A stretch of DNA of 44,287 nucleotides, from positions 1 through 44,287 of IMG/VR virus record IMGVR_UViG_3300032163_000298; one strand, written 5' to 3'. The translations under genes were made by a program, and so were the position numbers. Source of the DNA: a virus. This document shows positions 1 through 44,287 of the stretch, one piece after another. Within the stretch, counting starts at the first letter, position 1, and each line of letters opens with the position of its first letter. The notes under the pieces are model-generated. The model saw only the letters and a list, made by a program, of their open reading frames with translations. It did no database searches and was not told where the DNA came from.

Positions 1-174
1 AACAAGACCGAGACTTACACCTTCACCGTTCCGAAGGATTCAGCGCATGAAGACGCGGGAAAGGAAATCGAGAAGACTTTCGAGTATTCCGAATGTCAGG
101 ATGAAGCTGAGGCACTTACGGTAATCCGTGAAAAAAAGTGGTCGGTTCTTGATATGGTGAACAAGGCGTTGAAG
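1..174. repeat. Terminal redundancy, left copy
   Basis: Bases 1-174 match 44114-44287 except at 128 (G) versus 44241 (A). This is either the overlap left when a circular or permuted genome was linearised, or a short direct terminal repeat. The mismatch changes Arg to His in the spanning gene. Confidence 0.95.
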
Positions 175-345
175 GCTAACGCTCGAAGTTCAGCGTATCA
201 GTCGGCAGTCGCAGTCTACAAGCCTTCTGAGATGACTCCCGATGAGGCAAAGGAACGCATGATTCGTGCCTTTGTCCGACAGGGTGTTTCCGAAACTGTC
301 GCTCGTGCTCAGGTTGAAGCATTGCTCGGAACGGTTGGTCAGTAA
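1..345 (+). CDS. First gene of the plus arm, unknown function (3' part)
   Basis: The reading frame is open from base 1 and ends with TAA at 343-345. It continues the frame that starts with ATG at 44105, so the whole protein is about 117 residues once the molecule is closed. It is hydrophilic, with an acidic N-terminal half and a C-terminal stretch (MTPDEAKERMIRAFVRQG) that looks like a helical bundle. I see no known domain. Codons are richer in C and G at the third position than in most neighbours, which suggests high expression. It is followed by a strong inverted repeat at 354-401. As the first gene after the divergent spacer it is probably early. Confidence 0.75.
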   Translation, partial: NKTETYTFTVPKDSAHEDAGKEIEKTFEYSECQDEAEALTVIREKKWSVLDMVNKALKANARSSAYQSAVAVYKPSEMTPDEAKERMIRAFVRQGVSETVARAQVEALLGTVGQ

Positions 346-353
346 GTAAACAC

Positions 354-401
354 GTATCCGGCCTAGGTTATCATACATAACCGTTATCCTAGGCCGGATA
401 C
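354..401. terminator. Perfect 14-bp inverted repeat after the first gene
   Basis: Arms at 354-367 and 388-401 are exact reverse complements over 14 bp, with a 20-base loop. A second hairpin (GGTTAT/ATAACC, 366-382) overlaps the left arm and would compete with it. There is no T-run after the stem, so it is not a textbook intrinsic terminator. It could be a two-way terminator, an mRNA end-stabiliser or a regulated leader for the gene at 425. Confidence 0.6.
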
Positions 402-424
402 ACTCTCATTAGAGGTAAACTAAC

Positions 425-649
425 ATGAGAACTATTCCACAGTATGAAGTTTGGCGTCATTACAAGGTAATCTTTACAGGAACCTTTCGACAGTGCCAAA
501 CTTTTCTAATACAAGCCGATAGTGAGAATCGTAATGAATACGAACCTTGTAACCGTGCTATGTCACGCGGTTATGGACCGAATTATTATAATAGCTTGCG
601 GGGCGCTTGTTGTATGACAGAGTTTGCTTCTATCAAAAGGATAGCATAA
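425..649 (+). CDS. Small early protein, unknown function
   Basis: A 74-residue ORF starting at ATG 425 behind an AGAGG ribosome site (411-415). The protein is polar and aromatic-rich with cysteines at both ends (RQCQ, GACC). I do not recognise it. Its stop overlaps the next start as TAATG, so the two genes are probably translated together. Its leader shares the TCATTAGA(G/A)G.AAACTA motif with the gene at 924. Confidence 0.6.
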   Translation: MRTIPQYEVWRHYKVIFTGTFRQCQTFLIQADSENRNEYEPCNRAMSRGYGPNYYNSLRGACCMTEFASIKRIA

Positions 650-834
650 TGTTACATGGGCGGCAGACTATTACGCGGGAGAATGAACAGATGGAAAAAG
701 AAATACGATTAGAAGTAAACATCACAGCTAATGAGGATTATGTTTACAGTCCTGAAGAACTGATAAGCTATTTCATGTTTGTGTTGGTTAGCTTGACTTT
801 CAAAGTGGATAGCATCAGGGTCATTGAGCCTTAA
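649..834 (+). CDS. Small early protein, unknown function
   Basis: ATG at 649 overlaps the previous stop (TAATG). The product is 61 residues. A charged N-terminal third is followed by a strand-like and hydrophobic segment (YFMFVLVSLTFKV). An upstream start at 607 is possible but lies inside the previous gene. No family recognised. Confidence 0.55.
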   Translation: MLHGRQTITRENEQMEKEIRLEVNITANEDYVYSPEELISYFMFVLVSLTFKVDSIRVIEP

Positions 835-850
835 CACAACTGTACAAAAC

Positions 851-908
851 AAATTGCCTGTCACCTGTTTAGGACAAACTAAACTCCCACAGTGGCGACG
901 GACAATTT
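851..908 (+). promoter_or_regulatory. Nested hairpin leader before the 924 gene
   Basis: Arms 851-862 and 897-908 pair over 12 positions with one mismatch and one G-U. Inside the loop, 867-872 (GTTTAG) pairs perfectly with 879-884 (CTAAAC). The structure fills most of the 89-base gap before the gene and ends where the shared TCATTAGA leader begins. It may be a translational control element or a terminator without a U tract. Confidence 0.4.
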
Positions 909-923
909 CATTAGAAGAAAACT

Positions 924-1118
924 ATGGCATACAATACGGAAGACGGCAGAATCAAAGTATTACAGTTAACAATGGTTCAAATTGATACCTTGTTATCCGT
1001 GGTTACTCAACGCCTGAGAGACATAGACTCCAGTTACTGGACAAAAGAATTATATGCAAAAGAGGAATATAGGGATTTACAAAACGTCAAGAAGAAACTT
1101 CAAGGAGCAGGGACATAA
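924..1118 (+). CDS. Small early protein, predicted helical
   Basis: A 64-residue ORF with ATG at 924 behind AGAAG. Most of it is predicted helical (QIDTLLSVVTQRLRDI, then KEEYRDLQNVKKKL), like many small phage proteins with an early regulatory or host-takeover role. No domain recognised. It is the last gene before the large non-coding region. Confidence 0.6.
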   Translation: MAYNTEDGRIKVLQLTMVQIDTLLSVVTQRLRDIDSSYWTKELYAKEEYRDLQNVKKKLQGAGT

Positions 1119-1178
1119 AAGTTCCCTCCTAGTCCGCGACTGCTTAAAGCGTAAATCCATTCCAAGTAAATCCATTTG

Positions 1179-1193
1179 TTGGGCTGCGCCCAA
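1179..1193 (+). terminator. Short GC-rich hairpin
   Basis: TTGGGC and GCCCAA pair around a TGC loop, 60 bases after the stop of the 924 gene. No T-run follows. It may end or pause transcription before the non-coding region. Confidence 0.35.
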
Positions 1194-1277
1194 ATGATAT
1201 GCTTAAAGTATATCTATATATAATAGAATAGTATTTTAGTTTGTAGATAATACTTCCGCATAGTATACTTTTGGAAC

Positions 1278-1343
1278 CGTTTCGTAGTCAATCCCGTTAC
1301 GTTTCCGGGCCGTTTCCAAGTTCATTCCAATACGTTTCCATTC
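1278..1343 (-). repeat. Left 11-bp-spaced array (GGAAACG on the minus strand)
   Basis: CGTTTCC or a close variant begins at 1278, 1289, 1300, 1311, 1322 and 1333, exactly 11 bases apart. Copies at 1300, 1311 and 1333 are exact. 1278 differs at one base; 1289 and 1322 are degenerate but keep the central pyrimidines. Read on the minus strand the motif is GGAAACG, the same core as the array at 1650. An 11-bp step places every copy on the same DNA face. Confidence 0.7.
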
Positions 1344-1489
1344 TCGGAAATCAGGGCTAAATAGCCTCGATTCAACGACTTAGCCTAACCCGTCCCTCAG
1401 AGGGATAGGTCGATAGGCCACTTAAACCGACCTGTTTAGGTGACAAGATGACAGAGTAGACTTCTGGAATTGAGTGTTCTTGTTATTTA

Positions 1490-1508
1490 TTTTTTTTTTT
1501 TTTTTTTT
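1490..1508. repeat. Run of 19 T
   Basis: A homopolymer of 19 T at the midpoint between the two inverted arrays, followed by an all-A/T segment to 1525. Such a run stiffens or melts DNA and is prone to length change, so its exact length may be uncertain. Confidence 0.9.
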
Positions 1509-1649
1509 AATAACTATATAATATAATGGAAAGGCATAGCAATAGTGTCCTAAATTCAGGTCATCTAATAGGGTTATCCCAGGCTAGGCTGAGGGAGGGA
1601 GGAACGCCTAACTCATTGAATCGAAAGGATTTAGGTCCAAAAACTGAAC

Positions 1650-1704
1650 ATGGAAAGTCAATGGAAAGCCAATGGAAAGACAATGGAAACGACATGGAAA
1701 TACT
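1650..1704 (+). repeat. Right 11-bp-spaced array (ATGGAAA)
   Basis: ATGGAAA starts at 1650, 1661, 1672, 1683 and 1694, exactly 11 bases apart. The first three fit ATGGAAAGNCA, and a lone perfect copy of that form lies at 1526-1536. The 1683 copy (ATGGAAACG) is identical to the reverse complement of 1333-1341 in the left array. Same-motif arrays in opposite orientation imply one protein binding both sides. Confidence 0.85.
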
Positions 1705-1843
1705 TACGAAATCATTATATAATAAAAGTAATTCATATGATTAGATAGTGTTTTGGATAGTATAATTATAGAAGTGTCCACATTTGAGGACAGTGACACT
1801 AATTATTGTCACATCTGCCATAATTTGTCAGGTCTAATACCAT

Positions 1844-1875
1844 ATATAGGCGTCAAGGAATTGACACCCCTATAT
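1844..1875. promoter_or_regulatory. Operator-like imperfect inverted repeat
   Basis: ATATAGG-CGTCAA (1844-1856) faces TTGACACCCCTATAT (1861-1875) across GGAA. The arms match except for a two-base length difference and one transition. The right arm contains a consensus -35 hexamer TTGACA (1861-1866), so a bound repressor could block a promoter here. Confidence 0.4.
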
Positions 1876-1918
1876 CTTGTGGCCTAGGGTTCGGCACGCG
1901 TCTTGCATTAAAGTCAGT

Positions 1919-1946
1919 ATGACAATTCTTAGTTCACTGGTATAAT
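1919..1946 (+). promoter_or_regulatory. Sigma-70-like promoter for the 1960 operon
   Basis: ATGACA (1919-1924, five of six to TTGACA), a 16-base spacer and a perfect TATAAT (1941-1946) with an extended TGG before it. The predicted start lies only a few bases before the ribosome site GAAGGAAAC, so the leader would be very short. It likely drives the long replication operon. Confidence 0.6.
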
Positions 1947-1959
1947 AGAAGGAAACTAT

Positions 1960-2172
1960 GTGGCCTACATACTTCACTATTGGGAAACTAGCCCGAACGA
2001 CAAAGAAACTCATTACGAATTAAAACACATTGCATTGAAATCAGTTAATGAAGTATTCCCTCTAAGTCTCGAACACAATCGGCCGGCTAACTGTAGTCTA
2101 ATTACATTAGACAGGTCCAATAAACAAAACAACATTGAAAAGATTGTATGGTGGAGAAAACTATATGATTAA
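1960..2172 (+). CDS. Small protein, unknown function
   Basis: 70 residues from GTG at 1960, eight bases after AAGGAAAC. An ATG at 1958 is in another frame and gives only 21 codons. The leader and first residues (MAY) resemble the gene at 924, where the ATG is directly followed by GCATAC. A two-base difference may therefore have moved the start from ATG to GTG. The C-terminal part overlaps the next gene by 8 bases. Confidence 0.55.
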   Translation: MAYILHYWETSPNDKETHYELKHIALKSVNEVFPLSLEHNRPANCSLITLDRSNKQNNIEKIVWWRKLYD

Positions 2173-2323
2173 CTATTACGTAATTCATCGTAACCAAACG
2201 AATCCCTCGCGCCTGGATTACGTGGGATTTGCATATTGGTTTGAAGCCCAACATTTCTATGATAAACTTGGATTTTGGGGTTTATGCATAGTCGATTCAA
2301 TTCACTCGATTGTAATTCACTAA
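2165..2323 (+). CDS. Small aromatic-rich protein, unknown
   Basis: ATG at 2165 follows GGAGAAAAC. The product is 52 residues, rich in Tyr, Phe and Trp (YWFEAQHFYDKLGFWG). Upstream in-frame TTG at 2135 is less likely. Probably translated with the preceding gene. No family recognised. Confidence 0.5.
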   Translation: MINYYVIHRNQTNPSRLDYVGFAYWFEAQHFYDKLGFWGLCIVDSIHSIVIH

Positions 2324-2335
2324 AAGGAAACTGTA

Positions 2336-3196
2336 ATGAATCATACATTTAATCCTTCACCATTAAATACCGATAATTGTAGTATATGTCGGTATTCAGA
2401 ACATCAACACTCATCCGAAGCCATATGTGAAGCTTGTCCTAATGTCGGAGTAGTTGAACAATATAAGGGAATTAATGCCCCTGAAATGTTACTATGCCGA
2501 GAATGCATTGCCAAAGAAAAGGCTAGAGAACAAGATTTCATTGAATATGCATTAAAGTATCAGACTCCTGAATTACAAAATGAAAGACTTGAGACTCATC
2601 GAATGAATGAAGCATTGAAAGCGGCATCTAAGATAGATGAATCTGTAACTGTTACTACAGATTTATTCAATGCAAAGACTGTCGCAATTCTGGAATTAAA
2701 ATCCATTATTGACGCGGATCCTGAAATTGAAAACAAGAATTACAAGTTAGCTGAAATTTTAGCCGATAGACAGAAACATTTCTCGAAAATCATTTTTGAT
2801 AAGAATCAAGAATTGATTGAGGCTCATAATTCTCAGAAGGCTATTCAGTCCTATCTTAATACTCTCGCCAATAAACTCCATTCAGAAGAACGTGAGAAAC
2901 TCAAGTTACAAGATTTGAACTACAAGCCTGATACAACTAAGATTGCCAAACCAAAAGTCATTAAGACTGTTGGAACTGGTATGAAAAAAGAGTCTGTCGC
3001 TGAAGTTAGAAAAGCTTTGAATGAATTGAATAAAGAACTTGGAACTGATTTCCCAGAATTTGTTATTGCAACGATGATGTTAAGTAAGAAACTTTCATTA
3101 GAAGGTGCTATCAATAAACTTCGATTAATGACTAAAGAATCTAAGTCAATAGATAGAAAAGATGATGATGATACGCCTACTCCCGTTCTAGCATAG
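2336..3196 (+). CDS. Zinc-finger plus coiled-coil phage protein
   Basis: 286 residues, ATG behind AAAAGGAAAC. The N-terminal 60 residues carry CxxC-type pairs (CSIC near 16, CEAC near 31, CREC near 54), probably binding zinc. Residues 85-200 are long charged helices, followed by a basic linker and a helical C-terminal domain ending in an acidic tail. The position just before the helicase gene suggests a role in early DNA metabolism, but this is inference only. Confidence 0.7.
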   Translation: MNHTFNPSPLNTDNCSICRYSEHQHSSEAICEACPNVGVVEQYKGINAPEMLLCRECIAKEKAREQDFIEYALKYQTPELQNERLETHRMNEALKAASKIDESVTVTTDLFNAKTVAILELKSIIDADPEIENKNYKLAEILADRQKHFSKIIFDKNQELIEAHNSQKAIQSYLNTLANKLHSEEREKLKLQDLNYKPDTTKIAKPKVIKTVGTGMKKESVAEVRKALNELNKELGTDFPEFVIATMMLSKKLSLEGAINKLRLMTKESKSIDRKDDDDTPTPVLA

Positions 3197-3243
3197 GGCT
3201 GAAAAATGAAAATTTTTTAAATGATAGAATAAAGAAATTAATT

Positions 3244-3762
3244 ATGTGCCTACCAAATTTCAAAGAATTTCAGCAAATCGATAAATCAAATCCATTAATT
3301 GGATACAGAGTATGGCGCAATCCAATTCTCCCAAAATCACTGGATTTAATGGGTGAAAATAAAAATTATATTTGGGCATTAGATGAATCTATTAAAGGTC
3401 ATGAAGTCTTAAAAATTAATTCGGGTCTATACGCTTATAATAATTATAATTATAATAATTATAATAATTATAATAATAATTATAATTATTATTATAATTA
3501 TAATTATTATAGTTATTATTATAATTATAATTATTATTATTATACAGGAATTATTAAACAATGGGGCAAAACAGCTATTCATTTAACTGGACAGCGTTCT
3601 GAATTTGCTAAAATTGAAACTTTATTTACAATTAAAGAATCAGATATAACCAGAGATACGAAATTTATTAATTGGGTTAAAGAATTTAATAGACTAATAA
3701 TTGAAATCGCTAATAGGTATGAAGCTAATACTATTCATTGGCAGGATTTTTGTAAAATCTAA
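3244..3762 (+). CDS. GLYAY/WGK-type protein with a Tyr-Asn repeat insert
   Basis: 172 residues. The N-terminal part has GYRVWR (20-25) and the C-terminal half has QWGKTAIHLTGQRSEFAKI (106-124). I recall this pattern (GYRxW, GIYAY, LWG, GYRAEYA) from uncharacterised proteins of phages and actinobacteria; function unknown. Between the two, residues 65-100 consist only of Tyr and Asn with one Ser. The insert sits where the family has a loop of variable length, so the fold is probably intact. No overlap with neighbours. An unusually AT-rich gene. Confidence 0.75.
   Translation: MCLPNFKEFQQIDKSNPLIGYRVWRNPILPKSLDLMGENKNYIWALDESIKGHEVLKINSGLYAYNNYNYNNYNNYNNNYNYYYNYNYYSYYYNYNYYYYTGIIKQWGKTAIHLTGQRSEFAKIETLFTIKESDITRDTKFINWVKEFNRLIIEIANRYEANTIHWQDFCKI
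3436..3543 (+). repeat. TAT/AAT codon microsatellite inside a gene
   Basis: 108 bases made only of TAT and AAT codons except one AGT; one G in the whole stretch and no C. It keeps the frame because every unit is a codon. Slippage would change length by whole residues. Confidence 0.95.
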
Positions 3763-3805
3763 ATTAACAATTCATTAAAAATAAATAATAGAATGAGTGA
3801 AACGA

Positions 3806-5926
3806 ATGGAAAGAAATCAAGCAACTAAATTTCTTCGAGAAGAATTAGATAAGTATTCACTCCAATCATGGTCTATCAGACTATCAACTAATCCAAATGA
3901 TAATTTCTTAGGCATCTGTTTAGGAAAAGATAAGTGCATTATGTTAAATGCACATCACATTGGTATTCATCCCACTGAAGATGTAATCAATACCATTTTA
4001 CATGAAGTGGCACATGCTATTGTAGGGACTATACATCAACATGATGAAGTATGGGCTGCTAAGGCTAAAGAAATAGGTTGTACTAATACTTTACCATGTT
4101 CTCATCTTAGTTTAAGCCCTGCTATTATAGATGCAATTAGGTTAGGTCAATCTGTCAAAATTACATTCGAGGAAGAACATCATGTAATTCGTCGGCCTAA
4201 ATATGAAATTACTTTACAGGATAAATGTCCTGATTGTGGTAAGGTTGCAAAAGAACGATGGACTGTAGAAACTACTAATAAGAATGGTGATACAGTCAAA
4301 CTAATTACACTAGAATGTTTTCATGTAATTACTAAAGTAATCCCTCGCGGAACTAAATTTGAGGAATTAGTTAGTAATTGGTGGAAGCCTGAAATTGCAG
4401 CATGTAAGCATAAGTGGACTAAAACTCAATGTGATAATTGTGGCGAATACAGGCTAATGAAATTTCAAGTTGAAGCTTGTTTCTTTGCCGAAGGTGCAAT
4501 GGGTTCTAGTAAAGGTGTAGGACTATTCCATGATACTGGTTTAGGCAAGACAGTCATGGGATTAGGCTACATTCATTTCCATCCTGCTAGAACATTGTAT
4601 GTAGTTAAGTCTGCCATTAAATTCCAATGGTCTAAGCAGATTACAAAGTGGCTTGGACCTAAATTTATGGCTCAAATTATTGAAACTAGCCGAGATTATG
4701 TCTTTCCTAATCTCAATTCTTATATCATTAGTTATGACCTATTAAAGAGATTCAATAAAGAGAAATTAGCAGAACTAGACATTAAATATGTAGTTCTTGA
4801 TGAATGCCAACAAATTAGTAATCCAGATTCCAATAGAACACAGCAACTTAGGAAACTGGTCAATAATCAAGACATTAAAGTAATAGCTTTATCCGCTACA
4901 CCTTGGAAGAATCGGGGTTCTGAATTCTTCCCTATCTTAAACATACTCAATCCTACAAAGTTTTGGAGTTATCAACACTTCATTGATACTTGGATTGAAT
5001 ACTATTGGCATGGTGATAAAAGGAAAATGGGCGGCATTAAGAATGTTGCCAAATTTAAAGAGTATGTTGGAGATTTCATCATTCGCCGAGAATACAATGA
5101 AGTAATGGATGAATTTCCTGAAGTCAATCGCATGAAACTAAACATGCAGATGGACAATATCTTACAAGAACAATATGATGATGCTGAGGATGACTTTGTA
5201 AATTGGTATAATCAGTTTATTATTGATGGAACTGAAGGACAAGTCAATAGTATTCAAATATTAGCTCAACTTGCTAGGGCAAGACATATTGTTGGATTAG
5301 CTAAGATACCAGCTACAGTCGGATTTATTGAAGAATTTATTGATACTACAGATAGAAGTATCGTAGTCTTTGTTCATCATAAAGATGTTGGTATTCACCT
5401 ATTACAAGAATTGAAGAGAGTTCTTCCTTCTAATGTAGTAGTTGAATCTCTCACATCAGCTAATACAGATGAAGAAAAGAATAAAATTGCAGAAAGATTT
5501 GGAATTAGACAGACTGTATTAGTAGCATCAACACTTGCATGCGGCGAAGGTGTAGACGGATTACAGAAAGGATGCGATTCCATATTACATGAAAGACAAT
5601 GGAATCCAGCTAATGAAGACCAAGCTACACCGGGTAGATTTCGTAGAATTGGTCAAATGAGTAAGTCAGTTAATATCACTTGTGTTGAAGCTGATGGAAC
5701 CTGCGACCAAGATTTAGATGGAATTGTAGAACAGAAAAGACTTAGTTTCCATCAAACTATGAATAAGGGTGAAGCTCCATCATGGCGACAGGATGATATT
5801 GCGAAAGAACTTGCAAATAGAATTATTGAAAAACATAAATTGAAAAATAAAGGTAAAACTCCTAAATCCACTGTTAAGCCAGTAGTCAGTTCATTGATGG
5901 AGAATATCAATTATGAAATCCAATAA
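3806..5926 (+). CDS. SprT-like metalloprotease fused to SNF2-family helicase
   Basis: About 706 residues from ATG 3806 (GTG at 3797 would add three). Residues 60-95 contain HEVAHAI (66-72) and a third histidine at 79 in HDEVW, the SprT zinc-protease pattern. Two CxxC ribbons follow (CPDC near 141; CKHK/CDNC near 200-212), as in SprT zinc ribbons. From about 240 there is an SF2 helicase: DTGLGKT (Walker A), LDECQ (Walker B, not DEAH), SATPW (motif III) and QATPGRFRRIGQ (motif VI). SprT proteases cut proteins crosslinked to DNA and SNF2 enzymes move along duplex DNA. The fusion suggests removal of DNA-bound or crosslinked proteins during phage replication. The protease role is inferred. Confidence 0.85.
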   Translation: MERNQATKFLREELDKYSLQSWSIRLSTNPNDNFLGICLGKDKCIMLNAHHIGIHPTEDVINTILHEVAHAIVGTIHQHDEVWAAKAKEIGCTNTLPCSHLSLSPAIIDAIRLGQSVKITFEEEHHVIRRPKYEITLQDKCPDCGKVAKERWTVETTNKNGDTVKLITLECFHVITKVIPRGTKFEELVSNWWKPEIAACKHKWTKTQCDNCGEYRLMKFQVEACFFAEGAMGSSKGVGLFHDTGLGKTVMGLGYIHFHPARTLYVVKSAIKFQWSKQITKWLGPKFMAQIIETSRDYVFPNLNSYIISYDLLKRFNKEKLAELDIKYVVLDECQQISNPDSNRTQQLRKLVNNQDIKVIALSATPWKNRGSEFFPILNILNPTKFWSYQHFIDTWIEYYWHGDKRKMGGIKNVAKFKEYVGDFIIRREYNEVMDEFPEVNRMKLNMQMDNILQEQYDDAEDDFVNWYNQFIIDGTEGQVNSIQILAQLARARHIVGLAKIPATVGFIEEFIDTTDRSIVVFVHHKDVGIHLLQELKRVLPSNVVVESLTSANTDEEKNKIAERFGIRQTVLVASTLACGEGVDGLQKGCDSILHERQWNPANEDQATPGRFRRIGQMSKSVNITCVEADGTCDQDLDGIVEQKRLSFHQTMNKGEAPSWRQDDIAKELANRIIEKHKLKNKGKTPKSTVKPVVSSLMENINYEIQ

Positions 5927-6149
5927 TGAATTGTTCAATGATTATTTTAAAAATGAGTGCCATAATTTATCAGAAATGAGAGAAGAAATGATAACTAAAA
6001 CAATGTTAAAACTAGAATATGCATTTCGGGATAAGGATATTCAAATTACTCGTTTCTTTACAGACCCCAACGAATTGTGGAAACATTTATCTACAAACAT
6101 TAATGATGTAGATAAATGGGTCATAACTACTGTTGAATATCAGGATTGA
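5913..6149 (+). CDS. Small protein, unknown
   Basis: 78 residues; the start overlaps the helicase stop by 14 bases. Acidic, mostly helical in the first half, with strand-like ends. No motif recognised. Carried in the replication operon. Confidence 0.65.
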   Translation: MKSNNELFNDYFKNECHNLSEMREEMITKTMLKLEYAFRDKDIQITRFFTDPNELWKHLSTNINDVDKWVITTVEYQD

Positions 6150-6151
6150 TT

Positions 6152-6343
6152 ATGATTATCAAAAAATCAGCAAGTTGGATAAATGATTATGAAATTTGGG
6201 CCTATAATAGAATACAATCTACTGAAACAGATAAATTAAATGAAAGATTAGAATATATTTTAAAATTAAGAGATGAAATTAATAAACAAATTCAGATTGA
6301 AATTGATGCCATCTATGATGTCGTTTCCAAAAGGAATCAGTAA
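6152..6343 (+). CDS. Small helical protein, unknown
   Basis: ATG at 6152 behind CAGGA (6141-6145); an upstream TTG at 6146 is less likely. 63 residues, the second half a single charged helix (RLEYILKLRDEINKQIQIE) able to form a coiled coil. Its stop overlaps the next start as TAATG. Confidence 0.6.
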   Translation: MIIKKSASWINDYEIWAYNRIQSTETDKLNERLEYILKLRDEINKQIQIEIDAIYDVVSKRNQ

Positions 6344-6522
6344 TGATAATTTCACTAAAATTAACTACAGCTGAATGGATTTGGATTCGTGAAATGTTAA
6401 AAAATTGCTTATGTAGTCCCACAAGTTGTTTTACCATAAAAGAATATGAAGCCACTCGTAAACTAATTGATGCTACAGAAAATGCAAAAGAAATCAATAT
6501 GTATATTCATAGGGATAAATAA
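6343..6522 (+). CDS. Small protein, unknown
   Basis: 59 residues between two TAATG overlaps, which supports it as a real coupled gene. Contains a CLCSPTSC cysteine cluster (22-29) between helical parts. No family recognised. Confidence 0.55.
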   Translation: MIISLKLTTAEWIWIREMLKNCLCSPTSCFTIKEYEATRKLIDATENAKEINMYIHRDK

Positions 6523-6644
6523 TGGATGTATTAGATATTATATTCATAGTTCTCCTATTTCATATTGCCGGTAATATTTACGGTAATTACAAAATAATTA
6601 AACTACTCCAGAAACTTACGGAATTTAATGATGAAGCCAATTGA
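6522..6644 (+). CDS. 40-residue membrane protein
   Basis: TAATG-coupled to the previous gene. Residues 4-20 (LDIIFIVLLFHIAGNIY) form one probable membrane helix, then a short basic tail. It overlaps the next gene by 17 bases. Function unknown. Confidence 0.5.
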   Translation: MDVLDIIFIVLLFHIAGNIYGNYKIIKLLQKLTEFNDEAN

Positions 6645-6930
6645 TAAATTAACTGAATTTAGTGAAGCAGTTAATAGTGTAGCTAGACAGCTTAATCCTG
6701 ATAAGAAAATAGATTATCTTGTTGTTGCTATACATGAAGATGATGATAATCATATTTTATTATTTGGGACTGCATGTCCAGTTTGTGTAATGGAATCTGT
6801 CGCCAGTATGTATTTGAATGGGGATATTGAACATAGAGAACCATTTAATAACGATGGATTAAAACAACTAAAAAACATTATTAATGAAGTAATTTTAGAA
6901 AAAGCTAAGACTGATGGAAGGAAACATTAA
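6628..6930 (+). CDS. Protein of about 100 residues, unknown
   Basis: Two adjacent ATG codons (6628, 6631) can start it. The body has an IDYLVVAIHEDDDNHILLFG strand-rich part and a CPVC motif (51-54). It may be a small alpha/beta protein. It lies in the operon just before the Cas4-like nuclease gene. No family recognised. Confidence 0.65.
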   Translation: MMKPIDKLTEFSEAVNSVARQLNPDKKIDYLVVAIHEDDDNHILLFGTACPVCVMESVASMYLNGDIEHREPFNNDGLKQLKNIINEVILEKAKTDGRKH

Positions 6931-6932
6931 TT

Positions 6933-7118
6933 ATGATAACTAATGTATATTTAAAATCGGAATCCAAGAAAGTTATACCATATCCAGACTGTTATCCAGT
7001 TATAACAGTTTTAATAGATAATTATAGAGAAATTAATATTTGTCCAAATAAACTTAGTGACTCTAAAGTAGCAACTTATATGTATGATTCAATTAGTAGA
7101 ATTGAGTTTAAGCCATGA
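6933..7118 (+). CDS. Small beta-rich protein, unknown
   Basis: 61 residues from ATG 6933 behind GGAAAC. Alternating strand pattern. Its stop overlaps the start of the nuclease gene (ATGA at 7115). Confidence 0.55.
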   Translation: MITNVYLKSESKKVIPYPDCYPVITVLIDNYREINICPNKLSDSKVATYMYDSISRIEFKP

Positions 7119-8065
7119 CTCAAAATGTAGTATTAGATGCAACCGTATTAACAAGTCTAATGAATTGTGCTCGATTCTCAGACCTTAGATTCAATCATCA
7201 TCTTGAATTAATCTCAGGTAAATCTAATTCATTAGAAATAGGTTCAGTTGTTCATAAATATTTGGAAATTAAATATAAATGTCTAATTAATGGCTTAGAT
7301 AAGCCTACTGCACATGGTATGGGCATGGCGGCCGCCGAATTATATGTAGCTGGCTGTCAATATTGTACTAACTTTGTATCAACTGATGAAATTCCTAAGC
7401 CCAAATGTAATCATTCGCCAAATGAATATCCCGGAATTCAAAATACTCCACCGGAATCTGCGGGATACTTAATTGGATGGAAATGGGCATTAACTACATG
7501 TGAACAATACAATGAATATTATAAGAATGACCATTGGGTATCTCTTGAAACTGAAGTAGTTAAGGGCAAAATCATTTATGAAGATGAAGATGTCCGTATT
7601 TTATGGAAAGCTAAGCTAGACTGGATAGTGGATACTAATCAAGGTATCTTCCCCGTTGACCATAAAACCATGAAACAAAATAGAGAAACTATTTCCACTA
7701 ATAATCAATTTATGGGTCAATGTCTTGTCATGGGAACACAATCCATGATTAAAAATAATATTGGATTTCAAAAGACTCTCAAGCCTGAAGAAAAGTTCAA
7801 ACGTGAAGTGATTAGTTATACTGAAGATAGGTTAGAGGAATGGCGTTCAATTATAGTACCATATTATGCTAAACTTCTTTTAATGTATCAGGAAACTGAT
7901 TTCTATCCACCAAATTTCAGTAATTGTGATGGTAAATTTGGTAAATGTCAATTTTATAAAGATGTTTGTTCAAACAATCGTAATATGAGAGAAGATGCTT
8001 TAAGAATGTATTTTAAAGTTGGGCAGGAATGGAATCCAACTAATGATACAGTTGAGGCTGAATGA
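7115..8065 (+). CDS. Cas4/RecB-like PD-(D/E)XK nuclease with Fe-S cysteines
   Basis: 316 residues. EIGSVVH (41-47) supplies the motif-I histidine. KLDW (Asp 169) and VDHKT (Asp 182, Lys 184) are the metal-binding and catalytic motifs, and Gln 198/Gln 202 could be motif QxxxY-like. Cys 18 together with Cys 271, 278 and 285 matches the four-cysteine iron-sulfur arrangement of Cas4/AddB exonucleases. Likely a DNA exonuclease for recombination or end processing, next to the Sak4-like ATPase. No cas1 or cas2 is present, so this is not a CRISPR component. Confidence 0.85.
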   Translation: MTQNVVLDATVLTSLMNCARFSDLRFNHHLELISGKSNSLEIGSVVHKYLEIKYKCLINGLDKPTAHGMGMAAAELYVAGCQYCTNFVSTDEIPKPKCNHSPNEYPGIQNTPPESAGYLIGWKWALTTCEQYNEYYKNDHWVSLETEVVKGKIIYEDEDVRILWKAKLDWIVDTNQGIFPVDHKTMKQNRETISTNNQFMGQCLVMGTQSMIKNNIGFQKTLKPEEKFKREVISYTEDRLEEWRSIIVPYYAKLLLMYQETDFYPPNFSNCDGKFGKCQFYKDVCSNNRNMREDALRMYFKVGQEWNPTNDTVEAE

Positions 8066-8352
8066 TGGCTAAAACTAAACATATTCACTTATATAAGAGA
8101 GTAGATTTAGCTCGTAAGAAAGATACTAAATCTTATCCTGTATTGAAGTGCATGAAGCCTTTATGTAATCATTATATTCCATTGAATTTAGCAATAGGAA
8201 AAATGGCTGAATGTAATAGATGTAATGACCCTTTTATCTTAGATAAGGAAACTATCCTTTTATCTAAACCCCATTGTAAAGAATGTATTGTTCGTAAACC
8301 TAAACCAGAAGTAGAATCAATTGAAGACTTTTTGAGAGATAAAGGAATTTAG
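8062..8352 (+). CDS. Small zinc-ribbon protein
   Basis: 96 residues, ATGA-coupled to the nuclease gene. Cysteines occur as CMKPLC (30-35), CNRC (51-54) and CKEC (71-74), suggesting one or two zinc sites. The tail ends in an acidic helix (SIEDFLRDKGI). It may be an adaptor of the recombination proteins; this is inference from position. Confidence 0.65.
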   Translation: MMAKTKHIHLYKRVDLARKKDTKSYPVLKCMKPLCNHYIPLNLAIGKMAECNRCNDPFILDKETILLSKPHCKECIVRKPKPEVESIEDFLRDKGI

Positions 8353-8353
8353 T

Positions 8354-8506
8354 ATGAATAATGAATTAGATTCAAATACACGTAAATTGTTTAGAATTAG
8401 ATACCATAAAGATAATGTATCAAATTTTATGGATGGTATCTATGTAGGCTTAATTATTGGTTCTGTTACTGGATTTATTGTGGGATTTCTGCTGGGATTA
8501 AATTAA
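8354..8506 (+). CDS. 50-residue membrane protein
   Basis: ATG at 8354, one base after the previous stop. A basic N-terminal half is followed by one membrane helix with glycine spacing (VGLIIGSVTGFIVGFLLG). Stops one base before the Sak4-like gene. Function unknown. Confidence 0.55.
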   Translation: MNNELDSNTRKLFRIRYHKDNVSNFMDGIYVGLIIGSVTGFIVGFLLGLN

Positions 8507-8507
8507 T

Positions 8508-9299
8508 ATGCCAAACATGAGTAATGTGAATATTGACTCCTTATATTGTCTATTTAAAGGAGAACCTGGTACTAGGAAGTCTACAGCAGCTCTATCATTT
8601 CCAGGACCAATCTATTTTTTTGATTGGGATATGAAAATGGATGCTCTTAAATTACCAATGAGAGTATGGGGCGTAGACCCATCTAAAGTAGATTATGATT
8701 CATATCAAGATTGGGATAAAGCTCTTGCCAAACTTAAACAGTTTCAATTGAATTGCCCATATAAAACTATTGTAATTGATTCCATTACATCATGTGCCGA
8801 TGCAATTAATAGACAAACTCTTAAAATTAAGGGTGGCGAAGGTGCTGGTAAGAGAGTAGCCGGTATTCCAGTTAATGGTTTTGAAGATTTTAATGCTGAA
8901 GAATCTGCTCTTAAAGAATTAGTAGCATTAACTAAGGACATTAGAGATTACAATAAATGTAACGTAATCTTAATTGGTCATATTATTCAAAAAGATGTTA
9001 AAGATGCTCAGGGACAGACACATATGTCTCGCATTTTACTAACAGCGGGTAAAAGTATTGCCCAAAAGATTCCGGCCTATTGTAGTGAAATCTATCACTT
9101 CAATATTGAGAAAGGATTTGACGCAGATAAAGGCGGTCAATATGCATTGTTAACTACACATACAGGAGATGACTTCGCTCGCAGTTCACTTCCAATTCAA
9201 AGTAAGATTATATTTGGAAATGACCCTCTATATGACAAATGGATTAAACCTGCATTGGCGGATATCAATCAGGCTTATACCCCGGTAACTAAATTCTAA
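8508..9299 (+). CDS. Sak4-like RecA-fold ATPase
   Basis: 263 residues. Walker A GEPGTRKS (18-25); FFDWD next; Walker B TIVIDSIT (about 87-94); a motif-3-like segment NVILIGHI. Length and motif order fit the phage AAA_24/Sak4 group, single-domain RecA relatives that promote single-strand annealing with a dedicated ssDNA-binding protein. The next gene is a good candidate for that partner. The nuclease gene upstream completes a plausible recombination module. Confidence 0.85.
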   Translation: MPNMSNVNIDSLYCLFKGEPGTRKSTAALSFPGPIYFFDWDMKMDALKLPMRVWGVDPSKVDYDSYQDWDKALAKLKQFQLNCPYKTIVIDSITSCADAINRQTLKIKGGEGAGKRVAGIPVNGFEDFNAEESALKELVALTKDIRDYNKCNVILIGHIIQKDVKDAQGQTHMSRILLTAGKSIAQKIPAYCSEIYHFNIEKGFDADKGGQYALLTTHTGDDFARSSLPIQSKIIFGNDPLYDKWIKPALADINQAYTPVTKF

Positions 9300-9331
9300 T
9301 CTAACCAAACATCTAGTTTAAGGAATACACA

Positions 9332-9760
9332 ATGCCTATCATCACATTCTCAGACAAAGATTTACGTCGTGGACAAGTACTTTCGCCCGGATGGTATAAA
9401 GTACGCATTGATTCTGTTGGAGAAGCACCTGCTAAGGCTTCTGAAAAGGGACCATCCACAAACTATCCAGTTGAGGCTTCCGTTATCTGTAATGCCGATA
9501 ATGGTTCTAAGACAATGAAGAATCTTCAGGGTGAAGAAGTTAATCTTGAAGGTATGCCTCTTGATTGGAACTTCAATTCTAAGGCTATTGGATTCGCAGT
9601 TGGTTTCCTTGAATGCTTTGGAGTTAAAGTAGTTGCTGGTCAGCGTGTAGAACTTGAAGCTGCCAAAGGTAAGGAAATTGAAGTATATGTTGAAAATGGT
9701 GAATGGCAGGGACGTATTGTGAATCGTGTTAATCACAAATATCGTCCTGCTAAAACTTAG
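9332..9760 (+). CDS. Putative ssDNA-binding protein (Sak4 partner)
   Basis: 142 residues, ATG behind AAGGAATAC. Beta-rich, starting PIITFSDKDLRRGQVLSPGWYKVRI and ending in a basic segment (RIVNRVNHKYRP), the layout of phage DUF669-like or SSB-like proteins found after Sak4. Codons have more C and G at the third position than neighbours, fitting the high copy number an SSB needs. It is followed by a strong terminator at 9861. SSB role is inferred from context. Confidence 0.65.
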   Translation: MPIITFSDKDLRRGQVLSPGWYKVRIDSVGEAPAKASEKGPSTNYPVEASVICNADNGSKTMKNLQGEEVNLEGMPLDWNFNSKAIGFAVGFLECFGVKVVAGQRVELEAAKGKEIEVYVENGEWQGRIVNRVNHKYRPAKT

Positions 9761-9779
9761 TTGTGAGATTCATTATATG

Positions 9780-9838
9780 TCCGAAAAGCAGTACTAGTCG
9801 GGAGCATACTCTAACCAATAAAGTATGTTTAGTATTGG
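9780..9838 (+). ncRNA. Candidate structured RNA with H-type pseudoknot
   Basis: In the 160-base gap after the SSB-like gene. A 5-bp stem 9780-9784/9798-9802 is followed by two interleaved stems: 9805-9810 (CATACT) with 9822-9827 (AGTATG), and 9815-9820 (CCAATA) with 9833-9838 (TATTGG). The order is 5'-S1-S2-S1'-S2'-3', the classical pseudoknot, with loops of 4, 1 and 5 bases. A terminator follows. It could be a small phage RNA, a 3'-end protection element or a riboswitch-like attenuator for the 9936 gene. No known family recognised. Confidence 0.4.
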
Positions 9839-9860
9839 CAAGTAAAGGCGTATGATGATA

Positions 9861-9910
9861 GGGGCTGCCCATAATCGGATAATATCCAATCTTGGGTAGC
9901 CCCGCTTTTA
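9861..9910 (+). terminator. Strong hairpin terminator
   Basis: GGGGCTGCCCA (9861-9871) pairs with TGGGTAGCCCC (9893-9903) over 11 bp with one G-U, and CTTTTA follows. The loop contains a small GGAT/ATCC hairpin. It would stop transcription after the SSB-like gene, or act as an attenuator before the cold-shock gene. Confidence 0.75.
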
Positions 9911-9935
9911 ACTTAAATGAATGGGAATTAATACA

Positions 9936-10262
9936 ATGGGAATTTTTGATTATATTCGAAAAGATGGCTCACCATTAGTTGAACTAGATGAATCTGTTGA
10001 TACTAAGAATCTTAAATCAATTAAAGGTAGAGTAACTAAGGTAGACCCCAAGGGATATGGATTTATTACAAGTGAAGCTTTACCATTTGAACGTATTTTC
10101 TTTCATTGGACTAGTCTTAAACATGATACACTTAACTTTAAGAAACTCCTTAGAGGAGCTATTGTCGAATTTATTCCAATTAAAGGCACGGATAATGTAA
10201 CAAAAATTGAATCTATTAGAGCTATTAAGATTTCAGTTATTAAGAATGGTAAATCTATATGA
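9936..10262 (+). CDS. Cold-shock-domain-like protein
   Basis: About 108 residues from ATG 9936 (ATG 9921 is an in-frame alternative with a poorer ribosome site). Near residues 30-60 it has KGYGFIT (RNP1-like) and RIFFHW (RNP2-like), then a hydrophobic strand VEFIPI: the OB-fold cold-shock pattern. Likely binds single-stranded RNA or DNA. A second such gene lies at 16905. It starts right after a terminator, so its level may depend on read-through. Confidence 0.7.
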   Translation: MGIFDYIRKDGSPLVELDESVDTKNLKSIKGRVTKVDPKGYGFITSEALPFERIFFHWTSLKHDTLNFKKLLRGAIVEFIPIKGTDNVTKIESIRAIKISVIKNGKSI

Positions 10263-10399
10263 TTAAATTTCGTTTATTTAATAATTGGAATACAAGGCAG
10301 AAATGTGAACTCATTAATATATTTGGATTTAATATTTGGAAATATGGATTTGAAATTGCATTATTTAATTTTTGGTTTATGATTGATATGGATAAATAA
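10259..10399 (+). CDS. 46-residue aromatic protein, unknown
   Basis: ATGA overlap with the cold-shock gene and a stop directly touching the next ATG at 10400 support it as a real gene. Very rich in Phe, Trp, Tyr and Asn with a hydrophobic C-terminal half (FEIALFNFWFMI) that could enter a membrane. Confidence 0.5.
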   Translation: MIKFRLFNNWNTRQKCELINIFGFNIWKYGFEIALFNFWFMIDMDK

Positions 10400-10621
10400 A
10401 TGACCCATCTAGCTAAGTACCAACAGACTAATTCATGGAAAGATAAGATAATGATAATGAAATTTTATCATATTTCGTCTAAGTCAACCATTAAACAAAC
10501 GGCTGCATATTTTAGAGTATCTGTTGGCTTAGTTAGTGAGAATCTTCATTTAGCAGATAATTTAGAAGATATTATTAATTGTAAAACAAGACAAGAGGCA
10601 CTTAGTAAACTGAAGGAATAA
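10400..10621 (+). CDS. Small helix-turn-helix protein
   Basis: 73 residues. SKSTIKQTAAYFRVSVGLVSENLHLA (28-53) reads as a helix-turn-helix of the kind where a resolvase or transposase recognises DNA (QTAAYFRVSVGLVS). A candidate regulator or DNA-binding partner for the repeat arrays; this is speculative. Confidence 0.6.
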   Translation: MTHLAKYQQTNSWKDKIMIMKFYHISSKSTIKQTAAYFRVSVGLVSENLHLADNLEDIINCKTRQEALSKLKE

Positions 10622-10623
10622 TT

Positions 10624-10821
10624 ATGACTAATGATATGATGGGCGGAATGATTCTTGGAAGTGTATTTACATTTATGGGACTTGGCCTATTTCAATGGGG
10701 AATAAATACAGGAATTAAAATAGCTATTACATTAGTTGAGAATCATCCAATGGCTCTATCTATTCTCAGGGAAACTAAATCAGCCGCGCATGTTTTACCT
10801 CATATTACGAGGCAAAAATAA
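10624..10821 (+). CDS. Small membrane protein
   Basis: 65 residues; a glycine-rich hydrophobic segment (MILGSVFTFMGLGLFQWG, about 9-26) probably spans the membrane. Coupled to the next gene by a one-base TAATG-like overlap. Function unknown. Confidence 0.55.
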   Translation: MTNDMMGGMILGSVFTFMGLGLFQWGINTGIKIAITLVENHPMALSILRETKSAAHVLPHITRQK

Positions 10822-11027
10822 TGAAACCTGAAAATGTTACATGTCCTGAATGTAATGGCCCTATGTCATCCCGTAAGGGAAAGAATGGTTATTTTTGGGG
10901 ATGTAATATGTTTCCCATATGTAAAGGAACTAGAGATTCAATGGGTAATTCTAAATATGATAAAAGTTCAGATGATGAAGATGATACATGGCATCCGGGT
11001 CATCCCAATAATTATGGAGATAAATAA
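10821..11027 (+). CDS. Stand-alone topoisomerase-type zinc ribbon
   Basis: 68 residues. CPECNGPMSSRKGKNGYFWG, then C..FPICKGTR, is the C4 zinc finger found at the C-terminus of topoisomerase I. Here it stands alone with an acidic tail (SSDDEDD). It may bind single-stranded DNA near the polymerase encoded next. Confidence 0.75.
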   Translation: MKPENVTCPECNGPMSSRKGKNGYFWGCNMFPICKGTRDSMGNSKYDKSSDDEDDTWHPGHPNNYGDK

Positions 11028-11206
11028 TGGACATCAAATGTTATTCATGTGATAAGCCATTAACTAGAGATGAAGCATATGAATGTTCAAATGAATGTTT
11101 TGAATGTGAAATTAATCGTTTAGTTTGGCGACTTTGTAGAAATGTATTAAAGGGTCGATTAACATTCAGTCGACTTCAAACTAAGATTGCAGCTCATTTA
11201 GGATAA
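11027..11206 (+). CDS. Small cysteine-rich zinc protein
   Basis: 59 residues between TAATG overlaps on both sides. CYSC (5-8), CSNEC (20-24) and CEIN imply zinc binding, followed by a basic helix (RLVWRLCRNVLKGRLTFSRL). Directly coupled to the DNA polymerase gene, so probably a replication accessory. Confidence 0.6.
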   Translation: MDIKCYSCDKPLTRDEAYECSNECFECEINRLVWRLCRNVLKGRLTFSRLQTKIAAHLG

Positions 11207-13815
11207 TGGATAAAAAGTATATAGCAGGTAGAGGCCCATTAGGGGCTAAAATAATGATTGTATGTGAATGTCCCACATATGAGGATATACAATCAGGGAA
11301 ATTATTTACTAAATCTAGAGAACTAGACCAACTGTTAAGAGAAAATGGAGTTAATAAAGAATCATGTTGGCTAACAGCAGTTAGTAAATATCATGTAACT
11401 CCCAATTCTGGTAAGAAAAAAATACCATTCGCCATTCGAGCTAAAAATGAAGGTATAGACGTTCATCAGCAGATAATGGAATTACAAAATGAGGTTAATT
11501 CAATTGAACCTAATGTAATTCTAGGAGTTGGTAAAACTGCATTATGGGCAATGACGGGTAAAACTGATATAAGTAAATTCAGAGGTAGTATATTACTTGG
11601 AATGGGACGTAAGTTTGTTCCAACATACAATCCAGAACATCTTAGTTGGCAAGCCTCTGATGTTGAGTTTAAAGGCTATTGGAATAAACAAATAATTGCA
11701 TTTGATATTAAAAGAGCCTTAAGTCAATCGGGATTTCCTGAAAGAAATATACCCAATCGAATATTACAAATAGCCAAATCATCATATGACTTATCTCAAT
11801 ACATCGACCGATGGAAATCAAAGACTAGAATGGCGGTTGATATTGAAGCCGGGGGACATTTCCTTCCCATATGTATTGGAATATCTTTTGATAAAAGTCA
11901 TGGAATCACAGCCCCTTTATGGAATAGAGACAGTATATCAAATATACCAGATTCAGATTTAGTTCAATGTTGGATTTTACTCTCAGAATTATTAGCAACT
12001 AAAGAAATTGTAGGTCAAAATTTTAATTATGACCGAGATAAGATTAAAAGACTCGGATTCGTAGTTCGGAATTTTGTTAGTGATACAATGCTTAAGGCTA
12101 TGGCATTAGACCCAGAATGGCCCAAAGGATTAGCATTTAATCAATCTATTTATACTGAAGAACCTTTCTATAAAGATGAGGGAATGTATCAAGGTTCTAT
12201 TCAAGACTTACTTACAGGTTGTGCGAGGGATGCATGTGTAACTCTTGAAATAGATGAAAATATGGAACCTTTATTAATCCAACTAAATCAAAAAAAGTTC
12301 TATGAAAACTTTCTTATGCGTCTACCTGACCTATATTGGGGTATAGAACAACAGGGATTCAATATTGATGGTATTGCAAGAGATGCATTAATGCAAAAAT
12401 ATATTGCATGGGATGAACGCATTCGATATGACTTATTTAAATTAATAGGAACAGAAGTTAATGTAAATTCACCTAAACAAGTAAGTACATTACTATATGA
12501 TAATTTTAAACTTCCTCCACGTAAGGGAACAAGTGAAGAAGATTTAACTGATTTATTGAATCTCCAATCATTAGAAAAGCATTGGAATAAAAATGAAAAT
12601 CATAGGAAAGTTATTGAACTCATCTTGGAAGGTAGGCGTGTACGCAAAAGTATATCTACGTATCTTATGGCTATGCCTGATTTTGATGGCCGAATGCGTA
12701 CAACTTATTTCCCATGCTTGGAAACTGGTCGTTCGTCAACTGGACAGCAAGACCCTCCTATACGCCCTACTGTCGATGTTATTGATGAGACTGGAAAAAA
12801 GAAAACGAGAGTATTAGGCACAGCTTTCCAAACAATGACTAAACATGGAGATATTGGACAAGATGTTCGTTCAATGTATATACCAGATAGTGAAGATGAA
12901 ATATTTGTACAAGCTGACTCAGCACAGGCAGAGGCAAGAATTATCTTCTTACTAGCAGATGATGAGCAAGCATTAGAGGATATAGAAACTCATGACTATC
13001 ATGCACTTACAGCTTCATGGTTTTTCGGGGGAACTGAAGATGATTATTCAAAAAAGAAATTGGGTTACGAAAGCCCTATTCGATTTGCTGGTAAAACACT
13101 TAGGCATGCAGGTCATCTTGGAGCAGGCAAACGTAGGGCGGCAATTAGTGTCAATACAGACGCCCGAAAATATAAAATTCCAATTGTAATTACGGAATCA
13201 ATTGCCGAGCGTGCATTAAAAATCTTTCATAGTAAACAACCTAAAATACAAGGTATTTTCCATAAATCAATTATAGACCAGCTTTCAAAGAATAGGCAAT
13301 TATATGCTCCGGTCCCGTTCGGAATTGACGCCCCTATTGGAGGGATTAGAACTTGTTATGAACGATGGGGAGATGAACTTAACAGACAAGCCTTTAGTTA
13401 TATACCACAACGGTCAATTTCTGATAACACTAAGGGTGCCGGAATTAGGATTAAAGAACGAATACCTTCAATTAAAATTACTATGGAATCCCATGACTCA
13501 CTCTTATTCTGTATTCCTAAGTCAAAACTTTCGGAATATGCTCCTATCATTAAACAGGAATTTGAGCGCCCAATTGATTTTAGGACTTGTGTTATTCGCA
13601 GAAGACCAATTGTTATTCCATGCGAACTCGAAATAGGTACTAACTACCAAGAATTTTCGAAATACAAATTTATGACTCCAACTGATAATAGAATTATAGT
13701 ACCCAAAATGGTTCCTAAGACGCCGAATGAAGAATTTACAGCCCCTCCTATTGGGGGAGATTCTAAATTAACTGATATTATATATAATGAGCAAATAAGA
13801 AAGTTGGGATTATGA
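11206..13815 (+). CDS. polA: UDG-like domain fused to family A DNA polymerase
   Basis: 869 residues. Residues 1-170 match the family 4 uracil-DNA glycosylase layout: GRGPLGAKIMIV (8-19), a PTYED element in place of GEAPGxxED (23-27), LGVGKTAL and TYNPEHL (140-146, usual HPS/HPA histidine replaced by Asn). Residues 205-350 are a 3'-5' exonuclease: DIE (212-214), NFNYD (272-276) and RDA (341-343). The polymerase follows with motif A DSAQAEAR (570-577), motif B around K629 and HAGHLGAG (633-640), and motif C SHDS (761-764). The O-helix positions usually Phe762 and Tyr766 (E. coli) read His and Leu. Main replicative polymerase. Confidence 0.9.
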   Translation: MDKKYIAGRGPLGAKIMIVCECPTYEDIQSGKLFTKSRELDQLLRENGVNKESCWLTAVSKYHVTPNSGKKKIPFAIRAKNEGIDVHQQIMELQNEVNSIEPNVILGVGKTALWAMTGKTDISKFRGSILLGMGRKFVPTYNPEHLSWQASDVEFKGYWNKQIIAFDIKRALSQSGFPERNIPNRILQIAKSSYDLSQYIDRWKSKTRMAVDIEAGGHFLPICIGISFDKSHGITAPLWNRDSISNIPDSDLVQCWILLSELLATKEIVGQNFNYDRDKIKRLGFVVRNFVSDTMLKAMALDPEWPKGLAFNQSIYTEEPFYKDEGMYQGSIQDLLTGCARDACVTLEIDENMEPLLIQLNQKKFYENFLMRLPDLYWGIEQQGFNIDGIARDALMQKYIAWDERIRYDLFKLIGTEVNVNSPKQVSTLLYDNFKLPPRKGTSEEDLTDLLNLQSLEKHWNKNENHRKVIELILEGRRVRKSISTYLMAMPDFDGRMRTTYFPCLETGRSSTGQQDPPIRPTVDVIDETGKKKTRVLGTAFQTMTKHGDIGQDVRSMYIPDSEDEIFVQADSAQAEARIIFLLADDEQALEDIETHDYHALTASWFFGGTEDDYSKKKLGYESPIRFAGKTLRHAGHLGAGKRRAAISVNTDARKYKIPIVITESIAERALKIFHSKQPKIQGIFHKSIIDQLSKNRQLYAPVPFGIDAPIGGIRTCYERWGDELNRQAFSYIPQRSISDNTKGAGIRIKERIPSIKITMESHDSLLFCIPKSKLSEYAPIIKQEFERPIDFRTCVIRRRPIVIPCELEIGTNYQEFSKYKFMTPTDNRIIVPKMVPKTPNEEFTAPPIGGDSKLTDIIYNEQIRKLGL

Positions 13816-14015
13816 GTTATTGTGGAGAACTTAAATTTAAACATTTATCTAGTGAAATAGTTGGGGGTGGAAAATATGAATCTCATATTGAATGGATTCA
13901 TCCCAATGATATAATTATATATGAAGATACATTAGGTAGAAAATGGGAATTAACACCTATTAATCATAAAGATATTCGGATTCCTTTTTCAATATTGGAG
14001 ATTAAAAATGAATAA
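13812..14015 (+). CDS. Small protein, unknown
   Basis: 67 residues, ATGA overlap with the polymerase stop. Beta-rich with several Glu and His residues. No motif recognised. Confidence 0.55.
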   Translation: MSYCGELKFKHLSSEIVGGGKYESHIEWIHPNDIIIYEDTLGRKWELTPINHKDIRIPFSILEIKNE

Positions 14016-14211
14016 TGAAAAATTTAATTTAACTTTATCAGTAACAGGGGAAGATGGGCGTGTAAAACATTTTAAGTTCATACAAGCTGATTCAGCACTT
14101 CAATTATCAGTACAATTTAGTATGGCTCTTATTCAAATTATGAGAGATATTCAAGATGAAGAATTAGCTGAATTAAAGAATAGGGCTGAAATAGATGACA
14201 TTCCATTCTAA
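14008..14211 (+). CDS. Small acidic protein, unknown
   Basis: 67 residues. An N-terminal beta hairpin (KFNLTLSVTGEDGRVKHFKF) precedes a helix and an acidic tail. It overlaps both neighbours, so it is probably translated with them. No family recognised. Confidence 0.55.
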   Translation: MNNEKFNLTLSVTGEDGRVKHFKFIQADSALQLSVQFSMALIQIMRDIQDEELAELKNRAEIDDIPF

Positions 14212-14386
14212 TAAACCAGAATCATTACGTAATGTAGATAGGCTCACAAGAGATGTTTATTGCGTATTAGATAAAACTGTCTTTAAAGTAATTAATCTAC
14301 CTGAACCAAAATGCCCATTATGTGGAAATATTATGGTTAATATTATTAAATCTCCATTAACAGGGAAGCTATCGAGCGATAACTAA
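14195..14386 (+). CDS. Small protein with CPLC motif
   Basis: 63 residues overlapping the previous gene by 17 bases and the next by one (TAATG). One CPLC motif (40-43) suggests a metal site or a dimer through cysteines. Confidence 0.5.
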   Translation: MTFHSNKPESLRNVDRLTRDVYCVLDKTVFKVINLPEPKCPLCGNIMVNIIKSPLTGKLSSDN

Positions 14387-15669
14387 TGGCTGATACGTGG
14401 CTAGAAGATATTGTTGACCAGCATAGAGAGTTAGAATCTCCTTTAAGTTTTTGGAAATGGGGAGCACTCGCCGCTGTATCAGCTGTAATGAAAGACCAAG
14501 TTTGGGTAGACCGATATTTATATAAGTGTTATCCAAACGTGTATATAATGTTACATGCAGATTCGGGTCTTAAAAAAGGTCCACCTATTAGTATGGCTAA
14601 ACAACTAGTCAAACAAGTAGGTAATACTAAAATGATTACAGGCCGAAGTTCAATACAAGGTATATTGAAAGAAATGGGTTCAGCCCATACATTACCAGGT
14701 GGTAAAGTTAATGCTAAATCAACTGTATTCATATGTAGTTCTGAGCTTTCCAGTAGCATAGTAGAAGACCCTGTTGCAACTAAAATTCTCACAGATTTAT
14801 ATGATAGAAACTATAATGTAGGTGAATGGCAGTCCCTCTTAAAGATGGAAACATTTAATCTTAAAGACCCTACAATAACAATGTTTACTGCTACCAATGA
14901 GGCAATGAGTGAAGATTTCTTTGATAAATCTGCTATGGCGGGTGGGTATTTTGCCCGAACTTTCATCATATACGAAACTAAAAGAAATAAAAGGAATTCT
15001 CTGGCATATGCATTACGTAATCCCCCTGATTATATTAAATCTGCATTATATCTAAAAGAGTTAGCTAAACTACAAGGCCCATTTCAACCATTTAGTTCAG
15101 ATACTGAATCAGATATATTTCCATTTAAAAAGATAAAGGATGAAGATAGAGATGTATGGTTTAGTCGAGCAGGATTAATATATGATAATTGGTATGACGC
15201 CTTCCTCGACATGATAGATACTCAGGAAGTTAAGGATGAAACAGGTACGCTGAATAGATTTGGTGATTCAGTAATTAAAGTTGCAATGCTATTAAGTTTA
15301 GCCTATAAACCTGAACTAATTATAACTGAAAGAGCCATGTTAGAGGCTATTGAAATATGTGAGAAACTAGTTGGAAATGTTAGGAAAACTACGATGGGTA
15401 AGCAAGGTATGTCTAATACCTCAATGCTTAAGGCTTTAATCATAAAAGAATTATTAGATAGAGATAATCACCAAATTACACGGACTGTATTGAGTAAAAA
15501 ACTATGGATGCATTATGGCGATATTACTGAATTAGATAATATCATTGTATCATTTGAAGCAGCCGGAATTTTAATGATTAAACCTATGGGAAGTCAAATA
15601 GTTTATGAAATGCCAGCTAATCAGGTTGATGAATTAAAAAAACATTTTGAAGGAAAGGCTAAAAAATGA
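14386..15669 (+). CDS. DUF3987-like P-loop protein, candidate helicase-primase
   Basis: 427 residues. Starts with a helical part (SPLSFWKWGALAAVSAVMKD), then PNVYIMLHADSGLKKGPPI (50-68) at the Walker A position, VFICSSEL (Walker B-like) and LKDPTITMFTATNE (sensor-like), the order seen in DUF3987 phage proteins. The Walker A lacks the usual GKS/T and reads GLKKGPP. A winged-helix-like C-terminus follows. Its place behind the polymerase suggests it loads or works as the replicative helicase; no separate helicase of DnaB type is present. Confidence 0.7.
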   Translation: MADTWLEDIVDQHRELESPLSFWKWGALAAVSAVMKDQVWVDRYLYKCYPNVYIMLHADSGLKKGPPISMAKQLVKQVGNTKMITGRSSIQGILKEMGSAHTLPGGKVNAKSTVFICSSELSSSIVEDPVATKILTDLYDRNYNVGEWQSLLKMETFNLKDPTITMFTATNEAMSEDFFDKSAMAGGYFARTFIIYETKRNKRNSLAYALRNPPDYIKSALYLKELAKLQGPFQPFSSDTESDIFPFKKIKDEDRDVWFSRAGLIYDNWYDAFLDMIDTQEVKDETGTLNRFGDSVIKVAMLLSLAYKPELIITERAMLEAIEICEKLVGNVRKTTMGKQGMSNTSMLKALIIKELLDRDNHQITRTVLSKKLWMHYGDITELDNIIVSFEAAGILMIKPMGSQIVYEMPANQVDELKKHFEGKAKK

Positions 15670-15836
15670 AACATTATTTGGGGGATGGAGTTTATATTGA
15701 AATGGAAGGTTTAGATGTAGTATTAACTACTTCTTATGGAATTGACGAAACAAATAGGATTATATTAGAACCTAAAGTATTAAATAATTTAAATGAATAT
15801 CTTAAAAGATGGTTTATTGAGAGAAATAAAAAATGA
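15666..15836 (+). CDS. Conserved small phage protein (VYIEMEGLDVVLTT type)
   Basis: 56 residues flanked by ATGA overlaps on both sides. The DGVYIE-EGLDVVLTTSYGI start is a pattern I recall from many phage genomes, without a known function. Confidence 0.65.
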   Translation: MKHYLGDGVYIEMEGLDVVLTTSYGIDETNRIILEPKVLNNLNEYLKRWFIERNKK

Positions 15837-16753
15837 ATAAAACAATAGTAATTTATCATGGTGGCTGCCGAGATGGTTTTTGTACTGCTTGGATAGTTAA
15901 TAAGTATTTTAATGAAAATAATAGAATTAATAATGACCCTGATATTGGAACAATAACCTATCATCCCGGCTATTATGGTCAACCCCCACCAGATGTTAAA
16001 GATAAAGATGTAATCATTGTAGACTTTACATATAATCCTGAAATCATGGGATTAATTGCTTATGAATGTAAAAGTCTTATTTGGTTAGACCATCATAAGA
16101 CAGCCCTCCCAATTAACGACCTGATGATGATGTTAATTGATAGCACTGAATTATATAAGAGTAAACTTAATTTTGTATTTGATAATAGCCGCTCAGGAGC
16201 AGGTATTGCATGGGATTATTTCTTTCCAAATGTACTAAGACCTTGGTTAGTTAGTTATGTTGAAGATAGAGATTTGTGGAATAAGAAACTTCCTAAAACA
16301 GATACTATTAATGCCTATATTGCCTGTTTAGAATTTAATTTTGATGTATGGACTAAAGCTAGTGAGCATGATATTTTAAAAGCTGAAGTTTTTGGAATTT
16401 CGGCGGAAATGAAAACAGAACAATATGTTCGTGAAGTTTATAAGAATGCTTATTTTACTAAAATTAATCAACCTAATATTGAACCTTATAAAGATATGCC
16501 TAATTGGACTAAAATACCAACAGTGAACATTTGCCAAGTAGATTGTTCAGAGGTAATGCATGAACTTTGTAAGAAATATCCACAATCACCATTCAGCATG
16601 TATTGGTTCAAACGGCAAGATGGTATGTATCAATATGGTATGCGTTCTATTGGTGATTTTGATGTGAGTATTGTTGCTAAATTATTCGGAGGCGGCGGAC
16701 ATAAGAATGCAGCAGGATTTCAATTGGATTATTTATTAGAGGAGTTAAAATGA
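15833..16753 (+). CDS. DHH-family phosphoesterase
   Basis: 306 residues. Motifs in order: YHGGCRDGFCTAW (8-20, DHH motif I), DFTYNPE (motif II), LDHHK (the DHH signature, about 85-89), a motif-IV-like YVEDRDLW, and GGGGHKNAAGF near the C-terminus (DHHA1 substrate loop). The family includes RecJ, nanoRNases and c-di-AMP/pApA hydrolases; this size without an OB extension fits the small nucleotide group. Possible jobs are recycling of short RNA or removal of cyclic-nucleotide signals. No start-site ambiguity. Confidence 0.85.
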   Translation: MNKTIVIYHGGCRDGFCTAWIVNKYFNENNRINNDPDIGTITYHPGYYGQPPPDVKDKDVIIVDFTYNPEIMGLIAYECKSLIWLDHHKTALPINDLMMMLIDSTELYKSKLNFVFDNSRSGAGIAWDYFFPNVLRPWLVSYVEDRDLWNKKLPKTDTINAYIACLEFNFDVWTKASEHDILKAEVFGISAEMKTEQYVREVYKNAYFTKINQPNIEPYKDMPNWTKIPTVNICQVDCSEVMHELCKKYPQSPFSMYWFKRQDGMYQYGMRSIGDFDVSIVAKLFGGGGHKNAAGFQLDYLLEELK

Positions 16754-16908
16754 CAGTCAGAGAATTAGTTCTTATGTTAACTAAAGTAGACCAAACTAAA
16801 CCAATTAAGGGATTAATGGTTGATGATATTGATGATGAACGAGATTTCAAAATAACAGGTGTATCTGAAGATGAAACTGAGGTTAGAATCGAAGGAGTAG
16901 AGGAATGA
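16750..16908 (+). CDS. Small acidic protein, unknown
   Basis: 52 residues, ATGA overlaps on both sides. Acidic throughout the second half (VDDIDDERD, EDETEVRIEGVEE). Similar short proteins are common in phages; function unknown. Confidence 0.55.
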   Translation: MTVRELVLMLTKVDQTKPIKGLMVDDIDDERDFKITGVSEDETEVRIEGVEE

Positions 16909-17153
16909 AGGGCAAAATCGTTCACATGATTCCAGGTAAAGTATTTGCATTTATTGAAGCATCTAATGGAAATCGTTTATTTATCCATAAAGATGATTTT
17001 GAAGATGATTGGGATACCCTTAGAGCTTTATTTGGAAGGGGTAATAAACCTATTCCAGTTACATTTGAAATGGGTGAAGATTTAGGTAAAGGGCCACGCG
17101 CTGCCAAATGTAAATTATTAAAGTTTGATGATGATATGATTGGAAATAACTAA
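16905..17153 (+). CDS. Second cold-shock-domain-like protein
   Basis: 82 residues. GKIVHMIPGKVFAFIEA then RLFIHKDDF and VTFEMGEDLGKGPRA follow the cold-shock fold: strand, RNP1-like (KVFAFIEA), RNP2-like (RLFIHKDDF), and the final strand. Last protein gene before the tRNA. Confidence 0.8.
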   Translation: MKGKIVHMIPGKVFAFIEASNGNRLFIHKDDFEDDWDTLRALFGRGNKPIPVTFEMGEDLGKGPRAAKCKLLKFDDDMIGNN

Positions 17154-17161
17154 TTTAATAT

Positions 17162-17248
17162 GCCCCAATGGTGAAATTGGCAAACACAACAGACTTAAAA
17201 TCTGTCGCTCGTAAGAGCTTGTCGGTTCGATTCCGACTTGGGGCACCA
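17162..17248 (+). tRNA. tRNA-Leu (UAA anticodon)
   Basis: Acceptor arms 17162-17168 and 17238-17244 pair over 7 bp. Anticodon stem 17189-17193/17201-17205 presents TAA at 17196-17198. A long variable arm (GCTC/GAGC) is typical of leucine. T arm 17221-17237 has TTCGATT in the loop. CCA is encoded at 17246-17248. It reads TTA codons, which are frequent throughout this AT-rich genome. Confidence 0.95.
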
Positions 17249-17255
17249 TAATTAT

Positions 17256-17468
17256 ATGATTAAACCAATTACTTTATTCAAATTTACATACATTCCATTT
17301 GATAAAAAATTTCCAATTAATCATATGGATGTATTTATAAAAGCAGAAACAAGAAAGGAAGCAGAATTAATTGCATTAGCCAATAATTATAAGTTTTTTG
17401 GTGAGAGCTATACTGTTAAAGTAAGTGAAGTACTTCATGGATTTAAACAAGATGGGGAAATAGAATGA
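17256..17468 (+). CDS. Small protein, unknown
   Basis: 70 residues from ATG 17256, just after the tRNA (the upstream TTG lies inside the tRNA). Strand-helix pattern (FKFTYIPFDKKFPI, ETRKEAELIALANNYKFFG) resembles a small alpha/beta fold. ATGA overlap with the next gene. Confidence 0.6.
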   Translation: MIKPITLFKFTYIPFDKKFPINHMDVFIKAETRKEAELIALANNYKFFGESYTVKVSEVLHGFKQDGEIE

Positions 17469-17914
17469 CTATTCCATGCATGGAATGTGATGACAGAATT
17501 AATTGTCAATTAAATCGAGTTTGTAAGAATACCCAATCTACAGATACTGCTGACCTTCTTAAGAATTTTGTAGAAAAACTTAGGGAATCTCCAGTAGCAC
17601 TTACACCAAGAATACCTCAACTAATTGAATTATTAGATAAGGTAAAACAGATTCATATCAAAAAGAATCAGGATTATGCATTAGAATCTAATCCTTATTC
17701 CAATTTTGAATTTGCCGCAAGTATTTCTGAGGAATTTAAAGACCCAGTTGATAAAGTATTTGTAACCCTAATTGGTGTAAAATTAGCCCGTCTCACAGTA
17801 TTATTGGGTAGAGAGGAAGGTCCATTAAATGAATCAATTGATGATTCATTCCTAGACCTTACTACATACACAGCGTTATGGGCTTCATATCGGTCATATA
17901 GACATGGATTATAA
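17465..17914 (+). CDS. MazG/DUF1599-like all-alpha nucleotide protein
   Basis: 149 residues. An N-terminal CxxC segment (CMECDDRINCQ) is followed by helices with KKNQDY (58-63), NFEFA, GVKLARLTVLLG and ESIDDSFLDLTTY (about 121-133), like the acidic metal-binding helices of all-alpha NTP pyrophosphatases and the nucleotide-modification-associated domain 1. Probably hydrolyses a dNTP or a modified nucleotide. No purZ or datZ partner is in the window, so a modified-base genome is not supported. Last gene of the plus arm. Confidence 0.7.
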   Translation: MTIPCMECDDRINCQLNRVCKNTQSTDTADLLKNFVEKLRESPVALTPRIPQLIELLDKVKQIHIKKNQDYALESNPYSNFEFAASISEEFKDPVDKVFVTLIGVKLARLTVLLGREEGPLNESIDDSFLDLTTYTALWASYRSYRHGL

Positions 17915-20671
17915 TTATTGCTTTGGACCCCCATATCGTTGCATACCCATACCAAAATATGATGGAATAATAGCAGGTGCATTTTCGGGATGAAATTCTT
18001 GATAATTCTCTAGATTAAATCCCGGAAGTAAATCGGGATTTTCCGTTAGTAATTCTTTTAAGTCTTGAATTACGATGGGAGTCATTCGTTTAACAACTTC
18101 TTCAGGAATATTAAATTTCTGTCCTTTAAAATCTTTACCCCTTAACATACTTGTTACAAATGAAAGAACAGGATGTAATTTATTTTCTGCAAATCGACCC
18201 ATTACATCTAATCTAGTATCTCTACCAAATTTTTCCCCAAGATTATATGTATTTCCAGTAGTTGAAGATGTAGTCTTACCTTCAATCATTTTGGATAATA
18301 AAACTTCATATTGTTGAAAACCCGCGAATGGGTCAATACGTGTATTTCCAATTTTAATTTTTCCATAATCGGCTGATGTTTTATTGGAATTTACTTCACC
18401 CATACCTGAGAGTTTAACCATCTGGCCTAATAAATTACCTACTCCTGCTACAGCTAATAAGGATTTAAGTGCTTCTTTACGAACTATCGGATTTTTACTA
18501 ACTAATTTTAGTGGAAGTTGAATTCGGCTTGCAATTAATCTAGGCGCAAAGAATGTAGCATTTAAAGCATTCGCACTTGATTCCAATTTACCTAAATTAC
18601 CACGTCCTGTAGCTGTATTTACAAAATCTGCAAGTGATTTTAATAGGGGTTCATTTATTGAAGCATCAATCCCAATAGCTTTACTAGATTTAACTAATGA
18701 TTCATATGTATCAGCCCTAAGATTATTTAAAAATGCAGTATAAGCTCTATTAGAGGCGCGAACGCCCGGAATTCTTTCTGCCCATGTACTTGCAATTCTT
18801 TCTTCCCTACTACTTAAATTTGTTAAATCATTTAAACTTAATCCAGCTTTATCAGCAATAGACTTTAATTCCTTGCCAACTTCAGTAGGTAATTTTTTAA
18901 ATAATGGTCTTTCGCCCAAAGCTTTTTGACTAGCTTGAAATCCTTCTTCAGAAGTCCAAGATTGAAACATTGGTCCCAAAGATTTCCAAAATTCTTTTTT
19001 ATGAATTAATGGTAATCCTTGTCGTAATGGAGCAGATAAATCTAGAGTAGCCTGCATAGCGCGAGGAAAATTAAAGGCTTCCATTAATTTATTATTTTTA
19101 ATTTTATCTACATCTGGTCCTAAATGTTCTCTACCTAATGGTGCTAATGGGTCTTCATTTAATCCTTCAATAATAGGAGGTTTATTAGGAGGTTTAATTG
19201 GAGGAACTGGGGGTTTAGTCAGTAATGAAGTAACTGCTTCCGTAGGTTTATGTAATGCTGGAATATCAATTTCACCTGCATCCTGTCCTTTTAAAGCAGC
19301 TTTAAGTTTAGTTCGTACTTCATTTGCAATATTTCTTGATTGAATTTCATCTAATCCAGTATGTTCCATTACAAACTTAAGATAATCAGCATCCCTCTTT
19401 GATGGGGTTTTTTGGCTAATAATAAATAATGCTTTATCTAAATCTGATTCAAATTTGGGTTCATAACTTATATTCCCCATATTAAATCGGGGTTTTGCGC
19501 CTTGTAAATCTTTAGGTAAAATCGGAGCTCGATTTTTAACAAAAAACTTAGAATTTCTATCTATATCAGGCTTAGTCGGCTTAATATCGTTATCACGTAA
19601 TTGTTTAAACAAGATTCGGGCTTCTGCTAATTCATCTCCTGATAAACTTCCATCTCTAGCTTTATCTCTTAATTCATTTAATCTATCCAACTTAGTTCCT
19701 TTAGGCCATTCTGGAGCTGGATGATATTTAGTTGGAGGTTTATCAGGTTTAGTATTTTTTAATAAATCTTCACCTTCTCTAATAATTCTAGATGCTCCAT
19801 CTCCAGGATATAAGTCCATAATATTGGGTTCAGATTCAACAGGAACAGGTTTACCAGTCTTATCAAGTATTTCACCCGTATCTTTATCAGTGAAAGTTCC
19901 ATCCCTATTAATAATTATTTTACGTTTAATGGGTTTAGCAATAGCTTCTTCCATTACAGAAGATTCTACAGGAGGCGCATCAATCTTAGATGCAATTTTG
20001 GGAAGATTAGATTTCATTCCCATAATACCACCAGTTATTTCAGCTAATCCTTGTCCACGTTCACCCCAAGTACTATCCGGACTAACTATATTACCAATAC
20101 CATGTCCAGCTACTAATGCAGACGCCCCTTTAGCTCCATAATTAAGTATTTTTGCTAATCCTGATAATCCAGCTTTAGCAGCCGAACCAGCACCCATAGT
20201 TGCTAAAGCTGTGCCAACATCTAATGGATTAAAAAATTCAGAAGCTCCCTCTAAAGCACCAGCTCCAAATCCTTTAATACGAGCCATTAAGGGACTTCTA
20301 TCCAATGACGGAGAATCAATTGTATTAGCTAAACTATCTGTTATATCTTTAATAAATTGTGGACGTGTAGTTAAATGTTCCCATAATGATTTGGAATGTT
20401 CAGTATTATCTGGACTTTCAATGTTTTTAGTATTAGGGTCAGAAGTAGCTAAATTAGCTAATTTAGGCTCATTTAAGGGACTATCGACCAGACCTGCTCT
20501 ATCTATCTCAATCGGTTTAGTCGTTTGTCTAGGGGCTTCTAATGAGGAAACTGAACTTTGAGTTGATGAAATAGGTATACCATTATCATCTAATAATTGT
20601 TCATCCTGTAAGGGATTCCCATTATCATCTAATAGGGTATCTAACTTTTGAATAGACAATTGACGAGCCAT
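17915..20671 (-). CDS. Large internal/ejection-type virion protein (LPD38-like C-terminus)
   Basis: 918 residues. The first 130 are proline- and charge-rich, next is an alanine/glycine helical block with membrane-like features (about 130-210), then a low-complexity basic middle. The C-terminal 400 residues contain FPRAMQATLDLSAPLRQG, an ERAYT-type helix (ASNRAYTAFLNNLRADT), VNTATGRGNLG and KIKIGNTRIDPFAGFQQY, a pattern I know from large phage and polyvalent proteins. Last gene of the late arm, where short-tailed phages keep internal virion proteins ejected with the DNA. Stop touches the stop of the convergent gene. Confidence 0.75.
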   Translation of the reverse strand: MARQLSIQKLDTLLDDNGNPLQDEQLLDDNGIPISSTQSSVSSLEAPRQTTKPIEIDRAGLVDSPLNEPKLANLATSDPNTKNIESPDNTEHSKSLWEHLTTRPQFIKDITDSLANTIDSPSLDRSPLMARIKGFGAGALEGASEFFNPLDVGTALATMGAGSAAKAGLSGLAKILNYGAKGASALVAGHGIGNIVSPDSTWGERGQGLAEITGGIMGMKSNLPKIASKIDAPPVESSVMEEAIAKPIKRKIIINRDGTFTDKDTGEILDKTGKPVPVESEPNIMDLYPGDGASRIIREGEDLLKNTKPDKPPTKYHPAPEWPKGTKLDRLNELRDKARDGSLSGDELAEARILFKQLRDNDIKPTKPDIDRNSKFFVKNRAPILPKDLQGAKPRFNMGNISYEPKFESDLDKALFIISQKTPSKRDADYLKFVMEHTGLDEIQSRNIANEVRTKLKAALKGQDAGEIDIPALHKPTEAVTSLLTKPPVPPIKPPNKPPIIEGLNEDPLAPLGREHLGPDVDKIKNNKLMEAFNFPRAMQATLDLSAPLRQGLPLIHKKEFWKSLGPMFQSWTSEEGFQASQKALGERPLFKKLPTEVGKELKSIADKAGLSLNDLTNLSSREERIASTWAERIPGVRASNRAYTAFLNNLRADTYESLVKSSKAIGIDASINEPLLKSLADFVNTATGRGNLGKLESSANALNATFFAPRLIASRIQLPLKLVSKNPIVRKEALKSLLAVAGVGNLLGQMVKLSGMGEVNSNKTSADYGKIKIGNTRIDPFAGFQQYEVLLSKMIEGKTTSSTTGNTYNLGEKFGRDTRLDVMGRFAENKLHPVLSFVTSMLRGKDFKGQKFNIPEEVVKRMTPIVIQDLKELLTENPDLLPGFNLENYQEFHPENAPAIIPSYFGMGMQRYGGPKQ

Positions 20672-21750
20672 TATTGACTCCCAGTTGCAGGTTTAAATCC
20701 TTTACCTGTCCAAATACCGGGTTGACCATTACCCATTGTATAAGTTTTACCAATTTCACGTTGTTCTGGAACTGGTAATTGATTAGTAGTTTTAGGTAGC
20801 GTAGTATTATTATTATTATTATTATATTTAGGAGTTCTAGCTGAATCTCCATAAATAGCATTATAGATTTCTGAGCGTTTAGCTTCAGTTAAATCATTCG
20901 CACCATATCCATTACCTACAGGAGCAATAGTTCCATCTGCATTAATATGCATAGCCCATTCGGGATGTTCTGATTTAGCTTGTTGAATTCGATTGTCAAT
21001 TTCTTTCGCACGTTGCGTAGGAAGCATATCCTTTAAAGGAGTAGCCGTTCCCTTTAATGCAATTCTACCTTCCTGTCTTTTCCCCTCTAATTCAGTTTCA
21101 AATATTTGTCTATCTTCCTGTAATGCACTAGTATTTTTATTCTTAATATCCGTTAATTCTTTGGTATTACCAAATTGTTTATCAATAATTTTATTACGAT
21201 TTTCATTTTGTAAATCCAATTTTTCACGAGGAGAAAGTTGAGAAATACCCGTATCAATTTGTTCACCAGTAATGGGATTAACCATAATCACATTACCATC
21301 TTCATCTTGAACAAATTTATTATTAGGATGCTTTGCTTTCCAATCAGCAATACCTACACGTTGACCAGAAATATCTCTATTTAAATCAGTATTTTCATCT
21401 CTAATCTTTGATTCTTTATCACGCTGATTTAAAGATGCTTTTTGAAATGCAGTCATATCATTATAGGGGTCATGTCCCATAACAACATTCATAGGTTTAG
21501 TACTCTGCCCAGCTTGTGGAGCAGATGCTTGACGTGCAATTTTTTCTAAACCAGCAGTTCTACCACTAGGTCCATTATCAGAATCAGGTCCATATAATCG
21601 GGCCGAATGATACATTCCCATAAGTGTATCTAATGGGTCAGCACTTCCACCATAAGTAGGCTGTGATGGGAGTGGTTGAATTGGGAAAAGACTATTCATT
21701 CTAAGTTTATCAATGAATCCCATATAATTATCCCATCCTCGATAAGCCAT
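20671..21750 (-). CDS. Internal virion protein candidate
   Basis: About 359 residues from ATG 21750, overlapping the previous gene; ATG 21723 behind GGGA is another possible start. Mostly charged helices (RDKESKIRDENTDLNRD, ELTDIKNKNTSALQEDRQIFETELEG) with a Gln/Asn-rich C-terminus including six Asn from an AAT repeat (about 20803-20826). TAATG-coupled to the 918-residue protein, so probably part of the same ejected complex. Confidence 0.55.
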   Translation of the reverse strand: MAYRGWDNYMGFIDKLRMNSLFPIQPLPSQPTYGGSADPLDTLMGMYHSARLYGPDSDNGPSGRTAGLEKIARQASAPQAGQSTKPMNVVMGHDPYNDMTAFQKASLNQRDKESKIRDENTDLNRDISGQRVGIADWKAKHPNNKFVQDEDGNVIMVNPITGEQIDTGISQLSPREKLDLQNENRNKIIDKQFGNTKELTDIKNKNTSALQEDRQIFETELEGKRQEGRIALKGTATPLKDMLPTQRAKEIDNRIQQAKSEHPEWAMHINADGTIAPVGNGYGANDLTEAKRSEIYNAIYGDSARTPKYNNNNNNTTLPKTTNQLPVPEQREIGKTYTMGNGQPGIWTGKGFKPATGSQ

Positions 21751-22681
21751 TACCCGACTGTGATGCACGAATTAAATCCATACCAGTTTGACCACGTTGC
21801 GCTTGAGCATTATTCAACATAGACTGTTGCTGGATACCCTGACCTTGACTTGCAAGAGCCTGTTGACCAAATAATGCAGCCATTGCAGGAGTAGTTCCAT
21901 ATAATGAACGCTGACCCTCAAGTGATTGAAGCTGATTATTAAATCCAGTATTATTGATATTCTGATTAGCATTAGAATATGCTAATTCCATCTGACGATT
22001 TAATGCATCAACTCTCCGAGCTTCTTCAGCATTAGTTTCATTAACTTGATTAGCTCTATCGGATTCTCTTGAATTCCATTGATTTTGAAATTCAGATTCC
22101 CTAGCAGCAGTAGCAGCAAGTGGAGCTAATTGATTTAATCCAGCTAATTTACCAGATTGCACCATTTCAGCAATCTTAGCATTAACATTATTAGCTTGAT
22201 TACCAATTACATCACTCGCCTCTCTACCCATACGAGAAGCAGCAGCACCAAAGTTAGGTGAATACCCCCCTTGTAGGGATTTTTGACGAGCCATATTTCG
22301 CTGTAAATTAGCATAAATACTACGAATAGGCGAAATACCACGTTCGCGCATTGATGATACATCAGTATCAGAATATCCGCCAGTATCAACAAAATTTTGG
22401 GCCGCGCCGAATGCATTATCTAATTCACCAGTTCGTTGATATTGTGGACCCTGTGTATATTTAGAGAAAGTAGGAGAAATAGGAACATATGAAAGATTAG
22501 CAGAAGTATTCTGTCCACTACTCCTACCTAAGTCCTGATACCCCTTCATAATCCTATCGTAATCTTCACCCCCCTGCATTACTGAAGATTCATATACACT
22601 AGGAGCTTTTGGAAGTGTGCCTTCAGGTCTATATCCATTATATCCCTGTTGTACCATTCCGTTCATAAATGAGCCAGCCAT
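21728..22681 (-). CDS. Internal virion protein candidate, helical and Gln/Asn-rich
   Basis: 317 residues. N-terminus tyrosine- and glycine-rich, then helices rich in Ala, Gln, Asn and Arg (EFQNQWNSRESDRANQVNET, ALNRQMELAYSNANQNINN). This composition and length resemble the T7 gp14-type internal proteins that form the ejection channel. Third of the run after the lysis genes. Confidence 0.6.
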   Translation of the reverse strand: MAGSFMNGMVQQGYNGYRPEGTLPKAPSVYESSVMQGGEDYDRIMKGYQDLGRSSGQNTSANLSYVPISPTFSKYTQGPQYQRTGELDNAFGAAQNFVDTGGYSDTDVSSMRERGISPIRSIYANLQRNMARQKSLQGGYSPNFGAAASRMGREASDVIGNQANNVNAKIAEMVQSGKLAGLNQLAPLAATAARESEFQNQWNSRESDRANQVNETNAEEARRVDALNRQMELAYSNANQNINNTGFNNQLQSLEGQRSLYGTTPAMAALFGQQALASQGQGIQQQSMLNNAQAQRGQTGMDLIRASQSGNGLSRMG

Positions 22682-22703
22682 ATATTTAATTCCTTAAAAA
22701 GGG

Positions 22704-23051
22704 TTAGACGTAAACTTTGCCTTTTTTAACTTGAATATGGAAATGTTCATTATCCATACCAACATCTTCGAATATTACAGTAAATTTAGTGTCATCTAAT
22801 ATAGATGCTAATCTATCTCTAAATTCTTGTTTAATCATTAGTGTAGTAAAATTCTTTGACTTTAAATCTATTGCTTCATCAGTATAATGTCGAGAAGTTG
22901 GTAAATGTGTTGAATCATTAATTGAAGTAATAACCCAATCTAATGGATATGAAGGAATTTGTTCATTATTAAGTTTATATAATGTATTAAATATATGCAT
23001 AATTGCAGGAGTTAATTTATTTATTCGTACTGTCAGTTTAAATAAAATCAT
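22704..23051 (-). CDS. M15-type peptidase endolysin
   Basis: 115 residues from ATG 23051 (ATGA-coupled; a GTG two codons upstream also exists). SRHYTDEAID gives His 55 and Asp 62, FED gives Glu 95, and NEHFHIQV gives His 103 and His 105: the HxxxxxxD...HxH metal site of M15 (VanY/Ala-Glu) peptidases. Cuts peptide cross-links of peptidoglycan at lysis. It follows the holin-like gene in transcription order. Confidence 0.85.
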   Translation of the reverse strand: MILFKLTVRINKLTPAIMHIFNTLYKLNNEQIPSYPLDWVITSINDSTHLPTSRHYTDEAIDLKSKNFTTLMIKQEFRDRLASILDDTKFTVIFEDVGMDNEHFHIQVKKGKVYV

Positions 23052-23308
23052 AACCACCCACCAAACACAACTTTACCTGTTGCCTTATTATCACCAGTCC
23101 AATCGTGTTCAAATACTCCCTGAATTTTTAAAGTTCCATTAAAAGGATTACGTTGAATTCCTACAATAGCTTTAACTCCTTCTTCATTAACTGCGCCAAT
23201 GAAGATTAGTCTGTGTTCCTTAGAAACATCACCATTAGCAATCGCATCATCTACAACTGCTTTTAAATAACTTTGAGTAAATACCTTCGGAATAAGGGGA
23301 TTATCCAT
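23048..23308 (-). CDS. Protein between holin and endolysin, unknown
   Basis: About 86 residues from ATG 23308 behind GAGGAT (ATG 23323 is an alternative). Beta-rich with a mid helix; no signal peptide or lipobox, so a spanin role is unlikely. It may assist lysis or be a minor virion protein. ATGA overlap with the endolysin. Confidence 0.55.
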   Translation of the reverse strand: MDNPLIPKVFTQSYLKAVVDDAIANGDVSKEHRLIFIGAVNEEGVKAIVGIQRNPFNGTLKIQGVFEHDWTGDNKATGKVVFGGWL

Positions 23309-23555
23309 TCTTAATATCCTCATCTCTACCTAATCGGCGATGTAATGCTTCAGTGATAGTAGCATTTTTAGTAATCGCACCTGTATTTTCCTTTACAACT
23401 TGCATTAACATTTCACTTTGACCTTTCCATTGGTCAGTAAAAAGTTTAACATCCTTTCGGTAAAAGATAAACATTATTCCTGCTAATATTCCACCTACAC
23501 CCATAGTAGCAAAAAATTTTAATCCCTCAAATTCATTCATTTGTGATGCATCCAT
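23301..23555 (-). CDS. Holin-like membrane protein
   Basis: 84 residues from ATG 23555 (in-frame starts exist upstream, inside the previous gene). One membrane segment (FFATMGVGGILAGIMFIFY, about 15-33) after a short N-terminus and a charged helical C-terminus. Size, topology and position before an endolysin gene fit a holin; a small scaffold protein cannot be excluded. Confidence 0.65.
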   Translation of the reverse strand: MDASQMNEFEGLKFFATMGVGGILAGIMFIFYRKDVKLFTDQWKGQSEMLMQVVKENTGAITKNATITEALHRRLGRDEDIKNG

Positions 23556-23556
23556 A

Positions 23557-23895
23557 CTATTTAACAGTTTCCGACCCATCAATGGTAATAACTAAACCAG
23601 TACTTGAAGCTCCACCTACTAGGAAGTCTGTAGATTCCATACGAGTTTGCATATAGTAATCAACATTACTATTAGGAGCAACCGCAATATCTTTTGCCCA
23701 TTCTGTTCCAGCAGTATTCGCGCCTGTTGCACCAATATATAATCTAAAGGTAAGAGAACCCGCCGTTGTATTGGTAATATGAATATGAGTCATAGTACCA
23801 AATAGTAAAGCCGACGCAGGATTATAAATATTTGTTACATATGTTCCATTCGCTAATGCTACTGGACCCGCTAATCTACGATTTGTTCCTGCCAT
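23557..23895 (-). CDS. Small beta-rich virion protein
   Basis: 112 residues with strand-turn patterns, e.g. HIHITNTTAGSLTFRLYIGA. Typical of decoration or fibre proteins. Next to the collagen-like protein. Function otherwise unknown. Confidence 0.6.
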   Translation of the reverse strand: MAGTNRRLAGPVALANGTYVTNIYNPASALLFGTMTHIHITNTTAGSLTFRLYIGATGANTAGTEWAKDIAVAPNSNVDYYMQTRMESTDFLVGGASSTGLVITIDGSETVK

Positions 23896-23917
23896 TGTAT
23901 TTAACCCCCTAACCTAA

Positions 23918-24859
23918 TTAAAAGTAATAACCCCAAGAACCTTCTCTTATTGTAATATCTGTATTAGCTGCTAATTCATTAGCTGCTTGAACTGTAACCG
24001 TTCCATTTGCCGTTGCTAAAAATCTACCTTCTATCATAATTAACATATCAACATTGGCTGTAATGGTGGCAGTTAATGTTGTCATACCTTGCCATGCAGC
24101 ACTATGAAATTGTAACCATGTTTGAACACCACCTGTATCACTACTTAAAACAGTTTGATAGGTATGAAATTTATCAATAGTTCCCGTAGGACCATTCATA
24201 TCAACTTTCCATCCAGTAGTCGTAGCTGCTGAACGGAGAGCAATATAAAAATGAAATGAATATCTACCACCATTTACAACAGGAAAACTTAAGGAAGTAA
24301 CATCAACAAATGTTCCCGCACCCGCATTAATAGTTTGATTAGAAGTTGTTCGTACTGTAGTTAAATCAGAACTACCTGCTGGTCCAGCCGGACCGGGTAT
24401 AGTTTGTCCATCTTCACCATCTTGACCATCCATACCCATTGGACCTAATGTTACTGGTCCAGCCGCTCCAGTAGGTCCAGTCGCACCGGAAGCTCCAGGA
24501 CTACCAGCATTACCGGGTATAGGCATACCATCTTCACCATCTTGTCCATCTAATCCCATAGGTCCAATAGTTATAGGACCAGCTGCACCAGCAGTACCAA
24601 CCGCACCATCAATACCCCTTGCACCGGGAGCACCTATTAATCCATCCTCTCCATCATTACCATCTATTCCGGGAGGCCCAGGACTTCCATTGATTACAAC
24701 TGTAGTAGTTGTTCCAGTTCCCGTACTAGTTCCAGTACTAGATTGTAAATCTCTTAAATTTTTTAGAATTTCATTTATAACTTGATACAAAGCAGGATTA
24801 TCCTTCTGGATTCCAGAAGTTAATAATGTGCCTTGTAATTTACTTAAGTTAGCAGCCAT
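23918..24859 (-). CDS. Collagen-like tail fibre
   Basis: 313 residues. An N-terminal helical part (1-50) is followed by Gly-X-Y triplets from about 55 to 170 with DGxDGEDG and GPMG(L/M)DGQDGEDG blocks, two of which repeat nearly intact with breaks (ITI, VTL). The C-terminal 140 residues form a beta-rich head. Probably a trimeric fibre whose head contacts the host surface. ATGA-coupled to the upstream gene. Confidence 0.8.
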   Translation of the reverse strand: MAANLSKLQGTLLTSGIQKDNPALYQVINEILKNLRDLQSSTGTSTGTGTTTTVVINGSPGPPGIDGNDGEDGLIGAPGARGIDGAVGTAGAAGPITIGPMGLDGQDGEDGMPIPGNAGSPGASGATGPTGAAGPVTLGPMGMDGQDGEDGQTIPGPAGPAGSSDLTTVRTTSNQTINAGAGTFVDVTSLSFPVVNGGRYSFHFYIALRSAATTTGWKVDMNGPTGTIDKFHTYQTVLSSDTGGVQTWLQFHSAAWQGMTTLTATITANVDMLIMIEGRFLATANGTVTVQAANELAANTDITIREGSWGYYF

Positions 24860-25146
24860 TACTGTTGTGGATAGCTAGATGCCGATTCTTTAACAAATGG
24901 AATAATAGTATTAACATTAAAGTATTCAGATTCAGCTGTTAATCTAATTAATACTTGTATTCCCTGTTCTCTAAAATTAGAGAGTCTATTAACTAATCTA
25001 TTAGTTGTACTTTCTAGAGCTGTATCTGCCAGAAATTGAGAACGAGTATTACTTAAACTAAATACAGCAGTTTTTAAGTTACCACTACCTACAATACGCA
25101 TTCGCACGGCAGTAATATGACAAATAGATTGAATACCTTTATTCAT
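24859..25146 (-). CDS. Small virion-region protein, unknown
   Basis: 95 residues; begins with a strand-rich stretch (ICHITAVRMRIVGSGNLKTAVF). It overlaps both neighbours by a few bases. Probably a minor tail component; no domain recognised. Confidence 0.55.
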   Translation of the reverse strand: MNKGIQSICHITAVRMRIVGSGNLKTAVFSLSNTRSQFLADTALESTTNRLVNRLSNFREQGIQVLIRLTAESEYFNVNTIIPFVKESASSYPQQ

Positions 25147-26299
25147 TGAAGTATCCAGTTCTTAAGTAAGGGTCAGGAATTTTTAAATCAATTGTAGTCG
25201 ATGGAGTAACTGACCTATCGTAATACGTATCATTACGTTTATCAGGAACGATTGTATAAACTCCAGAACTGTCAACTAAAATTGCATTAAGTAATGCAAG
25301 AGATACCCATCCAGTAAATTCAGTCGGCGCAAGTGCTAATATTCTAATTCTTTTTCCACCATAAGGTAATACCCGATAATAAACATAATCATATGATGGA
25401 ATTAAAAATCGAATTGCAGTCTTACTTTGACTGATAATATTAGCTCGTGGGATTAATAATTCGGAAATTGTGGGATTTCCAAATTGGTCTAATACATTAT
25501 CATTTAACCATTCAATTTTAAGGTCAGTAATTTTATCTAATACTCCAGGAGCACCATCTGTAATAACTACTTCAGAACCAGGTGCTCCATCAGGATTAGA
25601 TACACCTAATGTAGTACTCCATAATGAATAATTGGCTCTTAAACTCCAATAATTAATATTAATTGTTGTGTTTGCAAATGGAATTGGCCCACATGCACTA
25701 GCTTGAGAATCATGTTCAGCTACTACCAATTCAAATCCTAATTCACCCATCATTTTACTAATCCCATATTGTAAAGCAAATACAGATATAGGATTAGTTT
25801 CAACATAAGCTCCAGGATATGTTTGAATTCCTACTTGAGAACCATTATACATTACCCTAAGTGATACTGTACTTAAATTAGCTGTATTTGTTACAGCTAC
25901 TGAAAACCAAGGATTAATACTTGTATACATTAATCCTGGGGGGTAATCAGCTGAAAAATAATCAACATATTGATTATCATTAAACCAAATTAATCGAGTA
26001 GTTGGAGTAAATCCCAATGCATAATTAGGGGGATTTGGGGAACTAGTTGCATAATAGGCATATGTGAAAAATGTAGCTGGAGCACAAAATACTTCTTTAG
26101 TTCGTGCGGGGCCAAGTTTATTAGCTGGTGGAATTGCCGTTTGTAAAAATGTAATAATTTCAGCATCAGTAGCCTGAGCTGGGGGATTTAAATGAGTTCC
26201 AATAGCATTACCCAATTGCCACTTATTTGTATTAAAATATGGATTTATTACCGTTGAAGGTAAAAATTTAACAAATCCTGAAGAAGGTGGAACAGGCAT
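25139..26299 (-). CDS. Virion protein, probable tail or spike component
   Basis: 386 residues, aromatic- and proline-rich, many beta strands, no repeats. An IPT/TIG-like segment (SEVVITDGAPGVLDKIT) is possible in the middle. Lies between the nozzle candidate and the fibre, fitting a tail component. Confidence 0.6.
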   Translation of the reverse strand: MPVPPSSGFVKFLPSTVINPYFNTNKWQLGNAIGTHLNPPAQATDAEIITFLQTAIPPANKLGPARTKEVFCAPATFFTYAYYATSSPNPPNYALGFTPTTRLIWFNDNQYVDYFSADYPPGLMYTSINPWFSVAVTNTANLSTVSLRVMYNGSQVGIQTYPGAYVETNPISVFALQYGISKMMGELGFELVVAEHDSQASACGPIPFANTTININYWSLRANYSLWSTTLGVSNPDGAPGSEVVITDGAPGVLDKITDLKIEWLNDNVLDQFGNPTISELLIPRANIISQSKTAIRFLIPSYDYVYYRVLPYGGKRIRILALAPTEFTGWVSLALLNAILVDSSGVYTIVPDKRNDTYYDRSVTPSTTIDLKIPDPYLRTGYFNE

Positions 26300-26310
26300 A
26301 TTTTATCCTA

Positions 26311-27810
26311 TTATAAAACTAAATCCGCACCAAGAACAATTTCATCAATATTTACAATAGCTATGCAATTAAGAAATACTTGATAATTCCAAGTAGACCA
26401 TCTAATATTCTTTGCATCATATCCATTAGCATAATCGCCTACTAAAAGACGACCATCAGGTATAACACATAGTATTTGTTTAGTAACTGGAGAATTAATA
26501 ATTTGAATTTTTCGATAAAAATTTCTATCTTGAATGAACCATAGTGCTTGAATTTTCCAGGTTAATTCAGGTAATACATATTTACCTGAAAATAAAAGAA
26601 TTCCTGCATAAGTTGCTACGATTAAAAAGTCTACTGAAGTTGAACCCGAATCTAATACAGTAGCAATTCCATGAACTGAAGTTCCTAAAGCATTATCAAT
26701 AACAGTTAATTCCCATGATGATGGAACATCTCCATTATCAATAAATCCTATTGTTCGTGACCTCTTAAATACATATAAAATATCACGTAATTCCTGAGCA
26801 TTAGTAATAGGATTACCATCGGGGGGTACAATTAGTAATCCATCTATTTGAGAAATAGCTTCTGGTTCACCCGCTTCACTAACCCATACAGCTGATATAT
26901 CCGTAAAGGTAGCTCCAACCACAAGCCTATTATGATAAATACTAAGAACAGCACCAGCTGGAATTTCAGCAAAATTATCAAGTAAGTGAGAAGCATCTTC
27001 AAGAAGGTCAGCATCAAAAAATGAAACATTATTAAGGAATAAGGTAACATTATCATTGATAGTGCCATTTGGGATAAAATAATAAATATAACCAGTAGTA
27101 TTACCGTTATATCCTGTAATAGATTTAGTAGCTACAATATGTCTCTTAACTACAGTCGCGCCGCCAGTTGGAACCGTACCAAAGGATACTGAATTAGTTG
27201 ATACCGTAGTAAATGAACTAATAGCCCCAATACCAGAAAGAGCACCAGTATTAGATTCAAAAACTACACCAAATAATTTAAATCCCGGGTCTGTATTTCC
27301 AGCAGCACCATTCGCAATACTTAATGCACCAACAGGAGCTACACCAGCAGCTTTTACAGCAGGTAATCCCGCTCCAAGATATACATAAACAAATTGACCT
27401 GATAATCCTTTTTGAATATTTAAATCACCTGTTGTAAATGTTCCAAAAGGACTTAAATATGCATATCCCGCATAAGACGCGAATGCAAAATCAGTCATTC
27501 CAGTTACAGTTAAAATTAAATACACGGTAGCTGAATTAATTACATGATAAATTTTACCTGTAGTTCCATCATAAGTTAATACAAGAGTAGTATTAGCAGT
27601 TTGTGTTGCATAATTATATATTCGTTTTACATCTTCTAAAGGAACAGCTACAATTTGACTTAATCCTACTCCATTCCTAGTAACCCAATTTTCACCGACT
27701 GCCATAACATTACTACAGTCTTGAAAATGGTCTAAAGGTGTATTTTCAGGACTATTACGTTGCCATAGTCCTTTAAAATTTTGTAAAACTATTGGTTCGT
27801 GATTTCTCAT
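26311..27810 (-). CDS. Tail nozzle / tubular-B-like protein
   Basis: 499 residues. VLQNFKGLWQRNSPENTPLD and FQDCSNVMA at the start, then repeated blade-like strands (GRLLVGDYANGYDAKNI near the C-terminus). Such proteins with the FxGLxxRxxxDxxPxDHFxDCxN start occur after the adaptor in podovirus-type contigs and form the tail nozzle. Assignment by pattern and position. Confidence 0.6.
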   Translation of the reverse strand: MRNHEPIVLQNFKGLWQRNSPENTPLDHFQDCSNVMAVGENWVTRNGVGLSQIVAVPLEDVKRIYNYATQTANTTLVLTYDGTTGKIYHVINSATVYLILTVTGMTDFAFASYAGYAYLSPFGTFTTGDLNIQKGLSGQFVYVYLGAGLPAVKAAGVAPVGALSIANGAAGNTDPGFKLFGVVFESNTGALSGIGAISSFTTVSTNSVSFGTVPTGGATVVKRHIVATKSITGYNGNTTGYIYYFIPNGTINDNVTLFLNNVSFFDADLLEDASHLLDNFAEIPAGAVLSIYHNRLVVGATFTDISAVWVSEAGEPEAISQIDGLLIVPPDGNPITNAQELRDILYVFKRSRTIGFIDNGDVPSSWELTVIDNALGTSVHGIATVLDSGSTSVDFLIVATYAGILLFSGKYVLPELTWKIQALWFIQDRNFYRKIQIINSPVTKQILCVIPDGRLLVGDYANGYDAKNIRWSTWNYQVFLNCIAIVNIDEIVLGADLVL

Positions 27811-27820
27811 TTTAATTTAT

Positions 27821-27847
27821 GGAGGTAGGATTATTAGTCCTACCCCC
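27821..27847 (-). terminator. Intergenic hairpin between late genes
   Basis: On the minus strand GGGGGTAGGA and TCCTACC(T)CC form a hairpin: 27824-27830 pairs exactly with 27838-27844, extended by two more positions with one mismatch. There is only an A/T stretch after it, not a pure U tract. It could partly end transcription or process the late mRNA. Confidence 0.45.
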
Positions 27848-27871
27848 ATATAAACTAATTCACTAAATTAA

Positions 27872-28519
27872 TTAAGCATTACCCTGAATATAAACTACAT
27901 TAACATCCATTTTACCAGCTGTTAATGCAAATGCAGCAACAGTCAAAGTAAGACGAGTTGCAGCAGTCACCTTAACATATGTAGCAGCAGTAAACACCGG
28001 AATAATTGCTAATTGTCCAGCTGCATATGATGCAACCGCAGTAGCAGCATTTAATGATGCTATCTGAGCACCACTACCCAAACCTAATGCAATAGTAGCA
28101 GCACCACCAGATGTTAAAGTAGTAGTAATATCAACAGTGCCACCTAAGATGATAGCATTTGCAGGAAGGGTAGGACTATTAGATGGAGTAATAGTTGAAA
28201 TTGCACCCCCATCAACAGCAAAATCATAAGTCATCTTGGCATTACCAACCTGACCAAGACCACCATTGCCACTTACATTACCACTCGAATTTACCCAGGT
28301 AGGTGATGCAAGAGTTCCAGCATTAACATATAAAACACCATTAGTATAATCTAATAAAAGACTACCAATACCTGCTTTACCTGCAAATGTGCCAGAAGTA
28401 CCATTAGTAGGAGTGCCTGCATTTGGTAAAACTAAAGTATTACGTTTTACCAAACCAGAAAGCATTGCCCAAATATTAGTTCGACCTAACTGAAAGTAAT
28501 CAACATTTTCAATAGCCAT
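27872..28519 (-). CDS. Virion protein, Ala/Gly/Thr-rich
   Basis: 215 residues. Starts IENVDYFQLGRTNIWAMLSG, then turns and strands with a C-terminal domain ending LDVNVVYIQGNA-like. This composition is common in phage head or tail fibre proteins. Position next to the adaptor suggests a head-tail or decoration protein. Confidence 0.6.
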   Translation of the reverse strand: MAIENVDYFQLGRTNIWAMLSGLVKRNTLVLPNAGTPTNGTSGTFAGKAGIGSLLLDYTNGVLYVNAGTLASPTWVNSSGNVSGNGGLGQVGNAKMTYDFAVDGGAISTITPSNSPTLPANAIILGGTVDITTTLTSGGAATIALGLGSGAQIASLNAATAVASYAAGQLAIIPVFTAATYVKVTAATRLTLTVAAFALTAGKMDVNVVYIQGNA

Positions 28520-28559
28520 ACTCTAGTCCTTTTAATGAACGCATCCAATGATGCAAGAG

Positions 28560-29258
28560 TTAGTATCCGCGTTGTTTGTATCCCTGTCTAAATGGCCTCC
28601 TTCTAGTATTAATTCGCTGTCTACCTTTAGTACCTACACCTAATACTCTATCTAATCCCATTCCGGCAAATCCATTGAGTTTATCCGCTCGCATTTCATT
28701 TTCTTCAATTAATTCTGCCATTAATGAAGCTGTTCGATATGCAAGAAAGGATAAACCATTAATAATATTAAGTTCGGCTAATCCATCAGTAACGACTGTA
28801 AAAATTTGACGAATGTAAGTTAACTTAATATCATTATCTTGATTAGCTGGAAGAAACTTAATCTTTTGTCCTTCCCAAACGTAATTCCCAAATTGGGAAA
28901 TTTGTGTTCCAGCTAAAGATAGATTTAAAGTATCCACCCTAGTCATTGGAATATATGGGTCAATACCTTCAGACCTTTCCCAAAGTAATTTTGGCTCAAT
29001 TAAATCACTTGGTAATTTCGGAATCGGGGGTGCAGTTGGAAATTGAATAACTGATTGTCCCGCTGGAATATTAATTACAGCTGAAGATTCATCAGTAACT
29101 GGAATATTATTTAATTCAAATTCTTCCTGTAATTCCCTTAAAGCCATATTAAGATATGGAACTTGAATGGTATAGGTATAAGTTTCCCTATTTGAATCAT
29201 TCATTGCAGCCGCAGCTGCATCCATTACTTGTCCTGATGTTAAATCTGGAGTTGCCAT
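28560..29258 (-). CDS. Head-to-tail adaptor (gp4/tubular-A-like)
   Basis: 232 residues. An N-terminal helical hairpin (QVMDAAAAAMNDSNRETYTY, MALRELQEEFELNNIP), beta middle (LPSDLIEPKLLWERS, GQKIKFLPANQDNDI) and helical, basic C-terminus (RRPFRQGYKQRGY). This layout occurs in podovirus-type head-completion adaptors that bind under the portal. Late-operon position supports it. Confidence 0.7.
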   Translation of the reverse strand: MATPDLTSGQVMDAAAAAMNDSNRETYTYTIQVPYLNMALRELQEEFELNNIPVTDESSAVINIPAGQSVIQFPTAPPIPKLPSDLIEPKLLWERSEGIDPYIPMTRVDTLNLSLAGTQISQFGNYVWEGQKIKFLPANQDNDIKLTYIRQIFTVVTDGLAELNIINGLSFLAYRTASLMAELIEENEMRADKLNGFAGMGLDRVLGVGTKGRQRINTRRRPFRQGYKQRGY

Positions 29259-29276
29259 ATTCTTAATCTCTAATCT

Positions 29277-29948
29277 TTAAGCAGTTAATCCCAATTCCTT
29301 AGCTTTAGCTTTATCAATAACTTGATGGCAAGAGCCACAAATTGGGAAAAGAGGATTACGCATAGCTCCACAAGCTACACAAGCAATATTATTTACATTA
29401 CTAAAATCTTGCATCCAATCTTTATTCTTTAATGCAAGTTCCTTAGCAGCTAATCGCATATCATCTGAAATTGTTAAAGGATTAGCACCTGAACGTGACC
29501 ATAATGTATCGGCCATTCGTACTAAAGCAACATACCAATTTCTCTGTTTACGAACCGCAGTTTTAAATATTTCAGGATGTTCTTTCTGTGCATTAGCTAC
29601 AGACCATTCACCCGGAAGGAAGAATAAACCAGGCATAGTTTCAGACATATCACATGCTAAAATACCATTACAGTAATCTTTAACAATAGATTCAGCTATC
29701 TGTAAACTATGATTTGGAATTTCAAGTAAGGGTTGATTTTCATCAATTTCTCGCCACCAACTAGAGGAACCAACTACTAATGCTACAGGCTTTTCAGGAC
29801 TTCCAGCAGGAATATGAAAGATACCTGGTTGAACAGTGGGTTTCTTTTCAAGAATTTCCTTTGGAAAAATTGAAAATACGGTAGATTTATCAGCAGGATT
29901 AATAGGTCCACGAATAGTTTGACGATTCCGTGTTGCAAATAATGACAT
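29277..29948 (-). CDS. Conserved virion-arm protein with C-terminal zinc ribbon
   Basis: 223 residues. Most is an uncharacterised domain (VVGSSSWWREIDENQPLLEIP is a pattern I recall from other phage contigs). The end carries CVACG (188-192) and CGSC (about 203-206), a zinc ribbon. No function known. Confidence 0.6.
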   Translation of the reverse strand: MSLFATRNRQTIRGPINPADKSTVFSIFPKEILEKKPTVQPGIFHIPAGSPEKPVALVVGSSSWWREIDENQPLLEIPNHSLQIAESIVKDYCNGILACDMSETMPGLFFLPGEWSVANAQKEHPEIFKTAVRKQRNWYVALVRMADTLWSRSGANPLTISDDMRLAAKELALKNKDWMQDFSNVNNIACVACGAMRNPLFPICGSCHQVIDKAKAKELGLTA

Positions 29949-29996
29949 CTGAATATCCTTTACATTAACTAATGGGCTTTCAGGGCTAAAGCCTTA

Positions 29997-30563
29997 TTAA
30001 ATCTTAGATGGCCCCGTATAACCAACACCTTCACCATGTACAATTGCACCGTGTAATCCCGATTCATCACCAAATAGTTTTTCAACTAATTGGTCAACTT
30101 CTTTCTTTTTAACTTCTAATCCCTGTTCTGCATCCCCATAGGGGTCTTTATATTTCGCGAGTGAGCTTTTACCCATAGCAGCATAAACAGTATCAATCAC
30201 AAGTTTACAAACATCAATTCGGGGTGGTAAAGAATGACCATTACCATCTTGGAATACCCAAATTGGTTCATAGGATAATTTAGATGTTGGTAAATCTTTT
30301 TCATTATTAACTGGAACAATTACAAGTCTTTCTAATACCCACTTTTCTTTAATCCACTGCCTATATTTAGGAACTTCTCTGACTTCCGTTACTGTTCGTA
30401 AATATAGCCCAGACCTACTAAAATCATCATAAGTTCCAAGTCTTTTTTCAAACTGGTCTTCAGACCATACAATTTTCCATATTGGGAGTCCCGTAACAGT
30501 ATCTACACCAAATATGTCAATTAATTGTTTATTAAGAGACTCAATTCCTTCACTAGTAATCAT
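29997..30563 (-). CDS. Conserved virion-arm protein, unknown
   Basis: 188 residues. A YDDFSRSGLYLRTVTEVREV start, then strands and a long helix (LEVKKKEVDQLVEKLFGDE). Known only as an uncharacterised neighbour of capsid genes. Stop is followed by a hairpin-like GGCTTT/AAAGCC sequence before the next gene. Confidence 0.55.
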   Translation of the reverse strand: MITSEGIESLNKQLIDIFGVDTVTGLPIWKIVWSEDQFEKRLGTYDDFSRSGLYLRTVTEVREVPKYRQWIKEKWVLERLVIVPVNNEKDLPTSKLSYEPIWVFQDGNGHSLPPRIDVCKLVIDTVYAAMGKSSLAKYKDPYGDAEQGLEVKKKEVDQLVEKLFGDESGLHGAIVHGEGVGYTGPSKI

Positions 30564-30612
30564 ATATCCTCAATACTGTATGCGTTTATTGTATGCGCAT
30601 CCCACATCTTAT

Positions 30613-30930
30613 TTAGACTACAGCCTTAACCCAGTATTTGTTACTGGAAGGGTCATAGCATAAGTCAATTGGACGATTCTGAATAGGCTGATAAGCTGTC
30701 TTCAGATTTCCTGCAACACTAAATACACCCGGAGAAGCATCAGTAAAGCAGAGTGTCAATTCATGATACCCTGTAACTGGTGGAGTAACAGTAACCGTAC
30801 CAACAGTTCCAGTAAGAAATGTTAGTTTAGCTACAGGCGCGACAGTTGCAGCGGAAGCAATAGTAACAGGCTTCTGTTGCAAACTACTTTGAACGGTACT
30901 AAAATCCTGAAACTGTAAATCAGATGGCAT
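30613..30930 (-). CDS. Small beta-rich virion protein
   Basis: 105 residues, strand-rich with Thr/Val repeats (GTVGTVTVTPPVTGYHELTL). Together with the next gene it looks like a capsid decoration or Ig-like surface protein. Confidence 0.6.
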   Translation of the reverse strand: MPSDLQFQDFSTVQSSLQQKPVTIASAATVAPVAKLTFLTGTVGTVTVTPPVTGYHELTLCFTDASPGVFSVAGNLKTAYQPIQNRPIDLCYDPSSNKYWVKAVV

Positions 30931-30939
30931 TGTATCCTC

Positions 30940-31152
30940 TTAAGAAACAGTAAGGGTATAAGAATTACCTGAAACAGTACAGGTAATAGTAGTTGCAGCT
31001 GTAATGTCATACTGTTGAGTGACACCATTAGCTACAATAGTAAGAATTTCATTTGTAGTGTCAATACCAAAACTAGTAACACCAGAAATGACAATCGCAG
31101 TGGCAGTAACTCCGGGACCAATTTTTGCGGTAACGGTAGCTGTACTAGGCAT
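30940..31152 (-). CDS. Small Ig-like virion protein
   Basis: 70 residues of alternating Val/Thr/Ile strands (TVTAKIGPGVTATAIVISGV), typical of an Ig-like or head-decoration fold. Directly downstream of the major capsid gene. Confidence 0.6.
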   Translation of the reverse strand: MPSTATVTAKIGPGVTATAIVISGVTSFGIDTTNEILTIVANGVTQQYDITAATTITCTVSGNSYTLTVS

Positions 31153-31173
31153 TGTATCTCCTTTATATCCTAA

Positions 31174-32418
31174 TTAATAGCCAGAAGGAACAGCAAGACT
31201 ATCAATATAGGCACAAGCAGCAGGATTATTAACGAACACCTGCATACCATTGACCATATAGAAGATATCAGCCGTTAACACACCACCAGAAGGTCCACGA
31301 AGTTCAAAAATACTACGTCCATCAGTCTTATAAAAACCAATGGGTAGAACTTCACCACGACCCCAAACTTCATCCGTAACAAAGTCAATACGTTCCTTGT
31401 TCCAGCTGAATGATTCCTTCGTCCCTGCACCAGCAAGTTGCATCTTATCAAAATACATGTTCAAGCCTTCATCCTTATTCTGCTTCTGAATAATAGACAC
31501 AGCCTGACCAATATCCTCATATGCCTGCTTCTGACAAGGATGTAACCATGCATTAGGATTAAAGTTATTATCAATACCAACACGATTACCAATTTTATTA
31601 ATTGCTAATCGAGGTAACGGTAATGATAATGCAGCACCCGCAGCATTAACACGGCTTGCACGAACTTCTGGATTAGCAGCCCGTGAAATACCAAGCCAAG
31701 TACCAGTACTTGCATTAGAATGATGATAAGGCACACCATATAATGCAGGTAAACTAGCAGGAGCAGTAATACCAGCAGTAACTAATACGTCAGTAGCAGT
31801 CGCGCCGGCAATAGCAGGAGTAACCTGAATGGTCTTATTCTCAACGTCCCACTGAGTAATAATACCACTACCACGGAGAGTTGCTAAGGTAGTATCAAAT
31901 ACTTGAATAGTCTGACCAGAGCGAACTAAACGTGCGCCAAAATCAGTACTAAGAATATAAGTATCAACACCACCCGAAGTAGACACGTTGGAAAGAATTC
32001 CAACCTGTCCAGTTCCTGCCTGCATTAACTGACTATCAATCTGACGACGAAGCTCATCTAATGCAGTAGCCGTAAGACGACGGACAGCATTAGTAACAGA
32101 CTTCCTATCAGAATCAGTAGACCACTGAACTAACTTCGTATATTCAATTGCTTCTGCAACGAATACACTAGAAAGTACAGCTTTATCCCAAGTTGGTCCA
32201 CCACCACGTCCTAAGTCTCCACCATTTGGGTCAAAATACTGGAAACTTCCACCGGGTCTAATTTCAAGAGGCACACGCATCTGACGTTGACTAATTACTT
32301 CAACATCACGCTTCTTAATATTAGCGTAAAACTTATCGTCACGCTCAAACAGAACTCGAATCTTAGGGAGAACCCTTTCTAATTCAAGTGCTGTGACATT
32401 AGATTCAACTACTGCCAT
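31174..32418 (-). CDS. Major capsid protein (HK97-type)
   Basis: 414 residues. N-terminal arm and E-loop region (RVLFERDDKFYANIKKRDVE, GGSFQYFDPNGGDLGRGGG), a spine-helix-like stretch (RRLTATALDELRRQID) and a C-terminal A-domain-like part. Downstream of portal and scaffold, the standard order. Codons are richer in C at the third position than other genes, as expected for the most abundant virion protein. Confidence 0.85.
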   Translation of the reverse strand: MAVVESNVTALELERVLPKIRVLFERDDKFYANIKKRDVEVISQRQMRVPLEIRPGGSFQYFDPNGGDLGRGGGPTWDKAVLSSVFVAEAIEYTKLVQWSTDSDRKSVTNAVRRLTATALDELRRQIDSQLMQAGTGQVGILSNVSTSGGVDTYILSTDFGARLVRSGQTIQVFDTTLATLRGSGIITQWDVENKTIQVTPAIAGATATDVLVTAGITAPASLPALYGVPYHHSNASTGTWLGISRAANPEVRASRVNAAGAALSLPLPRLAINKIGNRVGIDNNFNPNAWLHPCQKQAYEDIGQAVSIIQKQNKDEGLNMYFDKMQLAGAGTKESFSWNKERIDFVTDEVWGRGEVLPIGFYKTDGRSIFELRGPSGGVLTADIFYMVNGMQVFVNNPAACAYIDSLAVPSGY

Positions 32419-32437
32419 GTTATATAATCCTTTGAAA

Positions 32438-33775
32438 TTAATCCATTTCTAAAAATTCTTTAGTAGTCATACCCCGAGGGATATCACTGGCTGATTTAAT
32501 TCGTCCACTTGTCTTTTGGGTCGTGGAAGACCGGCCTGATTGGGACTTTTTATCGTCCATATTTTCATTAATTTCAACAGTATCATCATCTTTATTGTCA
32601 TTTGCCTTACGAGTCATACCTTTAAGAGCTTCATTCCTAACACTCTTAATAACTGGTAATAGAAGACCTTTCGCCTTTGTGAAATAGGCCGATTGAATTC
32701 TATCCATTGATTCTTTAGAATATTCACTTTTCTGAGCCGACTGCCAAAGCTTATCAACGATAGATTTAAATCTACTATCTTGATTCATTAACTGTTCAAC
32801 TTTATCAAGTGAATCCTTAACGGCATTCTTTCTAACGTAATCACTCATTGACTTTTTAGGGTCAAGATTAGTTTCAATCGTAGCCTTTAAGCGATTATTA
32901 ACCGTAGTTTTTAATTCATTACTTGCAGTTGTAAATTGACGCTTATTAAATTCTTTTTCTCTATCACTAATCTTATCTTCAACTTTAGTATTAGCCGATT
33001 TCTCAACAGCTAATTTAGTCTTTGGAGTCCACTTAGAAGATGCAAATGCAAACTTATGTAAAGTTTGTGCTGCTACCTGTAAATCTTCATCCTGAGATTC
33101 TTTGGCTTCCTGAACCATAGCCATAATAGTGTCCTTAAGAACATTACCCAAAACATGATGATAAGCTCGTGGGTCAACTTGAGCTAAAGTTCCCATATAA
33201 TCATCCGCAATTTTAGCGAATGCTTCAGGATTTTCTTTATTAACTGCTCCTAATAATTTAGCAATATCTCCATTACCTAAATCTTCTTCAAATGCATTTA
33301 GTGTATTTCTTGCAGAAACGGCATCCTTAGCATCTTCAATAGTCGGAAGAATTGCTGTGAATGCTGCATCCCGATAATAAGCAGATTCAAGATATGGAAA
33401 CTTTTTAAATAAATCTGGATATGCTTTAAGAATCTCAGCCCTTCTAACTGGAGCAACTAATTCAAGTTTTTCAGGGTCTGGTTCTTTTAATTCTTCTTCT
33501 AATTCAGCTAATTCATCAACTTCTTCAATTTTAACTTCTTCTTTAGTTTCATCTTCTTCAGTTTCAGTTTCAGTTTCTTTAGTATCTTCTTTGACCTCTT
33601 CTTTTTTTCTTTTAGTGTCATCATTTAAGTTTAATGCTTCAGGTTTAACTTCAGTTTCATCTGGCTTAAGGAAATCAAAAATATCTTCCTTACTCATTTC
33701 CTTGGGTCCAGATGAACCCCCAGCATCAGTAATAGTATCGACGGGAGCCGTATAATTATTGAATTGTTTGAACAT
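32438..33775 (-). CDS. Scaffold-like acidic helical protein
   Basis: 445 residues. A strongly acidic/charged block (KEDTKETETETEEDETKEE, about 65-85) is followed by long helices and a basic, Ser-rich tail. Between portal and capsid, this is the usual place of the scaffolding protein. Its start overlaps the portal stop. Confidence 0.75.
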   Translation of the reverse strand: MFKQFNNYTAPVDTITDAGGSSGPKEMSKEDIFDFLKPDETEVKPEALNLNDDTKRKKEEVKEDTKETETETEEDETKEEVKIEEVDELAELEEELKEPDPEKLELVAPVRRAEILKAYPDLFKKFPYLESAYYRDAAFTAILPTIEDAKDAVSARNTLNAFEEDLGNGDIAKLLGAVNKENPEAFAKIADDYMGTLAQVDPRAYHHVLGNVLKDTIMAMVQEAKESQDEDLQVAAQTLHKFAFASSKWTPKTKLAVEKSANTKVEDKISDREKEFNKRQFTTASNELKTTVNNRLKATIETNLDPKKSMSDYVRKNAVKDSLDKVEQLMNQDSRFKSIVDKLWQSAQKSEYSKESMDRIQSAYFTKAKGLLLPVIKSVRNEALKGMTRKANDNKDDDTVEINENMDDKKSQSGRSSTTQKTSGRIKSASDIPRGMTTKEFLEMD

Positions 33776-36182
33776 TTGCTACTCCAGTTATGGGTGCTTC
33801 TTTATTTGAATTACCACTGGGCTTCTTAGAAGATGGAGCACCTTCACCTTCAGGAGCCATAGTTTGAGCTTGCATTGCCATTTGTAATTCTGTTAAATGT
33901 AATTTAGCATGTAACAAAACATTTTTATATCCCTGAGGATTTTCAACTTTAGCCTGCCGTCCTGCTAATGATACTAGCCAACCCCGACAAATATCAAATC
34001 TAATTGGATGATTATCAATTTCTTTATCAATTTCAATAGACGGCATTTCTTGTGGAGGTAATTCTTGTCCCATCATAGCTGCCTGTTCCATCATCATTGG
34101 GTCGGGAGGCATTACGATAGGTTCAGATTCTAATAAAGATTTAATTTCATCATATTCAGCTTCTCTATCATCTTCACCAGGCACATAGATATCATTCAAT
34201 CCAATTGCATCACGAATAATATCTAAATTTTCGGGTGCAAGAATAATCTTAAGTAAATCAGGATTAGGACTTAAAAGAAGCTGCATTACAATATCTTTCT
34301 TCTGATTCCAAGTCAAAGGAAGATTTTCATTTGCTTCTAATTCAACTTTACCCAACTTACCTTCCATCTCAGCAAGTTTAATGAATGAATTAATGAAAGA
34401 ACCATCTTCTTTCATCTTAACATCTTTTTCATCCACTTTCATACACTTAATATACATTGGAATTGCTTTGCCGAATATGGTTTTCCACCATACCCCAAAC
34501 ATTTTCCAAGTATTTTGTAACCTTTGTAATGCCTGAGCTTTAGACATTGAATCTTGAGAAGCAGTCTCACTATCCATCTGTCCAAATAATGATGGAAGTG
34601 CGCCAGATACTAATTGACCCATTTCCTGAATATTCTGAGCAAATGGTAATACTTCACCACTTAACTGAGCAGTTTTCACATCATGAAATGCATCACCAAT
34701 AGATTTTCCAGCTTTAGGTTTAGCAGGAAAGATACCACCAGGTAATACTTCAGACTGTTGATAAGCATCAAAATCTAATACATTGGGGTCCGCGAATGTT
34801 TGACCAATTCCATGTTCAATAGTTTGAAGTACTAATGAATTAAGGTCATTTGTAATTTCTTGAATACTTGCAAGTAAAAGTCCCAGTGGGTCAAAATGAA
34901 CAAAATCAGATAATGGATTGTAAGTAAGAGTCCAATGGTCATCTAGATTTTCTTTACAGGCTTCTGCAAATTTATCATTAACCATACAAACTTTAACGCC
35001 ATTTGGAAAAAGTTTTTTTAATCCTTTAACTTCATGTTCATCATGTAAAACATTAAATGATGCGGGACGTAACCAAATTTGTCGAATAGTTACATTATTA
35101 ATAGGATATTCACCCTGATATTGTGGACTAAGACGTGCCCACTGTTCATACATATCATATGGGCCAGCTGGATTGCCTTGTAAATTTTTAACTAAATCAG
35201 TCTTCTTTAAATGTTCAAATTTCTCAATCGCATTTGCATAATGAGTTTCATAATTATACATTAAATATAGACATTCAGACTGTCTACGGGCATAATTAGG
35301 AATCTTAATGTTCAAACCGCCATAGCATTCTAAATGAACTCTCGCCTTTGGCTTAGAAGTTTCACCAACTAATCGAGTTATAGTGAAAGACTCACGACGC
35401 ATATTTGGAATAATAGAACTATTACAAGAAGGACATATATCATATCCTTCGCCGGGCATAAATTCATCCCTTAATTGGCTTTCCATTTCTTCTTCATGGG
35501 GATTATTTAATCCTTCCATGTTCATTTGTTCTTCAGGTGCTTGCATACCTGGTAAAGGCGGTTGTAATGGATTAACCATTGGAACTTGTGATTCTTCGGG
35601 AGTTAATTCCTTAACTTCCATCTGATACTGACAAGCAGGACATTCAGTTATTTCATTTTCTCCATTAACATCTTCCCATTTTTCTTCAATATAATTACCA
35701 TATTTTTCATCTTCTTTAGTATAATTATATGCCGCTACCATTCCCTCAGTACAGAATACAAAGAGTCCATGTAACCATAATAATGATACATCATTATGTC
35801 TATAAATTAATTCCGCAATTTTATCCCCAGCCCTAGCTGTAGACAAATCAAGGGTATTGTCTGCATCATCAGGATAGCATTTGATGAGGGGTACAGTAAC
35901 ACTGAGAGCAGCAATAATAGATTCAAGATAGGCACGGAAAACATTAACTTTTTTATCATAATAACTCTGATTAGAGTCACCCTGACTATTGCTAACTTCG
36001 TCCCAAATACGCCAATCATGGGCAACAGAATCAAACCAAACATTTTGGAAATTTTCCCAAAATAATTTTAATCTGCGCCAAACTCTAAGTTGACGCTGAC
36101 GAACAGGTAAATCTTCTAAGTCAAAATGGTCTACAATTGACTTGAGATTCTGTTGTTGTGTTTCAGTAAGTTTGATTGCCAT
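33756..36182 (-). CDS. Portal protein with inserted zinc ribbon
   Basis: 808 residues, longer than most portals. N-terminal helical wing (QQNLKSIVDHFDLEDLP), then a CPAC pair (181-184) and CPSC pair (250-253) separated by a Pro/Met/Glu-rich 65-residue stretch, an insert that looks like a zinc ribbon with a long loop. The stem and crown follow, with the C-terminus rich in Met and Pro. Position after terminase supports the call. Forms the DNA entry ring. Confidence 0.85.
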   Translation of the reverse strand: MAIKLTETQQQNLKSIVDHFDLEDLPVRQRQLRVWRRLKLFWENFQNVWFDSVAHDWRIWDEVSNSQGDSNQSYYDKKVNVFRAYLESIIAALSVTVPLIKCYPDDADNTLDLSTARAGDKIAELIYRHNDVSLLWLHGLFVFCTEGMVAAYNYTKEDEKYGNYIEEKWEDVNGENEITECPACQYQMEVKELTPEESQVPMVNPLQPPLPGMQAPEEQMNMEGLNNPHEEEMESQLRDEFMPGEGYDICPSCNSSIIPNMRRESFTITRLVGETSKPKARVHLECYGGLNIKIPNYARRQSECLYLMYNYETHYANAIEKFEHLKKTDLVKNLQGNPAGPYDMYEQWARLSPQYQGEYPINNVTIRQIWLRPASFNVLHDEHEVKGLKKLFPNGVKVCMVNDKFAEACKENLDDHWTLTYNPLSDFVHFDPLGLLLASIQEITNDLNSLVLQTIEHGIGQTFADPNVLDFDAYQQSEVLPGGIFPAKPKAGKSIGDAFHDVKTAQLSGEVLPFAQNIQEMGQLVSGALPSLFGQMDSETASQDSMSKAQALQRLQNTWKMFGVWWKTIFGKAIPMYIKCMKVDEKDVKMKEDGSFINSFIKLAEMEGKLGKVELEANENLPLTWNQKKDIVMQLLLSPNPDLLKIILAPENLDIIRDAIGLNDIYVPGEDDREAEYDEIKSLLESEPIVMPPDPMMMEQAAMMGQELPPQEMPSIEIDKEIDNHPIRFDICRGWLVSLAGRQAKVENPQGYKNVLLHAKLHLTELQMAMQAQTMAPEGEGAPSSKKPSGNSNKEAPITGVANVQTIQ

Positions 36183-36316
36183 TATCTTTTCTTAGAATTC
36201 TTTTGTTTATTATTTAAAGCATAAAATACTTTTTTACCTTTTTCAGTTCCATAAGTTTTCTTTAGTATTCCCATTACTTTTTCGCCCTTACCTTTAAAAT
36301 ATTTTGATAATGGCAT
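36182..36316 (-). CDS. Small basic conserved protein before the portal
   Basis: 44 residues, 14 of them lysine or arginine, ending in NNKQKNSKKR. The stop overlaps the portal start (TAATG). Small proteins with a MKKxYG...VFYAxxNK pattern lie beside portal genes in many phages; function unknown. Confidence 0.65.
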   Translation of the reverse strand: MPLSKYFKGKGEKVMGILKKTYGTEKGKKVFYALNNKQKNSKKR

Positions 36317-36332
36317 ATATGTAATTTCGTTA

Positions 36333-36827
36333 TTACTTTCGAGCTAATAATATTGGTTTCTTAGGTTGTTGAGTTGCTTGTATGGGTGCCCGTAATTCAA
36401 TATCACCCCGACGTATGGGACGCATAGCTTCTGCATTAATAGCTTCATTCTCAACTTTATCAGGCTCAGTAAAGCTACGTAACCATCCCCTACCACCCTG
36501 ATTAACATGAGTCATTTCATGTGCTAATACGTCCCCTAAATCTTGTTTTTCACCTTCAATTAGTTGTCTATTTAATGCAATAGTTCCCAATGGACTAGTT
36601 GATGCATACGCATTTGGATTTAGTTGTCTTTGTAACCAACCCATTTCACCAATACGATTTACTTTAGAAGCTGGCCCAGGCATTTCAATCTGTCTACCAG
36701 CCCACTGTTTCTCCAATTCAGGCCAACTAGCCTTAGTTCTATCGGATACTGCATCACCTAATAATTGACGCAGCAAACCGGGAGAAGGTGTTGTGCTGTG
36801 ATTAGGCTTCTGTTCTGGTGTTGGCAT
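36333..36827 (-). CDS. HExxH metallopeptidase-like protein
   Basis: 164 residues. A proline-rich N-terminus, then LGTIALNRQLIEGEKQDLGD and HEMTH (103-107), followed by ENEAINAEAM (127-136), a possible third zinc ligand. Pattern matches gluzincin-type peptidases or inactive relatives. Between terminase and portal it could process the prohead or be packaged in the virion. It overlaps the upstream gene by 26 bases. Confidence 0.7.
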   Translation of the reverse strand: MPTPEQKPNHSTTPSPGLLRQLLGDAVSDRTKASWPELEKQWAGRQIEMPGPASKVNRIGEMGWLQRQLNPNAYASTSPLGTIALNRQLIEGEKQDLGDVLAHEMTHVNQGGRGWLRSFTEPDKVENEAINAEAMRPIRRGDIELRAPIQATQQPKKPILLARK

Positions 36828-37200
36828 TTAGCACTTCTTTTTCTAATTCTTCAATTCCTTCAACTACATGAATATCATCAGTTTTGGATAATTGAATTTC
36901 TTCCATCTTTCTCTTTAATATATCAGCCGCATTCCTAGATTCAGTTTCTAATAATTGTTTCTTTAAACGCCAAGGAATGTATTTAGGTCCAATGGGCTGA
37001 ATATCTTTAATATCAGATTTAATCTCAAGCTCAGGTGAATTCTTAGTTAAGAGAGAATCTAATAATTTTTCATTATATCTAATTAAACGTGCATTTTCAG
37101 CTCGTAATGTTTCACAAGATGAACAGAATTCCTTATCAATTAATTCATCTGCACAATGCTCACAATGTGGATTTAATAATTTATGAAACCAATTAGCCAT
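36802..37200 (-). CDS. Zinc-finger/coiled-coil protein
   Basis: 132 residues. CEHC (14-17) and CSSC (27-30) form an N-terminal zinc finger. The rest is charged helix (RAENARLIRYNEKLLDSLL). Located between large terminase and the peptidase. Function unknown. Confidence 0.6.
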   Translation of the reverse strand: MANWFHKLLNPHCEHCADELIDKEFCSSCETLRAENARLIRYNEKLLDSLLTKNSPELEIKSDIKDIQPIGPKYIPWRLKKQLLETESRNAADILKRKMEEIQLSKTDDIHVVEGIEELEKEVLNANTRTEA

Positions 37201-37202
37201 AT

Positions 37203-38918
37203 CTAATACCTTCGAGAGAATCTATTCACACCAATCTGTTTATTAGATACTTCTAAATTACGTGATGCAATATAGAAACCTGTCATATTTCCAGTCGCAT
37301 TTAATCTCTGAGTTAATTCTTCCTGCTTTTGAATCTTAGCAAATTCATCAGCAGCTTCATCATAATATCTTTCAGCTGTATCAACTGCATAGCGTTGACC
37401 ATCATAAGGGTCATCACCATTAAATTCTTTTACGTCCTCAACAGGTTTATCATTCTTAGGCTTATCATAACTACAGGCTTTAATAGCTTCAATAGCTACG
37501 GGACAACAATTAGAATGACCCTCATGAGTTAATTCATTACATCTAAAGATTTGATACTTAGGAATATTAGTTTCAGCTTCAGGTGGAGCATACAAATTAA
37601 GATATGACTGATATTCTTTCATACCTCTATTTCTATAAATCCACATAGCCTTAACTTCACTATATGCTTCAATCTCTTGGGGTGGAATAACTGGCTTAGG
37701 TTTCCACCTTAAATATTCATGAAGTAACATCTTACCGGCAACACGACTACCAGCTACATTATTTGATAATTCAATATCAACACCTAATGCATCACTAATC
37801 TGCTGCTGAATAGTCTGTTCTTGTCCTCTATCCTGTCCAGCAGATTTACAAAACTTTACAACTCTAGGTTTCTCACGGTCAATAAAATCTTTAACCGATG
37901 GTGCCCAATCTGCAATCTTAACTTTCGTCCAATACATTTCACGATATAAGTAGAGACGTTTAGTAGGAGAGATTGCAAAGAATCCAATCCAACACATAGC
38001 AGCAAATCCCCAATCACCAATGACCATTTTAGGCCACCAATCAGGAATATCAAATGGCTCAATTACATGCAATGCATTATCGGGTTCATCAGGATATTTC
38101 TTATCCCTAAATTCATCAAATACTTGTCCGAGATATGCAGACCAGTCGCCAAACTTCTTAGCTTTTCTTTCAGCTTCAGGTCTACCATCAAGTGATTGAG
38201 CATAAGTTGGGTCAATGTTATCTTTATTATCTTCAAGAGTAGAATGAATATAGATTCGTTTATTTCCACCCTTACCAATAATTACTTTTCCACCTTCAGG
38301 GCAAGGGTCAATAAATCGTTTCTTTACAAATGTATGTCCAAGACCACCGGGCATACCTGCACCACGAGTTATGGATGGTAAACCTGAATGTCTAGGTGCG
38401 CGATTACGCTCGAATGCAATGTAAAGATATATCCATTCACTGAGAGAGGTAATTTCATCAGGTGTAAATAATGAAATTTCCATGGAATCATAATTGTGGA
38501 CATCATCATCATTCTCACAGTGGCCCAAAAATATTTGAGCACCACCATTTCCCATTAATCCACCAGAACCATATTGGTCTGGTCTAGGGAATGTCCAAAT
38601 CATATCAGTTTTATTTAGTGTAGCTCCAAATTTACTATAAATTTCGCGTGAACGTCCTAGAATTTCATTTTTAAGTTCAGGAAATGTTCGGCGCATGAAT
38701 ACCTGTTTAAATCTAGGATTCTCATGCCACTTATTAAGTACACCATAAACTAATAATACATCAGACTTACCTGAACCTGCACCACCACCATATAATGCTT
38801 CTTTAATAGTCAGAGGTATTGCAAGGAAAGGCTCTTGTTTCCTATTAGGCTTCCATTGACTACGAAATTTTACATAGTCCTTATTAATATCAGCAGGACT
38901 AGGTGTGATAATGTCCAT
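37203..38918 (-). CDS. terL: Terminase large subunit
   Basis: 571 residues. Walker A GGGAGSGKS (44-52), Walker B ISLFTPDE (148-155), a coupling/arginine segment (AFERNRAPRH), then the nuclease domain starting IGDWGF with later acidic residues. Packages DNA into proheads using ATP and cuts concatemers. Next in the operon comes the portal cluster. Confidence 0.95.
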   Translation of the reverse strand: MDIITPSPADINKDYVKFRSQWKPNRKQEPFLAIPLTIKEALYGGGAGSGKSDVLLVYGVLNKWHENPRFKQVFMRRTFPELKNEILGRSREIYSKFGATLNKTDMIWTFPRPDQYGSGGLMGNGGAQIFLGHCENDDDVHNYDSMEISLFTPDEITSLSEWIYLYIAFERNRAPRHSGLPSITRGAGMPGGLGHTFVKKRFIDPCPEGGKVIIGKGGNKRIYIHSTLEDNKDNIDPTYAQSLDGRPEAERKAKKFGDWSAYLGQVFDEFRDKKYPDEPDNALHVIEPFDIPDWWPKMVIGDWGFAAMCWIGFFAISPTKRLYLYREMYWTKVKIADWAPSVKDFIDREKPRVVKFCKSAGQDRGQEQTIQQQISDALGVDIELSNNVAGSRVAGKMLLHEYLRWKPKPVIPPQEIEAYSEVKAMWIYRNRGMKEYQSYLNLYAPPEAETNIPKYQIFRCNELTHEGHSNCCPVAIEAIKACSYDKPKNDKPVEDVKEFNGDDPYDGQRYAVDTAERYYDEAADEFAKIQKQEELTQRLNATGNMTGFYIASRNLEVSNKQIGVNRFSRRY

Positions 38919-38921
38919 AAA

Positions 38922-39587
38922 CTATGGTACTGGAATTACAGGAACTCCCAAAGCTGCACACCATTCAACTCTATGATGTTCAATAGCTGTATCTAATCCT
39001 AATGGTTTCCCACCCTGCAATGGTGATGTTAAACCCATTAATGCAGTATATACTACACGAAATGCCCATACACTTACATCAAAATCTGCTCCCTGGGGAC
39101 GCCTACCATAATCAAATGATAAAGTCTTCTTAAAATTTTGATTAGCTATATCACCAAAATAGGCAATCCAAGGAACTACATTTAGATTTACTGAGGCTTG
39201 GGGTTCTGAAATCCAATCATTTATAGTATACCGTGCTTCGGAATCTTTTCCCCATCCACTAGATGCATTAGAGCTTTCAGCGCCAACGATGATATCAATA
39301 GACCGAAGATTAGTATCCCCAGTATCAGGAAACCTATAAAGAATACTATCAATACGATGACCATTATACTTAGTCCCCGAACCATTATATTTAAGTAATC
39401 CCCAATTAACATCTAATGGTCTTAAACATTCGCGCATACAATCTTCAGTATATTTTCCACAATCCTCTACAGTTGTGAAATTATACTTTGATTTATTAGC
39501 TTCAAAATATGCAGCTACTTGGGTCGAATGATTCGGGGTAGCCATTGCATCTAGCGAAAGATTCGCTGGTTCTAAAAATGTTCCCAT
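38922..39587 (-). CDS. Virion-arm protein, unknown
   Basis: 221 residues; ATG at 39587 or 39545 (MATPNHST) could be the start. A helical N-terminus with CGKYTEDCMREC, then alternating strands. Starts right after the previous stop (4-base gap). I do not recognise it. Confidence 0.55.
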   Translation of the reverse strand: MGTFLEPANLSLDAMATPNHSTQVAAYFEANKSKYNFTTVEDCGKYTEDCMRECLRPLDVNWGLLKYNGSGTKYNGHRIDSILYRFPDTGDTNLRSIDIIVGAESSNASSGWGKDSEARYTINDWISEPQASVNLNVVPWIAYFGDIANQNFKKTLSFDYGRRPQGADFDVSVWAFRVVYTALMGLTSPLQGGKPLGLDTAIEHHRVEWCAALGVPVIPVP

Positions 39588-39591
39588 ATAT

Positions 39592-40269
39592 TTAATTCTG
39601 GATTGGTACTTCTTCCCACACTAACATAGATGCAGCAGAATGGGCTACAGGAGTTGTAGTTGCTAATAATGCAAGTATTCCGCCCGGGGGAATTACCCAT
39701 TGACCTTCTAACCATTCACTAATTGAAGTTTGTTCAGGAAGGAAACCAGCCGCGGTTTGTAGAGCAGCAATATTTAATCCAGCACCACCACATAACGAAC
39801 TTGCACCGGCAATAACTAAATTATTAGTTAATCCAGTCAATGCAGTATTAGCAAATCCTTTAGCACTTGAACCCGCAGCAGTTAAAGTCTTACGATTAAC
39901 TGGATTTAATCCAGTAGAAATTGCAGTATTGCCAATAGAATAAGCCCAAACAAATCCACCCGCACCCGTAGCCTGTAAAGCTGTCATAGTCACAGCCAAA
40001 GAAGCCATTAAAATTTCTAAATTAACTGTATTAGTTGAGGGATTCCATACTCCTACAATAGGTGTAGTTGTATTGGTAAGGGTGGTAAATGTAGAATTAC
40101 TAATTGATGTAAGAGTCATACCAGTAGAAAAAACTCTACCACGTCTAGTAGCTTCTGCTAATCTACCATGACCATCAGTAGTAATTAACGAACCAGTCAC
40201 ATCAGTTCGTCCGGGATTAACAGTACCGGATGCTGCTAATAATTCACCAACTCGTAGTTCAGCTAACAT
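39592..40269 (-). CDS. Virion surface protein candidate
   Basis: 225 residues. RRGRVFSTGMTLTSISNSTF, then alanine/threonine-rich strands and WEGQWVIPPGG-like end (EGQWVIPPGGILALLAT). This type is common near phage head genes and may be a capsid fibre or decoration. Tight operon spacing. Confidence 0.55.
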   Translation of the reverse strand: MLAELRVGELLAASGTVNPGRTDVTGSLITTDGHGRLAEATRRGRVFSTGMTLTSISNSTFTTLTNTTTPIVGVWNPSTNTVNLEILMASLAVTMTALQATGAGGFVWAYSIGNTAISTGLNPVNRKTLTAAGSSAKGFANTALTGLTNNLVIAGASSLCGGAGLNIAALQTAAGFLPEQTSISEWLEGQWVIPPGGILALLATTTPVAHSAASMLVWEEVPIQN

Positions 40270-40284
40270 GTATTAATCCTTTAA

Positions 40285-41928
40285 TTAACGTAACTCAATC
40301 TGAGCGTAACGAGAACCGGAATATCTTTCATTTAACAATACATTAGCTTGTAAAGTTAATACAGCTAAACAATTTTCATTTTCTTCTAATCTTTGATAAT
40401 ACTTATAAACTTCATCCTCTTGGATTTCAACTCTTAATCCCCCCTGGAGGGTTTGGGATAAACTATTAATAGACCCCTCAGTATATAAGGGAGGATTTCC
40501 TGTAACTTTAGCACCAACATCATTATTAGCACCAAGATTAACTAATGCACCATCAACTGAATTACCTGGTGCTCTATCCCAAGTTACACCATTGTATAAA
40601 GATGGAAATACTTGAATCTTAGTTAGTGTAGGATTAACAGTAGTATCAGCTAATGCAGCCTCCGCGGGCATTCCTATTTGTCTAACTGCTGCTCCAATAT
40701 CACTAGAAGATGGTACAGTATTAGAAACAAATAATCCATTTGGGGAAGAAGAACCTACAATTGCTACGGAACCTTGTTTTTGATAAGGAAATGCAGAAAG
40801 ATTAACAGTTAAATTAACATTAAATCCAGTTCCGCTATTATTATATTGAACTCTAAAAGATTTTAATCCAGCAATAGAACCTGACCAAATAGATTGAGTT
40901 CCCGCGAAAAAGGGAGACACTAGTACTGTTGTGTGATTATAATCAGTTACACCAGGATTCAATGCTTCTGAATTTAATCCAGTTAAAGCAACATTATACC
41001 AATCAGTACCATTTACAGAGCCTTGAAATGCTAAAGTAGCAAGAGTTTCAGATATACTAAAATTTCCTTGAACGGCTACAGAAGCATAATCAGATACATC
41101 AGCTATAGTTAAATACTGAGTATCTAATAAATTTTGAGTAATAGTTGTAAATTTAGGTTTGACCACAATAGGAGAAATTGCAGTAATTGCACTAAAATTA
41201 GCAGATGCTTGATTAGTTCCAAAAAGATGAGTAGTAATTGAACCAGATGTATATGCTGTTACTTTACATCCTGCATATACAGTTCGTGGGCAAGCAATTA
41301 AATAATTACCGGGAGTTGTAATATCTGTTACTACACCACCAGTCGCGCAACTAAATGCAATTGTGCTCTGTGCTACACCATCTGAACCCCAAATAGTAGG
41401 AGTTAATGTTCCTATAAATGAACCTGTATTAGCAATAGTTATTAAAGCAGTTTGAATACTATTTGCTCTAGTTACACCTTGTAATACTGCATTAAGAGCA
41501 TTTAATACCACAGCTCCCGTAGCAAACGCTGGCCCTAAATCTACAACTGGAAGTCTTCTGGCTCCATCAGAATCTAATGCCCAGGGAGCATAAACTAAGG
41601 GTATAGATCTAAATTGATTACCCTCTGTTATACCAGCTATTGGTAATAATAGATTAGGTTTAGTAAATAGTGATTGACCCGAAGCAACTGTATCTCTAGA
41701 TGCAACTGTAACAGCATCATCAGTTGCATATACCGGGTCTGTATTAGCAGCAGTATCAGGAATTACTACAGAGACACTACCAGTAATAGGAATGGGAGTT
41801 TGGTCACTCGCGATTACAACGGCAACGGAATTAGCCATTGTATCTTGACCCAAAGGGTCAGTAATAGATACAGCGGCACCAGCGCCACCACTATCTACTA
41901 ATGTTACTCCTTCTTTTCTTACGCCCAT
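40285..41928 (-). CDS. Large beta-rich virion protein
   Basis: 547 residues. Near the start DTMANSVAVVIASDQTPIPI, a repeat seen in phage head-fibre or structural proteins, followed by several Ig-like strands (FQGSVNGTDWYNVALTG). No signal peptide. Probably a head fibre or decoration protein. Confidence 0.65.
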   Translation of the reverse strand: MGVRKEGVTLVDSGGAGAAVSITDPLGQDTMANSVAVVIASDQTPIPITGSVSVVIPDTAANTDPVYATDDAVTVASRDTVASGQSLFTKPNLLLPIAGITEGNQFRSIPLVYAPWALDSDGARRLPVVDLGPAFATGAVVLNALNAVLQGVTRANSIQTALITIANTGSFIGTLTPTIWGSDGVAQSTIAFSCATGGVVTDITTPGNYLIACPRTVYAGCKVTAYTSGSITTHLFGTNQASANFSAITAISPIVVKPKFTTITQNLLDTQYLTIADVSDYASVAVQGNFSISETLATLAFQGSVNGTDWYNVALTGLNSEALNPGVTDYNHTTVLVSPFFAGTQSIWSGSIAGLKSFRVQYNNSGTGFNVNLTVNLSAFPYQKQGSVAIVGSSSPNGLFVSNTVPSSSDIGAAVRQIGMPAEAALADTTVNPTLTKIQVFPSLYNGVTWDRAPGNSVDGALVNLGANNDVGAKVTGNPPLYTEGSINSLSQTLQGGLRVEIQEDEVYKYYQRLEENENCLAVLTLQANVLLNERYSGSRYAQIELR

Positions 41929-41947
41929 ACTATTAACCTAATTTAAT

Positions 41948-42166
41948 TTAACGAACGTGAGATTGAACTGGAACTTTACTATTCAATAGTGTATCTAACT
42001 CACGACGTAAAGTAGTTGCAGTCTGACGAACTTCATCTAATTCAGATGATGCTTTCGCCAAAGTTTCCATTGCACCTTTATGAGCAGCTTCCTTCTTAGT
42101 AATAGATTCAAAGGATGCAGAAAGTTCTTTGGTAATTTGTTCTAAGGTTCGATATGTGTCAGCCAT
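41948..42166 (-). CDS. Small coiled-coil protein
   Basis: 72 residues, nearly all heptad-like helix (TLEQITKELSASFESITKKE). Might be a structural or packaging helper. No family recognised. Confidence 0.55.
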   Translation of the reverse strand: MADTYRTLEQITKELSASFESITKKEAAHKGAMETLAKASSELDEVRQTATTLRRELDTLLNSKVPVQSHVR

Positions 42167-42184
42167 TATATGATTCCTTAAATG

Positions 42185-42511
42185 TTAACGTCCTAATACC
42201 CAAACATCAACTGTCCCACCAGCTAATACGGTACTAATTCTAGCTCGTGCTACAAAACCTACACCAGATACTTTAACAGTTTTAACTGTAGTTGCGGTTA
42301 CAGTAATAGGAGAACCATTCGCGGCCCATGTTCCAGTATAAGCAGCTACATGTGCTTCTTCTGGTTGAACTGCTCCAGATGCAACACCAGCAGAACCTAC
42401 AATATAAAATGTAAGTTCATTAACATTATTAAGTTCAGCAGCTCCGATTTCATCTGAAACTGCATTAAGTGCTGACTTAGCATCCATTACTTTCTTCCAA
42501 AATAATGCCAT
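42185..42511 (-). CDS. Small virion protein, unknown
   Basis: 108 residues: a short helical start (FWKKVMDAKSALNAV) and a beta-rich body. Adjacent to the holin-like gene. May be a decoration or fibre adaptor. Confidence 0.5.
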   Translation of the reverse strand: MALFWKKVMDAKSALNAVSDEIGAAELNNVNELTFYIVGSAGVASGAVQPEEAHVAAYTGTWAANGSPITVTATTVKTVKVSGVGFVARARISTVLAGGTVDVWVLGR

Positions 42512-42512
42512 A

Positions 42513-42689
42513 TTATTGAACCTTATCTTCTACACGATTAACTTTAGCTGCTAATGTTCCTAAAGCTCCCGCATTTAATAATGCCAATAACATTTGATAA
42601 GTAGCATCATCAATAAACTTGAGACTATGTAATGCAGTAATTGCACCGATTGCAATTGCTAATAAATATGTTTTCTTACCTCTTAACAT
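42513..42689 (-). CDS. 58-residue membrane protein, holin-like
   Basis: ATG at 42689, TAA at 42513, one base before the next gene. Two hydrophobic helices (TYLLAIAIGAITALHSL and MLLALLNAGALGTLAA) around a short turn. Resembles small class-II-like holins, but its place at the head of the late arm, far from the endolysin, leaves the role open. Confidence 0.6.
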   Translation of the reverse strand: MLRGKKTYLLAIAIGAITALHSLKFIDDATYQMLLALLNAGALGTLAAKVNRVEDKVQ

Positions 42690-42694
42690 AATAT

Positions 42695-43261
42695 TTATTC
42701 CTTAGCATAAATTACATCGTAGGATTCTTCATTACGAGTATGGGGTTTATAAAAAATAAATTGTGCGTTAGTTTGATTGACTGGAACCTGCGGAGTATCT
42801 GGTTCCATATGCTTAATTACGATAGCCATATCTTTCGCAATACCAGCAGCTTCTCTAGCTGTGGTATCCCCAAGAGTTTCTTCATTGATTCTACTTAATG
42901 CAATCTTTAATTTACTCATGGCCTTAAAGGAAATTTTATCCTTTCGGCCCTGGATGTGTTGAGTTAATTCTGTATTGGGTTTATCATATGATGCAGTGGA
43001 TGTTGCACCATTAGCATATGCAGATACTGAACTTGGAGATATACCTAATTGATTGGCTAGCGCGAGTGCTTCAGAACGTCCATCTATTTCCGATGTCTCA
43101 CCAATAATCTTACGTAATGACTCAGGTGTATTAGTATTACCTATACCCCTACCTTTGGGATTCATATCAATTACAGTAGGCTTCGATACAGGCCGGCCGA
43201 CTGTATTCTGTACTTCATTTTCAAATTCTGAATCGTCAACAACACCCATTGGCATAGTCAT
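42695..43261 (-). CDS. terS: Terminase small subunit candidate
   Basis: 188 residues, ATG behind AGGATTA. A basic N-terminus, then ESLRKIIGETSEIDGRSEAL and LANQLGISPSSVSAYANGAT (about 68-87), a helix-turn-helix, followed by a long helix and C-terminal tail. First gene of the late arm upstream of the virion genes, where small terminases often lie. Binds the packaging site if correct. Confidence 0.6.
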   Translation of the reverse strand: MTMPMGVVDDSEFENEVQNTVGRPVSKPTVIDMNPKGRGIGNTNTPESLRKIIGETSEIDGRSEALALANQLGISPSSVSAYANGATSTASYDKPNTELTQHIQGRKDKISFKAMSKLKIALSRINEETLGDTTAREAAGIAKDMAIVIKHMEPDTPQVPVNQTNAQFIFYKPHTRNEESYDVIYAKE

Positions 43262-43325
43262 TAATCCTGAATAGTTAGATATAGTATAATCAGAAGTTCA
43301 GCCTACACTCTTGGCCCATACGCGA

Positions 43326-43354
43326 AGCCTAACACAGATTAATCCAGATGTCAA
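43326..43354 (-). promoter_or_regulatory. Possible promoter for the late arm
   Basis: Read on the minus strand: TTGACA (43354-43349), 17 bases, TAGGCT (43331-43326). The -35 is perfect and the -10 weak (three of six). A similar pair, TTGACA-18-TAGGGT, lies at 1861-1890 on the plus strand. Confidence 0.3.
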
Positions 43355-43571
43355 CATCAAAGAGACTGAACCCTTGATTTATTTTATATCATTCATTATT
43401 AGAATCTATACTTTAGAGTTTTCTAATCCTAGTCTAATAAACTTAGTTCAATTAAGTATTAGAATACACTTTTATAATATTTGTAGATTATTTTTATATT
43501 TTTTCCAAAATTTTATGTATATAATTTATTTAACAGATAGATGGTGTCAATCTCCGCAAAAATCGTGCCAA

Positions 43572-43606
43572 GTATGGGACCCATAAAGACAGCTATAGTC
43601 CCATAC
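43572..43606. repeat. 9-bp inverted repeat
   Basis: GTATGGGAC (43572-43580) and GTCCCATAC (43598-43606) pair perfectly around a 17-base loop. No T-run follows on either strand. Could be a terminator-like or protein-binding hairpin. Confidence 0.5.
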
Positions 43607-43661
43607 CTGCACATTATGACATAGTATTGCACAGAATTATACATTGGCATGGTTTATAAAT

Positions 43662-43741
43662 GTCATATAAAGTCATATTAAGTCATATAAAGATTACAAA
43701 TTATTACAAACTATTACAAACTATTACAATTGATTACATGG
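43662..43741 (+). repeat. Eight-unit 10-bp tandem array
   Basis: Units start at 43662, 43672, 43682 (GTCATATWAA) and at 43692, 43702, 43712, 43722, 43732 (KATTACAAWY-like), each exactly 10 bases apart. A degenerate unit may precede at 43652. One helical turn per unit puts all copies on one DNA face. Confidence 0.85.
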
Positions 43742-43835
43742 CACGAGTTATAAACGGCACATAACTGCACAGTATGACACTCACTGTTCCATAACAATAC
43801 AGTGGCACGAGTTATGCGTCTGGTATGAGTTATGC
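43739..43835 (+). promoter_or_regulatory. Three TGGYAYGAGTTAT repeats, -24/-12-like
   Basis: TGGCACGAGTTAT is exact at 43739-43751 and 43803-43815; TGGTATGAGTTAT is at 43821-43833. The second and third continue with GC (43816-43817, 43834-43835), so GG and GC lie 12 bases apart as in sigma-54 promoters (TGGCACG-N4-TTGC). They may be promoters or operators. Confidence 0.4.
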
Positions 43836-43844
43836 TATAGCATA
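43831..43844. promoter_or_regulatory. 14-bp perfect palindrome
   Basis: TATGCTATAGCATA reads the same on both strands and overlaps the -12 part of the third TGGTATG repeat. A dimeric regulator is a natural guess. Confidence 0.5.
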
Positions 43845-43895
43845 TTTCATGCCATGTTATATGCACATACCTGCACACAATATTATGTGACAATA

Positions 43896-44057
43896 ATGGT
43901 CACTCCTAAGTTCTTTAGAATCAACGACTTGCCGAAATTTGTCATTTTAGATGACAATACTTGTCATTGGGTATATGTCCACTATTCAAGACTTGAGTAT
44001 TTGGGCCTGAAATCGTACGTTTTGAACTATGGGAAATTGGCATCGCGTATGCAATAG
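43896..44057 (+). CDS. Possible small early protein
   Basis: 53 residues from ATG 43896 (an upstream start at 43854 lengthens it to 67). Composition looks like a folded protein: FRINDLPKFVILDDNTCHWV, then YSRLEYLGLKSYVL. Third positions are less AT-rich than neighbours, like the first gene. No clear ribosome site, hence moderate doubt. It is the only candidate gene in the divergent spacer. Confidence 0.4.
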   Translation: MVTPKFFRINDLPKFVILDDNTCHWVYVHYSRLEYLGLKSYVLNYGKLASRMQ

Positions 44058-44064
44058 AGAGTGA

Positions 44065-44083
44065 TATCAGGATGAACCTGATA
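44065..44083 (+). promoter_or_regulatory. Hairpin in the leader of the first gene
   Basis: TATCAGG (44065-44071) pairs with CCTGATA (44077-44083) around ATGAA, about 20 bases before the start codon at 44105. It could stabilise the 5' end of the early mRNA. AAGGATAAT precedes the ATG. Confidence 0.45.
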
Positions 44084-44104
44084 ACGAAAACAAGGATAAT
44101 CAAA

Positions 44105-44287
44105 ATGAATGCTAACAAGACCGAGACTTACACCTTCACCGTTCCGAAGGATTCAGCGCATGAAGACGCGGGAAAGGAAATCGAGAAGACTTTCGAGTAT
44201 TCCGAATGTCAGGATGAAGCTGAGGCACTTACGGTAATCCATGAAAAAAAGTGGTCGGTTCTTGATATGGTGAACAAGGCGTTGAAG
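44105..44287 (+). CDS. First gene of the plus arm (5' part)
   Basis: ATG at 44105 behind AAGGA (44092-44096), 61 codons to the end of the window, in the same frame as the part at 1-345. Only the start and first three codons are unique to this copy; the rest repeats bases 1-174. Differs from the left copy at 44241, giving His in place of Arg. Confidence 0.8.
   Translation, partial: MNANKTETYTFTVPKDSAHEDAGKEIEKTFEYSECQDEAEALTVIHEKKWSVLDMVNKALK
44114..44287. repeat. Terminal redundancy, right copy
   Basis: Matches bases 1-174 with a single mismatch (A at 44241 against G at 128). Closing the molecule here gives a length of about 44113 bases. Confidence 0.95.

Follow-up and report, generated by a model that had tools for sequence, protein, structure and literature searches.

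The window analysed in this work is the whole 44,287 bp stretch of the IMG/VR virus record IMGVR_UViG_3300032163_000298. The sequence of positions 1-174 is found again at 44114-44287 with a single mismatch, and the contig with this 174-bp terminal overlap is a circularly permuted phage genome carrying one variant base. A non-coding element composed of two inverted arrays of 11-bp repeats and a T-rich centre is located directly upstream of the replication genes. Directly left of the element is the gene of a conserved small protein (1-345, plus strand), which starts at 44105 and spans the circular junction. The first gene of the leftward operon (42695-43261, minus strand) encodes a conserved HTH protein, and two adjacent tandem arrays with a 10-bp period (TATAAAGTCA and ATTACAAACT, 43655-43738) lie between the leftward late genes and the rightward early genes. 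The rightward gene set includes a conserved Cys-rich protein next to the element (2336-3196, plus strand), the SprT-SNF2 helicase (3797-5926, plus strand), which is the first of the replication genes and bears an N-terminal SprT-like domain, a nuclease, a Sak4-like protein, DNA polymerase A (PolA; 11206-13815, plus strand) with an N-terminal domain of the uracil-DNA-glycosylase (UDG) family, and a DUF3987 protein. Positions 3244-3762 encode an Asn/Tyr-rich low-complexity protein by TAATTATAA-type repeats.

The left array (1278-1343, minus strand) is composed of six 11-bp units running outward, two of them degenerate. From 1343 down to 1278 their minus-strand sequences are ATGGAAACGTA, TTGGAATGAAC, TTGGAAACGGC, CCGGAAACGTA, ACGGGATTGAC and TACGAAACGGT, exactly 6 x 11 bp. 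The right array (1650-1715, plus strand) also has six outward-running 11-bp units, starting at 1650, 1661, 1672, 1683 and 1694, with the sixth at 1705-1715. The original prediction had described the six left-hand units with their 11-bp step, five right-hand units at 1650-1704 and a 9-mer common to both arrays, and its coordinates are all exact; the 9-mer ATGGAAACG is present once per strand, at 1683 and, in reverse, at 1333. To this can be added the sixth right-hand unit, TACGAAATCAT, which that prediction lacked. Since its TACGAAA matches the sixth unit of the left array, TACGAAACGGT, the arrays are six plus six with the same outermost unit. The inverted homology between the two arms reaches well inward of the arrays. 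Compared to dinucleotide shuffles, the arms of the window gave p = 0.005 (left) and p = 0.0025 (right). Taken by itself in the window the left array is modest, with 25/44 identity at lag 11, and it is therefore the relatives which decide whether the periodicity is real.

Relatives were collected by the SprT-SNF2 helicase (3, then 34 viral contigs) and by the small protein left of the element (67 contigs). The scored set was composed of 36 non-redundant elements with 61 scorable arms, for which lags 8-16 were compared and 400 dinucleotide shuffles were performed per arm. The best lag was 11 bp in 56 of the 61 arms, nearly all of which beat every or nearly every one of their shuffles, and the arrays point outward in all 23 phages with both arms scored. 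In relatives such as G007, G010, G017 and G001 no other stretch of the genome is as strongly 11-bp-periodic as the two arrays, and this also holds for the partial genome G002. Further paired elements, beyond the 36, are present in L153, L182 and L183. A strong core, R-G-A-A-A/T, marks the consensus unit, whose positions 3-5 are nearly free among phages and common to both arms of one phage; the similarity of arm motifs is 0.640 within a phage versus 0.494 between phages (permutation p = 5e-5). The prediction that period, orientation and symmetry would be kept while the sequence drifts is thus borne out by these arms and pairs. It had also named relatives lacking an array, or a spacing departing from 11 bp, as the mark of a chance repeat: the spacing is kept, but arrays were not found in five relatives (G014, G022, G024, G028 and L154), some of which still have inverted arms around a T-rich centre. 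The element is real and family-wide, and not a chance repeat.

Each arm carries more than its array. A 27-bp dyad, CTAAGT-N15-ACTTAG, is found inward of the array in 45 of the 61 arms versus 2.8 expected; in the window the dyads are CTAAGTCGTTGAATCGAGGCTATTTAG (1357-1383, minus strand) and CTAACTCATTGAATCGAAAGGATTTAG (1608-1634, plus strand), each in phase with its array. In dyad-bearing arms the distance from the dyad centre to the first core G is 31-32 bp, or about 11 bp (one unit) more or less. The helical phase between dyad and array has a Rayleigh p of about 1e-21, a figure which overstates the evidence since the sequences are related and not independent, while the distance from array to array is not helically phased (p > 0.4). 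Both arms are thus rigid modules, independent of one another across the centre. As regards the looping regulator first suggested, a loop holding both arrays in helical register does not agree with this unphased distance. The architecture of an arm is a 27-bp dyad and, three helical turns on, 5-6 direct 11-bp repeats, with the two arms opposed about the centre. Constrained are period, phase, orientation and the easily melted centre; unit positions 3-5 and arm spacing drift.

A second palindrome, TGTCC-N8-GGACA, is also found in the arms, at a distance of about 33 bp from the T run. In the window it is represented there by the operator-like palindromes TGTCACCTAAACAGGTCG (1428-1445, minus strand), which by direct sequence reading is a variant, and TGTCCTAAATTCAGGTCA (1546-1563, plus strand). 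A perfect palindrome, TGTCCACATTTGAGGACA (1775-1792, plus strand), lies right of the right array. Sites of this type cluster around the element in most relatives, and in the window a further one (859-876) closely precedes the small gene at 924.

The centre, a putative unwinding element (1467-1526, plus strand), contains the T19 run (1490-1508) together with the AT-rich DNA that follows it. Ranked by nearest-neighbour energies, the centre comes out as the least stable 60-bp segment genome-wide in seven out of ten genomes and as the second, third and fifth in the others; fifth is its rank in the genome of the window, which is AT-rich. The arrays start about 110-220 bp away from the T run. The coincidence of the T19 run with the midpoint between the arrays, described for the window, holds there, but the midpoint is not exact in relatives. 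Most relatives have a run of T15-T28, always on the same strand and followed by AATAATATATAATATTATA-like DNA. Array-bearing elements with only T6-T10 are found in L153, L032, L016 and L182, and the poly-T tract is a usual part of the element but not an essential one.

Between the right array and the replication genes sits a sigma-54-type promoter, TGGYAY-N5-YTTGCA, which in the window is CGGCACGCGTCTTGCA (GG-N10-GC; 1892-1907, plus strand) and reads into the early and replication genes. The perfect palindrome at 1775-1792 is about 117 bp upstream of it, and relatives have TGTCC-N8-GGACA dyads on one or both sides of the promoter GG, at about 115 bp on the upstream side and at 34-35 bp on the downstream side. 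The strict pattern is present in 11 of 26 elements in forward and in none in reverse orientation (0.2 expected), and a relaxed form is present in most relatives. No sigma-54 activator ATPase (PF00158) was found in ten genomes, with a positive control, so that the promoter would require an activator of the host.

Shortly before PolA is the gene of p73 (10400-10621, plus strand), a small HTH protein of 73-81 residues with a ParB-like DNA-binding fold. Of the 73 residues in its AlphaFold model (pLDDT 95), 72 superpose on the Spo0J DNA-binding domain with a Z of 8.0 and an rmsd of 2.0. Its nine best structural matches are all ParB, Spo0J or Noc. For a helical protein of such small size a Z of 8.0 is borderline, and the sequence similarity does not reach significance. 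The p73 gene is found in the complete array-bearing genomes and is absent from the complete array-less G022, but present in array-less G014; this co-occurrence is a correlation confounded by ancestry. Its predicted fold and its co-occurrence make p73 the foremost candidate for binding the dyads or the arrays, though an unproven one. The HTH protein of the leftward operon was also considered as array binder and rejected, since its recognition helix is also conserved in array-less phages. Two different p73 genes are present in G017 (IMGVR_UViG_3300036851_000016, 62,483 bp; L025), one of them identical to that of L011, and this record is probably a chimaeric assembly of two phages.

Judged from its layout, the element is probably, though far from certainly, a replication origin, in which two inverted iteron modules would flank an unwinding element. 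This function is favoured because in most relatives the centre is the stability minimum of the genome, the repeats keep a helical phase and the genes for replication adjoin; both the tandem repeats of initiator size in helical phase and the adjacent AT-rich unwinding element by which iteron origins are recognised are present. Of the functions suggested at the outset, the origin is the best supported, while partition is weakened. The five array-less relatives count against the origin, and one of them, G014, has p73. No DnaA boxes were found in the 36 elements and no known initiator family was recognised. GC skew has a minimum near the element, but it follows gene orientation and transcription and has no turn at the antipode; both GC skew and third-position skew were discarded as origin indicators, being confounded by transcription.

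At such an origin a dimeric protein may dock on each dyad and nucleate a wrap of one protein per turn over the adjoining array, on a single face of the DNA. Wraps on both sides would stress the centre, so that the T tract and AT-rich DNA would open, and helicase and polymerase could load there for replication in both directions. One of the two binders could be p73, the best candidate though an unproven one. A link between initiation and early transcription may be provided by the protein recognising TGTCC-N8-GGACA, a palindrome found both in the arms and at the early promoter. Iteron origins and those of SPP1 work broadly by such a scheme (PMC5043065, PMC6316719).

Among viral origins, herpes simplex oriS and oriL share with the element the inverted initiator sites around an AT-rich centre, but belong to an unrelated virus with unrelated proteins and have no 11-bp arrays. 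In known origins, iterons in helical phase are found together with an unwinding element of AT-rich DNA (PMC5043065; SPP1 oriL/oriR, PMC6316719). A close counterpart is that of the Bacillus phage SPP1, a lytic phage with a genome of similar size, whose oriL and oriR have direct repeats bound by a phage origin protein and an adjoining AT-rich unwinding element (PMC6316719). Its repeats are, however, one-sided as described, and one origin lies inside gene 38 (PMC6316719), whereas the element is built from a pair of inverted modules with one dyad apiece; a homologue of gp38 was not recognised in the phage of the element. Lambda ori and the iteron plasmids likewise have arrays of initiator sites near A+T-rich DNA, but in lambda the iterons are inverted repeats of 19 bp to which O dimers bind, as opposed to 11-bp units, and iteron plasmids mostly carry one direct array and not two mirrored ones (PMC5043065). 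E. coli oriC has two oppositely arranged arrays of initiator sites and an unwinding element (PMC5043065); its DUE lies at one side and its sites are DnaA 9-mers with no 11-bp period, while the element is without DnaA boxes. None of the literature compared describes an inverted two-sided layout in which each arm has a dyad. It is conceivable, if on balance doubtful, that the element represents a new class of phage origin, in which inverted modules of dyad and array, a poly-T unwinding element, a stand-alone ParB-fold HTH initiator and sigma-54-driven replication genes would be combined. It would be unusual for a phage to have its replication module controlled by sigma-54. The element is tied to a single candidate binder and to an early promoter of the sigma-54 type, and such a promoter would be an unusual switch for phage replication.

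An early-gene regulatory centre, a packaging site and a partition site are all weaker than the origin as explanations. In the first of these, which we regard as unlikely, the arms would be enhancers or silencers of the sigma-54-type promoter and the unstable centre incidental. The position of this promoter right of the element in most relatives agrees with it, as do the TGTCC-N8-GGACA sites shared by promoter and arms, and in a few right arms TTGACA-type promoters are found instead. The left arm is nevertheless equally conserved, although the genes left of the element run toward it; mirrored, it faces no leftward operon start, which argues against a purely transcriptional role. The two arrays are moreover out of helical register, and an enhancer needs no symmetric element about a stability minimum. 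The right arms of array-less L154, G022 and G024 have a strong TTGACA-N17-TATAAT-type promoter mostly absent in array-bearing relatives, and arrays and promoters of this type might substitute for one another.

It is also rather improbable that the element is a pac site, where a ring of small-terminase HTHs would wrap the 11-bp-phased arrays and the large terminase would cut near the T tract. The expected binder would be the conserved HTH protein at 42695-43261, a possible small terminase and the only TerS candidate (of putative identity), which in the window starts about 2.1 kb left of the element. TerS rings bear weak HTHs (PMC4737164), and in SPP1 pac the TerS-bound pacL and pacR flank the cut site, so that an HTH protein is bound on either side of a central segment (PMC6316719, PMC4737164). 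However, SPP1 pac overlaps the terS promoter and gene, is asymmetric and is without long 11-bp arrays, and packaging is directional where the element is mirror-symmetric. The HTH protein is found in array-less relatives too and its identity as TerS is unproven: database comparison gave no identity and its AlphaFold model is poor (pLDDT 61). Several contigs end at the T tract, as would suit a cut there, but the T counts differ between the two ends of G014 and of G026 and contigs degrade to low-quality sequence after the T run, so that the frequent breaks are accounted for by homopolymer trouble. With other genomes closing by 127-bp overlaps, a physical genome end at the T tract was ruled out.

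A partition or DNA-positioning site like R1 parC or parS is less probable again. The analogy to R1 parC, drawn from the start, holds for the two clusters of about five 11-bp repeats with a spacer between them, and p73 shares the fold of the ParB DNA-binding domain. The two sets of five repeats in R1 parC are direct (PMC4949242), all run in one direction, flank the par promoter and need ParR and ParM, neither of which was recognised in the phage of the element (PMC4949242, PMC9426499 for parC), whereas the repeats of the element are inverted in 23 of 23 pairs. No ParA ATPase (PF13614) was found in ten genomes, with a positive control; the search for ParM (PF06406) gave no match in the genomes, nor in its control genomes, which makes it uninformative. 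With its 73-81 residues p73 aligns only to the DNA-binding domain of ParB and is without the CTPase and dimerisation domains, and in the window neither an integrase nor a lysogeny gene was noticed. A structured RNA, in which transcribed arms would form hairpins from dyads able to fold on a single strand, is very improbable, since inner dyad positions pair at 0.32 versus 0.50 predicted from column composition and no Rfam match was credible (one at 13.7 bits versus a gathering score of 428).

With the replication origin as the preferred explanation, an exact origin prediction is offered for dozens of uncultured phage genomes. No cultured relative of this family was found at the DNA level, and capsid and left-flank protein had no match among 50,697 phage records. 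Its TerL is only about 31% identical to that of HMO-2011-group phages, and the three genomes of that group which were checked have no 11-bp arrays. As to hosts, the scan of genomes with the helicase gave no match, and that with the capsid gave only two MAG contigs of unrelated taxa. Both are phage contigs of the family, VBAS01000296.1 (L189) binned in a Bacteroidetes MAG and JACPXY010000035.1 (L190) in a Pacearchaeota MAG, and these assignments are likely to be due to mis-binning.

Follow-up and report, generated by a model that had tools for sequence, protein, structure and literature searches.

The window analysed here, a virus record from IMG/VR of 44.3 kb (44 287 nucleotides), carries its terminase and head genes on the minus strand and its replication genes on the plus strand. 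Among the latter we found a single open reading frame that runs without a frameshift from an ATG at 3806 to the end of a stop codon at 5926, and whose 706-amino-acid product combines a SprT-like metalloprotease domain with an SNF2 helicase. The mechanically defined reading frame begins at a GTG at 3797; homologues have residues M1 and R3 of the ATG start in common. The features of the locus are as follows, with Pfam and PHROGs matches given as E-values.

2336–3196, plus strand: conserved upstream gene, 286 amino acids, no family match; present in 77/77 testable fused loci
3806–5926, plus strand: SprT–SNF2 fusion gene, 706 amino acids, stop codon included
3806–4150, plus strand: SprT-like metalloprotease domain, residues 1–115 (PF10263, 1.9e-9 over residues 16–95; phrog_1006, 5.6e-18)
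4001–4015, plus strand: HEVAH, residues 66–70, two zinc-binding His and the catalytic Glu as assigned from the family; invariant in 91/91 representatives
4040–4042, plus strand: H79, predicted third zinc ligand; invariant in 91/91
4151–4213, plus strand: linker, residues 116–136, a beta hairpin of lower pLDDT in the model
4214–4330, plus strand: zinc ribbon 1, helicase-associated (C141, C144, C171, H173); invariant in 100/100 alignment rows
4397–4447, plus strand: zinc ribbon 2, helicase-associated (C200, H202, C209, C212); kept in 90/91 fused representatives and in SprT-less relatives
4451–5845, plus strand: SNF2 helicase/ATPase core, residues 216–680 (PF00176, 3.1e-26; Sulfolobus structure 1z63, 4.7e-23; modelled part matching SNF2 motors with VIA-align Z up to 23.6)
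4538–4552, plus strand: Walker A, GLGKT, residues 245–249; K248 invariant in 91/91
4799–4810, plus strand: Walker B, DECQ, residues 332–335; D, E and Q invariant, third residue C or V
5846–5923, plus strand: variable C-terminal tail, residues 681–706 (mean pairwise identity 0.21; dN/dS 0.55)
7115–8065, plus strand: Cas4/RecB-like exonuclease (phrog_1218, 9.2e-7); in 49/49 testable fused loci
8508–9299, plus strand: Sak4-like single-strand annealing ATPase (phrog_124, 2.5e-22); in 43/49 testable fused loci
11206–13815, plus strand: DNA polymerase I with an N-terminal UDG domain (PF00476, 2e-27; PF03167, 3.5e-12)

The fusion gene belongs to a replication/recombination module. A 142-amino-acid protein was encoded near it in 38 of the 49 testable fused loci, and a DUF3987 protein matching phage DNA primases and a DHH phosphoesterase lie further along the window. 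The gene at 2336–3196 is a candidate partner of the fusion. UDG makes abasic sites, which are a source of DNA–protein crosslinks; since a UDG match was found in all 29 related records (mostly in polymerase-sized reading frames), including four that have no SprT domain, the protease appears unlinked to the UDG-polymerase. The reading frame directly upstream of the fusion (3244–3762) contains a long low-complexity Asn/Tyr run (NYNNYNNNYNYYYNYN...) and had no family match. A second HExxH protein (HEMTH; 36333–36827, minus strand), with a weak Peptidase_M48 match (8.3e-5), adjoins the terminase gene in the structural region.

Protease domain, zinc ribbons and motor

The first-pass annotation, made from the sequence alone, had described a SprT-type protease joined to a complete SNF2 helicase core in a phage, and both Pfam domains were indeed recovered on one open chain. 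The SprT-like match scored 37.8 bits against a curated cut-off of 25.6, PF10263 matched seven of seven family members tested at E ≤ 0.01, and phrog_1006, which the N-terminus also matched, is a family of stand-alone phage SprT proteins. The HExxH motif lies where it had been read, with a third His nine residues after H70. Among 91 representatives (fused proteins at < 95% identity), H66, E67, H70, H79 and W83 were identical throughout, a conservation that rules out a chance HExxH motif. Median dN/dS (Nei–Gojobori, 17 close pairs) was 0.095 for the SprT domain, 0.079 for the linker, 0.102 for the ribbons, 0.081 for the helicase and 0.546 for the tail; the protease thus seems to be constrained about as strongly as the motor, and the ratios point to purifying selection on the one as on the other.

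An AlphaFold2 model built on a 100-row alignment reached a mean pLDDT of 87.1 and a pTM of 0.78 (pLDDT 56 with seven sequences only). It placed the HExxH motif in a helix spanning residues 57–73 and H79 immediately ahead of a second helix (81–89), within a SprT domain modelled at high pLDDT up to about residue 90. A structure model had been suggested as a check on the zinc site, and the check was borne out in part, namely for the HExxH helix and the position of the third His, both placed at high confidence. When the whole model was used in fold searches, the matches listed were helicases only. A seven-row SprT profile compared with solved structures retrieved SPRTN (6mdx/6mdw) and Wss1 (5xbn, E 0.32), and a 67-row profile retrieved projannalysin, SPRTN and MJ1213, all of them weakly (E 0.018–0.026 for SPRTN 6mdx; 0.005–0.03 for the best match of any structure), so that it is Pfam, PHROGs and the motif that carry the SprT assignment.

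The region beyond the SprT domain matched the DNA helicase family phrog_62 (1e-62) and has the features of an SNF2-type SF2 enzyme, with the PF00176 match and conserved Walker A, Walker B and motif VI; K248, D332, E333 and Q335 as well as R611 and R614 of motif VI were identical in all 91 representatives. The Walker B sequence DECQ had been singled out as a departure from DEAH. It is ordinary for the family, where 78 of the 91 have C at the third position and 13 have V, and 1z63 reads DEAQ. CSB-type structures occurred among the fold matches, scoring no better than many remodellers. Membership of a defence system was considered and rejected: PADLOC and NCBIfam matches to ZorD, DpdE and DrmD reflect the shared SNF2 core only, and the NCBIfam matches fell far under cut-off.

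The zinc ribbons that had been noted ahead of the helicase core both exist and follow SprT in the chain, but they appear to belong to the helicase and not to the SprT unit, though they might serve both. The invariance of the four ribbon 1 ligands extends to rows of SprT-less helicases, among them distant ones (L007–L010), and because SprT-less homologues retain the ribbons we regard these as helicase parts that had SprT added in front of them.

Distribution of the fusion and its protease-less relatives

The same fusion had been proposed as something to look for in other phages, and scans of IMG/VR recovered it widely among uncultured phages: at least 138 complete fused reading frames, the window included, which represent at least 98 distinct proteins and form at least 91 clusters at 95% and at least 72 at 80% identity. 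The true number of fused proteins is probably higher. An open reading frame in at least 98 distinct proteins rules out an assembly artefact or a frameshift between the two parts, the latter having been named beforehand as a result that would speak against the fusion. No record covering 80% of the fusion protein was found among 50 697 annotated phage records or 72 556 plasmid records. The query matched 534 of the annotated phage records, through the helicase part among the matches listed, and a SprT match was present in 862. A single pattern scan across bacterial and archaeal genomes turned up no fusion. In the open-access literature, phage SprT and phage SNF2 proteins are described separately and the SprT–SNF2 fusion is not; the combination may already be catalogued somewhere, for example among InterPro architectures.

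Five relatives (L057, L058, L061, L067 and L091) encode a helicase 54–59% identical to that of the window and no protease. Their helicase starts just ahead of ribbon 1, with both ribbons intact, and the gene order is kept, with the same upstream gene and the Cas4-like, Sak4 and 142-amino-acid neighbours. A sixth record (L068), whose helicase begins at a contig edge, was left out of this count. Searches with the family alignment, PF10263 and phrog_1006 found no SprT elsewhere in the SprT-less records, which are possibly incomplete (two are short fragments of 10 and 16 kb). In a tree of the helicase part only (residues 137 onwards) the SprT-less relatives were nested inside the fused group, and SprT presence changed six times, at least four of these changes being forced by starred branches. 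A single loss, with the five relatives as one clade, was rejected on a 37-row tree (AU p = 0.0023). Together, the five close relatives and this rejection mark the protease as a detachable, optional module. The simplest reading of the tree is that SprT was gained once, no later than the base of the group, and then lost two or more times; regain or exchange through recombination is possible.

Each half has counterparts elsewhere. The stand-alone SprTs of mycobacteriophages, Klebsiella T4-like phages and Streptomyces phages (phrog_1006) share the protease core at about 30–40% identity (motif HEIAHALVG...HGHDAVW) and are single-domain genes of about 145–200 amino acids; those of Alberto7 (gp82) and Nodigi have, unlike the fusion, a short Cys-rich C-terminal tail of their own. 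None of the four stand-alone SprT regions examined had an annotated SNF2 gene adjoining SprT. In Klebsiella phage phi1_146002 (PP889458.1, L168 2950–3492), a 180-amino-acid SprT-like reading frame without a helicase adjoins topoisomerase II genes and is annotated as ‘DNA helicase’, apparently a misannotation. Phage SNF2-type helicases of the phrog_62 type (L007, L008 and L010) have the same motor and the first N-terminal ribbon but no protease domain, and Cas4-like and Sak4 genes neighbour them in both loci with enough flank. The Sulfolobus SNF2 core and eukaryotic remodellers likewise share the motor fold and motifs, without SprT and with other accessory domains.

With SPRTN and Wss1 the fusion has in common the HExxH motif, the third His and the SprT-like Pfam family, although structure matches were weak. 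SPRTN lacks a motor, for which it borrows FANCJ or p97, and has ubiquitin and PCNA motifs together with a zinc-binding subdomain of its own; the fusion carries a motor in the same chain and its ribbons are helicase parts. The plasmid antirestriction protein ArdC joins a DNA-binding part to a SPRTN-like metalloprotease domain that is dispensable for its function (PMC7213743); it has a ssDNA-binding domain where the fusion has a motor, and its third ligand is Glu, not His.

A possible role on obstructed phage DNA

We favour, at about even odds, a reading in which the phage uses one enzyme with two functions to keep its DNA free of protein obstacles while it is replicated and recombined. To judge by its family, the SNF2 motor, to which the zinc ribbons belong, would bind and move along dsDNA or at forks. 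Where phage DNA is blocked by a protein that is tightly bound or attached through a covalent crosslink, the motor would displace or partly unfold that protein and so bring it to the protease; the tethered SprT domain, predicted to be zinc-dependent from its HExxH and third His, would cut the exposed polypeptide, and the phage polymerase and recombinase could then pass. We infer that SprT is an active, DNA-dependent protease coupled to the motor, and likewise the order in which the two act and their substrate. In favour of obstacle clearing are the fusion itself, its broad conservation, catalytic residues that never vary in either part, purifying selection on the protease and the gene context. 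Such a role would fit the replication and recombination neighbours and, by analogy, SPRTN's need for an unfolding helicase: in vitro, a crosslinked protein is open to cutting by SPRTN once FANCJ has translocated into it and unfolded it, a step that SPRTN requires (PMC12279946). With motor and SprT in one chain, both FANCJ-like unfolding and cutting could be supplied.

Several points count against obstacle clearing. A SPRTN-type DNA-binding zinc subdomain is not clearly present in the fusion. Among SNF2 proteins there are many that translocate but do not unfold clients. A protease of low specificity would have to be gated, and no gating mechanism is visible in the fusion. Two or more lineages independently lost the protease while retaining the helicase, so that not every host requires proteolysis for the motor to do its job.

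We hold more tentatively, and on balance doubt, the narrower proposal of a self-contained crosslink-repair machine, with motor and protease in one phage protein, that is a detachable module of a large uncultured group. In animals, unfolding and cutting take two proteins, SPRTN and either FANCJ or p97. What is understood of crosslink proteases comes from eukaryotes, in which motor and protease are separate proteins. If true, having both in a single phage chain would offer a simple setting in which to test whether a motor feeds proteins to SprT, for which the relatives that have and lack the protease in the same gene order are natural matched pairs; it would also suggest that phage replication is under real selective pressure from blocked DNA.

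The same architecture could serve other ends. The motor might take SprT to phage DNA in order to destroy particular host proteins, whether nucleoid, repressor or defence proteins. Cleavage of host proteins has been proposed for the stand-alone SprTs of jumbo phages from their patchy distribution and copy number (PMC7824862), and the repeated absence of the module in one clade would fit host-specific targets; yet the domain is stable and constrained in most of the group, the gene sits inside a replication/recombination module, and the antirestriction function of ArdC does not need its protease (PMC7213743), so we consider an anti-host role unlikely. Distinctly less probable is that SprT cleaves the fusion itself or a phage replication protein as a maturation or shut-off step. 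SPRTN and Wss1 do self-cleave in trans when DNA is present (reviewed in PMC7782752) and the protease is a removable part of the protein, but a self-limiting role alone would not explain constraint across the whole domain.

Slightly less credible again is a motor like RapA or CSB that strips stalled RNA polymerase from the path of the phage replisome for SprT to degrade. One published proposal treats phage SNF2 enzymes as equivalents of RapA (PMC7824862) and CSB-type folds were matched, though, as above, no better than many remodellers, and the genes around the fusion serve replication and recombination, none of them noted as an RNA polymerase gene. It is very improbable that SprT acts as a non-catalytic adaptor or DNA-binding module: its catalytic activity is a prediction and the helicase of some relatives works without it, but none of the 91 representatives departs from the catalytic E67 or from any of the three His.
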